Assembly (NCBI RefSeq): GCF_005222755.1
Contig: NZ_STGD01000002.1
Location: forward strand, 434,001 to 498,000
Reading direction: 5' to 3'
DNA: 64,000 bases
Source of the DNA: Roseomonas sp. HF4
Lineage (GTDB): Bacteria > Pseudomonadota > Alphaproteobacteria > Acetobacterales > Acetobacteraceae
The position numbers were made by a program, and so were the translations under genes. This document shows, piece by piece, positions 1 through 64,000 of the stretch. Each line of letters begins with the position of its first letter. Within the stretch, counting starts at the first letter, position 1. A model generated the notes under the pieces. It searched no databases, was not told the DNA's origin, and saw nothing but the letters and a program-made list of their open reading frames with translations.

Positions 1-260
1 AGCAGCGGCGCCAGGCGCGGCGTCGTGCGCGGCGCCTCCGCCAGGATCGCGAAGACGCGGAGCCTGACGCAGGCAAGCAGCACCTGCGTGTAGACGAAGC
101 CCGCGCAGATATCGAAGAGCGCGCGGGCGCGCCGCCGCGCGAAAGGCCTGGTCAGCGGGAAGCGCGCGGCCCAGCGCCGGAAGCCGGGCCGCGCCGCCAA
201 CCCTTCGCGGAATGCCCGGAAGCGGTCGAGCAGCGAGGAGGAGGAGGGCGCCGCACCCAT
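1..260 (-). CDS. crtF: CrtF hydroxyneurosporene O-methyltransferase, N-terminal part (runs off left edge)
   Basis: Partial gene: only the first 86 codons are in the window, reading leftwards from the ATG at 258-260. The visible protein has a short basic N-terminus and then a segment with the motif FDICAGFVYTQVL. This resembles the start of CrtF, the SAM-dependent enzyme that O-methylates hydroxylated acyclic carotenoids in the spheroidene/spirilloxanthin pathway. The methyltransferase domain with its SAM motifs lies outside the window, so the call rests on the N-terminal match and on position directly after crtE. crtE and crtF are commonly adjacent in purple-bacterial clusters. The gap to the crtE stop is 28 bp, so co-transcription is likely. 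bchC or bchX would be the expected next genes to the left, but they cannot be seen. Confidence 0.75.
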   Translation of the reverse strand, partial: MGAAPSSSSLLDRFRAFREGLAARPGFRRWAARFPLTRPFARRRARALFDICAGFVYTQVLLACVRLRVFAILAEAPRTTPRLAPL

Positions 261-288
261 GGTGTCAGCCCCTGACATGCGGGACGCC

Positions 289-1155
289 TCAGGCGGTCGC
301 GAGCTTGGCCGGCAGAAGGCGTCGCGTCTCCTGCAGGATCAGCCCGCGCAGCATCGCCTGGCCGGGGCAGTCGGGGATCGCGGCGACGGCACCCTCGGCC
401 AGCGCGGCGAGCCGCGAGATCGCGCCCTTGAGGCCGAACTCGGCCACTGCGCTCGGCCGGCCGAGCGCCTTGTCGCGGCCGACCGGCTTGCCGATCGTGG
501 CCTCGTCCTCGACCGCGTCGCGCAGGTCGTCGGCGACCTGGTAGGCCTCGCCGAGCCGGTCGCCGAGCAGGCGCCAGGCCTCGGCATCGGCGATGCCGGC
601 CGCCGCCGCGCCGGCCACTGCCGCCGCCGCGAACAGCGCGCCGGTCTTCTGCCGCTGGTAGTCGGAGAGATTGACCTCTGGCTCGCATTCCCAGGCTTGG
701 CCGGCCACGATGCCGAAGGGCACGCCGACGCCATCGCCGACGGCGCCGATCACCGGCCCGAGTCGCTCCGGCGCGCAGGGCGCCGCGCGCGCCAAGGTCT
801 GGAAGGCGAGGATGATCAGCGCGTCGCCAGCCAGCACAGCAAGCGGCTCGCCATAGGCGCGATGCACGGAAGGCTTGCCACGCCGCGTATCCGCGTCGTC
901 GAAGCAGGGCAGGTCGTCGTGCACGAGGCTCGCGCAGTGCAGCAGCTCGATCGAGGCCGCCGCCGCGCTGGTCAGCCGCGGCCGGTCGTCGCCGCAGGCG
1001 AGCGCCACGGCGATGGTCAGCCGCGGCCGGATGCGGGCGCCCTTGGGAAAGACGGCATGCCGCATCGCGGCGGCGAGGCGGGGCGGCGCGCCGGCCGCCT
1101 CGGCGAGGAGCACGGAATCGGCCAGCGTGGCCTCGATGCGGGTCGCGGGGTCCAT
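289..1155 (-). CDS. crtE: Geranylgeranyl diphosphate synthase CrtE
   Basis: Makes geranylgeranyl diphosphate for carotenoids and for the bacteriochlorophyll tail; cytoplasmic. The 288-aa product has both aspartate-rich prenyltransferase motifs: DDLPCFDD at about residues 80-87 (first Asp motif) and DDLRD at about 209-213 (second). The conserved GARIRPRL segment lies near residue 40. A GTG at 1182 would add nine residues. I chose the ATG at 1155 because a GGAGA sequence sits about 7 bases upstream and the protein then begins like other family members. It lies between bchJ and crtF on the same strand. Two PpsR-type boxes occupy the 83-bp gap to bchJ, so this gene probably has its own repressed promoter in addition to read-through from bchEJ. 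Confidence 0.93.
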   Translation of the reverse strand: MDPATRIEATLADSVLLAEAAGAPPRLAAAMRHAVFPKGARIRPRLTIAVALACGDDRPRLTSAAAASIELLHCASLVHDDLPCFDDADTRRGKPSVHRAYGEPLAVLAGDALIILAFQTLARAAPCAPERLGPVIGAVGDGVGVPFGIVAGQAWECEPEVNLSDYQRQKTGALFAAAAVAGAAAAGIADAEAWRLLGDRLGEAYQVADDLRDAVEDEATIGKPVGRDKALGRPSAVAEFGLKGAISRLAALAEGAVAAIPDCPGQAMLRGLILQETRRLLPAKLATA

Positions 1156-1189
1156 GCGGTTTCTCCGGGCGGCGGCCGTCACGCCGGCA

Positions 1190-1232
1190 CGTCAGTTACG
1201 ATTGACTTTCGAAGTGTCAATCCAACTGGACA
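1190..1232 (-). promoter_or_regulatory. Tandem PpsR/CrtJ boxes upstream of crtE
   Basis: A full-consensus PpsR box, TGT-N12-ACA, lies at 1215-1232 (TGTCAATCCAACTGGACA). A degenerate copy, CGT-N12-ACT, lies at 1190-1207, seven bases away. On the minus strand the strong box contains TTGACA, a possible -35 element facing crtE. Paired boxes about 8 bp apart are the known binding arrangement of tetrameric PpsR/CrtJ. The ppsR gene is in this window. Expected effect: aerobic/light repression of crtE-crtF. Confidence 0.7.
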
Positions 1233-1238
1233 GTCAAG

Positions 1239-1847
1239 TCAAACGCTTTTGCGCGCCTGCCACCTGGCCTCGAAGATGCAGCGCGGGGCACCGGCGGCCT
1301 CGCAGGCCGTCTCGACCACGCGCGCCGCCGGGTGCACCAGCGCGCGGAACAGGCCCTCGAAGGTCGCGGCGTAGTAGGCGCAGGCAGGCACCGCCGAGAC
1401 GACCCCGCGCGCGAGCGGCCCGCCGGCGATGGCGAAGCGGACCGGGAAGCCCGGCAACGCCTCGAACTGCCCGCTGCCCGCGAAGGTCCAGGCGTGGCCG
1501 CCGATGGCCATGAGCAGCACCCGGGCCGCGAGGCGCGCGGGAAGGCGGGGCAGCACCGCACGCATCGCGCGCGGGATGCGATGCTCCAGCAGATAGGCCG
1601 CCGTGCGGTCCCCGGCGTCGCGCGCCACGTCGTGCGCCTCGGCGGCAGGCAGGCTGGCGCGCAGCGCGGCATGCAGCGCGATGACCTCGACTTCCTCGAC
1701 CATCCGGTCGGGCGGGCGCGCCAGGCGATGCGCAAGGCCGGCGCGGTCGAACACGGCGCGCGCCCCCTCCGCGCCGCGCACCGCCGCCAGTGCCTCCGCC
1801 AGGCGCGTGACCGCATTGGGTCCGATCCGCGCGGATGCCTGGGACAC
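1239..1847 (-). CDS. bchJ: BchJ, V4R-domain bacteriochlorophyll biosynthesis protein
   Basis: About 202 aa, ending in a V4R-type C-terminal segment with the motif APRCIFEARWQA. BchJ was first proposed to be the 8-vinyl reductase. Later work on the family assigns that reaction to BciA/BciB and suggests BchJ binds or carries porphyrin intermediates near Mg-chelatase, so I do not give it a reaction. The start is uncertain: a GTG at 1845-1847 or a TTG at 1854-1856 that overlaps the bchE stop. Either way it is translationally coupled to bchE. The frame stays open much further upstream inside bchE, but that stretch is the bchE shadow. No bciA or bciB is visible here, so the 8-vinyl reductase must be elsewhere. 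Confidence 0.82.
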   Translation of the reverse strand: MSQASARIGPNAVTRLAEALAAVRGAEGARAVFDRAGLAHRLARPPDRMVEEVEVIALHAALRASLPAAEAHDVARDAGDRTAAYLLEHRIPRAMRAVLPRLPARLAARVLLMAIGGHAWTFAGSGQFEALPGFPVRFAIAGGPLARGVVSAVPACAYYAATFEGLFRALVHPAARVVETACEAAGAPRCIFEARWQARKSV

Positions 1848-1852
1848 GCGCG

Positions 1853-3514
1853 TCAATCCCCCTGCAGCGGCGCCCTTTCGCGCGGCGCCGCGACGGCATC
1901 CATCTGGGCCTCGGTGAGCTGCTCCTCGCCGCCGCCGCAGGCACGCACCTCCGCGGCCGCATTTGTCGACGGGATCTTCACCTTCGGGCGGTGCATGGAC
2001 TTCCACATCGCGTTGTGCGGCGCGCGCGCGGCCTCGCGCGTCATTGTGCGGGTCTCGTCGAAGTGGAAATCGACGTTCTTCTTGGATTGCGGCCCCCAGT
2101 AGCCGACCTTGCCGAGGTCGTAGAAGGTCCGCTGGAAGCCCGATTTCGCGAAGGCCCAGAGGCAGCCCAGCATGTAGCTGCGCTTCACCTTGTCGCGGAT
2201 CCACGGATAGCCGAGGAAGGTCTTGCGCAGGTAGAAGCGCCGGTAGTTGGCCATGGTGCGGTCGAGCAGCGTGGCGCGGTCCATCGCGTCCGGCTTCATG
2301 ATGGGCGTGACGAAATTGTACTTCGAGAAGTCGAACACCTCGACCTTGTCGCCCAGCTCCTTGAAGAGGTCGTTGAAGGGCCAGGGCGTGTACATGGCCC
2401 AGTTCGCCATGTCCGGGTCCCAGTCCAGCGCCATGCGGTAGGTTTCCTCGAGCGTCTCGACCGTCTCGTTCTCGAGGCCCACGATGAACTGCGCCTCGGC
2501 GACGATGCCGTTGGCGCGCAGCAGCTGGATCGCCTTCTTGTTCTGCGCGACCGTGGTTTCCTTGTTGAAGCGGTCGAGCTTGAGCTGCGCCGCGGCTTCC
2601 GTGCCGAGCGAGACGTGGATGAGGCCCGCGCGGCGGTAGAGCGGCAGCAGCGCCTCATCGCGCAGGATGTCGGTCACGCGCGTGTTGATGCCCCAGAGCA
2701 CCGGCAGGTCGCGCTCGATCAGCGCCTCGCAGAACTCCACGAACTTCTTCTTGTGGATGGTCGGCTCCTCGTCCGCCAGGATGAAGAAGCCGACGCCGTG
2801 GTTGCGCACCAGGTCCTCGATCTCGTCGACCACGCGCTTCGGGTCGCGCACGCGGTAGTCGCGCCAGAACTTCCACTGGCTGCAGAAGGAACAGGTGAAG
2901 GGGCAGCCGCGCGCCAAGTTCGGGATCGCGACCTTCGTGTTCATCGGGATGTAGGTGTATTTCGACCAGTCGAGCACGGACCAGTCGGCGACGATGCGAT
3001 CCACGTCCCTGATCGTCGGGCAGGCCGGGGTCGCGACGATCCTGTCGTCCTCGGCGAAGGCGATGCCCTTCACGGTGCCGCGCTCCGCAGGCCAGCGGCC
3101 ATCCTCGACGCAGCGCACGAGATCGGTCAGGATCTGCTCCCCTTCGCCGCGCACGACGCAGTCGATCCAGGGCGCCTCGGTCAGCACCTGCTGATACATG
3201 AAGGTGCCGTGGATGCCGCCCAGCACCGTCACGGCGCCGGGGCAGGTCTCCTTCGCGATCTTCAGCACGGCTTCCGCCTCGTAGATCGCGGGCGTGATCG
3301 CGGTGGCGCCGACGATGTCCGGCTCAAGGCGCGCAAGCCGGTCGCGCACCTGCTCATGCGTCAGGTGGTTCGTCATCGCGTCGATGAAGTGGATGTCGGT
3401 GTAGCCCTCGGCCTTCAGGAAGCCGGAGAGGTAGGCGACCCAGGCGGGCGACCAGTTGCCGGCGATCTCGGCGCCGCCGGAATGGTAGTTCGGATGGATG
3501 AGGACGATGCGCAT
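1853..3514 (-). CDS. bchE: BchE, oxygen-independent Mg-protoporphyrin IX monomethyl ester cyclase
   Basis: Closes the isocyclic E ring using water-derived oxygen under anoxic conditions. It is a cobalamin- and SAM-dependent radical enzyme. The 553-aa product has an N-terminal B12-binding-type Rossmann region (roughly residues 1-150) and a radical-SAM core with the iron-sulfur ligands C204, C208 and C211 in [12 protein letters not shown]. The length is normal for BchE. It leads the bchE-bchJ-crtE-crtF unit and has a leader of about 70 bp with tandem PpsR boxes that reach into the 3' end of crtB. The oxygen-dependent counterpart acsF is about 9 kb away, so the organism can make this step with and without oxygen. 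Confidence 0.96.
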
Positions 3515-3587
3515 GCCGGGGTCTCCCGCCGCCTGTCCTGCGGCGAGGGAAAGGCTGCGCCCGGCACACCGGTCATGCTTTGCGATG

Positions 3588-3631
3588 CGTCAATTTCGAC
3601 TGACGCTTTATGCTGTCACTCGAACTGGACG
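3588..3631 (-). promoter_or_regulatory. Tandem PpsR/CrtJ boxes upstream of bchE
   Basis: Two near-consensus boxes: CGT-N12-ACG at 3588-3605 (CGTCAATTTCGACTGACG) and TGT-N12-ACG at 3614-3631 (TGTCACTCGAACTGGACG). They are separated by exactly 8 bp, the spacing known for cooperative PpsR/CrtJ binding. The first also lies within the inverted repeat GCGTCA/TGACGC. The second box falls inside the 3' end of crtB, whose stop is at 3608-3610, so the bchE operator is partly embedded in coding sequence. Expected to repress bchE-bchJ(-crtEF) under oxygen. Confidence 0.68.
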
Positions 3632-4651
3632 TTCGACCGCCCTCTCCCGGTCCAGCCGGTCCATCAGTTCCAGCGCCCAGATCAGCCGGCTGCCCCAGCC
3701 GCGCGGAATGAAGCTCGCCGGCGACGGCGCTGCGGCCACCGCTTCCACAAGGTAGGAGGCGGCCTCGCAGGGCGGTTCGCCCGCGCCGCCGCGCCGCCCG
3801 ACCAGCGCGCCGGCCGCGCGCGCCAGAAGCGCGGCCTTGCGCCAGCCCGGCACCACGGCGCGCCGCGTGATCGAGTCGAGCCCGTTGCGCTCGAGCTCGC
3901 GCCCGATCTCGGCGTAGATGACGCGCGCCGCGCCGATGCCCGCCCGGCAGTCGCGCGGCAGCAGGGAAATGCCCGCGGCCGCGCGCGAATAGTGCCTGTC
4001 CGCCGCCGCCAGTAGCCGCGCCACCAGCCGCGCGACGGCCGGCGTGAAGGCCGGCGCGGCGAGGAACTCGGCAGGCGCGATCCCTTCCTCCCGCAGCCAG
4101 GCGAGCGGAAGATAGAGCCGCCCCTCCCGCGCATCCTCGCCCACATCGCGCGCGATGTTGGTCAGTTGCATCCCCAGGCCGAGGTCGCAGGCGCGCGCGA
4201 TCGCATCCGTGTCGCGCACGCCCATCAGCAGCGTCATCATCGCGCCCACCGTCCCCGCGACGCGCGTCGCATAGGCCTCGAGCGCCGGCATGTCCTCGTA
4301 GCGCCGCCCGACGGCATCCCAGGCGAGCCCCTCGAGCAGCGCCTCCGGCAGCGTGCGCGGGATGCTGAACTGATCGACCACGGCGGCGAAGGCGCGGTCC
4401 ACCGGGTCGTCCTGCGGCGTGCCGGCATAGGCGGCATCGAGCCGCGCGGCCAGGCGCGCCATCGCCTCCTGCTTGCCGCCCGACAGGTCGATCTCGTCAT
4501 CGGCCACGCGGCAGAAGGCATAGAGCGCGGTCGCGGGCGCGGCGATGCGCCGCGGCAGCAGCATCGACGCCGCATGGAAGGACTTCGAGCCGCCCGCGAG
4601 CAGCCGCCGGCAATGCGCGAGGTCGTCCTCGGCGATGGCGAAACCCGTCAT
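3608..4651 (-). CDS. crtB: Phytoene synthase CrtB
   Basis: Condenses two geranylgeranyl diphosphates to phytoene, the first committed carotenoid step. The 347-aa product has both squalene/phytoene-synthase aspartate motifs: DDEID at residues 51-55 and DVGED at 169-173, the latter followed by REGRLYLP. The ATG at 4649-4651 overlaps the stop of the upstream DUF3422 gene (ATGA). A much longer open frame upstream is a shadow. The usual partner crtI (phytoene desaturase) is not adjacent. Here crtB is instead the last gene of a bch operon behind bchIDO and the DUF3422 gene, a less common arrangement. The gene's 3' end carries half of the bchE operator. Confidence 0.94.
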   Translation of the reverse strand: MTGFAIAEDDLAHCRRLLAGGSKSFHAASMLLPRRIAAPATALYAFCRVADDEIDLSGGKQEAMARLAARLDAAYAGTPQDDPVDRAFAAVVDQFSIPRTLPEALLEGLAWDAVGRRYEDMPALEAYATRVAGTVGAMMTLLMGVRDTDAIARACDLGLGMQLTNIARDVGEDAREGRLYLPLAWLREEGIAPAEFLAAPAFTPAVARLVARLLAAADRHYSRAAAGISLLPRDCRAGIGAARVIYAEIGRELERNGLDSITRRAVVPGWRKAALLARAAGALVGRRGGAGEPPCEAASYLVEAVAAAPSPASFIPRGWGSRLIWALELMDRLDRERAVERPVRVTA

Positions 4652-5937
4652 GTTTCCTCCCGCTCCATCCGCCGGCGCACGCGCCGCGTCGCCGCATAGA
4701 CGGCAAGCGCCACGACGGGCACGGCAAGGCCCGTCACCACCTCGTCGCGCACCGGCACCCGCGCGTCGGACAGCGCCTTGGCCGCATAGCCGATGAGCCC
4801 GACGACGTAGTAGGTGATGGCCGCGACCGAGAGGCCTTCCACGGTCTGCTGCAGGCGCAGCTGCAGCCGCGCCCGCCGGTCCATCGAGGCCAGCAGCGCC
4901 TGGTTCTGCCGCTCGCGCGTGAGATCGACTCGCGTGGACAGCAGCTGAGTGGCGCGCGCCACGCGCTGCGACAGCAGCACCTGGCGCTGTGCCATCGCAA
5001 GGCACGTGTTCATCGCCGGCGCGAGCCGCCTCTCGGTGAATTCGCGCACCGTCTGCAGCCCCTCGATCCGGCCCTCACGCAGGTCCTCGATGCGGCGCTG
5101 GACGATCTCGTAGTAGGCGGCGCCCGCGCTGAAGCGGTAGCGGTTGCGCGCCTCCCCGCTCTCGATCTCGGCGGCGAGGCGCGTCAGGCGATCGAGCAGC
5201 ACCGGCTCGTCGTCGTCGCCACAGCCGATCAGCGCGTCGGTCACCGCGGCGAGTTCCCGCTCCTGCGCCGCCAGTTCGGGCGAGAGCCGCCGCGCCAGCG
5301 GAAAGGCGAGCAGCGCCATGACGCGATAGGTATCGATCTCGATCAGCCGCTGCACGATCCGCCCGGCCTGCCGCGCACCCGTGCCACGGTCGAGCAACAG
5401 GAAGCGGCTGAAGCCATCGGGCTGGATCCGGAAATCCGTGATGGCAGTGGCGCGCCCGGCGCTGACCTCGGCGCCGAGCAGGTGGTTGCCCGCGAAATGC
5501 CGTGCCGAGAGCGCCGCGATGTCGAAGGGCGCGCCGTCATCGGGCAGGAGCGCCACGTGCTGCGCGGCGATGACCCGGCCGGGCAGCGCGGCCACCCAGT
5601 CCCCGGGCAACGCCTCCATCGCCGTGCTGGCAAAGGGATCGGCCTCCAGCCCCGGCACGATCACCATGAATCGGCTGAACTCCGTGTGCCGTTCCCATTT
5701 CAGGCGGAACGGGCCGAGGTCGGCGCTGTAGTGCGTGGCACCCGGCGCGGGCTCGGGGCCGCCGAAGCGCTTCGCCAGCGCGACCAGCGCGGCCAGGCTC
5801 TCGTCGCGCGGCGCGTCGTCGTCTGGGAGCAGCGCGAGGTGCGAGATGCGGCAGGGCGGCACCAGCGCCTCGGGCGGGCGTGCATGCACCTCGTCGTTCA
5901 GCTCGGCGCGCAACGGGTGGGAGGCGGGCAGGCTCAC
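4648..5937 (-). CDS. DUF3422-family membrane-anchored protein inside the bch/crt operon
   Basis: A 429-aa protein of the DUF3422 family: the characteristic N-terminus SHPLRAELNDEVHARPPEAL, a large soluble region, a probable helical/coiled segment around residues 300-370 rich in Arg/Gln/Leu, and two C-terminal hydrophobic helices (around GLSVAAITYYVVGLIGYAAK and TGLAVPVVALAVYAA). The family has no established biochemical role that I know of. The start is GTG at 5935-5937, overlapping the bchO stop as GTGA, and its own stop overlaps the crtB ATG, so it is translationally coupled on both sides to photosynthesis genes. The context suggests a role at the membrane in pigment synthesis or assembly; this is inference. 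Confidence 0.88.
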   Translation of the reverse strand: MSLPASHPLRAELNDEVHARPPEALVPPCRISHLALLPDDDAPRDESLAALVALAKRFGGPEPAPGATHYSADLGPFRLKWERHTEFSRFMVIVPGLEADPFASTAMEALPGDWVAALPGRVIAAQHVALLPDDGAPFDIAALSARHFAGNHLLGAEVSAGRATAITDFRIQPDGFSRFLLLDRGTGARQAGRIVQRLIEIDTYRVMALLAFPLARRLSPELAAQERELAAVTDALIGCGDDDEPVLLDRLTRLAAEIESGEARNRYRFSAGAAYYEIVQRRIEDLREGRIEGLQTVREFTERRLAPAMNTCLAMAQRQVLLSQRVARATQLLSTRVDLTRERQNQALLASMDRRARLQLRLQQTVEGLSVAAITYYVVGLIGYAAKALSDARVPVRDEVVTGLAVPVVALAVYAATRRVRRRMEREET

Positions 5938-6818
5938 GGCTCGGCCATCTCCGCCTGCAGCATTTGCAGCAGCAGCGATGCGACCAGGTCCGGCCGTTCC
6001 TCGTGCATCAGGTGGCCGAGGCCGGACAGCGTCTCGATCCGCGCGCCCGGCACCAGCGCCGCGATGCGCCGCGCCTTGGACGGCGCGATGGTGCGGTCGT
6101 TCGCGCCGACCGCCAGCAGCAGCGCGGCGCCGAGCCGCGGCAGGTCCCGCAGCAGGGGTGCCAGGTCCCAGTTCGCCATCATCCGCAGCGCACCCGACAG
6201 ATGCCCCGCGCGCCGGAACAGTCGCGCGTAAAGCTCGACGCCGCGCGCGTCGATGCGCGATCCGGTGTCGCGCAGCAGGCGCTCGGCGACCTCGCGGTTC
6301 GCCGCGCGCCAGGCGAAAAGGCGCGGCACGAAGGGCAGCCCGACCAGCAGGCGCGCGGCGCGCGTGAAGAAGGCGGCGTGCTCCTCGCCGAGCGGCGTCA
6401 GCGCGCCGTTCAGGCTGACCACGGCGCGCGGCGCGATGCGCCCGTCGAGCGCCATGCGCAACGCGACGGCGGCGCCGGCCGAATGCCCGACCGCCACCAC
6501 CGGCCGCAGGCCGAGCGCCTCCACCAGCGCGGCCACCAGCCGCGCCATGCCCGGCAGCGACAGGCCGACATCCCCCGGCATGCCGGTGAAGCCGTGGCCC
6601 GGCAGGTCCGGCGCCACCACGGTCGCATGTGCGGCCAGGCGGGGGATCACGTCGCGCCAGGAATGCGTCGCCGCCGCGGTGCCGTGCAGCAGCAGGATGA
6701 CGGGCCCCTGCCCGGCCACCTGCACATGCCAGTCGAGAGCGCCCGCGCGCAGGAAACGGCTCGCCTCCCGGTTCGGCCAGTCGCGGCCATCGACCGTCCA
6801 GGACGGGCGCTCGGCCAT
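5934..6818 (-). CDS. bchO: BchO, alpha/beta hydrolase associated with Mg-chelatase
   Basis: 294-aa alpha/beta-hydrolase-fold protein. It has the oxyanion-hole motif LLLHGTAAATHSW (about residues 43-54) and a nucleophile elbow GHSAG with Ser113; a C-terminal His is present in the segment GLGHLMHEE. BchO is a constant companion of bchD and bchI and is proposed to assist Mg-chelatase, but its reaction is not established. The ATG at 6816-6818 begins one base after the bchD stop. The frame stays open upstream into bchD as a shadow. Downstream it overlaps the DUF3422 gene by 4 bases. Confidence 0.92.
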   Translation of the reverse strand: MAERPSWTVDGRDWPNREASRFLRAGALDWHVQVAGQGPVILLLHGTAAATHSWRDVIPRLAAHATVVAPDLPGHGFTGMPGDVGLSLPGMARLVAALVEALGLRPVVAVGHSAGAAVALRMALDGRIAPRAVVSLNGALTPLGEEHAAFFTRAARLLVGLPFVPRLFAWRAANREVAERLLRDTGSRIDARGVELYARLFRRAGHLSGALRMMANWDLAPLLRDLPRLGAALLLAVGANDRTIAPSKARRIAALVPGARIETLSGLGHLMHEERPDLVASLLLQMLQAEMAEP

Positions 6819-6819
6819 C

Positions 6820-8583
6820 TCAGGCCGCCGTCTCGCGTACGGCCTGCGACAGGCGCGCCGCATCGGCCGCCGGCAAGGGCAAATAGCGGGCCCCCATCGC
6901 GGCCGCGAGGCCCTTCGCGAAGGCCTGAGGGCGCGGCGCGGTATCGACCAGCAGCGCGGGCACGGCAGCGAGTCGGAGCGGCCGCGCGGCTTCGAGCGCA
7001 TCGGCCTCGGCGCCCGCGCGCCCGCCCGTGCCGTCGCGCGCGACATTGGCGCGCCCGTCGGTCAGCAGCACGATGAGCGGCGTGCGGCCCGCGCGTCGGC
7101 ACGCCTCGACCATGCCGCGCGCGGCATCGAGCCCGGCGGCGAGCGGCGTGCCGCCACCCCCCGGCAACCCCGCCAGCGAGCGTTTCGCGCGCACGAGCGA
7201 TGCGGTCGGCGGCAGCAGCACCTCGGCGCCCGCGCCGCGGAAGCCGATCAGCGCCACCTTGTCTCGGCGCACATAGCAATCGGCCAGCAGCAGTTCGACC
7301 GCGCCCTTGGCTTCCGCCAGGCGGTGCATGGCGGCGGAGCCGGAGGCATCGACGACGAAGATCGCCGTCGTCTCCTGCGGCGCCTCGAAGCGGCGCAGCC
7401 GGATGTCCTCCCGCTTCACGAGCACGCGCGGGCCGCCGGTGCGCTGCGTGCGGCGCAGCTTCTGCCATGGTGCCGCGGCGCGCAGCGTCTCGACCAGCGC
7501 AAGCCGGGCGCCGCTCCGCAGCTCGCCCTGGCGCACGCCGGCTGGCCGGCCACGCAGCGGCGTCGCGTGCCGCGCGCCGGCGCGGCCATCGGGGGAAGCG
7601 TGTCGCGCCGCCTCCCTGAGCCCGGCGCCGAGCCCGGCCAGCAGCCCCTCCGGCAGCACGGCCCGCGCGGCGTCGAGGATGCGGTCGGCGAGCGGCGCCT
7701 GTTCCTCGGCGCCCTTGGGCGCGTCCTGCGTCTCGCCCTGTTCGGGCGGCGGGGGTTCCTCGGCGGGCGGTGGCTCGGCCTCCGGCACGCGCGTCGCGCG
7801 CGGGGCGAGCACCAGGCGCGCGGCGAGCGCCGCGTCCTCGGCCGAGACCTCGCGGCGACCGGACAGCGCGGCGGCGGCGATGGCGGCGCGCTGCGCCAGC
7901 ATGGGCGCGCGAAGGGAGGCGATGCCGAGCGCGAGCGCGGCCCCGGCCAGCGCTTCGGTCATCTCCGCCGGCACGCGCACGGCGGCGAGGCGCGCCCGCG
8001 CCGCCGCGATGGCGTCGCGCGACGTGGGCGGATCGTCGTCCCCTGGGCGCCCGGGCGAGATGTGAAACGCCAGGCGGTCGCGCAGCGCCTCTGCCACGCG
8101 CTCCTCCTCCACCCCTTCGTCGAGGGCGACCAGGCCGAAGCGCGCGGGCAGGCGGCGCGCGAGACCGTCGCGTTCCAGCGCCACCTCCTGCGCATCCATC
8201 ACCGCGGCGATGCGGGCCGCCATGCCGGGTGCGGCGCGTTCCGCCATGGCGAGCAGCAGCAGGCCGCCATCGGCCTCGGCCAGCAGGCCACGCTCCGCGA
8301 CCGGCCGCCCGGCGGCGAGCGTCGCGGTGAGGTCGAGCCCGCCAAGCAGCCGGCTGTCGGGCACGGCGGCCGGCATGCGGCGCCACGGCGTGGCAGCGGG
8401 CAGGTTCCGGCGCAGCTGCGCGAGCCAGGCATCGCGCTCCGGCCCCGGCCCGCCGCGCAGCACCGCGCCGCCAAGTCCGACCGGATCCACGGCGAGCAGC
8501 GCCGCGGCCGCGCGCTGGTCCAGGGCCACGCTGTCCTCCGGCGCCGCGCGCGGCCCTGCGCGCCCGTCGCCGGCCGCGGTCAC
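6820..8583 (-). CDS. bchD: Magnesium chelatase subunit D
   Basis: The 587-aa AAA-like plus integrin-I-domain subunit that forms the ATP-driven motor of Mg-chelatase with BchI and docks to BchH. Seen in the sequence: an N-terminal AAA-type region without a clear Walker A, a Pro/Glu-rich acidic linker at about 265-295, and a C-terminal von Willebrand A domain with the MIDAS motif DASGS at residues 412-416. The GTG start at 8581-8583 overlaps the bchI stop (GTGA). The next gene, bchO, starts one base after the stop. Confidence 0.95.
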   Translation of the reverse strand: MTAAGDGRAGPRAAPEDSVALDQRAAAALLAVDPVGLGGAVLRGGPGPERDAWLAQLRRNLPAATPWRRMPAAVPDSRLLGGLDLTATLAAGRPVAERGLLAEADGGLLLLAMAERAAPGMAARIAAVMDAQEVALERDGLARRLPARFGLVALDEGVEEERVAEALRDRLAFHISPGRPGDDDPPTSRDAIAAARARLAAVRVPAEMTEALAGAALALGIASLRAPMLAQRAAIAAAALSGRREVSAEDAALAARLVLAPRATRVPEAEPPPAEEPPPPEQGETQDAPKGAEEQAPLADRILDAARAVLPEGLLAGLGAGLREAARHASPDGRAGARHATPLRGRPAGVRQGELRSGARLALVETLRAAAPWQKLRRTQRTGGPRVLVKREDIRLRRFEAPQETTAIFVVDASGSAAMHRLAEAKGAVELLLADCYVRRDKVALIGFRGAGAEVLLPPTASLVRAKRSLAGLPGGGGTPLAAGLDAARGMVEACRRAGRTPLIVLLTDGRANVARDGTGGRAGAEADALEAARPLRLAAVPALLVDTAPRPQAFAKGLAAAMGARYLPLPAADAARLSQAVRETAA

Positions 8584-9692
8584 GGCCCGAACAGCTCGGC
8601 CACCGCGCGCTCGACCCGCGCGCCGGAGGAGGTCTCGTCGAGCGGGTTCCGCCGCAGGCGGTGGCGCAGCGCGGGGCTGGCCACGGCGCGGAGCTCGGCG
8701 TCGCCAACGCTGGTGCGCCCCTCAAGCGCCGCCAGCGCGCGCGCCGCGCGGATCAGCGTGAGCTCCCCGCGCAGCCCGTCCGTGCCAAGCGCGAGGCAGA
8801 GCGTGGCGGCGCGCTCGAGCGCGGCATCCGGCACCGCGACCTGGCCGATATGCGCGCGCGCGGCGAGGATACGGCGGCGGAGCTTCGCCTGCTCCTTCTC
8901 CCAGGCGGCGCAGAAGGCGGCGTGGTCGCGCTCATAGGCGTCGCGGCGGCGGATCACCTCGATGCGCGTCGGCACGTCCATCGGCGTGCGGACCTCCACG
9001 CAAAGCCCGAAGCGGTCGAGCAGCTGCGGGCGCAGCTCCCCTTCCTCGGGGTTGCCGCTGCCGACCAGCACGAAGCGCGCGGGGTGGCGGATGCTGATGC
9101 CCTCGCGCTCCACCAGGTTCTCGCCGGAGGCAGCGACATCGAGCAGCAGGTCAACCAGGTGGTCCTCGAGGAGGTTCACCTCGTCGATGTAGAGGAAGCC
9201 GCGATGGGCGCGCGCGAGCAGCCCCGGCTCGAAGGCCTTCACGCCGTCGGCCAGCGCACGCTCGATGTCGAGCGCGCCCGCGACGCGGTCCTCGGTCGCG
9301 CCGAGCGGCAGGTCCACGACCGGCACCGGCGCCTCGATGGCCTTGAGGCGGCCGCGCGCACGGCAATCGGCGCAGAGCGCGGCTGCATCCGCCGGGTCGC
9401 AGCCGAAGCGGCAGCCCGCCACGGCCTTCATCGGCGGCAGCAGCGCGGCCAGCGCGCGCACGGCGGTGGACTTGCCGGTGCCGCGGTCCCCCAGCACCAG
9501 CACGCCGCCGACGCTGCCGTCGACGGCCGCGATCAGCAGCGCGCGCAGCATCTCCTCCTGCGCAACGATGGCCGCGAAGGGATAGGGCGCGCGACCGCCA
9601 GGAGACGCGCGCCCCGCCTTCGTGCGAGGAGGGACGGACGAGACGGCCACCTCCTCCCCGCCCCGGCCGTGGTCGCCGGGAACCTGATCCAT
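8580..9692 (-). CDS. bchI: Magnesium chelatase ATPase subunit I
   Basis: AAA+ ATPase of Mg-chelatase, 370 aa. Walker A is GDRGTGKST at about residues 68-76, Walker B is LYIDE at 167-171, and the insert has several Cys (around residues 94-110). The ATG at 9690-9692 shares its A with the hemA stop (TGATG), which fixes the start; an upstream in-frame GTG would overlap hemA further. It sits in hemA-bchI-bchD-bchO, so ALA supply and Mg insertion are co-expressed. Confidence 0.96.
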   Translation of the reverse strand: MDQVPGDHGRGGEEVAVSSVPPRTKAGRASPGGRAPYPFAAIVAQEEMLRALLIAAVDGSVGGVLVLGDRGTGKSTAVRALAALLPPMKAVAGCRFGCDPADAAALCADCRARGRLKAIEAPVPVVDLPLGATEDRVAGALDIERALADGVKAFEPGLLARAHRGFLYIDEVNLLEDHLVDLLLDVAASGENLVEREGISIRHPARFVLVGSGNPEEGELRPQLLDRFGLCVEVRTPMDVPTRIEVIRRRDAYERDHAAFCAAWEKEQAKLRRRILAARAHIGQVAVPDAALERAATLCLALGTDGLRGELTLIRAARALAALEGRTSVGDAELRAVASPALRHRLRRNPLDETSSGARVERAVAELFGP

Positions 9693-10903
9693 CAGGCCGC
9701 GCGCCTCAGGCTGAAGCGCGACCACACCTTCTCGAGCGCCGAGACGAGGTGGTCCATGTCGGCGTCGCTGTGCACGGGGGAAGGCGTGATGCGCAGCCGC
9801 TCGGTGCCGCGCGGTACCGTCGGGTAGTTGATCGGCTGGACATAGACGCCGTGCTCATCGAGCAGGATGTCACTGATGTCCTTGCAGATGACGGGGTCGT
9901 AGACCATCACCGGCACGATGTGGCTGTTGTTGGGGAGGTGCGGCACGCCGATCGCATCGAGCCGCCGGCGCAGCGTGGCCGCGCGTTCGTGCAGCCGCTC
10001 GCGTTCCGTGTTCGACTGGCGCAGGTGCTGGATCGCGGCGCGCGCCCCGGCGGCGACCGCCGGCGGCAGCGCGGTCGAGAAGATGAAGCCCGAGGCGAAG
10101 GACCGCACGAAGTCGCACATCGCGTGGGAGCCCGCGATGTAGCCGCCGATCACGCCGAACGCCTTGGCGAGCGTGCCCTCGATGACGGTCAGGCGATGCG
10201 CGACGCCGTCACGCTCGGTCACGCCGCCGCCCGTCGCGCCGTAGAGGCCGACGCCGTGGACCTCGTCGCAATAGGTCATGGCGCCGAATTCATCGGCCAC
10301 GTCGCAGATCTCGGCGATCGGCGCGATGTCGCCGTCCATGGAATAGACGCTCTCGAAGGCGACCAGCTTCGGCGCCTTGGGGTCGAGTTCCGACAGCACG
10401 CGGCGCAGGTCGATCACGTCGTTGTGGCGGAACAGCCGGCGCTCGGCGCGCGAATGGCGCATGCCCTCGATCATCGATGCGTGGTTCATCTCGTCGGAGA
10501 CGATGACGCAGCCCGGCATGCGCGACGCGAGCGTGGAGAGCGAGGCCCAGTTCGACATGTAGCCGGAGTTGAACAGCAGCGCCGCCTCGGTCCCGTGCAG
10601 CGCGGCGAGTTCCTGTTCCAGCAGAACATGCGCGTGGTTGGTGCCCGAGATGTTGCGCGTGCCGCCCGCCCCCGCACCATAGCGGTCGAGCGCCTCGTGC
10701 ATCGCGGCCAGAACCTTCGGGTGCTGCCCCATGCCGAGGTAATCGTTGGAGCACCAGACCGTGACCTCGCGCGCCTTGCCCGCATCGTGGCGGATGGCGC
10801 GCGGGAAGGCGCCCGCCTGGCGTTCGATGTCAGCGAAGACACGGTACCGTCCCTCGCGCCGGAGGCCGTCGAGCTGGGAGCGGAAATAGGCTTCGTAGTT
10901 CAT
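9692..10903 (-). CDS. hemA: 5-Aminolevulinate synthase HemA
   Basis: Condenses glycine and succinyl-CoA to ALA, the first tetrapyrrole precursor (C4 pathway of alphaproteobacteria). The 403-aa PLP enzyme has the Schiff-base lysine K247 in [10 protein letters not shown], preceded by the PLP-contacting YCDEVHG. A good Shine-Dalgarno (GGGGAGG) precedes the ATG at 10901-10903, which decides the start over an in-frame codon 45 bases upstream. It follows puhE after 109 bp, the widest gap in this operon, so an internal promoter there is possible; I saw no convincing PpsR pair in it. PGC-linked hemA may be one of two copies in the genome. Confidence 0.96.
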
Positions 10904-11012
10904 GAGTGACCTCCCCGGTCGGTCCGGTGCGCCATGTTGGGACAGCATGCGCGACGGCGCGACGCGATGCCGTAGGAAAACCGGGCAGGGCCCGCAATGT
11001 CCTTGATGCCGA

Positions 11013-12080
11013 TCATGCCGCCGCGGGCCTCAGGCAGGCTTCGAGAGCCGAGCGCAACCGCGCCAAGTCGCGCATCGGCCCGACCGCCACCACCCGCGGT
11101 GCCGCGTCGCCCGATGGCGCCACGGACAGCACCTGGGCCTGGCCGCCGGCCAGGTCGAATTGCACCCAGCCGGAGCCCGACCGCAAGGTGCCGTGCAGGC
11201 TTTCGACCCGGCCATAGGCGCCGTCCGCGACCTCCGCGAGCAGCCGGTCCAGCGAGGCCGCGTCGCAGGGCGCAGAGAGCCCGACCTCCCAGGCCGCCGT
11301 CCCCGGCGCGGGGCGTGCCGCAGCGCGCCGGTCCATCGCCCAGCGCCAGAGCGCCTCGACCGGGAGCGGCAGCATCAGGAACCAGTGCTCGAGCACCGCG
11401 AGCGCCGCCAGCGTGCCGAGCAGGCTCGCGGCCGTCACCTCGAAGGGGGTCGCGCCGGGCAGCAGCGCGCGGTGGAACAGCCAGGCGCAGAACAGCGTCG
11501 CGGCGGTCACGGAGAAGGGGAACAGCAGGTTCATCGGTCGGCTGCGGAAGTAAGTTCCGATATAGCGCAGATGGTCCGGCAGGAAGCCTTCGCCAGTGTT
11601 CCTGGCGCCCAGGAAGATGTTGATCTTGGTGCTCTGCCGCATCACCCAGAGGATGCCGAAGGTCCAGGCGGCCACCTGGTTCGGCGCGCCCCAGGACAGC
11701 GCGATCACCAGCGCCGCACCGCCGATGATCGCGAATTCGTGCCAGAGGATGGCGGCGATCGCCGCCACCACGCGGCGCGGCCCCTGGATCCCCGGCGGGC
11801 ATGGCGCCCGGCGCGGGCCGGTCAGGATGCCGGTCAGGAACGACAGCTCGATCCAGCCCCAGACCGCCAGCCCGCAGAGGAAGCCGAGATAGGCGCCCGA
11901 CGTGCTCGTGTCCTGCGCGAGCGTCGCGACGCCATAGAGGGCCAGCACGAGCACGACGGTCGCGAGACTCATGCTGCGCACGAAGGTCTCCCGCCGCAGG
12001 CCGTCCAGCAGCAGGATCAGCCCGGTGCTGAACCACCAGGCGAAGATCGTCACCAGTGCGGGGATGCCGATCTCGGCCAT
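11013..12080 (-). CDS. puhE: PuhE, photosynthetic complex assembly membrane protein
   Basis: 355-aa polytopic membrane protein with about seven hydrophobic segments in its first 260 residues (for example [24 protein letters not shown], and a segment starting [16 protein letters not shown]) and a soluble C-terminus. It matches the putative photosynthetic complex assembly protein PuhE, which affects reaction-centre/LH1 yield. The conserved inner part has [15 protein letters not shown]. The start is the ATG at 12078-12080. A longer open frame upstream overlaps acsF and is rejected. It lies 26 bp downstream of acsF in the order puhA-puhB-puhC-orf-acsF-puhE-hemA, the usual one in several alphaproteobacterial clusters. 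Confidence 0.92.
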
Positions 12081-12106
12081 GCCTGCGGCTCCGCCCCCCC
12101 TTCCCG

Positions 12107-13225
12107 CTACCAGGCCGGCTGCAGGCGCGCATCCGCCGGCAGGTCGTGGCGCCGCGGGCGCCGCAGCAGGGCGCCCACGAAGGTGGCGCCTGCCGCCACC
12201 GACAGTCCGATCCGCTTCGCCGCGCCCACGATGCCGCCCTGCGCCTTCGCCGCGCCGATGGCATCGGCCAGCTTCCGCAGCCGCTCCATGTCCCGCAGGA
12301 AGCCCGGATGGTCGACATCGAGCGTCGCCGGGAAGACCTGGCGGCAGATTTCCTCGGTAATGCGGAAGACGCGCATGTCGTAGTCCGTCGGCGTCATGCC
12401 GAGCGCCTTGTGGAATTCCGGCCGCGCGTGGTCGCGCACGTACATCGTGGCGAAGACCGCGAGTTGGAAGAAGCGGCACCACCAGACGTTCATGCCGCTG
12501 ACCAGCGCCGGGTTGGCGCGCATCAGCAGGGCGAAGGCCTCGCCATGGCGGAACTCGTCGTTGCACCACTTCTCGAACCACTGGAAGATCGGGTGGAAGC
12601 GAAGCTCCGGGTGCTTCTCGAACTGGCGGAAGATCGTGATGTAGCGGGCATACCCGATCTTCTCGCTCAGATAGGTGGCGTAGAAGATGAACTTCGGCTG
12701 GAAGTAGTGGTATTTCTTGGCCTTGGTCAGGAAGCCGAGGTCCACGCCGACGCCGATGTCCTTCAGGCTGTCGTTGATGAATCCGGCATGGCGACTCTCG
12801 TCGCGGGCCATGACGGAAAACAGCTCCTTGATGTCGGGGTTCTTTACCCGCTTCTTGATCTCGGCATAGAGCACGCAGCCCGAGAATTCGGCCGTGACGC
12901 TGCTGACCAGGAACTCAACCAGTTCCTTCTGCAGGCCTGGCGGCAGGGCGCTCAGGTCGAAGCTGTCAAAATCCGTGTTGCGGACGAAATGGCCCTTGTT
13001 CGGGTCGGCGCGGAACTCGTCCATCAGCCGGTCCCATTGCGCGCGTAGCGGCTCGACATCGACCTTGTCCATCGCGGCGAAGTCGGTCGTGTAGAAGCGC
13101 GGGGACAGCACGGTCTCGGTCATGGCCATGCGCGTCGCCTCGGCGGACGCATGGGCCTTGGGTCCGTGGTGCGTGGTCGGCGGGATCATGCCCTCGTTCG
13201 GGCCGCCCAGGATGATCGTCTCCAT
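12107..13225 (-). CDS. acsF: AcsF, oxygen-dependent Mg-protoporphyrin IX monomethyl ester cyclase
   Basis: Aerobic E-ring cyclase, a ferritin-like di-iron membrane-associated monooxygenase. The 372-aa product has the expected Glu/His ligands: E113 in TAEFSG, E143 and H146 in [10 protein letters not shown], and E224 and H227 in [10 protein letters not shown]. The ATG at 13223-13225 shares a base with the stop of the preceding small gene (TGATG) and has a GGAGG about 8 bases upstream. The first 35 or so residues, before the core beginning near [14 protein letters not shown], are a typical extension. With bchE it gives the organism both cyclase routes. Confidence 0.96.
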
Positions 13226-13545
13226 CACGCGGCCTCCTTCGGCTCGAACCCGCAATGGTAGAGTTCCGTCAGTTCGAAGATCGCGACCCATTGCGTCCAG
13301 AGGCGCGTCAGCGGCCCGGCGCGGTAGACGGTGGCGCGCGTCTCGAAGCTCATCTTCTCCCCGAACGCGACGTGGTCCGGCGTGCCGTGCACGACCACCC
13401 GGTCGCCGGGGCGGAGCTCGACGCCCTCCGGCACCGCATAGGCATGGAAACTGTCGAAGCTTCGCTCGATCTCGACCGTGCAGGGCACCTCAAACGTCGA
13501 GGTTCCGCCGAGCCACGCGGGCCAGCCCGTTCCTTTCGTCGTCAT
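13225..13545 (-). CDS. Small conserved PGC protein between puhC and acsF (function unknown)
   Basis: 106 aa, soluble by composition, with a beta-rich look: [29 protein letters not shown] resembles a small barrel or ferredoxin-like domain (motif positions about residues 42-70). It also has the aromatic segment [21 protein letters not shown] near the C-terminus. I recognise it only as the short hypothetical that often occupies the puhC-acsF interval in alphaproteobacterial clusters. It starts 3 bases after the puhC stop and its stop overlaps the acsF ATG, so tight coupling to acsF suggests a cyclase partner. Other di-iron cyclases need an accessory subunit (BciE or Ycf54), so that is a testable idea, not a call. 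Confidence 0.8.
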
Positions 13546-13548
13546 GTT

Positions 13549-13998
13549 TTATGTCTCCCCGATTGGCAGGAGGCGCGCAAAGGCCTCCGCTTGCGTCCGG
13601 CCGAAGGCCAGAAGGTCGAGACGCCGGCCTGTCGCCGTGTCGTCCAACGTCATGCGCCCGTCGCTCCAGACGACCAGGCGGAAAGGAGCCTCCGGTCCGA
13701 TGCCGGCCAGGTGCCGGTCGCGCGCGAGGCCGCGCAGCGTGCCGCGCATGAAGCCGTCCTCGCCGGGTGCGAGGATCAGCGCTTCCCGCCCGGTGCGCGC
13801 GTCGGTCAGCACGACGGCGCCGTCGCTGCGGTCCGCCGCGTGGAACTGGCGCTCGATCCGGGGGGCCGCAGCGCCGGCGCCGGGACCGTAGGCGGACGGC
13901 ACGGGCGCCACCGTCGCGCCGACCAGCAGGATGACGGCCAGACCCATGCCGAGCACCGGCCCCTTGGCGAAGACGCTCCGTCGGATGGCGTGCGGCAT
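13549..13998 (-). CDS. puhC: PuhC, photosynthetic complex assembly protein
   Basis: 149 aa with a single N-terminal transmembrane helix (about residues 12-32, GPVLGMGLAVILLVGATVAP) and a periplasmic-type domain. That domain has the motifs DRSDGAVVLTDARTG and GEDGFMRGTLRGLAR, typical of PuhC, which assists reaction-centre/LH1 assembly. The start is the ATG at 13996-13998 with GGGGAGG upstream. The frame remains open far upstream through puhB as a shadow. It is 28 bp downstream of puhB. Confidence 0.9.
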   Translation of the reverse strand: MPHAIRRSVFAKGPVLGMGLAVILLVGATVAPVPSAYGPGAGAAAPRIERQFHAADRSDGAVVLTDARTGREALILAPGEDGFMRGTLRGLARDRHLAGIGPEAPFRLVVWSDGRMTLDDTATGRRLDLLAFGRTQAEAFARLLPIGET

Positions 13999-14026
13999 GG
14001 TCGTTCCCTCCCCGGTCCTGGTCTCG

Positions 14027-14707
14027 TCAGGCCATGGCTTCTGCGCCGGGCCTGGTCTGGGCCCGCGCGGGGCCGGACTGGGCCAGCGCAGTGACGGGCA
14101 TGGCGGCTCCGGCGGCCAGCGCCCGGCCGAGGATCTGCGCCACGGCCTCGGCATCGGCCAGCGAACGCAGCATCGGCTCCGGCCGCGCCAGGCGCCAGGG
14201 CCGAAGGTGCGGCCAGAGCGCGATCCAGGACGCGCGTTGCCGGCCGGACAGGCGGAGCGCGATGTCGCCGCTGCCATCCGCCCGCCGCGACAGCGCGGCG
14301 TTCTCGACCAGCGCGAAAGGCAGGTTGATCGTGACCGGCAGCGCCAGGCCCACGCGCAGGACGATACGCCGGTTCGTGATTGTGTAGACGGCCTCCCTCG
14401 CTGCGAACCAAGCATAGACCAGGAGGAAGGCAATCGGCACGGCGCCGATCAGCAGCATCGTCGCGGCACCGGCCAGGGCGGCGGCGGCACCGCCGCCGTC
14501 GGCCGTGATGGCCGCGCCGCGCCACAGCGCGAGCAACAGGAAATAGGCCGAGATCCCGCGCACGTGCAGCGCCCCGCGCGCGAGACCCCACCATTCCGGA
14601 CGGCCCTGCCAGAGCAGCGTCTCGCCCTCCGGCAGGCGCTCCGGCAGGCCGGGCACGGGCTCGAGCCCATGCTCGGTCACCGCCGGGCGGGGCGCCGCGG
14701 CGCTCAT
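14027..14707 (-). CDS. puhB: PuhB, photosynthetic reaction-centre assembly protein
   Basis: 226-aa membrane protein with about three hydrophobic segments (around residues 50-115) followed by a PH-like (bPH2) region that includes EAVYTITNRRIVLRVG. This is the PuhB architecture, known to promote reaction-centre assembly. The N-terminal motif PEGETLLWQGRPEWWGLA is characteristic. Its ATG overlaps the puhA stop as ATGA at 14704-14707. Confidence 0.93.
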   Translation of the reverse strand: MSAAAPRPAVTEHGLEPVPGLPERLPEGETLLWQGRPEWWGLARGALHVRGISAYFLLLALWRGAAITADGGGAAAALAGAATMLLIGAVPIAFLLVYAWFAAREAVYTITNRRIVLRVGLALPVTINLPFALVENAALSRRADGSGDIALRLSGRQRASWIALWPHLRPWRLARPEPMLRSLADAEAVAQILGRALAAGAAMPVTALAQSGPARAQTRPGAEAMA

Positions 14708-15504
14708 ACCAGCGGCTCGCTGCGCTCGGGCGTCGCGTGCAGGTGGCCGCCGCCGAAGTAGCCGGAAATCCGGTCCTCCTCGAGCAGCGTGACCTGCTCG
14801 GGCTTGCGGATCCCCGGCGCCGCCGCGAGCTGCGCCGCGGTCACGGACAGCACCCGCACCTCGCCCTCGTCGTTCACAGTGGCGAGGAACATCGGCACCA
14901 GCACCCGCTTGGGCGCGACGGCGGCGGCGGCAGACGGAACCTCGACCTCGAGGTAACGCAGGATCACCTCGGACCGGTCCACCCAGAGGTCGACCACCGT
15001 GCCGGCCATCTCGCCATCCAGGGTCGTGACCGACTTGCCGCGCGGGTCCGGGTCCTCCTCAGGCACGTGCCAGCCCGACGCCGCGCGTAGCGGCACGATC
15101 TTGGGCAGGTTGTCGTCGAAGGCGAGGTCGGGCGTATCGGCGCGCATCGCGTAGGACGCCGCGCCGATGCCGTCCTGCATGGCGTCGCCCTTCGGCGTGA
15201 TGGGCGTGCCGTTGTACGGGTCCTCAATCACCAGATCCGAGATATCACGCTCCGGCTGCTGGCCCTGCGTCACCGTCGCGCCGTACGGGTAGTGCAGGCG
15301 GAAGACCTTGGGCGGCGGCGTCTCGGGGAAGCCGTGGATCGTGCCAAAGGTGGGGCGGTCCGAACGGTCGGAGACCAGCGGGTAGCCCTCCCGCTTGCCC
15401 TCGCGGTGCAGCCAGAACACGAGGAAGACGAAGAAGGCGAAGAAGGCGTAGAGCGACAGCGCCGCAAGGTCGAGAAACACCGGAGTGGGTGGTGGCGTGG
15501 GCAT
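14704..15504 (-). CDS. puhA: Photosynthetic reaction centre H subunit PuhA
   Basis: 266 aa: one N-terminal transmembrane helix (about residues 10-32, LDLAALSLYAFFAFFVFLVF), then HREGKREGYPL and a cytoplasmic PRC-barrel domain with GTVVDLWVDRSEVILRYLEV. This is the H subunit that caps the L/M core and shapes the Q_B proton path. The length is normal. The L and M genes (puf) are not in this window. puhA follows lhaA with a 21-bp gap. Confidence 0.97.
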   Translation of the reverse strand: MPTPPPTPVFLDLAALSLYAFFAFFVFLVFWLHREGKREGYPLVSDRSDRPTFGTIHGFPETPPPKVFRLHYPYGATVTQGQQPERDISDLVIEDPYNGTPITPKGDAMQDGIGAASYAMRADTPDLAFDDNLPKIVPLRAASGWHVPEEDPDPRGKSVTTLDGEMAGTVVDLWVDRSEVILRYLEVEVPSAAAAVAPKRVLVPMFLATVNDEGEVRVLSVTAAQLAAAPGIRKPEQVTLLEEDRISGYFGGGHLHATPERSEPLV

Positions 15505-15525
15505 GTTGGCCTCCGCGTCCTGGGG

Positions 15526-16956
15526 TCAAACCGAAGCCGGATCGGCGACGCCGGTCCGGGTAGGCGTACTGAACCGCGGCCGGGCGATGAGCGGCCCGAC
15601 GGCGGCGATGGCGACGAACAGGAGCACGATCTCCACGAGGTAGACCGCGACGTAGCCGGTGACGGGCCCTTCGAGCCCCGCGCCCAGCAGCCCGGCCGAG
15701 GCCGCGGCCGTCACGGCGTCTCGCGCGATGCCGCCGAAGGCGATGGCCGCCCCGCCGCAGGTGGCCTGCACCGCGCCCCAGAGGCCGAGCGCAAGCCCGG
15801 TCTTGTCGGGCGGCGCCGCCCGCATGCAGGCCGTCAACGTGGCATGGGCGAACAGCCCCGCGCCGAAGCCGATGACGGACGTGCCCGCCGCGAAGACCAG
15901 GATGGAGGAGAGCGGCGCGGCGAAGATCACGAGGCTGAAGCCGGCGACCCCGGTGAGCGACCCGTAGCCGATCACGCGGTAGGGATCCTGCCCGCCGGAC
16001 AGCGCGCGGGCCGCGAGGATGAAGCCGACGACGCCGCCGCCCGCGAGCAGCGCGGTCAAGCCCGTCGTGGCGCCGACGCCAAGGCCCAGCACCTGCCCGC
16101 CATAGGGTTCCAGCAGCACGTCCTGCATGGCGAAGCCCGCGGTGCCGAGGCCGGTCGCGACCAGGCGGCGCGTCCAGGGGCCCTGCGCGCGCAGCAGGCG
16201 GAAGCTGGCGAGGAAACCCGGCTCCCCGGCGGCGCGGCCGCGCGTCCGGGTGGGGTCCAGCGCTTCCTGCTTCCAGACGGCGATGAAGTTGAGCACGAGC
16301 GTCGCGGCCGCCACGCCCTGGATGACCTGGATCAGTCGGATCTGGCTGAATTCCGCCAGCAGCAGGCCGAAGCCGGCGGCGGCGCCCACCATCCCCACCA
16401 GCATCATCAGCGACAGCAGCGCCACGACGTTGGGTTGCGCGCGCTGCGGCACGAGGTCCGTCGCGAGGGCAAGGCCGACCGTCTGGGTCGTGTGCAGCCC
16501 GGCGCCCACCATCAGGAAGGCGATGGCGGCCGAGACCTGCGCCACCCAAGCCGGCGCCCAGGTGTCGCCCGACAGGATCAGCAGCGCGAAGGGCATCATC
16601 GCGAGCCCGCCGAACTGGATCACGCTGCCGAGCCAGAAATACGGCACCCGCCGCCAGCCCAGCACCGACCGATAGGTATCCGACCGGAAGCCGATCAGGG
16701 CGCGCAGCGGCGCGAAAATGAGCGGCAGCGCGACCATCGCGGCCACGAGCCCGGCCGAGACGCCGAGCTCCACGATCATCACGCGATTGAGGGTGCCGAT
16801 CAGCAGGACCGTCGACATGCCGCAGGAGATCTGGAACAGCGACAGGCGCATCAGCCGCGACCAGGGCAGGTCGCCCGTCTGCGCATCGGCGAAGGGCAGC
16901 AGGTCGTGCCCGACCTTCGTCCAGACGCGCGCGAGACGGGCGTTCAGGCCGATCAT
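15526..16956 (-). CDS. lhaA: LhaA, LH1 assembly protein (PucC/MFS family)
   Basis: 476-aa major-facilitator-like protein with about 12 hydrophobic helices, of the BCD/PucC family that delivers pigment or assembles light-harvesting complex 1. Characteristic segments are LMRLSLFQISCGMSTVLLIG and LNRVMIVELGV near the N-terminus, the loop GFRSDTYRSVLGWRRVPYFW, and DVLLEPYGGQVLGL in the second half. The ATG at 16954-16956 overlaps the bchM stop (ATGA). It sits directly before puhA as in Rhodobacter. The related bch2 gene is found about 13 kb away next to bchG. Confidence 0.93.
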   Translation of the reverse strand: MIGLNARLARVWTKVGHDLLPFADAQTGDLPWSRLMRLSLFQISCGMSTVLLIGTLNRVMIVELGVSAGLVAAMVALPLIFAPLRALIGFRSDTYRSVLGWRRVPYFWLGSVIQFGGLAMMPFALLILSGDTWAPAWVAQVSAAIAFLMVGAGLHTTQTVGLALATDLVPQRAQPNVVALLSLMMLVGMVGAAAGFGLLLAEFSQIRLIQVIQGVAAATLVLNFIAVWKQEALDPTRTRGRAAGEPGFLASFRLLRAQGPWTRRLVATGLGTAGFAMQDVLLEPYGGQVLGLGVGATTGLTALLAGGGVVGFILAARALSGGQDPYRVIGYGSLTGVAGFSLVIFAAPLSSILVFAAGTSVIGFGAGLFAHATLTACMRAAPPDKTGLALGLWGAVQATCGGAAIAFGGIARDAVTAAASAGLLGAGLEGPVTGYVAVYLVEIVLLFVAIAAVGPLIARPRFSTPTRTGVADPASV

Positions 16957-17648
16957 CGCCGGGCGAGCTCCATCGCCTGGGAGGTGTAGAAGCCGCTGGC
17001 GATCCGCCTGGTGTGCCGCACCGCAAAATCCGACAGGCCGGCGTCCTGGCCGACCAGGCGGCGCAGCGTCGCCTCGGCCACGGGCTCGATGGCCGGTGCG
17101 CGGTCGCCGCGCGGGAAGATGCGGCCGACCGTGTGCATCACCGCCAGCAGCGGCGTGCGCGGCGCGAAGGTGAACAGCATCGCGCCCCGCGTGCGCCCCG
17201 CGAGCCCGGCCAGCGCACGCACCACGTCCGGCGCGCGGTAGTGGATCAGGCTGTCCATGGCGACGACATGGTCGAATTCGCCGAGATAGGGGTCGAGCAT
17301 GTCGCCGACCTCGAAGCGGATGGTGCCACGCAGGCCCGCCGCGCGCTCGCGCGCCACCTCGATCAGGGAACGCGAGACGTCGATCGCGACCACCTTCGCG
17401 CCGCGCTGCGCCGCCTCGACGGCGAGCGCCCCCGTGCCGCAGCCGGCATCGAGCAGGCGCAGCCCGCGCATGTCCTGCGGCAGCCAGGACAGCAGCGTCG
17501 CGCGCATCGCGTCCCGCCCCGCGCGCACCGTGGCCCGGATGCCCGAGACCGGCGCATCCGAGGTCAGGCGCTTCCACGCCTCGGCGGCGGTGCGGTCGAA
17601 ATAGGTCTCGATCTGGCCGCGGCGCGCGGCCCAGCTGCCGGTGGTCAT
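16953..17648 (-). CDS. bchM: Mg-protoporphyrin IX O-methyltransferase BchM
   Basis: SAM-dependent methylation of the Mg-protoporphyrin 13-propionate. The 231-aa class I methyltransferase has motif I LLDAGCGTG at about residues 65-73 and the BchM-typical MDSLIHYRAPDVVRAL. Two ATGs are possible. I use 17648, one base after the bchL stop; the ATG at 17663 would add five residues and overlap bchL. The stop overlaps lhaA. Confidence 0.94.
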   Translation of the reverse strand: MTTGSWAARRGQIETYFDRTAAEAWKRLTSDAPVSGIRATVRAGRDAMRATLLSWLPQDMRGLRLLDAGCGTGALAVEAAQRGAKVVAIDVSRSLIEVARERAAGLRGTIRFEVGDMLDPYLGEFDHVVAMDSLIHYRAPDVVRALAGLAGRTRGAMLFTFAPRTPLLAVMHTVGRIFPRGDRAPAIEPVAEATLRRLVGQDAGLSDFAVRHTRRIASGFYTSQAMELARR

Positions 17649-17649
17649 G

Positions 17650-22167
<4,518 letters not shown>

Positions 22168-22193
<26 letters not shown>

Positions 22194-23685
22194 CGTAGAG
22201 CGTCTCGATCGTTATGGTGCCAAGTCCACGCTCGGCGGCGAATTTCTCGGTGTTGCGGCGCGCCTTACCGCGCACGAAGAAGGGGATCTTGCGGAGCTCG
22301 TTCTCGGCCTCGGTCGCCCAGGCGGCGGGGCCGACCGCGACCGGCTCTGGCGCCGCCGCGGCCTTGGGCGCGTGGCCGAGATGCGACGGCGCGGCGCCGT
22401 CGGCAAATTCGAAATCCTCGCGGAACATGCCAAGCAGGTGTTCCTCGAGCCCCATCATCAGTGGATGGACCCAGGTGTCGAACAGCACGTTCGCGCCCTC
22501 GAAGCCCATCTGAGGCGAGTAGCGCGCCGGGAAGTCCTGCACATGCACCGGCGCCGAGATCACGGCGCAAGGCACGCCGAGCCGCTTGGCGATGTGCCGC
22601 TCCATCTGCGTGCCGAGCACGAGTTCCGGCCGCAGCGCCGTGATCGCGTCCTCGACCTTGAGGTAGTCGTCGGTGATCAGCGCCTCGATGCCGTGCGCCT
22701 TCGCCGCCTCCCGCACCTCGCGCGCGAACTCGCGGCTGTAGGTGCCGAGGCCGACGACGGCGAAGCCGAGTTCCTCGGCCGCGACGCGCGCGGCGGCGAT
22801 CGCGTGCGTCGCATCGCCGAAGACGAAGACGCGCTTGCCCGTCAGGTAGGTGCTGTCGACGGAGCGCGAGTACCAGGGCAGGCGGGAGGCATCCTCGACG
22901 CGCGCCGCGTCCACCCCCGCCAGCGCCGCGACCTCGGCGATGAAGTCGCGCGTCGCGCCGACGCCGATCGGCACGATCTTCGTGGCCGGCATGCCAAGCT
23001 GCCGCTGCAGGAAGGACGCCGCCACGCCCGCGACCTCGGGGTAGAGCACGACGTTGAAGTCTGCCTCGCCGAGCCGCGCCAGGTCCGCCGGCGTGGCGCC
23101 CATCGGCGCCACCACATTCACCTCGATACCGAGCAACGCGAGCAGCCGCTCGACCTCGACCACATCGTCGCGGTGCCGGAAGCCGAGCGCGGCGGGACCC
23201 AGGATGTTCGCCCGCGGCGCCGAGCCCTCGGGCCGCGGCACGCGGGCGCCGACGCAGGCGCGCACCAGGCGGTAGAAGGTCTCGGCCGCGCCCCAGTTCT
23301 CCTTCTTCTGGTAGGAGGGCAGCTCGAGCGGCACGACCGGCACCGGCAGGCCGAGCGTGCGCGCGAGTCCGCCGGGGTCGTCCTGGATCAGTTCCGCCGT
23401 GCAGGATGCGCCGACCAGCATCGCCTGCGGCCGGAAGCGCTCGAAGGCGTCGCGCGCGGCTTCCATGAACAGTTCCGCCGTGTCGCCGCCGAGGTCGCGC
23501 GCCTGGAAAGTCGTGTAGGTGACCGGCGGGCGCTTGGCGCGCCGCTCGATCATGGTGAACAGCAGGTCGGCGTAGGTGTCGCCCTGCGGCGCGTGCAGCA
23601 CGTAATGCACGCCCTCCATGGCGGTCGCGACGCGCATCGCCCCGACATGCGGAGGCCCTTCGTAGGTCCAGACCGCGAGTTCCAT
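22168..23685 (-). CDS. bchB: Dark-operative protochlorophyllide reductase subunit BchB
   Basis: 505-aa NifK-like subunit of the protochlorophyllide reductase. The fourth ligand of the catalytic 4Fe-4S cluster in this family is an aspartate of BchB, and Asp36 is present here in [10 protein letters not shown]. The conserved segment [17 protein letters not shown] is also seen. A C-terminal extension with Ala/Pro-rich linker (about residues 420-450) precedes the small helical domain [15 protein letters not shown]. It follows bchN by 4 bp. Confidence 0.97.
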
Positions 23686-23689
23686 GGCG

Positions 23690-25551
<1,862 letters not shown>

Positions 25552-25731
25552 CGCTTGACATCCTCCCGTCGGCCGCGTGGGCTGCCTGGCTGGCCTGTCG
25601 CCACCCGTCGGGGGTGGTGTGGCCGGCATCCGGGGAGTCAGACCTTAAGTGCCGTTTCCGACATCCCCTCATCCTGGCCTCCCGTGGCATGCTGCTCGAT
25701 GACGTGAAGGCTAGAAGTCAGGCGCGCCGAG

Positions 25732-25788
25732 TGTCAAGCGAGATTGACGTATTGATTGCTTGACACTTGGTGTCGGAAGGCATGAAGT
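25732..25788. promoter_or_regulatory. Divergent bchF/ppaA control region with overlapping PpsR boxes
   Basis: The 255-bp gap between bchF and ppaA contains a near-consensus PpsR box, TGT-N12-ACG, at 25732-25749 and a second, CGT-N12-ACA, at 25748-25765 that shares two bases with the first. A TTGACA at 25760-25765 coincides with the end of the second box and, 17 bp on, is followed by a weak -10 (TGAAGT, 25783-25788) facing ppaA. On the minus strand the first box likewise contains TTGACA facing bchF. The site therefore can control both the bchF superoperon and the ppaA-ppsR genes. Confidence 0.65.
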
Positions 25789-25806
25789 CAGCGGCAGGAG
25801 AGGACC

Positions 25807-26724
25807 ATGGTCGTGAAGCCAATGGCCGGTCAGGAGCGTGGTGCAGAGGCCGAGCAGGGCGGATCGGAATCCGATTCATCCTTCGCCGACAGCCCGGCGC
25901 GCGCCGAGGGGCAGGCCCGCCCGGCGCCGCCGCGTCGGCGCCGCAACCGCGTCGCCGTCCTGGCCCGGACGCTCGAATCCGACATCATCCCGCGGCTGCT
26001 GCTCGCGCACCGGGCGGTCGCGACGGCCGCCTACATCGACCGCGGCCCGGGCGCGGAACCACAGGCCCAGGACGTCACGGCGCTGGTCAGCTTGGCGATG
26101 CAGGCCGACCTGCCCGGCGCGCTGTCCTACCTCGAGGGGCTGCGCGCCCGGGGCGCGCCGATCGAGCGCCTGTATCTCGAGCTCCTCGGCCCCGTCGCCC
26201 GCCGCCTCGGCGTAATGTGGGAGGAGGATCTCTGCGACTTCACCGCGGTCACGATCGGCCTGTCCTGCCTGCACCAGGTGGTGCGGGAATACAGCCCCGC
26301 CTTCGTCGCCCGCGCGCCGCAGCCCGAGCCCGAGCGCCGCATCCTCCTCGCCCCCGCGCCGGGGGAACAGCACAGCTTCGGCATCCTCGTCGTCGAGCAG
26401 TTCTTCCGCGGCCAGGGCTGGGACGTCTGGTCGGGCTCGGGACTCGAGAGGGTCGAGATCCTGGAGGCGGCGCACCGCATCTGGTTCGGCGTCGCCGGCT
26501 TCTCCCTCGCATGCGAGGACCATATCGGCGACCTCGCCCTGCTGATCCGCGATGTCCGGCGCGTCTCGCGCAATGCCGGCATCGGGGTCTTGGTGGGCGG
26601 GCCGCTCTTTATCGAGAATCCGGACCTCGTCGCCCTGGTCGGCGCGGACGCGACCGCGACCGATGGCCGGCAGGCGACGCTGCAGGCCGAGACGATGCTT
26701 GCCTTGCTCGGACGGGATGCATGA
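25807..26724 (+). CDS. ppaA: PpaA/AerR, B12-dependent antirepressor of PpsR
   Basis: 305 aa: an N-terminal Arg/Ala-rich region of about 48 residues, a helical region (about 50-165), and a C-terminal cobalamin-binding-type (SCHIC) domain. His189 in APGEQHSFGILVVEQFF matches the axial-ligand position used by AerR to bind B12. Near the C-terminus GVLVGGPLF is a typical Rossmann loop. AerR/PpaA binds PpsR/CrtJ and modifies its DNA binding in response to B12 and light. Position immediately upstream of ppsR confirms the call. A GGAGAGG sequence precedes the ATG. The N-terminal extension is longer than I expect. Confidence 0.92.
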   Translation: MVVKPMAGQERGAEAEQGGSESDSSFADSPARAEGQARPAPPRRRRNRVAVLARTLESDIIPRLLLAHRAVATAAYIDRGPGAEPQAQDVTALVSLAMQADLPGALSYLEGLRARGAPIERLYLELLGPVARRLGVMWEEDLCDFTAVTIGLSCLHQVVREYSPAFVARAPQPEPERRILLAPAPGEQHSFGILVVEQFFRGQGWDVWSGSGLERVEILEAAHRIWFGVAGFSLACEDHIGDLALLIRDVRRVSRNAGIGVLVGGPLFIENPDLVALVGADATATDGRQATLQAETMLALLGRDA

Positions 26725-26781
26725 GCAGGGCGATCCACTTCGGCGGAACCGCATCGACGCGGTGCAGACTGCATATTCATG

Positions 26782-26799
26782 CGTCAGTTGGTATAGACG
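26782..26799 (+). promoter_or_regulatory. Degenerate PpsR-like box upstream of ppsR
   Basis: CGTCAGTTGGTATAGACG is CGT-N12-ACG, one mismatch per half-site from the PpsR consensus, 28 bp before the ppsR ATG in the 103-bp ppaA-ppsR gap. It may allow autoregulation, but a single degenerate site is weak evidence. Confidence 0.35.
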
Positions 26800-26827
26800 C
26801 CATCCCTTCCACGACGAAACTGGGTAG

Positions 26828-28276
26828 ATGGCGCAGAAAGCAAAGGCAAAGTCGCAGGTGAAGGCCTTCAGCACGCCCAGGAAGTCGCTCGGCGACCTCG
26901 ACGCGGACGCCGCTGCCGCACTGATCAGTGCGGCAGCCGATATTGCCCTGATTCTCGACGAGGGCGGCGTCATTCGCGACGTCGCCTTCAGCAACGAGGA
27001 ACTCTCCGGCGAATTCGCCGCCCACGCGTCCTGGCTCGGGCAGCCCTGGATCGAGACGGTGGCCAAGGACAGCCGCCCCAAGGTCGAGGAACTGACCCGG
27101 CGCAGCGGGACCACCGGCGGACGCTGGCGGCACGTGAACCAGGTCTCGACCGAGGGCGCTTCCGTCCCGATCCTCTATTCCACCGCGCCCGTCGGCAAGG
27201 CGGGGCGGATCGTGGTCTTCGGCCGCGACCTCCGCCCGGTCTCTCGCCTCCAGCAGCGGCTGGTCGAGGTGCAGCAGTCGATGGAGCGGGACTATTCGCG
27301 CCTGCGCCAGGCCGAGACGCGCTACCGCCTGCTGTTCCAGATGTCGCCCGACCCCGTCCTGGTGCTGGACGGCACGACACAGCGCGTGACCGAGGCCAAC
27401 CCGGCGGCGATGCGCCTGTTCGGCAAGGACCAGCGCCGCTCCGTTGGTCGGCCGATCGCCGAAGCCTTCTCGGCCGATTCGCGCGCCGTGGTGCAATCCC
27501 TGCTCGCCTCGGTCCGTGCCGCGGGGCGGGGCGACGACGTGACCGCCCGGCTGGCCGAGGACAATGCCGAGGTCACCGTCTCCGCCTCAACCTTCCGGCA
27601 GGAGGGCACGCTGCTGTTCCTCGTGCGCATCGCCATGCCGGAAGCGACCTTGGTCGCGCTGCCGCCGGACAAGTCCAGGCTGCTCAAGCTCGTGGACGCC
27701 GTGCCCGACGCCTTCGTCGTCACGGGGCCGGACGGGCGCATCATCACCGCCAACGCCGCCTTCATCGAGATGGTCGAGGCCACGAGCGAGGAGCAGGTCC
27801 GCAGCGAGCCGCTCGACCGCTGGCTCGGCGCGCAGGATGTCGAATCGGAGGTGCTGTTCGGCCACCTGCGCAACCGCGGCACCGTCAGGCTCTATGCCTC
27901 GGTGCTGCGCGGCGAGCACGGCGCGCGGACCGAGGTCGAGATCTCGGCCGTCACGGTCATGCATGGCGGCAAGCCCTGCTTCGGCTTCGCGATGCGCGAC
28001 GTCGGCCCGCGCGTGCGCCCCGCCGTCGTCGGCGCCCGCCCGACCCGCTCGGTCGAGCAGCTGACCGAACTGATCGGCCGCGTCCCGCTCAAGGACCTGG
28101 TGCGCGAGGCGACGGACGCGATCGAGCGCCTCTGCATCGAGGCGGCCCTTGAGCTCTCGGGCGACAACCGCGCCTCGGCGGCCGAGATGCTCGGCCTGTC
28201 GCGCCAGAGCCTCTACGTGAAGCTGCGCCGCTACGGCCTTGGCGACCTCGGCGCCGAGCCGGGCGAGGCCGGATAG
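26828..28276 (+). CDS. ppsR: PpsR/CrtJ, PAS-domain redox repressor of photosynthesis genes
   Basis: 482 aa. Three PAS-like regions (about residues 30-135, 160-270 and 285-395), a Gln/Arg-rich helix linking the first two (LQQRLVEVQQSMERDYSRL), and a C-terminal Fis-type helix-turn-helix (about 437-472) with ASAAEMLGLSRQSLYVKLRR. PpsR/CrtJ represses bch, crt and puc genes in oxygen. The HTH-proximal Cys436 (ERLCIEAAL) corresponds to C420/C424 of CrtJ/PpsR. The only other cysteine is C384. The place of the partner cysteine (C249/C251) is occupied by LLFLVR around residues 262-267. No strong Shine-Dalgarno is visible before the ATG. Confidence 0.94.
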   Translation: MAQKAKAKSQVKAFSTPRKSLGDLDADAAAALISAAADIALILDEGGVIRDVAFSNEELSGEFAAHASWLGQPWIETVAKDSRPKVEELTRRSGTTGGRWRHVNQVSTEGASVPILYSTAPVGKAGRIVVFGRDLRPVSRLQQRLVEVQQSMERDYSRLRQAETRYRLLFQMSPDPVLVLDGTTQRVTEANPAAMRLFGKDQRRSVGRPIAEAFSADSRAVVQSLLASVRAAGRGDDVTARLAEDNAEVTVSASTFRQEGTLLFLVRIAMPEATLVALPPDKSRLLKLVDAVPDAFVVTGPDGRIITANAAFIEMVEATSEEQVRSEPLDRWLGAQDVESEVLFGHLRNRGTVRLYASVLRGEHGARTEVEISAVTVMHGGKPCFGFAMRDVGPRVRPAVVGARPTRSVEQLTELIGRVPLKDLVREATDAIERLCIEAALELSGDNRASAAEMLGLSRQSLYVKLRRYGLGDLGAEPGEAG

Positions 28277-28284
28277 GATGCGCG

Positions 28285-29208
28285 ATGTCCGGCCGGGCTG
28301 ACCTGCGAGCGGAACCGGGCCGGGCGATTCGCGACACGCCCCGCCCCGCGGTGGTGCTGGAGCTGCTCAAGCCCATCACCTGGTTCCCGCCCATGTGGGC
28401 GTTCATGTGCGGGGCGGTGTCCTCGGGCGCCGCCTTCGGGGCGACCTGGCACCTGGCGCTGGCGGGCATCATCCTGGCCGGGCCGCTGGTCTGCGGCATG
28501 AGCCAGGCGGTGAACGACTGGTTCGACCGGCATGTCGACGCGATCAACGAGCCGCATCGCCCGATCCCCTCGGGCCGCATGCCCGGCCGCTGGGGCCTCT
28601 ACGTGGCGGTGGCCTGGACCGGCGTCTCGCTCGCCTGGGGGGCGATGCTCGGTTTCTGGGGGTTCCTGGCGACGCTGCTCGGCGTGGCGCTGGCCTGGGC
28701 CTATTCGGCGCCGCCGCTGCGGCTCAAGGCGAATGGCTGGTGGGGCAACCTCGCCTGCGGCCTGGCCTATGAGAGCCTGCCCTGGATCACCGCCGCCGCC
28801 GTGCTCTCGGCCGCCGCGCCGACGCCCGAAGTGCTCGTCATCGCGACCCTCTACGGCCTCGGCGCCCACGGCATCATGACGCTGAACGACTTCAAGGCGG
28901 TGGACGGCGACCGGCAGAGCGGCATCCGCTCCCTGCCCGTGCAGCTCGGCCCCGAGCGCGCCGCGCGCGTCGCCTGCTGGTTCATGGGCGTGCCGCAGGC
29001 GGTCGTGGTCGGGCTGCTCCTCGCCATGGGCGCTCCGGTGCATGCGCTGCTCGTGGCGCTGCTGCTGGCTGGCCAGGGCTGGGCCATGGCGCGGATGCTG
29101 CGCGACCCGAAGGCTCTGGCACCCTGGTACAACGGCACGGGCGTGCTGCAATTCGTCCTCGGCATGCTGGTCTCGGGCTTCGCGCTGCGTGCGGGGGCGG
29201 GGTTCTGA
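28285..29208 (+). CDS. bchG: Bacteriochlorophyll synthase BchG
   Basis: Esterifies bacteriochlorophyllide with the isoprenoid alcohol. The 307-aa UbiA-family integral membrane prenyltransferase has the first Asp-rich motif NDWFDRHVDAINEPHRPIPS at about residues 77-96 and the second, NDFKAVDGDRQSGIRSLPV, near 207-225; about eight hydrophobic helices. It starts 8 bp after ppsR with AGGA upstream. Its stop overlaps the next gene's ATG. Confidence 0.96.
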   Translation: MSGRADLRAEPGRAIRDTPRPAVVLELLKPITWFPPMWAFMCGAVSSGAAFGATWHLALAGIILAGPLVCGMSQAVNDWFDRHVDAINEPHRPIPSGRMPGRWGLYVAVAWTGVSLAWGAMLGFWGFLATLLGVALAWAYSAPPLRLKANGWWGNLACGLAYESLPWITAAAVLSAAAPTPEVLVIATLYGLGAHGIMTLNDFKAVDGDRQSGIRSLPVQLGPERAARVACWFMGVPQAVVVGLLLAMGAPVHALLVALLLAGQGWAMARMLRDPKALAPWYNGTGVLQFVLGMLVSGFALRAGAGF

Positions 29209-30521
29209 TGCGGCGCCCGCTCGGCTGGCTCGGCATCCTGCGGCTCGGGCTGGTGCAGACGGCGCTCGGCGCCATCGTGGTGCTGACGACCTCGGCGCTG
29301 AACCGCGTCATGGTGGTGGAACTCGCCCTGCCCGCGACGCTGCCCGGCGTGCTGGTCGGCATCCACTACGCGCTGCAGATGCTCCGGCCGCGCTGGGGCT
29401 ACGGGTCCGACATGGGCGGACGGCGCACGCCCTGGATCCTGGGCGGCATGGCCGTGCTGGCGCTGGGCGGCGTGCTGGCCGCGGCGGCGACCGCGATGAT
29501 GGGCGAAGCCTTCCTCCCGGGCCTGGCACTCGGCGTGCTGGCCTTCCTGATGATCGGCCTCGGCGTCGGCGCGGCCGGGACATCGTTGCTGGTGCTGCTC
29601 GCCGCGCGGGTGGACGAGGCGCGCCGCGCGGCTGCCGCCTCGATCGTCTGGATCATGATGATCGCGGGCTTCATCCTGACCACCGCGATCGGCGGGCGCC
29701 TGCTCGACCCCTATTCGCCCGAGCGGCTGGTCGCCGTCTCGGCCGGCGTCTCCGTCATCGCGATGATCCTGGCCACGCTCGGCGTGCTCGGCATCGAGGG
29801 CCCCTCGCCCGCCCGGCCGGCCGCGGAGCCCGCGGCGAAGCCGCCCTTCCGGCGCGCCCTGGCCGAGGTCTGGGCGGAGCCTGAGGCGCGCCGCTTCACA
29901 CTGTTCATCTTCCTGTCCATGCTCGCCTACAGCGCGCAGGACCTCATCCTCGAGCCTTTCGCGGGCAGCGTCTTCGGCCGCACGCTGGGCGAGAGCACCC
30001 AGCTGTCCTCCCTGCAGAACGGCGGCACGCTGGTCGGCATGGTGCTGGTCGCGATCGTCGGCTCGGCCTTCGGCGGGCGCTTCGCGCACCTGCTCCGCGC
30101 CTTCACCATCGGCGGCTGCCTCTTTGCCGCTGCGGTGATGCTCGTGCTGGCGCTGAGCCCGCTGGTGGGCGCCGGCTTCCCCCTTGCCGCCGCCTTCGTG
30201 GCGCTCGGCCTCGGCAATGGCGTCTTCGCCGCGGCCGCCATCGCATCGATGATGAAGATGGTGGGCGACGGCCGCGGCCAGCGCGAAGGCACGCGCATGG
30301 GCATGTGGGGCGCGGCGCAGGCGGTGGCCTTCGGGATCGGCGGGCTGGCCGGCGCGGCGGCGGTCGATGTCGCGCGGCTCGCGTTCGGCGCGCCGCATGT
30401 CGCCTATGCCACGGTCTTCGTGATCGACGCCCTGGTCTTCGTCGCAGCCGCCGCGCTCGCCGCGCGGATCGGCCGCACCCGCCCCGCCCGGGGCTTCGGG
30501 CCGATGCTGCCCGCCGAATGA
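29208..30521 (+). CDS. Bch2/PucC-family MFS protein of the bchG-bchP operon
   Basis: 437 aa, about 12 hydrophobic helices, BCD/PucC family, paralogous to LhaA in this window: both have LNRVMVVEL-like and DLILEPFAGSVFG / DVLLEPYGG segments. In Rhodobacter the equivalent between bchG and bchP is ORF428 (bch2). The likely role is delivery of bacteriochlorophyll or assembly of antenna complexes, and the exact partner is unknown. It is translationally coupled to bchG (TGATG) and to bchP. Confidence 0.9.
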   Translation: MRRPLGWLGILRLGLVQTALGAIVVLTTSALNRVMVVELALPATLPGVLVGIHYALQMLRPRWGYGSDMGGRRTPWILGGMAVLALGGVLAAAATAMMGEAFLPGLALGVLAFLMIGLGVGAAGTSLLVLLAARVDEARRAAAASIVWIMMIAGFILTTAIGGRLLDPYSPERLVAVSAGVSVIAMILATLGVLGIEGPSPARPAAEPAAKPPFRRALAEVWAEPEARRFTLFIFLSMLAYSAQDLILEPFAGSVFGRTLGESTQLSSLQNGGTLVGMVLVAIVGSAFGGRFAHLLRAFTIGGCLFAAAVMLVLALSPLVGAGFPLAAAFVALGLGNGVFAAAAIASMMKMVGDGRGQREGTRMGMWGAAQAVAFGIGGLAGAAAVDVARLAFGAPHVAYATVFVIDALVFVAAAALAARIGRTRPARGFGPMLPAE

Positions 30522-30535
30522 TGCCGGAGACCTCC

Positions 30536-31723
30536 ATGACCGAGACGGAACGCTTCGATGTGGTGGTGGTGGGCGGCGGCCCCTCCGGCGCCATCGCCGC
30601 CGAGGACCTGGCGCGCGCCGGCCGGCGCGTCGCGCTGCTCGACCGCGCGGGCCGCATCAAGCCCTGTGGCGGGGCCATCCCGCCGCGGCTGGTGCGCGAC
30701 TTCGCCATTCCGGACCACATCATCTGCGCGCGCGTGAACAGCGCACGGATGATCGCCCCGTCCTCCCGCGCCGTGGACATGCCGATCGACGGCAATGGCT
30801 ACGTCGCCATGGTGGATCGCGAGCATTTCGACGAGTTCCTGCGCGCCCGCGCCGCGCATGAGGGCGCGACGCGCTTCACCGGCACCTTCGACCGCATCGA
30901 GCGCGACGCCGGGGGCAGCCCCGTCGTCGTCTTCGAGGACAAGACCGGTGCCGAGCATCGCCTGCCGACGCGCCTCGTGATCGGCGCCGACGGCGCGCGG
31001 TCCAGGGTCGCGAAGCAGGAGGTGCCGGCGGCGGCGAAGATCCCCTTCGTCTTCGCCTATCACGAGATCATCGAGGCCCCTGCCCCGTCCGCCGCCTACG
31101 ACCCGATGCGCTGCGACGTGTTCTACCAGGGGAAGCACTCGCCGGACTTCTATTCCTGGGTCTTCCCGCATGGCGCGACGGCCAGCATCGGCACGGGCTC
31201 GGCGCAGAAGGGCTTCGCGCTGCGCGCCTCGATCGCCGAGTTGCGCAGGTCGACCGGCCTCGATGCCGCGCGCACCCTGCGCCACGAGGGCGCGCCCATC
31301 CCGATGAAGCCGGCGAAGCGCTGGGACAACGGGCGCGACGTGCTGCTCGCCGGCGATGCCGCGGGCGTCGTGGCGCCGGCCTCGGGCGAGGGCATCTACT
31401 ACGCCATGCTGGGCGGGCGGCTCGCGGCCGAGGCCTGCGAGGCGTGCCTCGCGACCGGCGATGCCCGGGCGCTGAAGCTGGCGCGCAAGCGCTTCATGAA
31501 GGGCCACGGCACGGTCTTCATGGTGCTCGGGATCATGCAGTACTTCTGGTACTCCTCCGAGAAGCGGCGCGAGAAGTTCGTCAAGATCTGCGCCGACAAG
31601 GACGTCCAGCGCCTCACCTGGGAATCCTACATGAACAAGGAACTGGTGCGGCGCGACCCGCTCGCGCATGTGCGGATCTTCTTCAAGGACCTGGCGCACC
31701 TGATGGGCTTCGCGCGCGCATGA
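30536..31723 (+). CDS. bchP: Geranylgeranyl reductase BchP
   Basis: Reduces the geranylgeranyl tail to phytyl. The 395-aa flavoprotein has the N-terminal dinucleotide motif VVVVGGGPSGAIAAEDLA at about residues 8-25, a substrate segment KPCGGAIPPRLVRDF, and the FAD motif DVLLAGDAAGVVAPASGEGI in the C-terminal half. The ATG at 30536 has GGAGA about 6 bases upstream. An ATG at 30518 overlapping the bch2 stop (ATGA) would add six residues and cannot be excluded. Confidence 0.95.
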   Translation: MTETERFDVVVVGGGPSGAIAAEDLARAGRRVALLDRAGRIKPCGGAIPPRLVRDFAIPDHIICARVNSARMIAPSSRAVDMPIDGNGYVAMVDREHFDEFLRARAAHEGATRFTGTFDRIERDAGGSPVVVFEDKTGAEHRLPTRLVIGADGARSRVAKQEVPAAAKIPFVFAYHEIIEAPAPSAAYDPMRCDVFYQGKHSPDFYSWVFPHGATASIGTGSAQKGFALRASIAELRRSTGLDAARTLRHEGAPIPMKPAKRWDNGRDVLLAGDAAGVVAPASGEGIYYAMLGGRLAAEACEACLATGDARALKLARKRFMKGHGTVFMVLGIMQYFWYSSEKRREKFVKICADKDVQRLTWESYMNKELVRRDPLAHVRIFFKDLAHLMGFARA

Positions 31724-32685
31724 GCGAGGTCGCGGAGAAGCCCGCGCAGCTGCGCATCGGCACGCGCGCCTCGCCGCTCGCGCTCTGGCAGGCGCGGCAT
31801 TTCCTGGGTGTCGTCGGCGGCTTCTGCCCGATGCTGCGCGGCGACACCTTCTTCGAGGAATGCGCGCTGTCCACGGCGGGCGACCGCATCCTCGACCGGC
31901 GCCTGGCCGAGATCGGCGGCAAGGGGCTGTTCGCCAAGGAAATCCACGAGGCACTGCTCGACCACCGCGTCGATTTCGCCGTGCATTCGCTGAAGGACCT
32001 CGAGACCGAATTGCCGCCCGGCATCGTGCTCGCCTGCGTGCTGCAGCGGGAGGACCCGCGGGACGCGATCGTGCTCGGCCCGCGCTGCGGCGCGCCTATC
32101 CCCGGCAATCCGCTCGCGGCCCTGCCGATCGGCGCGGTGGTCGGCACCTCCTCCGTGCGCCGGCAGTCGCAATTGCTGCATGCGCGCCCCGACCTTCGGG
32201 TCGAGACCATCCGCGGCAATGTCCAGACACGGCTCCGCCGCCTGGCGGAGGGCGAGTACGACGCGACCATGCTGGCGCTGGCGGGCCTGAAGCGGCTCGA
32301 GATGGCGCATGTCGCGGGCGTCGTGCTGGACGCCGAGGAGATGGTCCCGGCCGCCGGCCAGGGCATCGTCGGCGTGACCGTGCGTGCGTCCGACACGGCG
32401 CTGATCGACCTGCTCGCCGCCATCGAGGACCCGGCGGCGCGCGCGGTCGCGACGGCCGAGCGCGCGCTGCTCGGCGCGCTGGACGGGTCCTGCCGCACGC
32501 CGATCGGCGGGCATGCCCGCATCCTGATGGACGGGCAGCTCTATTTGACGGGCCTGGTGGCGCGGTCGGACGGGACGTTCCTGCACCGCCGGCGCGTCAG
32601 CGGTGCGGTCGCGGACGCCGCGCGCATCGGGCGCGAGCTCGGCGATGCGCTGCGTCGGGACTGCCCGGCCGACATCCTCTGCTAA
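31720..32685 (+). CDS. hemC: Porphobilinogen deaminase HemC, within the PGC
   Basis: Makes hydroxymethylbilane from four porphobilinogens. 321 aa with the catalytic Asp93 in HSLKDLETELP, the Arg-rich substrate segment GTSSVRRQSQLLHARPDLRV, and the dipyrromethane-attachment cysteine C258 in DGSCRTPIGGHA. The ATG overlaps the bchP stop (ATGA), so it is the last gene of ppaA-ppsR-bchG-bch2-bchP-hemC. hemC normally sits outside photosynthesis clusters, so this could be the sole copy captured by the PGC or a dedicated second copy. Confidence 0.95.
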   Translation: MSEVAEKPAQLRIGTRASPLALWQARHFLGVVGGFCPMLRGDTFFEECALSTAGDRILDRRLAEIGGKGLFAKEIHEALLDHRVDFAVHSLKDLETELPPGIVLACVLQREDPRDAIVLGPRCGAPIPGNPLAALPIGAVVGTSSVRRQSQLLHARPDLRVETIRGNVQTRLRRLAEGEYDATMLALAGLKRLEMAHVAGVVLDAEEMVPAAGQGIVGVTVRASDTALIDLLAAIEDPAARAVATAERALLGALDGSCRTPIGGHARILMDGQLYLTGLVARSDGTFLHRRRVSGAVADAARIGRELGDALRRDCPADILC

Positions 32686-32689
32686 CGGC

Positions 32690-32704
32690 AGCCGCCGCGC
32701 GGCT
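32690..32704. terminator. Small hairpin between convergent hemC and orf139
   Basis: AGCCGC-CGC-GCGGCT, a perfect 6-bp stem with a 3-base loop, fills most of the 19-bp gap between two convergent stop codons. No U-tract, so a bidirectional terminator is only a possibility. Confidence 0.3.
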
Positions 32705-33124
32705 TCAGCCGAACAGCCGCGTGAGCGCCACTGCGGCCGGGCGGCGGCGCGGGGCCGCGTAGATCTCGGCCGCACTGTCCTGCCGCCGGCGATTCACCTC
32801 GTCCGCCAGCACGCGCTGCAGCATCCGGAGGCGTTCGTCATCGAGCCAGGCGAGCCAGAGTCGCGCATAGGCCGGGTCATGCACGGGATCGAGCACCGCG
32901 AGCGGGACCTCGATGCCGGCCGCATGCCGTTCCACCTCGACCGCCGCGGCGCGGCTCGAGGCCGCCAGGGCCCGGAGGCGGCGCGGGTCGGTCACGAGCA
33001 TCGCGACGAAGGCGTCCAATTCGCCCCGGGCGCGCTCCAGGGCCACGATGTCCTGGGCATGGTCGGCGACGCGGATATCCGCCTTCAATCGTTCGAACGC
33101 CACCCGGTAGCTGCTGCCGTTCAT
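32705..33124 (-). CDS. Hypothetical protein orf139 with an upstream PpsR palindrome
   Basis: 139 aa that I do not recognise. Predicted all-alpha and soluble: long runs of Ala/Arg/Leu/Asp such as ALERARGELDAFVAMLV and RLWLAWLDDERLRMLQRV, and a basic tail (YAAPRRRPAAVALTRLFG). No cysteine and no signal peptide or membrane helix. It runs convergent with hemC and tandem with orf87. The reason to take it seriously is its promoter: a perfect PpsR palindrome ends 29 bp before the ATG at 33122-33124. It is therefore a candidate photosynthesis-regulon gene of unknown role, possibly pigment- or assembly-related. Confidence 0.72.
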   Translation of the reverse strand: MNGSSYRVAFERLKADIRVADHAQDIVALERARGELDAFVAMLVTDPRRLRALAASSRAAAVEVERHAAGIEVPLAVLDPVHDPAYARLWLAWLDDERLRMLQRVLADEVNRRRQDSAAEIYAAPRRRPAAVALTRLFG

Positions 33125-33153
33125 CGCGCGCCTCCCGTTCCGGCGAACCGGAC

Positions 33154-33194
33154 TGTCAGATTAAGCTGACAGTCACCGTCTTGCCAACATGACA
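33154..33194 (-). promoter_or_regulatory. Perfect PpsR palindrome (plus a weaker copy) upstream of orf139
   Basis: TGTCAGATTAAGCTGACA at 33154-33171 is TGT-N12-ACA with completely symmetric arms (CTGTCAG/CTGACAG when one flanking base is included), the best PpsR match in the window. A second copy, CGT-N12-ACA, lies at 33177-33194, 5 bp away. Both fall in the 90-bp gap between orf87 and orf139. Confidence 0.65.
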
Positions 33195-33214
33195 GTTCTC
33201 GCGGAACGACACGA

Positions 33215-33478
33215 TCAGCGGAGGCGGCGGGTAAGATCCACAAGATGGGCCGCCAGCGCCCCGACGAGCATCGCCGGCACCAGCGGCCACGCCGCCCCGG
33301 TCAGCGCGAATCGCAGCGCCAGGACCAGGAAGGCGCCCGGAAGCAGGATCGCGAGGATGTCCGAGACGCCCGGCCCGCGGCCGGCGAAGCGCCGCCAGGC
33401 GAGCAGCAGGGCACCTTCCAGCACCAGGCAGACAAGGATGAGATCGGCCACGTGGCCGCTGCGGACGAGCCATTCCAT
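33215..33478 (-). CDS. Small membrane protein orf87, unknown function
   Basis: 87 aa and mostly hydrophobic, with three probable membrane helices: HVADLILVCLVLEGALLLAW, ILAILLPGAFLVLALRFAL and WPLVPAMLVGALAAHLV, ending DLTRRLR. The ATG at 33476-33478 has GGGAGG about 7 bases upstream; a longer open frame to 33580 lacks this support. I cannot assign a family with confidence. It lies divergent from the cytochrome c gene and directly upstream of orf139 on the same strand, at the edge of the PGC. Repeated TTGCCAA motifs lie in its upstream region. Confidence 0.65.
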   Translation of the reverse strand: MEWLVRSGHVADLILVCLVLEGALLLAWRRFAGRGPGVSDILAILLPGAFLVLALRFALTGAAWPLVPAMLVGALAAHLVDLTRRLR

Positions 33479-33516
33479 TCCCAGCCTCCCGGCGCGAGGT
33501 CGCGCAATTTTCCAGG

Positions 33517-33567
33517 TTGCCAATGCTGAAAAGGCGACTAATTGCCAATAGGCCGGTTCACTTGGCA
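33517..33567. promoter_or_regulatory. TTGCCAA repeats in the orf87/cytochrome c divergent region
   Basis: TTGCCAA occurs at 33517-33523 and again at 33542-33548, with its inverse TTGGCA at 33562-33567, all within the 154-bp gap between orf87 and the cytochrome gene. The 25-bp repeat spacing and the inverted copy look like an operator array. No known regulator can be named. Confidence 0.3.
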
Positions 33568-33632
33568 CCAATCTGCACACGGTCCCGCTTCATCTCGGGC
33601 GGGCAGGTTCTGATCCGCGGGAGGAGTATCGC

Positions 33633-34016
33633 ATGCGACGTTTGATGTTCTCGATGATGGTGGCTGCGGCTGCGGCGGTTCCGGGCGTGGCCCGCGCGCA
33701 AGGCGATGCCGAGGCCGGCCAGCGCGTCTTCAACCAGTGCCGGGCCTGCCACACCATCAACGAAGGCGGCCGCAACGGCGTCGGGCCGAACCTCTGGGGC
33801 ATCGTCGGCCGCCGCGCGGCTTCGATCGACGGTTTCCGCTACTCCGCCAACATGCGGGAAGTGGCCGAGGGCGGCCATGTGTGGACCGTCGAGAACCTGC
33901 GCGCCTACATCACCAACCCGAAGGCCGTCGTGCCGCGGGGCAGCATGTCCTATGCGGGGCTGCGCAACGAGGCGCAGCTCAACGACCTGATCGCCTACCT
34001 GCAGGCGCAGAAGTAG
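33633..34016 (+). CDS. Periplasmic class I cytochrome c (c2/c550 type)
   Basis: 127 aa with a cleavable signal peptide (about residues 1-22, ending ARAQ), the haem-binding CRACH at 36-40 and the probable Met ligand M105 in RGSMSYAGLRN. The length and the GPNLWGIVGR loop fit soluble cytochrome c2/c550. It has a strong GGGAGGAG ribosome site. At the end of a photosynthesis cluster it is a plausible electron donor to the reaction centre, but it could equally serve respiration; the sequence does not decide. Confidence 0.88.
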   Translation: MRRLMFSMMVAAAAAVPGVARAQGDAEAGQRVFNQCRACHTINEGGRNGVGPNLWGIVGRRAASIDGFRYSANMREVAEGGHVWTVENLRAYITNPKAVVPRGSMSYAGLRNEAQLNDLIAYLQAQK

Positions 34017-34024
34017 CGCCTGGC

Positions 34025-34052
34025 GCCGGGGCGCGGCCAGCCGCGCCCCGGC
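34025..34052. terminator. Strong bidirectional hairpin between cytochrome c and hydroxy-acid dehydrogenase genes
   Basis: A perfect 13-bp inverted repeat, GCCGGGGCGCGGC / GCCGCGCCCCGGC, separated by CA, fills the 39-bp gap between two convergent genes. The uninterrupted GC-rich stem makes a transcription terminator likely on both strands despite the lack of a T-run. Confidence 0.6.
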
Positions 34053-34055
34053 CCC

Positions 34056-35291
34056 TCAGCCGATGCGGACAAGGAATTCGGGCCCGAGTTCCGGCATCGT
34101 GTTCGCGCCGATCAGGGCGAGGTCGCGATGCACCTCCTCCTGCAGCAGGTCGATGGCGCGCTCGACGCCCGCACGGCCGCGCACGGTGGCGGCGCAAAGC
34201 ATCGGGCGCCCGACGAAGACGAAGCTCGCACCCAGCGCATAGGCCTTGAGCACATCCGTGCCGCGCCGGATGCCGCCGTCGTAGATCACCGGCAGCCCGC
34301 CCGCGACCTTCACGATCTCCGGCAGCATGCGCAGGCCGGAGACGGCGCCGTCGAGCTGCCGCCCGCCATGGTTCGACACCATGAACCCGTCGACGCCGAT
34401 CTCCTTCGCGCGCACCACGTCGTCCGGGTGCAGCACGCCCTTGATCAGCAGCTTGCCAGGGAAGCGCTTGCGGATCAGTTCCAGATGCGGCCAGGACAGG
34501 CCGTCGCGCGCGCCGAAGGCGCGTTCCAGGTCGCGCGAAAGGATCGGCGGGCCGCGCCCGGCGTCCATGTTCTCGAAATGCGGCATGCCGTGGCTCTGCA
34601 GCGTGCGGAACCAGGTGCCGAAGGCCCAGGTCGGGTGCGTCGCCCCCTGCCAGAACAGCTTGAAGGTCGGCTTCAGCGGGATCGTGTAGCCGTTGCGGAT
34701 GTTGTTCTCCCGGTTGGAGGAGACCTGCACGTCCACGGTCAGCACGAAGGTCCGGAAGCCGGCGGCGATCACGCGGTCGACCAGCGGCTCGATGCGGGAC
34801 GGCTCGCCCGGCAGGTAGGCCTGGTACCAGGCATCGGGGTTGGCCTTCGCAACCTCCTCCATCGGGATCAGCGATGAGGCCGACAGGATGTAGGGGATCC
34901 GCTTCGCCCGCGCCGCCTCGGCCAGCGCGATGTCGCCGCGATAGGCCAGCAGCGCGGCCGATCCCATCGGCGGGATGCCGAAGGGTGCCGCGTGGTCCTG
35001 GCCGAACAGCGTCGCCGCCGTGCTGCGCGCCCGCGCGTCCACGAGGCAGCGCGGGATGAAGCCCCATTCGGCGAAGGCGCGGCGGTTGTCGGTGAGCGAC
35101 CAGTCCGTCTCGACGCCGCCGGCGAGGTAGCCGTGCAGCATGCGCGGCAGGTGCTTCTCGGCCGCGACCTCGAAGTCGTTCAGCGACAGGAACTTCTGCA
35201 GGCCGGGCGGCACGGGCGGCGCCGTGCGCTTCTGCGACAGCGCCTGGGTGGCGGCGGGCGCACGGGACTGCGCGGGTCCTTCGGCGGTCAT
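34056..35291 (-). CDS. FMN-dependent alpha-hydroxy-acid dehydrogenase (lactate dehydrogenase/glycolate oxidase family)
   Basis: 411 aa, TIM-barrel FMN enzyme. Seen: N-terminal NDFEVAAEKHLPRMLHGYLAGG; PMGSAALLAYRGDIALAEAA; the flavin/substrate segment GVLHPDDVVRAKEIGVDGFM; the catalytic His-Arg motif VSNHGGRQLDG; and YDGGIRRGTDVLKAYALGA near the C-terminus. It oxidises a 2-hydroxy acid such as lactate or mandelate to the 2-oxo acid; the substrate cannot be told from sequence. The start is taken at the ATG 35289-35291; an ATG at 35327 is possible. It marks the first non-photosynthesis gene to the right of the PGC. Confidence 0.88.
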   Translation of the reverse strand: MTAEGPAQSRAPAATQALSQKRTAPPVPPGLQKFLSLNDFEVAAEKHLPRMLHGYLAGGVETDWSLTDNRRAFAEWGFIPRCLVDARARSTAATLFGQDHAAPFGIPPMGSAALLAYRGDIALAEAARAKRIPYILSASSLIPMEEVAKANPDAWYQAYLPGEPSRIEPLVDRVIAAGFRTFVLTVDVQVSSNRENNIRNGYTIPLKPTFKLFWQGATHPTWAFGTWFRTLQSHGMPHFENMDAGRGPPILSRDLERAFGARDGLSWPHLELIRKRFPGKLLIKGVLHPDDVVRAKEIGVDGFMVSNHGGRQLDGAVSGLRMLPEIVKVAGGLPVIYDGGIRRGTDVLKAYALGASFVFVGRPMLCAATVRGRAGVERAIDLLQEEVHRDLALIGANTMPELGPEFLVRIG

Positions 35292-35508
35292 GGGCAATCC
35301 GTGAACGTGATGTGACGGATCGATCATGGCCGCGGCGCGGGCCGAGGGCCAGACCCCGGGTTGCGAGGCCGGACGCGGCAGGCCGGCAGCCATGCGGCCC
35401 GGTCGTGGCTCGCGCCGCTGGTCGCCGGAGTCGGGGTACCGACGCCGCCGGCTTTCCAGGCGGCGCCGCGGTCGTCAGTCTGGCCGACCAGGGACATGGG
35501 ATGACGGC

Positions 35509-36708
35509 ATGGCGAGGCTCGGCGGACTGGGCGTGGCATTGGCGGCGACCGGTGCGGCGCAGGCGCTGGCGACACTCGGTCTCTATGCGCTGCCGGTGCT
35601 GGTCTCCTACGCCGCGCCGGAATTCGGCGTGCCGCCGGAAGCGATCGGCTACCAGGTTGGCCTCGTCTATCTCTGCGCCGCGCTGGCCTCGGCCTATGGG
35701 CCGCGTTGGCTGGCGCGCTGGGGCCCGGCGCGCACGACGCAGGTCGCGCTGCTGGCCGCGGCGGCCGGCACGGCGATGCTCGCCGCCGGGCGCATCTGGC
35801 TGGCGGTGCCGGCCTCGGCGCTGCTCGGCCTCGGCTACGGGCTGACCAACCCGGCGGCGGCGCAGGTGCTGGGGCGGCTGGTGACGGCGGGGCGGCGCAA
35901 CCTCGTGTTCGCGGTGAAGCAGATGGGCGTGCCGCTCGGCCTCGCCGCCGGTGGCCTCCTGCTGCCGCGCATCGCCGAGGCCGGCAGCTGGCGGCTGGCG
36001 ATGCTCGTCGCCGCCGGCGCACTGGCGACGATGGCGCTGGCGCTCGGGCCGATGCGCGCCGCCTGGGATCGCGATCGCAGCGCCTTGCCACCCGCGGCGG
36101 GTCCGGGCCTGCTGCGCCGCGCGCCGGCACTGACCGCGCTGGCCGTCACCGGCGGTGCCTATGGCGTGATCCAGGTGGCGCTCGGCGCGCATATGGTCGC
36201 GATGCTGGTGGGCGACTTCCTGCAGGACCCGGTGACGGCGGGCGCGCTGGTCGGGCTGTCGCAGGCGATGGGGGCGCTCGGGCGGGTCGGCTGGGCGATG
36301 TGGGCGGATGCGCGGCTCGGCGGCCTGCGCGCGCTGGTGCTGATCGGCCTGGGGTCAGGGCTGTTCCTGCTGCTGCTGCCGATCCTGCACGGCGCCGAGA
36401 CCTGGCTGGTGGCGCTGGTCTTCGCCGGCCTCGGCGCCACGACGGCGGGGTGGAACGGCGTGCTGGTGGCCGAGAGCGTGCGCCTGGCGCCACCCGGCGC
36501 GGCCGGCGCGGCCTCGGGCGCGGTGCTGTCGGTTACCTTCGGCGGCGCGGTGCTGGGGCCGCCGGCGATGGCGGTGCTGGGAACGCTGATGGGAGGCTAC
36601 GCGGTCGCCTTCGCCTGGCTTGCGCTGCTGCCGCTGGGCGGGGCGGCGGTGGCGTGGGCGGCGGGACGGCGGGGCGCGGTCAGTGGAAGACGCGCCCCGA
36701 ATCGATGA
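35509..36708 (+). CDS. MFS transporter
   Basis: 399 aa, about 12 hydrophobic helices, major facilitator fold of the general exporter/organic-anion type (opening GGLGVALAATGAAQALATLG; loop GPRWLARWGPARTTQ between helices 2 and 3). The substrate is unknown. Divergent from the hydroxy-acid dehydrogenase across a 217-bp gap in which I see no clear operator. The end is convergent with, and overlaps by 29 bp, the SDR gene. The start is the ATG at 35509; the open frame extends upstream without support. Confidence 0.85.
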   Translation: MARLGGLGVALAATGAAQALATLGLYALPVLVSYAAPEFGVPPEAIGYQVGLVYLCAALASAYGPRWLARWGPARTTQVALLAAAAGTAMLAAGRIWLAVPASALLGLGYGLTNPAAAQVLGRLVTAGRRNLVFAVKQMGVPLGLAAGGLLLPRIAEAGSWRLAMLVAAGALATMALALGPMRAAWDRDRSALPPAAGPGLLRRAPALTALAVTGGAYGVIQVALGAHMVAMLVGDFLQDPVTAGALVGLSQAMGALGRVGWAMWADARLGGLRALVLIGLGSGLFLLLLPILHGAETWLVALVFAGLGATTAGWNGVLVAESVRLAPPGAAGAASGAVLSVTFGGAVLGPPAMAVLGTLMGGYAVAFAWLALLPLGGAAVAWAAGRRGAVSGRRAPNR

Positions 36709-37432
36709 CGACGGTCTGCCCCGTCATGGTCCCGGTGCGGCACATCGTCACCACCATGTCCGCGCAATCGTCCTTGTCGGCGGGCTTCTTCAGCAGCGCG
36801 GTCGCGGCGGAGCGCTCGACCTGCTCGGCGCGCAGGTTGGCGGTGGCGCGCGTGCCTTCCAGCAGGCCGGGGGCGACGCAGTTCACCAACGTCTCCGGCG
36901 CCAGCGCGACCGCCATGCAGCGCGTCAGGTGGATCAGGCCCGCCTTGGACACGGCATAGGCGATGGAGGACCCGGTCGGCCCGAGGCCGGCGACGGAGGC
37001 GATGTTGACGATGCGCCCCCGCCCCTGCGCCTTCATCACTGGCGCGACCGCCTTGGTCAGGCGCATTGGGCCGGTGAGGTTCACCGCCATGATCTTCTCC
37101 CAGACCTCCAGCGTCAGGCTGTCGAGGTCGGCGAAGGGGATCGCCTGGTTGAAGGCAGCGTCGTTCACCAGGATGTCGAGGCGGCCGAAGTGGGTCGTGA
37201 CGTCGGCGACCAGCCGGTCGACCGCGGCGCCGTCGGTGATGTCGCAGGCGAAGGCGGCGGCACGGACCTGGTGCGCGGCGGCGAGGTCGCGTGCGACGGC
37301 TTCGGCATCGTCGCGGCTTCGCGCGTACATCACGGCGATGTCGGCACCCTCCCGCGCCAGCGCGTGGCAGATGCGCTGGCCGAGCCCGCCATTGCCGCCC
37401 GTCACCAATGCGACGGCGCCATTGAGTTCCAT
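36680..37432 (-). CDS. SDR-family oxidoreductase
   Basis: 250-aa short-chain dehydrogenase/reductase. NAD(P) motif TGGNGGLG at about residues 11-18, NDAAFN in the place of the usual NNAG, catalytic Ser in IVNIASVAGLG, and the YxxxK pair in YAVSKAG. The C-terminal segment MTGQTVVIDSGRVFH is typical of FabG-like enzymes. The ATG at 37430-37432 has GGAAGGGAAG upstream. The substrate cannot be inferred. Its 3' end overlaps the convergent MFS gene. Confidence 0.9.
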   Translation of the reverse strand: MELNGAVALVTGGNGGLGQRICHALAREGADIAVMYARSRDDAEAVARDLAAAHQVRAAAFACDITDGAAVDRLVADVTTHFGRLDILVNDAAFNQAIPFADLDSLTLEVWEKIMAVNLTGPMRLTKAVAPVMKAQGRGRIVNIASVAGLGPTGSSIAYAVSKAGLIHLTRCMAVALAPETLVNCVAPGLLEGTRATANLRAEQVERSAATALLKKPADKDDCADMVVTMCRTGTMTGQTVVIDSGRVFH

Positions 37433-37557
37433 GCGGTGCTTCCCTTCCTGCGGGCGCGTCGGCGGCGTGGCGCGGCACCAGGCCGTCGGCAGCGTGCGGC
37501 GCGGGGGTGGCGCCGGCAAGAGAGTCCGAGGAGCGGGTTCTTGAAACGGGAAAAGAA

Positions 37558-37650
37558 TGGCGGAGGGGATGGGATTCGAACCCACGATAGGACTTGACAT
37601 CCTATAACGGTTTAGCAAACCGCCGCCTTCGGCCACTCGGCCACCCCTCC
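37558..37650 (-). tRNA. tRNA-Ser (anticodon GCU)
   Basis: Class II tRNA on the minus strand. The acceptor GGAGGGG (37650-37644) pairs with CCCCTCC (37568-37562), followed by discriminator G and an encoded CCA (37560-37558). The anticodon loop TTGCTAA gives GCU (decodes AGC/AGU), with a long variable arm as expected for serine, and the T-arm GGGTTCGAATCCC. No integrase or direct repeat of its 3' end was noticed, so it is not obviously an attachment site. Confidence 0.95.
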
Positions 37651-37666
37651 GCAGGAGTGGAAAGTC

Positions 37667-37689
37667 ACACGGCGTTTGAGCGGCCGTGT
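37667..37689 (-). terminator. Hairpin downstream of the first GST gene
   Basis: ACACGGC and GCCGTGT separated by 9 bases, between the GST stop (37735) and the 5' end of tRNA-Ser. Read on the minus strand it is followed by GACTTTCC, a poor U-tract. Possible terminator insulating the tRNA. Confidence 0.35.
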
Positions 37690-37734
37690 CTAGCGGGGGG
37701 CGCGCGCAGCGTCAAACGCCGCGCGCGGCGCCGT

Positions 37735-38379
37735 TCAGGACAGCGCGACCTCCATGCCGCGCTGCGTCGCCGGGCGGGCCATCAGCCCCGCATACCAGCG
37801 CGCCACCTCCGGATAGTCGCCGATCGCCTTGCCCTGCGTCGGCAGGTGCCGCTCATGCCGCCAGGCCCAGCCCAGGATCGCGAAATCGGCGATCGAGGGC
37901 TCGCCCTCGGTCGCGACGAAGTCCCGCCCGGCCAGCCGCTTGTCGAGCACACCGTAAAGGCGGAGCGTCTCCTTCCCATACCGGTCCAGCCCGTAGTCCT
38001 TGGCCGGCCCATCGGGGCGCATCATGAAGTGGTGCACCTGGCCGGGCATCGGCCCGAAGCCGCCCATCTGCCACATCAGCCATTCGTAGACCGGCACGCG
38101 CTCGCGCAGCTTCGCCGGCAGGAACTTCCCCGTCTTCTCAGCCAGGTACAGCAGGATCGCGCCGCTCTCGAAGACCGTGATCGGGCGGCCGTCCGGCCCG
38201 TCGGGGTCGATGATCGCCGGGATGCGGTTGTTCGGGCTGAAGGCCAGGAACTCGGGATTGAACTGCTCGTCCTTCGAGATGTTCACGGTCTTGACCGTGT
38301 AGGGCAGGCCCATCTCCTCGAGCGCCACGCTGATCTTGCGCCCGTTCGGCGTGTTCCAGGTCCAGAGTTCGATGGCCAT
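37735..38379 (-). CDS. Nu-class-like glutathione transferase (YfcG/YghU type)
   Basis: 214 aa, thioredoxin-fold N-terminus plus helical GST C-domain. Near the N-terminus it has WTWNTPNGRKISVALEE, the TPNG-K motif of nu-class enzymes such as E. coli YfcG and YghU, which bind two glutathiones and have disulfide-reductase activity. RIPAIIDPDG (cis-Pro loop) and ESGAILLYLAEK follow. A close relative lies at 59282-59989. The ATG at 38377-38379 is preferred over the longer open frame. Confidence 0.9.
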   Translation of the reverse strand: MAIELWTWNTPNGRKISVALEEMGLPYTVKTVNISKDEQFNPEFLAFSPNNRIPAIIDPDGPDGRPITVFESGAILLYLAEKTGKFLPAKLRERVPVYEWLMWQMGGFGPMPGQVHHFMMRPDGPAKDYGLDRYGKETLRLYGVLDKRLAGRDFVATEGEPSIADFAILGWAWRHERHLPTQGKAIGDYPEVARWYAGLMARPATQRGMEVALS

Positions 38380-38450
38380 GCGCGAAGATCCCCGTGCGAC
38401 GTTGCGCGGAACGGATGGCATGGCCGCGCCGGCCCGTCCATCGCAGGCGT

Positions 38451-39563
38451 TCAGCCCGGCAGGTCGCCCCGCCGCGCGCCCTGCCAGGCTTTGAGCAGCC
38501 CATGCGCCACCGCCAGCAGCGCCGGCCCGACGAACAACCCGAGGAAGCCGAAGGCGATCAGCCCGCCGAAGACGCCGAGGATGATGAGCCCGAGCGGCAT
38601 CGCGCTGCCGCGCTGGATCAGCAGCGGGCGCACGATGTTGTCGCTGCCCGAGACGGCGACGCCGCCCCAAAGCAGCATGAAGATCGCCCAGCCCATGTCC
38701 CCCTGGCCATAGAGCCAGGCCGCCGCGCCGCCCCAGGTCACGACCACGAGCGGCCCCAGGATCTGGCTGATCGAGAAGATCATGGTCAGGAAGCCCAGCA
38801 CCGCCGCCCCGGGCACGCCCGCGACCGCAAGCCCCCCGCCCATCAGCACCGCCTGCAGGATGCCGGTGCCGACCACTCCCCAGGCGACGCCCCGCACCGC
38901 GCCGCCCGCCGCATTCACGGCGGCCACGCCGGGCGCGCCGCCCAGCCGCCCGGCGATGTCGCGCAGTTGCGCCACCATCGCATCGCCGCCGGTCCAGAAC
39001 ATCGCCGCCACGATCAGCGCGAGCAGCACCTGCACCACGCTGCCCGCCGCCGCCTGGCCGACCTCGACCAGCAGCCGCGCGATCTGCCCGCTGTACGGTG
39101 CCAGCAGCGCGTTGATGCCTCCCTGCAGCCCATGCAGCCGCGCCCAGCCGCGCGAAGCGGCCTCGCCCACCAGGGGCAGCCCGGCGACCCAGGCCGGCGC
39201 CTCGGGCGAGAGGTTCTCGAGCGCCGCGCGCGCACGTCCCGCGACCGTGCCGATCTGCTCGGCCAGGCCCGGCGCCATCATCAGCAGCGGCACCACGAGC
39301 GCGATCACCAGCACGATCACCATCACCGCCGCCGAGAGTCCCGGCCGCAGCCCCCGCTGCACCAGCGCGTCCCGCGCCGGCCAGGTGCCGATGGCGATGA
39401 AGGCGCCGAAGGCGATCGCCATGCCGAAGGGCTCCAGCACCCGCACCACGCCGTACAGCAGCAGCGCGAGCAGGATCAGGACCGCCGCGCGCTCGGCGGC
39501 CTGTACCGTCCCGGCATGGTCAGACGCCGGCGCTCCGCCGGCCTGCCGCGATTCGCTCTCCAT
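38451..39563 (-). CDS. AI-2E family (PerM/YdiK-like) transporter
   Basis: 370 aa with about eight hydrophobic helices in the AI-2E arrangement: an N-terminal pair (ILLALLLYGVVRVLEPFG), a long amphipathic centre (VAGLPLVGEAASRGWARL), and a C-terminal set ending GVFGGLIAFGFLGLFVGPAL. The family exports varied small solutes or ions. The name does not imply autoinducer-2 transport here. It follows gatB by 64 bp on the same strand. Confidence 0.85.
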   Translation of the reverse strand: MESESRQAGGAPASDHAGTVQAAERAAVLILLALLLYGVVRVLEPFGMAIAFGAFIAIGTWPARDALVQRGLRPGLSAAVMVIVLVIALVVPLLMMAPGLAEQIGTVAGRARAALENLSPEAPAWVAGLPLVGEAASRGWARLHGLQGGINALLAPYSGQIARLLVEVGQAAAGSVVQVLLALIVAAMFWTGGDAMVAQLRDIAGRLGGAPGVAAVNAAGGAVRGVAWGVVGTGILQAVLMGGGLAVAGVPGAAVLGFLTMIFSISQILGPLVVVTWGGAAAWLYGQGDMGWAIFMLLWGGVAVSGSDNIVRPLLIQRGSAMPLGLIILGVFGGLIAFGFLGLFVGPALLAVAHGLLKAWQGARRGDLPG

Positions 39564-39627
39564 GCCCGCCCCCCGGAACCGACGGGATGAGCCAAGCACG
39601 CCCGGCGGGTCCCCGGGAAGCCGCGGC

Positions 39628-41079
39628 TCAGGACAGGCGGCGCTTCAGCACCTCGTTGACCAGGGCCGGGTTCCCCTTGCCCTGCATGGCCCGCATGGTC
39701 TGGCCCACGAAGAAGCCGAACAGCTTGTCCTTGCCCGAGCGATATTCGGCGACCTTGTCGGCATTGGCGGCGAGCACGCCGTCGATCACCGCCTCGATCG
39801 CGCCCGTGTCGGTCACCTGGCGGAGCCCCCGCTCCTCGACGATCACGCCCGGCGCGCGACCGGTCTCGACCATCGCCTCGAACACGTCCTTCGCGAGTTT
39901 CCCCGACAGCGTGCCATCCGCCATCAGGTCGAGCAGCGCGCCGAGGTCGGCGGCGGAGACGGGCGGCTCGGCGATCGAGGTCTTGGTCCGGTTGATGGCG
40001 GCGAACAGGTCGCCCATCACCCAGTTCGCCGCCTGCTTGGCGTCGCGGCCGCGGGCGACAGCCTCGTAATAGGCCGCGGTCTCCTTTTCGAGCGTCAGCA
40101 CATGCGCGTCGTAGGGCGTGATGCCGTAGTCGGCCACGTAGCGCGCGCGGCGCTGGTCGGGCAGTTCCGGCAGCGCGGCCTTGAGCTGGTCCACCCAGGA
40201 CTGGGTGATGACCAGCGGCGGCAGGTCGGGGTCGGGGAAGTAGCGGTAGTCATGCGCGTCCTCCTTGGATCGCATCGACCGCGTGATGCCGCGGCCGGTG
40301 TCGAACAGGCGGGTTTCCTGCGTGACCTCGCGGCCCCCTTCCCACACCTCGATCTGGCGGCGCGCCTCCGCCTCCACCGCCTGCATGACGAAGCGGATGG
40401 AATTGACGTTCTTCACCTCGCAGCGCGTCCGGTATCCCTCGCCGGCCTTGCGGACCGACACGTTCACGTCGGCGCGCATGGAGCCTTCCTCCATGTTGCC
40501 GTCGCAGGTGCCGAGGTAGCGCAGGATCTGCCGAAGCTTGGTGAGGTAGGCGCCCGCTTCCTCCGGCGATCGCATGTCGGGCTCGCTCACGATCTCCATC
40601 AGCGCGACGCCCGACCGGTTCAGGTCGATGAAGGATTTCGTCGGGTGCTGGTCGTGCAGCGACTTCCCCGCATCCTGCTCGAGGTGCAGGCGCGTGATGC
40701 CGATGGTCTTGGTGCTGCCGTCGGCGAGCGCGATCTCGACCTGGCCCTCGCCGATGATCGGGTGCGCGAACTGGCTGATCTGGTAGCCCTGCGGCAGGTC
40801 CGCATAGAAGTAGTTCTTGCGGTCGAAGCGCGACCACAGGTTGACCTTGGCGTTCAGCCCGAGCCCCGTGCGTACCGCCTGCGCCACGCATTCGCGGTTG
40901 ATCACCGGCAGCATGCCGGGGAAGCCGGCATCGACGAAGCTCACCTGGCTGTTGGGCGCGGCGCCGAAGTCGGTCGCGGCGCCGGAGAACAGCTTGGCGC
41001 GGCTCACCACCTGCGCGTGGACTTCAAGGCCGATGACCAGTTCCCAGGGGCCGGTCGCGCCTTCGATGGTATAGCTCAT
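39628..41079 (-). CDS. gatB: Asp-tRNA(Asn)/Glu-tRNA(Gln) amidotransferase subunit B
   Basis: 483-aa GatB, the subunit that binds and phosphorylates the misacylated tRNA and receives ammonia from GatA. Conserved segments are [10 protein letters not shown] near the N-terminus, the [18 protein letters not shown] core and [13 protein letters not shown], with a C-terminal YqeY-like tail ([20 protein letters not shown]). Its start overlaps the gatA stop (ATGA). In Rhodospirillales it commonly supplies Gln-tRNA and/or Asn-tRNA. Confidence 0.97.
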
Positions 41080-42563
41080 GCTCCGGCCCTCGTGCTGGGA
41101 AGCGCCTTGAAGTCCGCAGCGCGCTCCAGCGCCGCCCCCACCGCGAAGACCGTCTCCTCATCAAACGGCCGCCCGATCACCTGCAGCCCCAGCGGCAGCC
41201 CCTGCGGGTCGAGCCCCGCCGGCACCGCCAGCCCCGGCAGCCCCGCCAGGTTCGCCGTCACGGTGAAGACGTCGTTGAGGTACATCTGGATTGGGTCGTC
41301 GGAATTCTCGCCTTCGGCAAACGCCGCGCTCGGCGTCGCCGGCGTGACGATCGCATCCACCCCCGCGAAGGCCTGCGTGAAGTCCCGCGCGATCAATGCC
41401 CGCACCTTCTGCGCCTTCAGGTAGTAGGCGTCGTAGTAGCCCGCGCTCAGCACATAGGTGCCGATCATGATGCGCCGGCGCACCTCCTGCCCGAAGCCCG
41501 CCGCGCGCGTGCGCTCATAGAGGTCGCGCAGGTCGAAGCCCGCCTCCGCCACCCGCAGCCCGAAGCGCACGCCGTCATACCGCGCGAGGTTCGAGGAAGC
41601 CTCCGCCGGCGCCACGATGTAGTAGGTCGGCAGCGCATACTTCGTGTGCGGCAGGGTGATGTCGACGATCTCCGCGCCTGCATCCCGCAGCCAGTCGAGC
41701 CCCTGGCGCCACAGCCGCTCGATCTCGGGCGGCGTGCCGTCCAGGCGGTATTCCTTCGGCACGCCGATGCGCAGGCCCTTCACCGACCGCGTGCAGGCGG
41801 CGGCGAAATCCGGCACCGGCCGGTCGGCGCTGGTCGAATCCTTCGGATCGAACCCCGCCATGGACCGCAGCAGGATCGCGCAATCCTCGACCGTGCGCCC
41901 GAAGGGGCCCGCCTGGTCGAGCGAGGACGCGAAGGCCACGATGCCGAAGCGCGAGCACCGCCCATAGGTCGGCTTGATCCCCGCGATGCCGCAGAAGGCC
42001 GCCGGCTGGCGGATCGAGCCGCCGGTGTCGGTCCCCGTCGCGCCCAGCGCCATGCGCGCCGCCACCGCCGCCGCCGACCCGCCGGACGACCCGCCCGGCA
42101 CCAGCCGCACCTCCGGGTCGTTGCGCCGCGACCACGGGTTCGCGACGCCGCCATACGCACTCGTCAGGTTCGACGACCCCATGGCGAACTCATCGAGGTT
42201 CGCCTTGCCCAGGAACACCGCCCCGTCGCGCTTCAGGTTCGCGGTCACGGTGCTCTCGTAGGGCGGCACGAAGCCGCCCAGGATCCTGGACCCCGCGGTG
42301 GTCTGCACGCCCGCCGTGCAGAACAGGTCCTTGATGGCGAGCGGGATGCCCTCCAGCGGTCCTGCCTCGCCGCGCGCGCGCTTCGCGTCGGAGGCGCGCG
42401 CCGCCTCCATCGCCTGCTCGGGCGTGGTCGTGATGAAGGCGTTGATCCGCGGGTTCAACGCCTCGACGGCGTCCACATGCGCGCGCGTCAGCTCCTCGGC
42501 CGAGATCGCGCCTTCCGCCAGCGCGGCCACCGCGCCGGCCAGGGTGAAATCCGTGGGGTGCAT
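41076..42563 (-). CDS. gatA: Asp-tRNA(Asn)/Glu-tRNA(Gln) amidotransferase subunit A
   Basis: 495-aa amidase-signature glutaminase of GatCAB. The Ser-cisSer-Lys triad is visible: K78 (LAIKDLF), S159 ([11 protein letters not shown]) and S183 ([11 protein letters not shown]). It frees ammonia from glutamine and channels it to GatB. The ATG at 42561-42563 shares a base with the gatC stop (TGATG); the open frame continues upstream only as a shadow. Confidence 0.97.
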
Positions 42564-42859
42564 CACTCGACGACCTTCGGCACGCCGAAATAGGCACCCT
42601 CGCGGTCGGGCGCATTCGCCAGCACGGCCTCGGCCTGGCCGCCATCGGTCACCACGTCGTCGCGTAGCGGCATCGCCGCGATCCCCTCCGGCGTGCCGCC
42701 CGCCATGGGCTCGACGCCCTCGGTGTCGACCGCCTGCAATTGCTCGATCCAGCCTAGGATGCCGTTGAGCTCGCCCTGCACGCGGGCGACCTCCTCCTCC
42801 GGCAGGCGGATGCGGGCAAGGGCGGCGACGCGCCGCACGGTGGCGGTATCGAGGGACAT
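42563..42859 (-). CDS. gatC: Asp-tRNA(Asn)/Glu-tRNA(Gln) amidotransferase subunit C
   Basis: 98-aa GatC, the small subunit that wraps and stabilises GatA-GatB. Typical start [20 protein letters not shown], the [11 protein letters not shown] helix and the C-terminal [17 protein letters not shown] one codon upstream is the alternative start. It begins the gatCAB operon, divergent from ruvX with only 44 bp between start codons, so the two promoters must overlap or be within the coding regions. Confidence 0.96.
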
Positions 42860-42903
42860 CAAGGCTCTTCCAGGGAAACGGGGGCCGGACCATAAGCCCG
42901 GGC

Positions 42904-43392
42904 ATGGCCGTCATCAACCTGAAGGACCTCCGCGCCGGGCTGCCCCGCCACGCCCGCCTGATCGGCCTCGACCCCGGGGCCAAGGTGATCGGCGTCGCGC
43001 TGTCCGATGTCACGCTCATGCTGGCCAGCCCCTATGGCAGCCTCAAGCGGGGGAAACTTGCCGCCAATGCCGCCGAGATCGCCGCCATCGCGCGGAAGGA
43101 AGGCGCGGGCGGGATCGTCGTCGGCCTGCCGCTGTCGATGGACGGGACCATGGGCCCGGCGGCGCAGGCGGCGAAGGACTGGGCGCGGTCGCTGTCGGAC
43201 GCCACCGGGCTTCCGATCGCCCTGTTCGACGAACGCCTCTCCTCGGCCGCGGTCAACCGGATGCTGGTGGCCGAAGCGGACCTCACGCGTGCCAAGCGGG
43301 CGCAGGCGGTGGACCGGGCGGCGGCGGCCTACATGCTGCAGGCGGCGCTGGATGCCTCGCGCCCCTGGCCGAATCCCTCCCCGCCGCCCTAA
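42904..43392 (+). CDS. ruvX: RuvX/YqgF, Holliday junction resolvase-like/16S rRNA maturation nuclease
   Basis: 162-aa RNase H-fold protein. [17 protein letters not shown] carries the first catalytic Asp, [15 protein letters not shown] the middle motif, and [14 protein letters not shown] the conserved DER. YqgF proteins process the 5' end of 16S rRNA, and a role at Holliday junctions was also proposed. It opens the plus-strand ruvX-pyrB-...-plsY operon. Confidence 0.93.
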
Positions 43393-43402
43393 GGTCCGCC
43401 CC

Positions 43403-44338
43403 GTGTCCCACCCGTCGAAACACCTCCTCGCCATCGAGGGCCTCGAGCCGCCGCACATCGCGGACCTGCTCGACCTGGCCGAGTCCTACGCGCTGCTCAA
43501 CCGCAGCGGAAAGACGCAGCGCGACCTGCTCAAGGGCCGCACGCTGATCAACCTGTTCTTCGAGGACAGCACCCGCACCCGCACCAGCTTCGAACTGGCA
43601 GGCAAGCGGCTCGGCGCCGACGTGATCAACATGTCGGTCAGCCAGTCCTCGGTGAACAAGGGCGAGACGCTGCTCGACACCGCGTCCACGCTGAACGCCA
43701 TGCAATGCGACCTGCTGGTGATCCGCCACGCGCAGTCGGGCGCCCCGGCGCTGCTGTCGCAGAAGGTGGACGCGGCGGTCATCAACGCCGGCGACGGCAC
43801 CCACGAGCATCCGACCCAGGCGCTGCTGGATGCGCTCACCATCCGTCGCCACAAGGGCCGACTGGAGGGGCTCGTCGTCGCGATCTGCGGCGACATCGCC
43901 CATTCGCGCGTCGCGCGGTCGAACATCCACCTGCTGACCACCATGGGCAGCCGCGTCCGCGTGGTCGGCCCGCCGACGCTCATTCCGGCCGATGCCGCGC
44001 GCCTCGGCGTCGAGGTCTTCCACGACATGAAGGCGGGCCTGGCCGGGGCCGACGTCGTGATGATGCTCCGCCTGCAGCGCGAACGCATGTCGGGGGGGCT
44101 CGTGCCCTCGGCGCGGGAATTCTTCCGCTTCTACGGGCTGGACGCCGAGAAGCTCGCGCATGCGAAGGATGACAGCATCGTCATGCATCCGGGGCCGATG
44201 AACCGCGGCGTCGAGATCGACAGCGCCATCGCCGACCACCCGACCCGCTCCGTGATCGGGGAGCAGGTGGAGATGGGGGTCGCCTGCCGCATGGCGGTGC
44301 TCGACATCCTGGCGCGGCGGCTGCCGCGCAACCGGTAG
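43403..44338 (+). CDS. pyrB: Aspartate carbamoyltransferase catalytic subunit
   Basis: 311-aa PyrB, second step of pyrimidine synthesis. Carbamoyl-phosphate motif [12 protein letters not shown] at about residues 53-64, HPTQALLDA at about 133-141, and the aspartate-loop MLRLQRERM. The start is a GTG at 43403-43405, 10 bp after ruvX; the frame is open upstream over ruvX as a shadow. No regulatory subunit pyrI is present, as expected in this lineage, where PyrB assembles with a DHOase-like partner (encoded two genes on). Confidence 0.96.
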
Positions 44339-44346
44339 CGGCACCG

Positions 44347-44793
44347 GTGGCCGAGCCGCGCCCCGCCCGGCCGGACGAAGCGGCGACGCTCCGCGCCCTG
44401 GTCCGCGCGGCCTATGCCGTCTACGTGCCGCGCCTGGGGCGCGAGCCCGCGCCGATGACCGACGACTACGCCGTCCGCATCGCCGCCGGCCAGGCCTGGA
44501 TCCTGGAGGAGGACGGCACGCCGGTCGGCGCGCTGATACTCGAGGACCAGCCCGACGGCCTCTTGCTCTACAACATCGCGGTGGCGCCGGCCGCGCAGGG
44601 CCAGGGCGTCGGCCGGCGGCTGCTCGCCTTCACGGAGGCCGAGGCGCGGCGCCGCGGCTACGGCCTTCTGCGCCTCTACACGAACGAGAAGATGGTCGAG
44701 AACGTCGCGATGTACCCACGCCGCGGCTTCACCGAGACCCACCGCGGCGCGGAGGCGGGGCACCGCCGGGTCCATTTCGAGAAGCGCCTCTGA
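44347..44793 (+). CDS. GNAT-family N-acetyltransferase
   Basis: 148 aa, GNAT fold: acetyl-CoA pyrophosphate-binding signature VAPAAQGQGVGRRLLAF at about residues 79-95 and the C-terminal segment NVAMYPRRGFTETHR. Starts at GTG 44347-44349, 8 bp after pyrB. The acceptor substrate is unknown. It lies between the pyrimidine genes, where the product may be unrelated to pyrimidine synthesis. Confidence 0.9.
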   Translation: MAEPRPARPDEAATLRALVRAAYAVYVPRLGREPAPMTDDYAVRIAAGQAWILEEDGTPVGALILEDQPDGLLLYNIAVAPAAQGQGVGRRLLAFTEAEARRRGYGLLRLYTNEKMVENVAMYPRRGFTETHRGAEAGHRRVHFEKRL

Positions 44794-46160
44794 GCGCGCC
44801 GGCGACCGCGCCGCAGGACGGGCCGGCGCCCGACCCCGACCTGGCGCGGGAACGGGCGCAGGATGCCCGGCGGCGCGGCGACCTCGAGCAGGCCGTCGCG
44901 CTCCATCGTGCCGCCTTCGCGCTGGCCCCGCGGCGCGCCTGGCTGCTGGCGGAAATCGCCGCCGACCTGCGCGCGCTCGGCCGCTTCGACGAGGCGGTGC
45001 GCAACCTCGAGGAGCTGCGCCGGCGCGTGCCCGGCGCGGTCATCGCGGAGACGGGGCTCGCCGCCGTGGCGCGCGCGCGAGGCGACCTCCGGGCGGCGCT
45101 CGGCCATCGCCGGGCCGCGCTGGCGCTTCGGCCGGGAGATGCGCGGCTGGCCGCGGCGGTCGAGGCCGCCGCGGCGGCGCTCCGGCGGGCGGACTCGGCC
45201 GGGAGCCAGGCGGCGGCGGCGGCCGCGCCGGCCGACCAGGCCGAGCGTGCCGGCATCGAGACGCTCGACCGGGGCGAGCCCGCCGCGGCGCTCGGCCACT
45301 TCCTCGAGGTGCTGCGCCTGGCGCCGGGCCGCCGGCGCGTGCTCCAACCAGTGGCTGAGGCGCTGCGCCGGCTCGAGCGGCGGCGCGAGGAGACCTTCGT
45401 GCGCCTGCACGCCGCCGGCTTCGCCGAGCAAGCGGCGGCGGTGCTGGCCAGGGTGCCCGAGGCCGACGCCACGCTCGCGGCGCTGGTCCGGCGGGTCGCG
45501 GTCACGCCGGCGCAGCCCTTCCTGGTCGGACTCGGCCATCCGCGCTGCGGCACGAGCTTCACGGCGCACCTGCTGTCGCGCAACGGCCTCGCGGTCGGCC
45601 ACGAGAGGGTGCGGGCGAACGGCATCGTCTCCTGGATGCTGGTCGTGGAGCGGCTGGCGAACCCGTGGGGCCACGCGATCGGGCCGCTCGCGCCGCATCG
45701 CTGCTTCGTGGTGGCGCGGTCTCCTCTCGCGGCCATTCCGTCGATCATGGGGGAGGACCTCGAGCCGCTGTCGCAGGGCTGGCGCGCGGAGGCTATCCGG
45801 CAGCGCACCGGGGTCGACATCCGCGATCCCGCGCAGGTGCCCCAGACGCCGGCCGGGCGTGCCGTCGCGTCCTACGCCCATTGGTACGCGATGGTGCTGG
45901 CGCGGCCGGCGGCGGCGATCTTCCGGGTCGACCGCCCCGGGGACGATGTCGCGCTCGGCGCCTTTGCCGGCCGCCCCGTGCGGCGCACGGCCGATATCCC
46001 GACGAATGCGCGGCCCACGCGCTACGAGCGGGTGAGTTGGGCGCCGGAGATGCTGGCGACCCTGCCCGCGCCGCTCGCCGCGACGCTGCTCGATGTGACG
46101 CGGCGCCTCGGCTACCCGGAGGATGCCGAGCGGATCGCGGCGCTGACGGGCGGCAGGTAG
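44790..46160 (+). CDS. TPR-containing sulfotransferase-like protein (start uncertain)
   Basis: Two parts: an Ala/Arg-rich TPR-like N-terminus (for example AVALHRAAFALAP and GEPAAALGHFLEVLRLAP), then a C-terminal domain with a P-loop-like LVGLGHPRCGTSFTAHLLSR and RCFVVARSPLAAIPSI. These resemble the 5'- and 3'-PAPS sites of sulfotransferases. The first ATG/GTG in frame is the GTG at 44997, yet the TPR pattern continues back to the GNAT stop with no stop codon. The only start-like codon there is CTG at 44790-44792, which overlaps that stop as CTGA. If GTG 44997 is used the protein is 387 aa. Real enzymatic activity is uncertain, since the family includes many divergent members. Confidence 0.7.
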   Translation: MSAPATAPQDGPAPDPDLARERAQDARRRGDLEQAVALHRAAFALAPRRAWLLAEIAADLRALGRFDEAVRNLEELRRRVPGAVIAETGLAAVARARGDLRAALGHRRAALALRPGDARLAAAVEAAAAALRRADSAGSQAAAAAAPADQAERAGIETLDRGEPAAALGHFLEVLRLAPGRRRVLQPVAEALRRLERRREETFVRLHAAGFAEQAAAVLARVPEADATLAALVRRVAVTPAQPFLVGLGHPRCGTSFTAHLLSRNGLAVGHERVRANGIVSWMLVVERLANPWGHAIGPLAPHRCFVVARSPLAAIPSIMGEDLEPLSQGWRAEAIRQRTGVDIRDPAQVPQTPAGRAVASYAHWYAMVLARPAAAIFRVDRPGDDVALGAFAGRPVRRTADIPTNARPTRYERVSWAPEMLATLPAPLAATLLDVTRRLGYPEDAERIAALTGGR

Positions 46161-46229
46161 CGGCGCGCCGGAATGCAGACGCGCGCACCCCCATGGCGGG
46201 ATTCGCGGGCCGGTCTATAACCGGCGCCG

Positions 46230-47509
<1,280 letters not shown>

Positions 47510-47513
<4 letters not shown>

Positions 47514-48109
47514 TCGCGGATCCCTCCGTCGCCTTCGTCGTCGCGCTGGCCGGCGGCTACCTCATCGGCTCCATCCCGTTCGGCCTGCTGCTGACGCGCT
47601 GGGCGGGGCTCGGCGACATCCGGGCGATCGGGTCGGGCAACATCGGCGCGACCAACGTGCTGCGCACGGGGCGCAAGGGCCTCGCCGTCGCGACCCTGCT
47701 GCTGGACGCGCTGAAGGGCGTCGCCGCGATCCTGCTGGTGCGCTGGACCATCGGAGAACAGGACCTCGTCGCCGGCACCGCCGCCGTTCTCGGGCACACC
47801 CTGCCTGTCTGGCTCGGCTTCAAGGGCGGCAAGGGGGGGGCCACGGCGCTCGGGGTGTGCCTCGCGGCGATGTGGCAGGTCGGGCTTGCCGTCATGGTGG
47901 TCTGGCTGGTGGCGGCGAGGCTCACGCGGATCTCCTCGGCCGCGACGCTGATCGGGGTCGCGGCCACGGCGCCGCTGGCGCTGATACTGGCCGACGCGGA
48001 GCACGCGCTGCTCGCGCTGCTCGTCGGCGTGCTGGTCTTCTGGCGGCATGAGGCGAACATCCGCCGGCTGATCGCGGGGACGGAACCGCGGATCGGGCGC
48101 AAGGGCTGA
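47510..48109 (+). CDS. plsY: Glycerol-3-phosphate acyltransferase PlsY
   Basis: 199-aa integral membrane enzyme that acylates glycerol-3-phosphate from acyl-phosphate. Motifs: GGYLIGSIPFGLLL (helix 1), RAIGSGNIGATNVLRTGRKG (motif 1), LGFKGGKGGATALGV (motif 2), and the C-terminal FWRHEANIRRLIAGTEPR. The GTG start at 47510-47512 overlaps the pyrC stop (GTGA). Confidence 0.95.
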
Positions 48110-48225
48110 GGGGCGCGCTCGGCGGCGGCGAGCCTGGACGAATGACGTCCGGGTAGAATTGCTATACACATTGCTCCCGTGATCGTTGCATTCATCCGAC
48201 GCACCCCGGCGCGCCACGCCCCGCG

Positions 48226-49329
48226 ATGACGGGCGCCTCCCTCGCCCGGCTCCGGCTCGCCCGAACGGATGGCGTCGGGCCCCTCACCTTCCGCCGCCTG
48301 CTGGTCCGGCACGGCAGCGCCGAGGCTGCGCTCGCTGCCCTGCCCGCGCTCTCGGCCGGCCGAGCCGCGCCTTACGCCCCGCCGCCCGAAGCCGAGGCGC
48401 GGCGGGAAGCCGCCGCGCTGGCGAAGCTCGGCGGCCGCTTTGTCTTCCTGGACGACCCGCTCTACCCGCCCCTGCTCGCCCGCCTGCCCGACGCCCCGCC
48501 GGTGCTGGCCGTGCTGGGCGATGCCCCCCTGCTCGCCGCCCCCGCCGTCGCCATCGTCGGCGCGCGCAACGCCTCGGCCGCCGGGCGGCGCATCGCGGAA
48601 GACCTGGCCGAGGCCCTGGCCGCCAAGGGCCTGACCGTCGTCTCGGGCCTCGCACGCGGGATCGACACCGCGGCGCATGACGGCGCGCTCCGCACCGGCC
48701 CGACCATCGCCGTGCTGCCGGGGGGGCTCGACCGCCCCTACCCGCCCGAGAACGCGGCGCTCGCCGCGCGCATTGCCGCCGGCGGCGCCGTGGTGGCAGA
48801 GGCGCCACTCGGCACCGCGCCGCTCAACCGACATTTTCCGCGCCGCAACCGGATCGTGGCGGGCCTGTCGCTGGGTGTCGTGGTGGTGGAGGCGGCGCAT
48901 CGCTCGGGCACGCTCATCACCGCGCGGCTTGCCCTGGAACAGGGGCGCGAGGTCTTCGCCGTGCCGGGCAGCCCGCTCGATCCGCGCTGTCGGGGCTCGA
49001 ACGACCTGATCCGCCAGGGCGCCCACCTGGTCGAGACCGCCGCGGACGTGCTCGACCATCTGCCCGAGGCGCCGCGCGACGCGCCGCTGTTTGCCCTGCC
49101 CGCGCTGGCCGCCGCGGAGGCGGAGGCGGCCGAACTACTTGGCCCGCCCCCGGAAGGACAGGCCGAAGTCCTTGAACTGATTGGCTTGTCGCCGGTATCG
49201 GTTGACGAGGTGCTCCGGCGCTGCCACCTGTCCCCCCCTGATCTGCAGGCCGTGCTGACGGATCTGGAGTTGGAGGGCCGGGTCGAACTGCTCCCCGGCC
49301 ATCGCGTCATGCGCAGTTCGAACGGGTGA
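48226..49329 (+). CDS. dprA: DprA/Smf DNA-processing protein
   Basis: 367-aa DNA-binding protein that loads RecA on incoming single strands during transformation. Rossmann-like domain with VAIVGARNASAAGRRIAEDL, VVSGLARGIDTAAHDGAL and PRRNRIVAGLSLGVVVVEAA, plus a C-terminal winged helix (about 310-365) as in alphaproteobacterial DprA. A 116-bp gap to plsY contains AT-richer DNA (around 48155-48185, with TATACA at about 48164) that may hold its promoter. Confidence 0.95.
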   Translation: MTGASLARLRLARTDGVGPLTFRRLLVRHGSAEAALAALPALSAGRAAPYAPPPEAEARREAAALAKLGGRFVFLDDPLYPPLLARLPDAPPVLAVLGDAPLLAAPAVAIVGARNASAAGRRIAEDLAEALAAKGLTVVSGLARGIDTAAHDGALRTGPTIAVLPGGLDRPYPPENAALAARIAAGGAVVAEAPLGTAPLNRHFPRRNRIVAGLSLGVVVVEAAHRSGTLITARLALEQGREVFAVPGSPLDPRCRGSNDLIRQGAHLVETAADVLDHLPEAPRDAPLFALPALAAAEAEAAELLGPPPEGQAEVLELIGLSPVSVDEVLRRCHLSPPDLQAVLTDLELEGRVELLPGHRVMRSSNG

Positions 49330-49340
49330 TCCTGGAAGAC

Positions 49341-52052
49341 ATGTCCGACGTCGTCGTCGTTGAATCGCCGGCCAAGGCCAAGACGATCGAGAAGTATCTC
49401 GGCCGTGACTTCACGGTCCTGGCCTCCTTCGGGCATGTCCGCGACCTGGAGGAGAAGGACGGCGCCGTCCTGCCCGATCAGGACTTCGCCATGGTGTGGG
49501 GCAAGGACGGACGCGGGGAAGCGCAGGTCGCCAAGATCGCCACCGCGCTGAAGGGGGCCAAGCGCCTCTTCCTCGCCACCGACCCCGACCGGGAAGGTGA
49601 GGCGATCTCCTGGCATGTGAAGGACATGCTGGGCAGCCGCGGCGCGCTGAAGGGCAAGGACGTCCGGCGCATCACCTTCAACGAGATCACAAAGCGCGCG
49701 GTGCAGTACGCCGTCGCCCATCCGCGCGACCTCGACGTGCCGCTGATCGACGCCTACCTGGCGCGCCGCGCGCTCGACTACCTGGTGGGCTACACCCTTT
49801 CGCCACTGCTGTGGCGGAAGCTGCCGGGCAGCCGGTCCGCCGGGCGGGTGCAATCCGTCGCGCTCCGCCTCGTCTGCGAACGCGAGGCCGAGATCGAGGC
49901 CTTCAAGGCGCGCGAGTACTGGACGCTGGAGGCGAAGTTCCAGACGCCGGCCGGGGCCCCTTTCACCGCGCGCCTGACGCATCTCGACGGCCGCAAGCTC
50001 GAGCAGTTCGACCTGCCGGACGCCGCCAGCGCCAACCGCGCCAAGGCCCTCGCCGAAGCCGGCACCTACGCGGTCGCCTCGGTCGAGAAGAAGCGCACCC
50101 GGCGCAACCCTCCGCCGCCCTTCATGACCTCGACCCTCCAGATGGAGGCGTCGCGCAAGCTCGGCATGGGCGCGCAGCAGGCGATGCGCACGGCGCAGGC
50201 TTTGTACGAGGCCGGCCACATCACCTACATGCGGACCGACGGCGTCCAGATGGCGCGTGAGGCGATGATCGCCATCCGCGACCACGTGAAGGACGCCTTC
50301 GGCGCCGACTACCTGCCCCCCGCCCCGCGCGAGTACCAGTCCAAGGCCAAGAACGCCCAGGAAGCGCACGAGGCGATCCGCCCAACCGACGTGACCCGCA
50401 CGCCCGACGCCATGGGCCGGGAGCTGGATGGCGCCCAGGCGCGGCTCTACGACCTGATCTGGAAGCGCGCGGTCGCGTCGCAGATGTCGTCGGCGGAACT
50501 CGACCAGACGGCCATCGACATCACCAACGGCGATGGAAAAATCCGTTTCCGGGCAACAGGTTCCGTGGTGGCTTTCGACGGCTTCCTGAAGCTGTACCGT
50601 GAAGATGAGGACGACCGCGCCGCCGATGCCCGCGCCGGCCTCAAGCCCGCCGAGCCGTCGGAGGACGAGGACAGCCGCATCCTGCCGCCGATGGCCGAGC
50701 GCGACCCGCTGAAGCGCGGCGACATCGCGGCCAGCCAGCACTTCACGCAGCCGCCGCCCCGCTATTCCGAGGCAAGCCTGGTCAAGCGGCTGGAGGAACT
50801 CGGCATCGGCCGGCCGTCGACCTACGCCTCGATCCTGCAGCGCCTGCAGGACCTGAAGTACGTGACGCTCGAGAAGCGACGCTTCATCGCCCAGGACCTC
50901 GGGCGGATGGTGACCACCTTCCTCGTCCGCTACTTCGAGAAATACGTCGACACGGGCTTCACCTCCCAGATGGAGGAAAAGCTCGACGAAATTTCGGAGG
51001 GCCAGGCCGACTGGCGCGCCGTGATGCGCGCCTTCTGGACCGAGTTCTCCGCCGCGGTGGAAGCGACGCGCGATCTCAAGATCCGCGATGTGATCGACTC
51101 GCTGGACGAGGACCTCGGCCCGCACATCTTCCCCGCCCGGGGCGATGGCTCGGACCCGCGCGCCTGCCCCTCCTGCGCCGATGGGCGGCTCGGGCTGCGG
51201 CTCGGCCGGACCGGCGCCTTCATCGGCTGCTCGAACTATCCTGAATGCCGCTTCACCCGCCCCTTCGGCGTCGATTCAGGGGAGGGCGAGGGCCAGGCGC
51301 CGAGCGAGCAGGCGCTCGGCACCCATCCCGAGACCGGCGAGGCCGTGACGCTCAAGCGTGGCCCCTATGGCTTCTACATCCAGCTCGGGGAGCCCGGAAC
51401 GGACGCCAAGGGCAAGCCGACCAAGCCGAAAAGAACAAGCCTTCCCAACGGCGTGGCGCCGGACACTGTCGCGCTGGAGCAGGCGCTCGGTCTGCTCTCC
51501 CTGCCGCGGATCATCGGCCGCGACCCCGAGACGGGGGAGGAGATCACCGCCGGCCTCGGCCGCTTCGGCCCCTACGTGCGCTGCGGATCGGTCTTCAAGT
51601 CGCTCGACAAGGATGACGACGTGCTGACCGTCGGCATGAACCGGGCGCTGGCGCTGCTGGCCGATGCACGGGCGCGGGTGCGCGAACTCGGCCCCCATCC
51701 GAAGGACAAGGAGCCCGTGGTGGTCCGCAAGGGGCGTTTCGGCCCCTATGCGCAGCACGGCAAGACGGTCGCCAACCTGCCGCGAGACGTGGCGATGGAG
51801 GAGGTCGACCTCGACGCGGCGGTCGCGCTGCTCGCGGAAAAGGGCAAGGCGCTGAAGCCGCGCGGCCCCGCCGGGCGCAAGGCGCCGGCCGCCAAGGCCG
51901 CCCCGCGCAAGGCCGCGGCCAAGTCGGCCGAGCCAGCCGCACGCAAGGCACCCGTCCGCAAGCCCGCCGCGAAGCCTGCGGCAAAGACGGCCGCGGCGAA
52001 GCCCGCCGCGCGGTCGAAACCCGCGCCGCGCGCCGGCAAGACCGCGCGCTGA
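49341..52052 (+). CDS. topA: DNA topoisomerase I
   Basis: 903-aa type IA topoisomerase, relaxes negative supercoils. Toprim motif VVVESPAKAKTIEKYLG at the N-terminus, catalytic Tyr296 in GHITYMRTDGV, and a four-Cys zinc finger starting at C609 (CPSCADG ... CSNYPEC). The last 60 or so residues are Lys/Ala/Pro-rich (repeats such as KPAAKTAAAKPAARSKP), a DNA-binding tail common in high-GC bacteria. The start is the ATG with GGAAG upstream; a GTG at 49326 overlapping the dprA stop is the alternative. Confidence 0.96.
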   Translation: MSDVVVVESPAKAKTIEKYLGRDFTVLASFGHVRDLEEKDGAVLPDQDFAMVWGKDGRGEAQVAKIATALKGAKRLFLATDPDREGEAISWHVKDMLGSRGALKGKDVRRITFNEITKRAVQYAVAHPRDLDVPLIDAYLARRALDYLVGYTLSPLLWRKLPGSRSAGRVQSVALRLVCEREAEIEAFKAREYWTLEAKFQTPAGAPFTARLTHLDGRKLEQFDLPDAASANRAKALAEAGTYAVASVEKKRTRRNPPPPFMTSTLQMEASRKLGMGAQQAMRTAQALYEAGHITYMRTDGVQMAREAMIAIRDHVKDAFGADYLPPAPREYQSKAKNAQEAHEAIRPTDVTRTPDAMGRELDGAQARLYDLIWKRAVASQMSSAELDQTAIDITNGDGKIRFRATGSVVAFDGFLKLYREDEDDRAADARAGLKPAEPSEDEDSRILPPMAERDPLKRGDIAASQHFTQPPPRYSEASLVKRLEELGIGRPSTYASILQRLQDLKYVTLEKRRFIAQDLGRMVTTFLVRYFEKYVDTGFTSQMEEKLDEISEGQADWRAVMRAFWTEFSAAVEATRDLKIRDVIDSLDEDLGPHIFPARGDGSDPRACPSCADGRLGLRLGRTGAFIGCSNYPECRFTRPFGVDSGEGEGQAPSEQALGTHPETGEAVTLKRGPYGFYIQLGEPGTDAKGKPTKPKRTSLPNGVAPDTVALEQALGLLSLPRIIGRDPETGEEITAGLGRFGPYVRCGSVFKSLDKDDDVLTVGMNRALALLADARARVRELGPHPKDKEPVVVRKGRFGPYAQHGKTVANLPRDVAMEEVDLDAAVALLAEKGKALKPRGPAGRKAPAAKAAPRKAAAKSAEPAARKAPVRKPAAKPAAKTAAAKPAARSKPAPRAGKTAR

Positions 52053-54493
52053 TGCCCCGCCGCGGGCCGCCGCCGAAGGGACACAAGGCCCGGGCGCGGA
52101 AGGCCGGCGCGACGGAGGCGGCGCCGGCGCGCCCACCCCGGCGCGGCAACGGCGAGGACGCGCCCCGCCACGCCGCCCCGGCGGAAGCCGGCGACGACGG
52201 CACGGCCGGCGCGCCCGGCCACGACGCCGCGCCGCACCGCCGGACCGCCAAGGGCATCGCCAAACCGCCCCGCCCCGCCGCCGCCGCACCCCGAGCCTCC
52301 GCCCGGCGCCGGGCCGCCGCCCGCCTGCCCGAACCGCCCGCCCTGCCCGGCAAGGCCGAGCTCCGCGCCTTCCTGGCCGAGGCGCCGGGCCGCGTCACCA
52401 AATCCGACATCGCCCGGCATTTCGGCCTGTCGTCGGACCAGCGCCCGGCGCTGCGCATCCTGATGCGTGAACTGGCCGCGGAAGGCAGCGCCGCGCCGGC
52501 CGGCAAGCGCGGGATCATCGCCTCCTCCCGCCTGCCGGAGATCGCGCCGGTCGAGGTCACGGGCACCGACCCGGACGGCGACCCCATCGCCCGCCCACTG
52601 CAATGGCAAGGGGAAGGCCGCCCGCCGATCGTCTACATGCGGCCCGAGCCCAAGGGCCAGCCGGCGCTGACGGCCGGGGAGCGGGTGCTCGCGCGGCTGC
52701 GCGAGATCGGGCCGGGGAAGTACGAAGGCCGCACCTTCAAGCGCATCGGCGGCGCGCCGCCCGCCCGCATCCTCGGTGTCTTCGAGGAAGGCCGAATCAT
52801 TCCGACCGACCGCCGCCAGAAGGGCATCTGGGAGGTCCCGAAGGGCCAGGAAGGCGGCGCGCGGCCGGGCGACATCGTGCTCGCCGAGCCCCTGCCCTCC
52901 ACCCGCCACCTCGGGCCGAAGCCGGCGCGCATCACGGAACGCCTCGGCGTGATGGGGGAGCCGCGCTCGGTCTCGCTGGTCTGCATCCACGCGCACGGCA
53001 TCCCCGACATCTTCCCGGCCGAGGCCGTGCAGCAGGCCGAGCGCGCCCGGGGCGTCGCCGCCCACGGGCGGGTCGACCTGCGCGACATCCCGCTGGTCAC
53101 GATCGACGGCGCGGATGCCCGCGACTTCGACGACGCCGTCTTCGCCGAACCGGACGGCGACGGCTGGCGCGTGCTCGTCGCCATCGCCGACGTGGCGCAT
53201 TACGTGACGACGGGCTCGGCGCTCGACCGGGAAGCCTGGGCACGCGGCAATTCTGTCTATTTCCCCGACCGCGTCGTGCCGATGCTGCCCGAGGCGCTGT
53301 CGAACGGCTGGTGCAGCCTGCGCCCGGCGGAGGACCGCGGCTGCCTCTATGTCGAGATGCGCTTCGACGGCCAGGGCCGGAAGCGGGCGCATGCCTTCGG
53401 GCGCGGCATCATGCGGTCCGCCGCGCGCCTGACCTACGAACAGGTCCAGGCGGCCGCCGATGCCGGCGAAGACCCCGCCGCGCTCGCGTCCGGGCATGTC
53501 GGGCGCCTCTATGGCGCCTTCCGCGCGCTTCTGGCCGCGCGGGAGAAGCGCGGCACGCTCGACCTCGACGTGCCCGAGCGCAAGGTGGACCTGAATGCGG
53601 AGGGCCGCGTGACCGGCGTCAGCCCTCGCCCGCGCCTCGATTCGCACCGGCTGATCGAGGAATTCATGGTCGCCGCCAATGTCTGCGCGGCGGAGGAGCT
53701 GGAGCGCCTGTTCCAGCCCTGCATGTACCGCGTCCACGACCGCCCCTCGGACCAGAAGATGGAGGGGCTGCGCCAATTCCTGGCGACCTTCGACGTCACG
53801 CTGCCGCCATCGGACCGCCTGCACCCGCGCGACTTCGCCCGCGTGCTGGAGAAGGTGAAGGACACGCCGCACCAGCGCCTGGTGAACGAGGCGGTGCTGC
53901 GCGGCCAGTCCCAGGCCGCCTACCAGCCCGACAACATCGGCCATTTCGGCCTGGCGCTCGCGCGCTACGCGCATTTCACCAGCCCGATCCGCCGCTACGC
54001 AGACCTGCTGGTGCACCGCGCACTGATTCGCGGGTTGAAACTCGGCACGGATGGCCTGCACGAGACCGAGGCCGCCCGCTTCCCCGAGACGGCCGAGCAC
54101 ATCACGAACACCGAACGCCGTGCCGCGGCGGCGGAACGCGACGCCGTCGACCGCTACCTCGCGGCGTTCATGGCACAGCGGATCGGAGAGTCGTTCGAGG
54201 CGCGCATTTCCGGAGTGACTCGCTTCGGCCTCTTCGTCACCCTGGAGGAGAACGGGGCGAGCGGGATCGTGCCGCTCGGATCTCTGCCGGACGACCGATG
54301 GGATTTGGACGAGGCCACGCAGACGCTGGCCGGTCGCAGGACGAGGCTCACCTTCTCGCTGGGACAGGCGGTGGAGGCGCGCCTGCACGAGGCGACGCCG
54401 CGGACCGGCGGCATGGTGTTCCACCTGATGCAGGGGCTGCCGGCGCGCGGCCGCGGCCGGCCCGCGCCGAAAGGGCGGCCGCGCCGGCACTGA
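52052..54493 (+). CDS. rnr: Ribonuclease R
   Basis: 813-aa 3'-5' exoribonuclease of the RNase II/R family. Basic Ala/Pro-rich extension (about residues 1-95), helix-turn-helix-like domain (KAELRAFLAEAPGRVTKSDI), cold-shock domains, RNB catalytic domain with IDGADARDFDD at 351-361 (D352, D358, D360, D361 as metal ligands), and a C-terminal S1 domain (GESFEARISGVTRFGLFV). Basic tail RGRGRPAPKGRPRRH. The start overlaps the topA stop (TGATG). Confidence 0.95.
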   Translation: MPRRGPPPKGHKARARKAGATEAAPARPPRRGNGEDAPRHAAPAEAGDDGTAGAPGHDAAPHRRTAKGIAKPPRPAAAAPRASARRRAAARLPEPPALPGKAELRAFLAEAPGRVTKSDIARHFGLSSDQRPALRILMRELAAEGSAAPAGKRGIIASSRLPEIAPVEVTGTDPDGDPIARPLQWQGEGRPPIVYMRPEPKGQPALTAGERVLARLREIGPGKYEGRTFKRIGGAPPARILGVFEEGRIIPTDRRQKGIWEVPKGQEGGARPGDIVLAEPLPSTRHLGPKPARITERLGVMGEPRSVSLVCIHAHGIPDIFPAEAVQQAERARGVAAHGRVDLRDIPLVTIDGADARDFDDAVFAEPDGDGWRVLVAIADVAHYVTTGSALDREAWARGNSVYFPDRVVPMLPEALSNGWCSLRPAEDRGCLYVEMRFDGQGRKRAHAFGRGIMRSAARLTYEQVQAAADAGEDPAALASGHVGRLYGAFRALLAAREKRGTLDLDVPERKVDLNAEGRVTGVSPRPRLDSHRLIEEFMVAANVCAAEELERLFQPCMYRVHDRPSDQKMEGLRQFLATFDVTLPPSDRLHPRDFARVLEKVKDTPHQRLVNEAVLRGQSQAAYQPDNIGHFGLALARYAHFTSPIRRYADLLVHRALIRGLKLGTDGLHETEAARFPETAEHITNTERRAAAAERDAVDRYLAAFMAQRIGESFEARISGVTRFGLFVTLEENGASGIVPLGSLPDDRWDLDEATQTLAGRRTRLTFSLGQAVEARLHEATPRTGGMVFHLMQGLPARGRGRPAPKGRPRRH

Positions 54494-56028
54494 TCCTGCC
54501 GGCGCTGCTGGTTCTGCTGCTGGTCCTGCTGCTGCCCGGGCGCGCCCCGGCGCAGGAAGCGGTCCGTACCGCCCCCTTCCCGCGCGAGGAGATGCGCCTC
54601 GTGATCGGCGCGGGCTTCGCCACCATCCTCGAACGCCACCTCGAAGCAGCGACGCCGGCCGACCTCGTCACCTGGGGGCTGGCCGGGCTGCAGCGACTCG
54701 ACCCGGCGCTCAGGGTCGAGCGGGCCGGCGGGGACTTCGCGCTCGTGACCGAGGGCGGGCCGCTCCTGATCCGCCCGGTGCCGGCGGGCACGGCGGGGCC
54801 CGACGCCGCGGCGCGCGCCGGCGGCGCCGCGGCGGACGGGCTGACCCGCTTCCAGGAAGCCGCCTGGGCCGTCTCCCCCGTGCTCCGCCAGGCGGGCGCG
54901 CCGCGCATCATCGCCGAGACCTTCGAGGCCGTGTTCGGCCACCTCGATCCCTTCAGCCGCTACGTCACGCCCTGGGAGGCGCAGGCCGCGCGGGCCCGAC
55001 GCACCGGGGAAGCGGGGCTCGGGCTGCGCCTCGCGCCGCGCCGGGGCGGCGGCGCCGTGATCGCCGCTGTCGCGGCGCACGGGCCGGCAGCCGAGGCGGG
55101 GCTCACGGTGGGGACGCGCGTGCTAGCGATCGACGGGCAGGCGCTGCGCATCCGCGATTCGAGCGGCGCGGCCGAATTGCTGGAAGGCCCGGCCGGCACG
55201 GCGGTGCGCCTTCTGGTGCTGCAGGGGCGGCAGCGGCGGGAGGTGGTGCTGGTCCGCACCCTGCCGCCGGCGGACCCGGTGTCGAGCGAACGGCAGGACG
55301 GCGTGCTCGTCATCCGCATCCCGGGCTTCACCGCGCACACCCAGCGGCAGGTTGCGGCCGCGCTGCTCACCGCGCTCGCCGAGGACGAGGCGCCGCGCGG
55401 GGTGGTGCTCGACCTGCGCGGCAACCGCGGCGGGCTGCTGTCTCAGGCGGCGACGGTGGCGGACATCTTCCTGGCCGACGGAGAGGCCTTCCGCACGATC
55501 GGCCGGCATCCCGATTCGGGGCGCATGTATGTCACGGCGGCGCCGGACCTCTCGGAGGGGCTGCCGCTGGTGGTGCTGGTGGACGGACGGACCGCGTCGG
55601 CAGCGGAAATCCTGGCCGCGACCCTGTCCGACCGCGGCCGTGCGGCGGTCGCAGGCAGCGCGACGACGGGCAAGGGGCTGGTGCAACTCGTGGTGCCGCT
55701 GCCCGATGGCGGCGAATTGCTGATGTCGTGGTCCCGGCTGATCATGCCGGCGGGCTGGCCGCTGCAGGGCGTCGGCGTGCTGCCGGGCCTCTGCACCGGG
55801 GGCAGCGCGGCCGCTGCGGCCGGCAACCTCGCGGCGCTGGCGGCCGGCGCGCGGCCGATGGGGCCGGCGCTGTCCCGCCTGCGCGCGCTGCGGCACCCAG
55901 TGCCGGCCGCGACGGTCGAGGCGCTGCGCGCGGCCTGCCCGCCCGGCGAGGGCAGCGAGGCCGACCTGCCGGCCGCGCGCGCGCTGGTGCTGGACCCGAT
56001 CGCCCACCGGGCCGCCATGGCGCGCTGA
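54490..56028 (+). CDS. Exported S41-family C-terminal-processing-type serine peptidase (possible CTG start)
   Basis: About 512 aa: signal peptide (LILPALLVLLLVLLL ... PGRAPAQ), variable N-domain, PDZ domain (around GLGLRLAPRRGGGAVIAAV), then the S41 protease domain with catalytic Ser370 (DGRTASAAE) and Lys395 (TTGKGLVQ), the 25-residue spacing of CtpA-type enzymes. Periplasmic. No ATG/GTG/TTG precedes the signal peptide in frame: the only candidate is CTG at 54490-54492, overlapping the rnr stop (CTGA). The ATG at 54592 would remove the signal. It cleaves C-termini or unfolded proteins; the target is unknown. Confidence 0.82.
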   Translation: MILPALLVLLLVLLLPGRAPAQEAVRTAPFPREEMRLVIGAGFATILERHLEAATPADLVTWGLAGLQRLDPALRVERAGGDFALVTEGGPLLIRPVPAGTAGPDAAARAGGAAADGLTRFQEAAWAVSPVLRQAGAPRIIAETFEAVFGHLDPFSRYVTPWEAQAARARRTGEAGLGLRLAPRRGGGAVIAAVAAHGPAAEAGLTVGTRVLAIDGQALRIRDSSGAAELLEGPAGTAVRLLVLQGRQRREVVLVRTLPPADPVSSERQDGVLVIRIPGFTAHTQRQVAAALLTALAEDEAPRGVVLDLRGNRGGLLSQAATVADIFLADGEAFRTIGRHPDSGRMYVTAAPDLSEGLPLVVLVDGRTASAAEILAATLSDRGRAAVAGSATTGKGLVQLVVPLPDGGELLMSWSRLIMPAGWPLQGVGVLPGLCTGGSAAAAAGNLAALAAGARPMGPALSRLRALRHPVPAATVEALRAACPPGEGSEADLPAARALVLDPIAHRAAMAR

Positions 56029-56059
56029 CGCCGGGGCAGCGAGACCCGCGCCGTTTCCC

Positions 56060-56087
56060 TTGACGCCGGCGCGCTTCGCGCTAATTT
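56060..56087 (+). promoter_or_regulatory. Sigma-70-type promoter of rpmG
   Basis: TTGACG at 56060-56065 and TAATTT at 56082-56087, spaced by 16 bp, ending 52 bp before the rpmG ATG. One of the few good -35/-10 pairs in this high-GC window. Confidence 0.6.
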
Positions 56088-56139
56088 CCGCCCCCTCGCG
56101 CCCGGGGCCGTCTGGTCCGCGGGCCTCGGAGTTTTTGCC

Positions 56140-56307
56140 ATGGCCAAGTCGAACACGATCCTCATTCGCCTCGTCAGCAGCGCCGACACCGGCTACTTCT
56201 ACGTGACGAAGAAGAACACCCGGACCATGACCGGGAAGATGGAAAAGCGGAAGTACGACCCGGTGGCGCGGAAGCACGTCGTCTTCCGCGAAGCCAAGAT
56301 CAAGTAG
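56140..56307 (+). CDS. rpmG: 50S ribosomal protein L33
   Basis: 55-aa ribosomal protein L33 of the cysteine-free type. N-terminus [20 protein letters not shown], then YVTKKNTR, and C-terminus [20 protein letters not shown]. The full sequence matches the L33 length and pattern: beta-ribbon with basic loops, no zinc-binding cysteines. A Shine-Dalgarno with CGGAG lies about 13 bases upstream, which is far but workable. It is monocistronic, with its own promoter and a hairpin after the stop. Confidence 0.95.
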
Positions 56308-56312
56308 CCGGC

Positions 56313-56330
56313 GCCGGGCTCCCGCCCGGC
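56313..56330 (+). terminator. Hairpin terminator after rpmG
   Basis: GCCGGGC-TCCC-GCCCGGC, a perfect 7-bp GC stem with a 4-base loop starting 6 bp after the rpmG stop, followed by CTTTGCC. It lies between convergent rpmG and the diguanylate cyclase. Confidence 0.55.
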
Positions 56331-56397
56331 CTTTGCCTGGTCACATGGATCGTCGGGAACTCGCGTCGCATGGGCCCTGGCATCGTGGCGCCGGCGG

Positions 56398-57771
56398 TCA
56401 GTCGGCCGTGGCCGTCCAGTCTTCGTCCAGTGCCTGCTCGACCCGGTTGCGCCCGCGCTCCTTCGCTCTGTAGAGCGCGGCATCGGCGGCGGCGATCAGG
56501 CGCTCGGCGCCGGAAAGTTCCTTCGCCGTCGCGACGCCGATACTGATCGTGATCGGCAAGGAAAGGCCGGCCGCGACCACTGGCCGCTCCGCGACCACGG
56601 CGCGCAGGCGCTCGGCGACGGTTGCGGTCTCCTCGTCCGAGGCCCCGGCCATGACCACCAGGAACTCCTCCCCGCCGTAGCGGGCCACCACGTCCACGGC
56701 GCGGAGGTGCTCCCGCAGGCGGTTCGCGACCTCCTTCAGCGCGATGTCACCGGCGCCGTGCCCGTGCCGGTCGTTCAGCGGCTTGAAGCGGTCGACGTCG
56801 ATCAGCAGCAGCGCGACCGGCGCGCCGGAATGGATCAACTGCTCGAGGTGCCGCCGCACATAGCGCCGGTTGCGCAGCCCCGTCAGCGGGTCGGTCACCG
56901 CGAGTTCGAGCGAGCGATCCAGGCTTTCGCGCAGCAGGTCCTGGTAGCGCCGCCGGCGCAGCTGGTTGCGCACCCGCGCCCGCAATTCCGTGGGATCGAG
57001 CGGGCGCGAGACATGGTCGCTGGCACCGAGATCGAAGGCGCGCAGGACCGCCGCGCGCTGGTCGTCGGCTGCCAGGAGGATCACCGGCAAGTCCCGGCTC
57101 TCGGCCCGCGCGCGCAGGCGGGAGGCAAGCCGGAGCGCATCGCCGCCGGCCATCGGCAGGCTCAGCAGCGCCAGGTCGTGCGCATCGTCCTGCAGCCTTT
57201 CCCAGGCGGCGGCCTCCTCCGCCGCGTGCTCGACGATGACGCCGTCCGCGCCGAGCGCGGCCGAGATCGTGGCGGCCTCGGCCGCCCCGCCGCCGGCCAG
57301 CAGCATCCGCGCGCCCATCAGCAGGTCCGCGGGCACGGGCGCGGGCTCGACGCCGAGGTCGCGCACCGTGTCGGCCCGCAATTGCCAGGCATCCAGCACC
57401 TGCTTGACGCGCAGCAGCGCGCGCAGCCGCGCCAGCAGCAGCGCGGTGTCCACCGGCTTCGAGACGAAGTCGTCCGCGCCCGCCTCGAGGCCGCGCACGC
57501 GCTCCGCCTGCTCGGTCAGCGCGGTGACCATCACGACGGGTATATGGCCGGTCGATGCCTGCGCCTTGAGCCGGCGGCAGACCTCGAAGCCGTCCATCCC
57601 GGGCATCATCACGTCGAGCAGCACGACATCGGGCGACCAGGCGCTGCTGAGCGCCAGCGCCTCCGGCCCTGAGGCCGCGAGCGCCACCTCGAAATACTCG
57701 GCGCGCAGCCGCGCCTCCAGGAGCCGCAGATTCGCCGGCACGTCGTCGACGACGAGGATGCGCGCGGTCAT
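56398..57771 (-). CDS. pleD: PleD-like response regulator diguanylate cyclase
   Basis: 457 aa: receiver domain 1 with phospho-acceptor D53 (VLLDVMMPGMDG), a degenerate second receiver domain (about 150-270) lacking an Asp at the acceptor site (ALLSLPMAG), and a C-terminal GGDEF domain with the active GGEEF at 366-370. An RxxD inhibitory I-site (RAVD) at 357-360 is present, so feedback by cyclic di-GMP is expected. This is the domain order of Caulobacter PleD, which switches motile to sessile. No paired sensor kinase (divK/pleC-like) is adjacent. Confidence 0.93.
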   Translation of the reverse strand: MTARILVVDDVPANLRLLEARLRAEYFEVALAASGPEALALSSAWSPDVVLLDVMMPGMDGFEVCRRLKAQASTGHIPVVMVTALTEQAERVRGLEAGADDFVSKPVDTALLLARLRALLRVKQVLDAWQLRADTVRDLGVEPAPVPADLLMGARMLLAGGGAAEAATISAALGADGVIVEHAAEEAAAWERLQDDAHDLALLSLPMAGGDALRLASRLRARAESRDLPVILLAADDQRAAVLRAFDLGASDHVSRPLDPTELRARVRNQLRRRRYQDLLRESLDRSLELAVTDPLTGLRNRRYVRRHLEQLIHSGAPVALLLIDVDRFKPLNDRHGHGAGDIALKEVANRLREHLRAVDVVARYGGEEFLVVMAGASDEETATVAERLRAVVAERPVVAAGLSLPITISIGVATAKELSGAERLIAAADAALYRAKERGRNRVEQALDEDWTATAD

Positions 57772-57905
57772 GCGCCGACCGCCCGGCCCCGGCCGCGGGA
57801 CGGGTGCCTGCCATGCAACCGTAACTGGCGCGCCCGGGGGCAGCGACCTATCACGCGAAAACGTGCATCCCTTTGAAATGTCATCGTTTCGTCACGGAGA
57901 ACTGT

Positions 57906-58505
57906 ATGTCCGGCATCACCCTCGGCGGGCGCTCCAAGCAAGACGGGTCGGGCGGGTTCAGTCTGTTCCTTCGCCGCTGGCTCGCCAACCCCCTGCAGAT
58001 GGGCTCCATCGTGCCCTCCTCCCCGGCGTTGACGCGGCGAATCGCGGCGCTGGTCGAGCGCGCCGAGGACGAGGTCGTGGTCGAGCTCGGCGCGGGCACC
58101 GGTGCCGTCTCCCGCGCGCTGCTGGCCGCCGGGGTGCCGCCCGAGCGGCTCGTGGTCGTCGAGATCGTGCCCGACATGGCGCGCCACCTCGCGCAGAGCC
58201 TGCCCGGCGTCACGGTGATCGAGGGCGACGCCTTCGCCCTGCCCGAGGCGCTGCCGGCGGCGCTGCACGGCAGGGTCGGCACCGCCATCTGCGGCATTCC
58301 GCTCGTGCTGCTGCCCACCGAGGCGCAGCGCCGCTTCGTCGCGGCGGTCGAGGCCGTGGCGCCTGGGCGGGGCTTCCTGCTCTACACCTATTGCGTGACC
58401 TCGCCGCTGCCCTGGCGCGCGCTCGGCCTCGCCGCGCGGCGCGAGGCCTTCACGCCGCTCAACCTCCCGCCCGCGAGCGTCTGGCGATACCGTCCCATCG
58501 GGTGA
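57906..58505 (+). CDS. Phospholipid N-methyltransferase-like SAM methyltransferase
   Basis: 199 aa, class I SAM methyltransferase: VVELGAGTGAVSRALLA (motif I), RLVVVEIVPDMARHLAQ (motif II) and TAICGIPLVLLPTEA. The pattern resembles the PmtA-type phosphatidylethanolamine methyltransferase family: a leading FSLFLRRWLANPLQMGSIVP segment, then the fold. It likely makes (mono/di)methyl-PE or phosphatidylcholine, but such homologues also include other lipid or rRNA methyltransferases. ATG at 57906 with GGAGA upstream; an ATG 33 bases further upstream is the alternative. Confidence 0.78.
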   Translation: MSGITLGGRSKQDGSGGFSLFLRRWLANPLQMGSIVPSSPALTRRIAALVERAEDEVVVELGAGTGAVSRALLAAGVPPERLVVVEIVPDMARHLAQSLPGVTVIEGDAFALPEALPAALHGRVGTAICGIPLVLLPTEAQRRFVAAVEAVAPGRGFLLYTYCVTSPLPWRALGLAARREAFTPLNLPPASVWRYRPIG

Positions 58506-58604
58506 AGGCCGCATCTCATCCCCGTGCCGAACGCCTTTCCGCAGCGCACCACGATCCTACACGGGCCGACGCGCCGCGGTCGAACGCCTTCTCGAACGGG
58601 GCCG

Positions 58605-59246
58605 TCAGGCGCTCGTGAGCGTGACCTCCCGGCCGTCGCGATGGCGCAGATGGGCCACGAGGCGCGGATGCGGGCTCTGGCGCACCTTCACCGTGTCCCC
58701 GAGGCCGCGCGTCGTCAGCGAGGCGCGGACCGCCTCCGCTTCCGGGTGTTCGGCCTCGAGCGCGGTGAGCCGCCAACCCGAATCCCGGATGTGCCTGGCC
58801 GCTCGTTCCCCCTCCCACTGGATCAGCGGCGGGATGAGGTTGTCCATGTCCTGCCGCTGCGGCGGGAAGGCCATGCGCCAGGACAGGTTGCCGCGCGACA
58901 TGGCCATGATCTCCCCGGCCTGCGACGCGCCGAGCCGCGACACCACGGCATCGAGCGCGGGGGTCGAGGCGACATAGGCGATCAGCCGCGGCTCCGCTTC
59001 CAGCATGGTGCGCAGCGACGCGTCGTCGAGGTCGAAGGGGCGTGCATGCGGCGGGTCGGGCTGCGCCGGATCGGGCGCGATCACCTCGATGTAGCAGTTG
59101 GCCCCCATGCCAAGCAGCATGTTGTGCGTGCCCATCCCCGGATGCGCGCCGCCCTTGGACGGCTTCACGCCGAGATGGTCCTCGACGTAGCGCGCCCCTT
59201 CCTCGAGCGTTCGCGCCCCGATCACGATATGGTCGATTTCGGCCAT
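58605..59246 (-). CDS. VOC-superfamily (glyoxalase-like) protein
   Basis: 213 aa, with the N-terminal repeat of the VOC fold IDHIVIGARTLEEGARYVED, a conserved GTHNMLLGMGANCYIEVIAP, and a later repeat segment TALEAEHPEAEAV. It resembles the uncharacterised Glyoxalase-like (Glyoxalase_3) group rather than a defined dioxygenase or glyoxalase I. The metal ligands could be H6 and E55. It reads away from the methyltransferase across a gap of about 100 bp and lies next to the GST gene on the same strand. Confidence 0.82.
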   Translation of the reverse strand: MAEIDHIVIGARTLEEGARYVEDHLGVKPSKGGAHPGMGTHNMLLGMGANCYIEVIAPDPAQPDPPHARPFDLDDASLRTMLEAEPRLIAYVASTPALDAVVSRLGASQAGEIMAMSRGNLSWRMAFPPQRQDMDNLIPPLIQWEGERAARHIRDSGWRLTALEAEHPEAEAVRASLTTRGLGDTVKVRQSPHPRLVAHLRHRDGREVTLTSA

Positions 59247-59281
59247 GGTTTCCTGGCGTTCCTGTTGGTCCGCGGCGCCGT

Positions 59282-59989
59282 TCAGCGTGCCGCGAACTGG
59301 GTCTTGCCGAACATCACCTCGCGTTCGGCATCGGTCATCTGCCCGCGGCGCTGGTTCGCGGCGAGGACCTCGACACCCCGCTGCACCGCGGGGCGCGCGG
59401 CGATCGCATCGTGCCAGCGGGCGACGTTGGGATATTGACCGAGATCAACGCCGCGGCGCTCGGGATTGCGGATCCAGGGGAAGGTCGCGATGTCGGCGAT
59501 CGAGTAGTCCGGGCCGGCGAGCCAGGCGCTTTCGGCCAGTCGCTTGTCGAGCACCCGGTGCAGGCGCGCGACCTCGTTCGTGTAGCGTTCGATCGCATAG
59601 GGCAGCTTCTCGACCGCATAGTTGGCGAAGTGGTTGTACTGGCCGAACATCGGCCCGACGCCGCCCATCTGGAACATGAGCCACTGCAGGCAGGTGTAGC
59701 GGGCGGCCGGATCGCGCGGGATCAGGTCGCTGCCCGCCTTCTCGGCCAGGTAGATCAGGATGGCGCCGCTCTCGAACAGGCTGAACGGCTTGCCGCCCGG
59801 CCCCTCGGGATCGACGATCGCGGGGATGCGGTGGTTCGGCGTGATGGCCAGGAATTCGGGGCGGAACTGCTCTCCCTTGCCGATCGCGACGGGCACGACC
59901 TCGTAGGACAGGCCGAGCTCCTCGAGCAGGATATGCACCTTGTGGCCATTCGGCGTCGGCCAAGTCCAGACCTGGATGGGCGCGGGCAT
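59282..59989 (-). CDS. Nu-class-like glutathione transferase, second copy
   Basis: 235 aa with the same signature as the GST at 37735-38379: VWTWPTPNGHKVHILLEELG, RIPAIVDPEGPGGKPFSLFE and ESGAILIYLAEKAG. It carries an extra C-terminal tail (ANQRRGQMTDAEREVMFGKT). Strong GAGGAG upstream of the ATG at 59987-59989. Likely disulfide-bond reductase or glutathione-conjugating; the substrate is unknown. Confidence 0.9.
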   Translation of the reverse strand: MPAPIQVWTWPTPNGHKVHILLEELGLSYEVVPVAIGKGEQFRPEFLAITPNHRIPAIVDPEGPGGKPFSLFESGAILIYLAEKAGSDLIPRDPAARYTCLQWLMFQMGGVGPMFGQYNHFANYAVEKLPYAIERYTNEVARLHRVLDKRLAESAWLAGPDYSIADIATFPWIRNPERRGVDLGQYPNVARWHDAIAARPAVQRGVEVLAANQRRGQMTDAEREVMFGKTQFAAR

Positions 59990-60204
59990 GGCTGTCTCCT
60001 CGTTCGTTCGCGGCCACGATGGCGGTGGGCCGACGGCGGCGCAAGCGGAGGCCCGCCGCGCCGCGCGTGACGGCTGGATGAATTCACGCGGCCCCGCGCA
60101 CGGCCGCGCCTGGCATGCGGGACGCGCGGCCGACAGCCGCTGCACTCGTCCGCCTTGACGGCACGGTCCCGCACCGGCGTCCTGCGACGCCTGAGGAGAC
60201 GCCC

Positions 60205-60834
60205 ATGGACCAGCCCATGCCGCGCGCGAAGATCGCCGAGACCGTGATCCACCCGACCGCCCGGCTGCGCGAGGCAACTATCGGCGCGCGCTGCGAGATC
60301 CTGGAACGCTGCTCGGTCGAATACGCGACGATCGGCGACGCATCCTACCTCGGCCACGACTGCCAGGTCGCGGATGCCGAGATCGGCAGGTTCTGCGCCA
60401 TCGCGGCGCATGTGCGGATCGGTCCGCCGAACCACCCGATGGGGCGTCCCTCCCAGCACCGCTTCACCTACGTGCCGGAATACTACGACCCCGCGCAGCA
60501 GCGCGACGCCGGCTTCTTCGCCGCGCGCCGCGCGGCTCGCACGCGGATCGGCCACGATGTCTGGATCGGCCATGGCGTGACGGTGCTGGCGGGCGTCACG
60601 GTGGGCGACGGCGCGGTGCTGGCGGCCGGCGCGGTGGTCGCGAAGGACGTGGCGCCCTACGCGATCGTAGGCGGCGTGCCCGCGCGGCGGATCAGGGACC
60701 GCTTCCCGCCGGACATCGCCGCGCGGCTGCAGGCGATCGCGTGGTGGAACTGGCCCTTCGAGACGATCATGACGCGGCTGGCGACGTTCCAGGCGGAGGA
60801 CGCGGCGGGGTTCTGCGAGAGGTGGGGCGCGTGA
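60205..60834 (+). CDS. Phosphonate-type hexapeptide-repeat acyltransferase
   Basis: 209-aa left-handed-beta-helix acyltransferase. Seen: [52 protein letters not shown], and the C-terminal [20 protein letters not shown] turns followed by [13 protein letters not shown]. The arrangement fits the acetyltransferase family encoded with phosphonate (phn) genes in alphaproteobacteria, rather than general CAT-like xenobiotic acetyltransferases. No phn cluster is present here. ATG with GAGGAG upstream. A frame open to 60115 lacks support. Confidence 0.82.
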
Positions 60835-60965
60835 AGGAAGGTGGGGGGAGGTAAACCTCCCCCGATCCCCCTCCTTGGCGCCTGGCACGGATCCTGGGAG
60901 GTGGGGTGCCAAAGGACAAAGAAGGTTGAAGGGGGTCTGCGGGCAGAAGTTCCCTTCTCCCCCCT
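60835..60965. repeat. Structured intergenic element (possible repeat family)
   Basis: About 130 bp between two convergent genes with several nested inverted repeats: GGGGGAGGT/ACCTCCCCC (60844-60863), TGGCAC/GTGCCA (60883-60888 with 60906-60911), and AGAAGG facing CCTTCT further on. Strongly purine- and pyrimidine-skewed runs (GGGGG, CCCCC) alternate. It resembles a REP/intergenic palindromic repeat, but copies elsewhere cannot be seen here. Confidence 0.4.
60844..60863 (+). terminator. Perfect hairpin after the hexapeptide acyltransferase gene
   Basis: GGGGGAGGT-AA-ACCTCCCCC, a 9-bp perfect inverted repeat starting 9 bases after the stop codon. Probable terminator, but it is part of a larger structured intergenic element (60835-60965). 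Confidence 0.5.
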
Positions 60966-60973
60966 GCCTTGCC

Positions 60974-61939
60974 TCAATCCGCGCGGATGTTGTTCGCCCG
61001 TACCACCTCGCCCCACTTCGCCACTTCCCGCGTCAGGAAGGCGCCGAATTCCGCGGGCGTGGAGGCGATCAGGCGTGCCTGCTGCACGTCCTGCATCGTC
61101 GTGCGCACGCGGTCCTCGTTCAGCGATTCGCGCAGCGCCGCGTTCATGCGCGCCACGGCCTCGGCCGGCGTGCCGTGCGGCGCGAGCACGCCCCACCAGG
61201 CCTCGGCCTCCAGGCCGTCGATGCCGGCCTGGCCCACGGTCGGGAGGTCGGACAGCGCGGGCAGTCGCTCGGGGCCGAACTGCGCGAAGATGCGCAGCGT
61301 GCCGCCGCGCGCATGCGGGTTCACCACGGCGGCCGAGCCGATCATCATGTCGGTGTGCCCCGCCACCGTGTCGTTCACGGCCAGCCCGCCGCTGCGATAG
61401 GGCAGGTGCGCCATGCGGATACCCGCCTTGCCCTGCAGCAGCGTCATGGTCAGGTGGCCGATCGTGCCGTTGCCGGTGGATGCGAAGGACACTGCCTCCG
61501 GCCGCGCCTTCGCGGCGTTCACTACGTCGGCGATCGCGCGGAAGGGCTTGTCCGGCTTGCAGGCCAGCACATACGGCGCGCCGCCGATCAGCATGACGGG
61601 ATCCAGGTCGCGGTCCGGGTCGAAGGGCAGTTGCGGCAGCAGCGCCTTCAGCGTCGCGTGGCTGTCGAAGGTGAGCAGCCAGGTCAGGCCGTCCGGCCGC
61701 GCCTTGGCGGCGGCATCGGTGCCGATCGAGCCCGCAGCGCCGCCGCGGTTCTCGACCACCACCGGCGCGCCGAGGCGCTGCGTCAGGCCGGGTGCCACGA
61801 GGCGTGCGACGGCATCCGTCGAGCCGCCCGGCGCGAAGGGCACGATGATGCGGATGGGCGCGCCCTGGGCACGAAGCGCCGGCGCGGCAAGTGTCGCGGC
61901 GGCCGCGCCGAGCGCGAGGCGGCGGGTCAGTTTGGTCAT
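60974..61939 (-). CDS. Tripartite-tricarboxylate-type substrate-binding protein (Bug/TctC family)
   Basis: 321 aa with a Tat-like or Sec signal (TKLTRRLALGAAAATLAAPALRA), then the family motif IRIIVPFAPGGSTDAVAR and GDxxTG-like SNGxGxxGH (FASTGNGTIGHLTM). Periplasmic binding of carboxylates or related small acids. ATG at 61937-61939 with GGGAGA upstream. There is no nearby tctA/tctB permease. Such orphan Bug proteins are typical of this bacterial group and often scan for substrates of adjacent enzymes. Confidence 0.88.
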   Translation of the reverse strand: MTKLTRRLALGAAAATLAAPALRAQGAPIRIIVPFAPGGSTDAVARLVAPGLTQRLGAPVVVENRGGAAGSIGTDAAAKARPDGLTWLLTFDSHATLKALLPQLPFDPDRDLDPVMLIGGAPYVLACKPDKPFRAIADVVNAAKARPEAVSFASTGNGTIGHLTMTLLQGKAGIRMAHLPYRSGGLAVNDTVAGHTDMMIGSAAVVNPHARGGTLRIFAQFGPERLPALSDLPTVGQAGIDGLEAEAWWGVLAPHGTPAEAVARMNAALRESLNEDRVRTTMQDVQQARLIASTPAEFGAFLTREVAKWGEVVRANNIRAD

Positions 61940-62011
61940 TGGGCGTTCTCCCGGTTTCGACGCCGGGAGTGATGCGACCACGGCGCCGGGCAGGCAAGCC
62001 CTTCGGACGGC

Positions 62012-62974
62012 TCAGCCTGCGTCGGCAAGGTCGAGCACGCTCGGGTGGAACAGCGCCTCCGGCGCGATGGGCTGCGCCGCCAGGCCGTCGGCCACCGCGA
62101 AGCGGATCATGGCCGCGATCTCGTCGCGGTTGCGCGCAAAGCCGTAGGGCCACGGATTGCCGCCCATGACCGCGATCTGCGCCTCAGCCGCAGCCGCGAT
62201 CCATGGCAGCGAGACGCGCAGCACGTTGACCAGCCGCAGTTCCGCGAGCGACGCCGCCTTGGCCGCGGCGAAGGCGCGGAACAATTCGACCGGCAGCCAG
62301 GGATGGCGTTCCGCCACGTCCTTGCGCACCGCCAGGCAATGCATGATCGGGAAGAAGCCGGAGGCGCCGAACCAGGCCTGTTCCTCGGCCCGGTAATCGG
62401 GCCAGAGGCGGTCCACCGGCGCGCTGCGGTCGCGCAGGCAGGCAGGCGGGCGCGGCGCGATCAGCGCGTCGATCTCGCCGGCGGCCAGCGCGGCCTCGAG
62501 GTCGCGGCCCGCGGGCTTTACGTCGAAATCCTCCGGCAGGGTGATCGCCACGCGCTCGCCCCCCGTGCGCCAGGCGATGCCCTTCGTGTCGACGCCGTAG
62601 TGTTCACGCAGGATGCCGCGCATCCATAATGCCGCTGTCTGCTGGTATTCCGGCAGGCCGATGGTGCGTCCCGCGAGGTCGGCGGCCGTGCGGATGTCGC
62701 GGTCGGTGCGGATGTAGACCGCCGAATGGCGGAAGGCGCGCGACAGGAACACCGGCACGCCGACATAAGGGCTGTCGCCGCGGATCGTCGTCAGGATGTG
62801 GCTGCTGAACGAGAGTTCCGTGACGTCGAAGGCGCGGTCGCGCAGCGCGCGGCGGAAGATGTCCTCGGGTTCGCCCGGCAGGAAGGTGATGTCGCAGCCG
62901 GGCACGCGGAAGCGCCCGTCCATCAGCGGGCGCGTGCGGTCGGAGGATGTGCAGGCGAGGGTGAGCGGAATCAT
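62012..62974 (-). CDS. Substrate-binding-like protein related to 4,5-dihydroxyphthalate decarboxylase
   Basis: 320 aa without an obvious signal peptide; begins MIPLTLACTSSDRTRPLMDG, a segment shared with proteins annotated as 4,5-dihydroxyphthalate decarboxylase/ABC transporter substrate-binding protein. Internal segments DVTELSFSSHILTTIRGDSP and DLAGRTIGLPEYQQTAALWM have the periplasmic-binding fold pattern. Enzymatic role unproven. Its start overlaps the Mo-hydroxylase stop (ATGA), so they are coupled and probably act on the same substrate. Confidence 0.78.
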   Translation of the reverse strand: MIPLTLACTSSDRTRPLMDGRFRVPGCDITFLPGEPEDIFRRALRDRAFDVTELSFSSHILTTIRGDSPYVGVPVFLSRAFRHSAVYIRTDRDIRTAADLAGRTIGLPEYQQTAALWMRGILREHYGVDTKGIAWRTGGERVAITLPEDFDVKPAGRDLEAALAAGEIDALIAPRPPACLRDRSAPVDRLWPDYRAEEQAWFGASGFFPIMHCLAVRKDVAERHPWLPVELFRAFAAAKAASLAELRLVNVLRVSLPWIAAAAEAQIAVMGGNPWPYGFARNRDEIAAMIRFAVADGLAAQPIAPEALFHPSVLDLADAG

Positions 62975-64000
62975 GAGGCGGCGAGGTTTTCCGGCGTGAA
63001 GGGCATGGCGCGCGGGCGGATGCCGAGCGCGTCGTGGATGGCGTTGGCGATGGCGGCGATGGCGGGCGCGAGCGACGCCTCCCCCGCCCCGAGCGGCGGC
63101 TGGTCCGGCCGGGCGATCAGCCGCGTCTCGACCGCCGGGACCTCGGAAAAGCGAAGGATCGGGTAGGTCTCCCAGTCGTCGGAGGTGACCGCGCGGGCGT
63201 TGAAGGCGACCTGTTCCATCAGCGCCATCGACACGCCGTGGATGGCGCCGCCCTCGTACTGGTTGGCGACACCGTCGGGGTTGATCGCCTCCCCCACATC
63301 GGCGGCGATCCAGAGGCGGCGGCAGAAGACGCGGTCCAGCGCCTCGATCTCGGCCGCGACGGCGCAGTAGGCCCCGGTGTTCTTGTAGCGCGCATAGGCG
63401 AGGCCGAGGCCGAAGCCCTCCCGCTTCGCACGCCCGCGCCAGCCGCACATCTGCGCGGCCGCCGCCAGCACGTCGCGCCCGCGGGGGTCATCCAGGTGGC
63501 GCAGCCGGAAGTCGAGCGCGTCCTCGCCGGCCATCTGCGCCAACTCGTCCATGACGGATTCGATCGCAAAGACATTCGCAGGCGCGCCGAGGCCGCGCAG
63601 CGCCGAGACCCGCAGCGGCATCCCGGCCAGCCGCTTCACGCCGACATGCAGGCGCGGCATGCGATAGGCCGGCACCGCATTGCGCTGCGCGCCGCCGCCC
63701 GAGGCCAGCGGCGGGTTCAGCGCATTCGGGATCTCGCGCGGCGGGTCCATGTATTCGACGGCCAGCAGCGTCGGCATCGCGCCGCGCCCGGGGCGGGAGG
63801 AATGGCCGTGGCTGATGACCTCCTCCCGCCAGTCGGAGATGTTGCCCGCCGCGTCGAGCGACGCCTCGATGTCCACGAGCATCGCGGAGGAGACCGGCCC
63901 CCAGCCGAGTTCCTCGGCGCGCGACCAGAGCACGCGCACCGGTCGCCCGGGTGCGGCGCGGGCGGCGAGCGCGGCGTCCAGCGCCACGTCGTCCGCCCCG
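62971..64000 (-). CDS. Molybdenum hydroxylase large subunit (xanthine dehydrogenase family), C-terminal part, cut by right edge
   Basis: 343 visible residues of the C-terminal half of a molybdopterin-binding aldehyde/xanthine dehydrogenase-like large subunit. Visible: RVLWSREE-like RVLWSRAEELG, NPPLASGGGAQRNAVPAYRM, LRGLGAPANVFAIESVMDEL, and PLGAGEASLAPAIAAIANAI. The last has the catalytic Glu in GAGEAS, as in isoquinoline 1-oxidoreductase/XDH families. The frame stays open to base 64000, so the start lies beyond the window. The substrate (N-heteroaromatic or aldehyde) is unknown. Confidence 0.88.
   Translation of the reverse strand, partial: GADDVALDAALAARAAPGRPVRVLWSRAEELGWGPVSSAMLVDIEASLDAAGNISDWREEVISHGHSSRPGRGAMPTLLAVEYMDPPREIPNALNPPLASGGGAQRNAVPAYRMPRLHVGVKRLAGMPLRVSALRGLGAPANVFAIESVMDELAQMAGEDALDFRLRHLDDPRGRDVLAAAAQMCGWRGRAKREGFGLGLAYARYKNTGAYCAVAAEIEALDRVFCRRLWIAADVGEAINPDGVANQYEGGAIHGVSMALMEQVAFNARAVTSDDWETYPILRFSEVPAVETRLIARPDQPPLGAGEASLAPAIAAIANAIHDALGIRPRAMPFTPENLAAS

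Follow-up and report, generated by a model that had tools for sequence, protein, structure and literature searches.

At the edge of the photosynthesis gene cluster in the window (the whole 64-kb stretch of DNA that was analyzed), the small unnamed gene orf139 is preceded by a near-perfect and conserved PpsR site. It is therefore very probably a photosynthesis gene that has been overlooked and that is not essential. We think it likely that orf139 belongs to the PpsR regulon in one phototrophic genus of the Acetobacteraceae (Roseomonas/Neoroseomonas), and that its product is a probable helical adaptor in the build-up of pigment or photosystems.

Locus of orf139

The cluster in the window contains bchB, bchH, bchF, acsF, puhA, bchE, bchI, a 5-aminolevulinate synthase gene, and ppsR, the last at a distance of 4.4 kb from orf139. 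The features of the region around orf139 are as follows (window coordinates).

25807 to 26724, plus strand: B12-binding gene beside ppsR (PF02310, E 8.9e-10), which we take to be ppaA/aerR
26828 to 28276, plus strand: ppsR, the presumed regulator (TIGR02040, E 2.9e-142, over the cut-off)
31726 to 32685, plus strand: hemC, hydroxymethylbilane synthase, putative start (TIGR00212, E 2.9e-93), convergent with orf139
32705 to 33124, minus strand: orf139, encoding a 139-aa soluble all-alpha orphan protein (open reading frame, orthologs, dN/dS, AlphaFold)
33131 to 33136, minus strand: Shine-Dalgarno-like GGGAGG, 6 nt before the orf139 ATG, read from the sequence
33151 to 33174, no strand assigned: 24-bp inverted repeat GACTGTCAG-ATTAAG-CTGACAGTC, read from the sequence
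33154 to 33171: PpsR-type core TGTCAGATTAAGCTGACA, a perfect TGT-N12-ACA inside the 24-bp inverted repeat
33177 to 33194, no strand assigned: weak second copy CGTCTTGCCAACATGACA, CGT-N12-ACA, 5 bp beyond the first palindrome
33215 to 33478, minus strand: orf86, on the orf139 strand and upstream of that gene, encoding an unnamed hydrophobic protein of 87 aa
33633 to 34016, plus strand: cytochrome c gene (PF00034, E 5e-10), presumably cycA, beyond orf86 and divergent
37558 to 37650, minus strand: tRNA-Ser (gct), about 4.4 kb beyond orf139

An earlier note on this DNA had placed orf139 at the cluster edge, convergent with hemC, and this is indeed its position, with hemC ending at 32685. All 19 named loci keep orf86, orf139, hemC, and bchP as a group, and 18 of them also show ppsR; in the remaining one (L056), the contig ends first. 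In three loci of the basal clade (L051 to L053), ispH (LYTB, at about 10390 to 11386) intervenes between orf139 and hemC; it shares the strand of orf139 and lies directly 3' of it, 12 bp past the orf139 stop in L052 and L053, and so may sit behind the PpsR-type site in all three. No ispH was found near orf139 in the other named loci (3/19).

A PpsR-type palindrome upstream of orf139

The perfect TGT-N12-ACA described in the earlier note is confirmed in the sequence, and its spacer of 29 bp (33125 to 33153) leads to the orf139 ATG at 33124 on the minus strand. Six copies of the plain motif occur in the window, where 2.28 are expected, and six were reached in 4 of 100 shuffles, a tally that is unsurprising against chance. 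Four of these copies lie inside long open reading frames picked as coding, and the promoter-positioned ones are at 33154 and at 1215, the latter 5' of a gene that resembles crtE and that Pfam classes as a polyprenyl synthetase.

Sites were scored with a matrix derived from 13 PpsR sites found by ChIP-seq in R. sphaeroides (rows 1 to 13 of Table 2 in PMC4344238, the sites at annotated photosynthesis, heme, or regulatory genes; rows 14 to 19 were left out). The site at 33154 reached 27.8 bits, a score above that of 12 of the 13 training sites of the matrix itself and rank 1 among all positions in the window, as the earlier note had supposed in calling it the best PpsR palindrome there. The runners-up were 1215, with 23.3 bits, and 25732, between bchF and ppaA, with 19.0 bits; in 60 simulated windows, the top score was 18.6 bits and the mean maximum was 12.0. 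The CGT-N12-ACA copy noted 5 bp further out is present in the sequence but carries little weight as evidence, since it scores 9.5 bits (rank 11, under the mean simulated maximum) and a relaxed second site within 160 nt is found in just 4 of 21 orthologs, the window included. In three orthologs (L007, L009, and L022), the relaxed second site is 8 bp away.

A sigma-70 scan of positions 32650 to 33700 gave no promoter, and we therefore do not claim that the palindrome overlaps a -10 or -35 box. An Rfam scan gave no element near orf139, its single match in the window being the tRNA.

Conservation of the site across orthologs

All 21 orf139 orthologs carry TGT-N12-ACA within 115 nt of the start, against 0.27 expected from shuffled 150-nt upstream regions, which settles that the palindrome is more than chance. 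These orthologs are related and not independent, yet they span three clades that branch deep in the PpsR tree. The offset of the palindrome is -34 to -60 in the window's own clade, -68 in the lake clade, and -108 to -114 in the basal clade. Across the 11 lake-clade sequences it is invariant except for one central base, and the flanks are more diverged.

With the threshold set at 18 bits or more, the window and the 19 named loci showed a site 5' of every orf139 (20 of 20); 15 of 18 bchF genes and 13 of 18 ppaA genes had one as well, these two genes sharing one region. No such site was found 5' of bchB (13 tested), bchN (18), ppsR (19), bchG (19), bch2 (19), bchP (20), hemC (20), orf86 (20), cycA (9), or lldD (5). 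Of the 42 plain-motif copies counted in the named loci (19 loci, 337 kb), orf139 has 19 on its 5' side and bchF has 14 at its 5' end; the other 9 lie at different places. In six genomes that have no orf139, the site is kept at bchF (6/6) and is not found at orf86 (0/4).

Two side observations concern these upstream regions. At the 5' end of bchF in L083 (1501 to 1518) and related loci, an in-frame ATG-CTG-ACA lies within a PpsR-type palindrome, and in L083 this ATG is the first start codon of the frame. The operator at bchF may overlap the start codon; the counterpart in the window (25543 to 25560) is degenerate, at 10.0 bits. In the lake-clade upstream set (L003 and L012 to L021), 10 of 11 sequences have another inverted repeat, AAGGC-GCA-GCCTT, at about -38 to -26, downstream of the palindrome, with one mismatch in L017.

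The orf139 gene and its product

The gene is real and under purifying selection, given dN/dS values of 0.02 to 0.16 in nine close pairs and of 0.28 to 0.61 in four distant pairs with the window. Its product is basic, contains no cysteine, and has no 19-residue window above a hydropathy of 1.6, hence no transmembrane stretch. The AlphaFold model (mean pLDDT, 79.3) is all-alpha, with helices at residues 3 to 22, 26 to 45, 47 to 56, 58 to 70, 84 to 93, and 96 to 122. Residues 3 to 70 make up a well-formed N-terminal helical unit, which a flexible linker joins to a conserved pair of C-terminal helices with the motif RlWxAxLxD-x7-RV-x3-E-x2-RR.

Searches against Pfam, NCBIfam, and PHROG profiles gave nothing above noise, and when 20 members were compared with Pfam, only scattered weak matches to other families appeared, the best (E 0.0024) in 2 of the 20. 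No BLUF, PAS, B12-binding, or DNA-binding domain and no PUCC match was found by Pfam. No PDB entry matched at an E value of 0.001 or below, although the lack of a listed fold is not evidence for a new one. The weak matches were rejected as family names (best PDB E 0.0051, best Pfam E 0.0024), as was the small subunit of acetolactate synthase from NCBIfam, at 19 bits against a cut-off of 128. The profile searches and the model thus agree with the earlier description of a cysteine-free, all-alpha product of no nameable family, and orf139 is, by sequence and predicted structure, a member of an undescribed all-alpha family. We recognized no paper on orf139 or orf86 in the open-licence literature.

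Distribution and probable losses

Single-sequence and profile searches found orf139 in the same 21 of 35 genomes of the genus, its own included. Named carriers are R. rosulenta, R. rubea, N. nitratireducens, N. oryzicola, and N. marina. The photosynthesis gene bchB is present in 30 of the 35 and ppsR (TIGR02040) in the same 30, and all 21 genomes with orf139 also have both. Expressed as a contrast, orf139 occurs in 21 of 30 genomes with bchB and in none of 5 without it (Fisher p 0.006, not corrected for kinship). The earlier proposal of a candidate unrecognized member of the photosynthesis regulon gains support at the sequence level from this distribution, together with the site in 21 of 21 orthologs. 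Homologs equally common in nonphototrophs and unlinked to the cluster, a pattern that the earlier note had said would count against that proposal, are not what we found: they were absent from the five bchB-negative genomes, and linkage to the cluster held at 19 of 19 loci.

Outside the genus, the profile search covered 397 Acetobacteraceae genomes, which we assumed to be one set for the orf139, orf86, and bchB searches. A bchB gene was found in 124 of them, 113 being of other genera, and no convincing orf139 was found in these 113; just 10 candidates per genome were scored, so that very distant relatives could escape detection. The search returned nine orf139 matches from the same genus and two marginal ones in genomes lacking a bchB match. 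We rejected the out-of-genus candidates, two from the profile search (E 0.007 to 0.01, partial and marginal) and two weak partial matches from a single-sequence search of 249 family genomes, and dropped two extra weak matches (E 0.006 and 0.05) in genus genomes already carrying orf139. Searches of plasmids and viral contigs gave nothing, and neither did a first single-sequence scan of genome contigs.

Nine genomes with bchB gave no orf139 match, and the hemC side is sequenced in six of them; in the other three (G261, G250, and G264) the contigs end too early to decide the state. In G160, G275, and G251, orf86 directly adjoins hemC; in G262, an IS4/5-type transposase gene (PF13340) lies between the two; and in G267 and G268, both orf139 and orf86 are missing from the spot. 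The gene is absent, then, in 6 of 27 decidable phototrophs, and is therefore dispensable for keeping the photosynthesis cluster. Mapped onto a 28-row PpsR tree in which the orf139 state is known for 25 rows (L056 and L075, being too short, were left out), presence and absence require five changes, at least four of which are forced by well-supported branches. On the simplest reading, orf139 would have been ancestral to the genus and then lost repeatedly.

Light-harvesting genes (PF00556, in 28 of 35 genus genomes) do not track the presence or absence of orf139: they were matched in all six genomes without it, and no match was found in G252, which carries orf139 and is 77% complete. The basal-clade genomes G104, G256, and G273 each have two PpsR genes, with light-harvesting genes about 3 kb from the second copy.

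The strict motif in four genomes

A strict form of the motif, TGTMAN8TKACA, was sought across four genomes of the genus with a backward control; gene names at the matched places were read from translations unless a family is given. The 5.3-Mb genome that contains the window has two such places, at orf139 and at the 5' side of a putative bchC, with none in the control. G104 has three (control, 0), at bchF/ppaA, orf139, and crtE/crtI. Five were found in G271 (control, 1), at orf139, bchF, bchC, and two other places (L088 and L090) whose genes have no readable photosynthesis role. G254 has six (control, 2), of which the five examined are at orf139, bchE, crtE, bchC, and a BLUF-domain gene (PF04940). 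Thus, orf139 is among the strict-motif places in 4 of 4 genomes, and its company there consists mostly of textbook PpsR targets. The BLUF-domain gene near the strict TGT-N12-ACA palindrome in G254 (L089; G254:C1:4126588-4129605) lies far from the photosynthesis cluster and is possibly an AppA-like blue-light sensor under PpsR control.

The neighboring gene orf86

The orf86 gene, which has no PpsR-type site of its own (0/20 promoters at 18 bits or more), is found in 101 of 397 Acetobacteraceae genomes, spread over 35 of 102 genera, and 98 of the 101 have bchB (loci L091 to L131 were fetched). Conversely, 98 of the 124 bchB-bearing genomes have orf86 and 26 do not. At the class level it is present in 16 of 367 genomes, 14 of them outside the Acetobacteraceae, and in 9 of 11 fetched out-of-family loci it lies near bchP, with a tspO-like gene between them in 8 of these 9. 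From this distribution, orf86 looks like a widespread undescribed photosynthesis gene and may be a more general unnamed photosynthesis protein than orf139.

Proposed role and alternatives

As a mechanism, we propose that PpsR would bind the 24-bp palindrome and repress orf139 alongside bchC, bchF, bchE, and the crt genes, a step that is strongly supported by sequence; what is reported of PpsR in PMC4452267 and PMC10890935 is the basis for co-repression with the pigment genes. By analogy with PpsR biology, orf139 would be switched on while photosystems are built. More tentatively, its product would most likely be a small protein-binding adaptor that fine-tunes the build-up of pigment or photosystems, helpful and non-essential.

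The earlier note had raised a possible assembly or regulatory role, and how far the role reaches into regulation is a matter for conjecture. It is conceivable, though doubtful, that orf139 founded a genus-specific family of helical adaptors that PpsR represses and that evolved as an additional control on the photosynthesis switch. Such an adaptor would act back either on PpsR/PpaA or on the assembly of photosystems, and its gene would have arisen next to hemC and the far more widespread orf86, with repeated losses afterwards. We think it unlikely that orf139 is a feedback modulator that closes a loop and tunes the switch by binding either PpsR or the B12-binding partner of PpsR: the strength of its site, near the top of known PpsR sites, the 4.4-kb distance to ppsR with ppaA beyond in conserved order, the lack of an enzyme family or fold, and a repeated absence without loss of the cluster, which fits a tuner, are all in keeping with such a role, but the protein has none of the sensory or DNA-binding domains searched for, and no distinct PpsR lineage accompanies the absence of the gene on the PpsR tree. 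More improbable still is a part in supplying precursors, in which orf139 would connect the tetrapyrrole branch with the isoprenoid one, for example through an action on IspH or HemC. The basal-clade loci, with ispH directly 3' of orf139 in three of three, and the convergent hemC of the other clades would suit it, although just 3 of the 19 named loci were found to have ispH near orf139, hemC runs on the other strand, and six phototrophs manage without orf139.

The two remaining alternatives concern the palindrome. That it is instead the site of a regulator other than PpsR, one whose TGT-N12-ACA motif is similar, is very improbable: the binding protein cannot be named from sequence alone, and two of the five strict matches in G271 have no readable photosynthesis role (in G254, five of six were read), yet the matrix was derived from PpsR ChIP sites, ppsR occurs in exactly the 30 bchB-positive genomes of the genus, and elsewhere in the four genomes the strict motif lies at putative bchC, bchE, bchF/ppaA, crtE, crtE/crtI, and the BLUF gene. 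To the idea that the site is fortuitous or non-functional and orf139 constitutively expressed, we give the least credence of all. The unsurprising tally of the plain motif in the window would allow it, as would the bound yet unregulated orphans listed for R. sphaeroides in PMC4344238, but 21 of 21 orthologs carry the palindrome where 0.27 are expected, within flanks that are more diverged. We favor, then, orf139 as a probable PpsR-regulon member encoding a helical adaptor.

Relation to known systems

As at the PpsR/CrtJ promoters of bchC, bchF, crtI, and puc in Rhodobacter and Rubrivivax, a TGT-N12-ACA lies near the start codon of orf139, and the same motif is found 5' of putative bchC, bchF, and crt genes in its genus; unlike at those promoters, the controlled gene belongs to an undescribed family. 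Rubrivivax is described in PMC4452267 as having tandem sites 8 to 9 bp apart with cooperative, redox-dependent binding, whereas orf139 has one strong site and a weak one at 5 bp; a tandem arrangement is not universally required. In Sediminicoccus, of the same family, the authors could detect PpsR sites at bchC and puc only (PMC10949492). The R. sphaeroides ChIP orphans RSP_2095 and RSP_3000 have strong bound motifs and an expression unchanged on ppsR loss (PMC4344238), which advises caution against over-reading the orf139 site. Like them, orf139 is a gene of unassigned function with a strong PpsR motif; unlike them, as they are described in that source, its site is conserved across the genus and the gene lies at the photosynthesis cluster.

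Among proteins, orf139 differs from the familiar helpers in having neither a profile match nor a transmembrane stretch. Small accessory proteins of photosynthesis, helpers linked to the photosynthesis gene cluster, include LhaA/PucC, PuhB, PuhE, TspO, AppA, and AerR/PpaA. The antirepressors AppA and AerR/PpaA are set apart from orf139 by the BLUF or B12-binding domain that it lacks, and the transporter-like assembly factors LhaA/PucC by the fact that it is not a PUCC/MFS transmembrane protein.

To our knowledge, purple-bacterial photosynthesis gene clusters are regarded as nearly fully catalogued. What is new here, and well supported by the genome comparisons, is orf139 as a conserved gene with a conserved PpsR-type operator that appears only in phototrophs of one genus; the kind of regulon is already known. 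Since named strains carry it, orf139 is a concrete and easily tested gene, and its natural absences in close relatives offer ready comparisons. A conserved orphan under PpsR-type control would mean that lineage-specific members of the regulon are still being missed.
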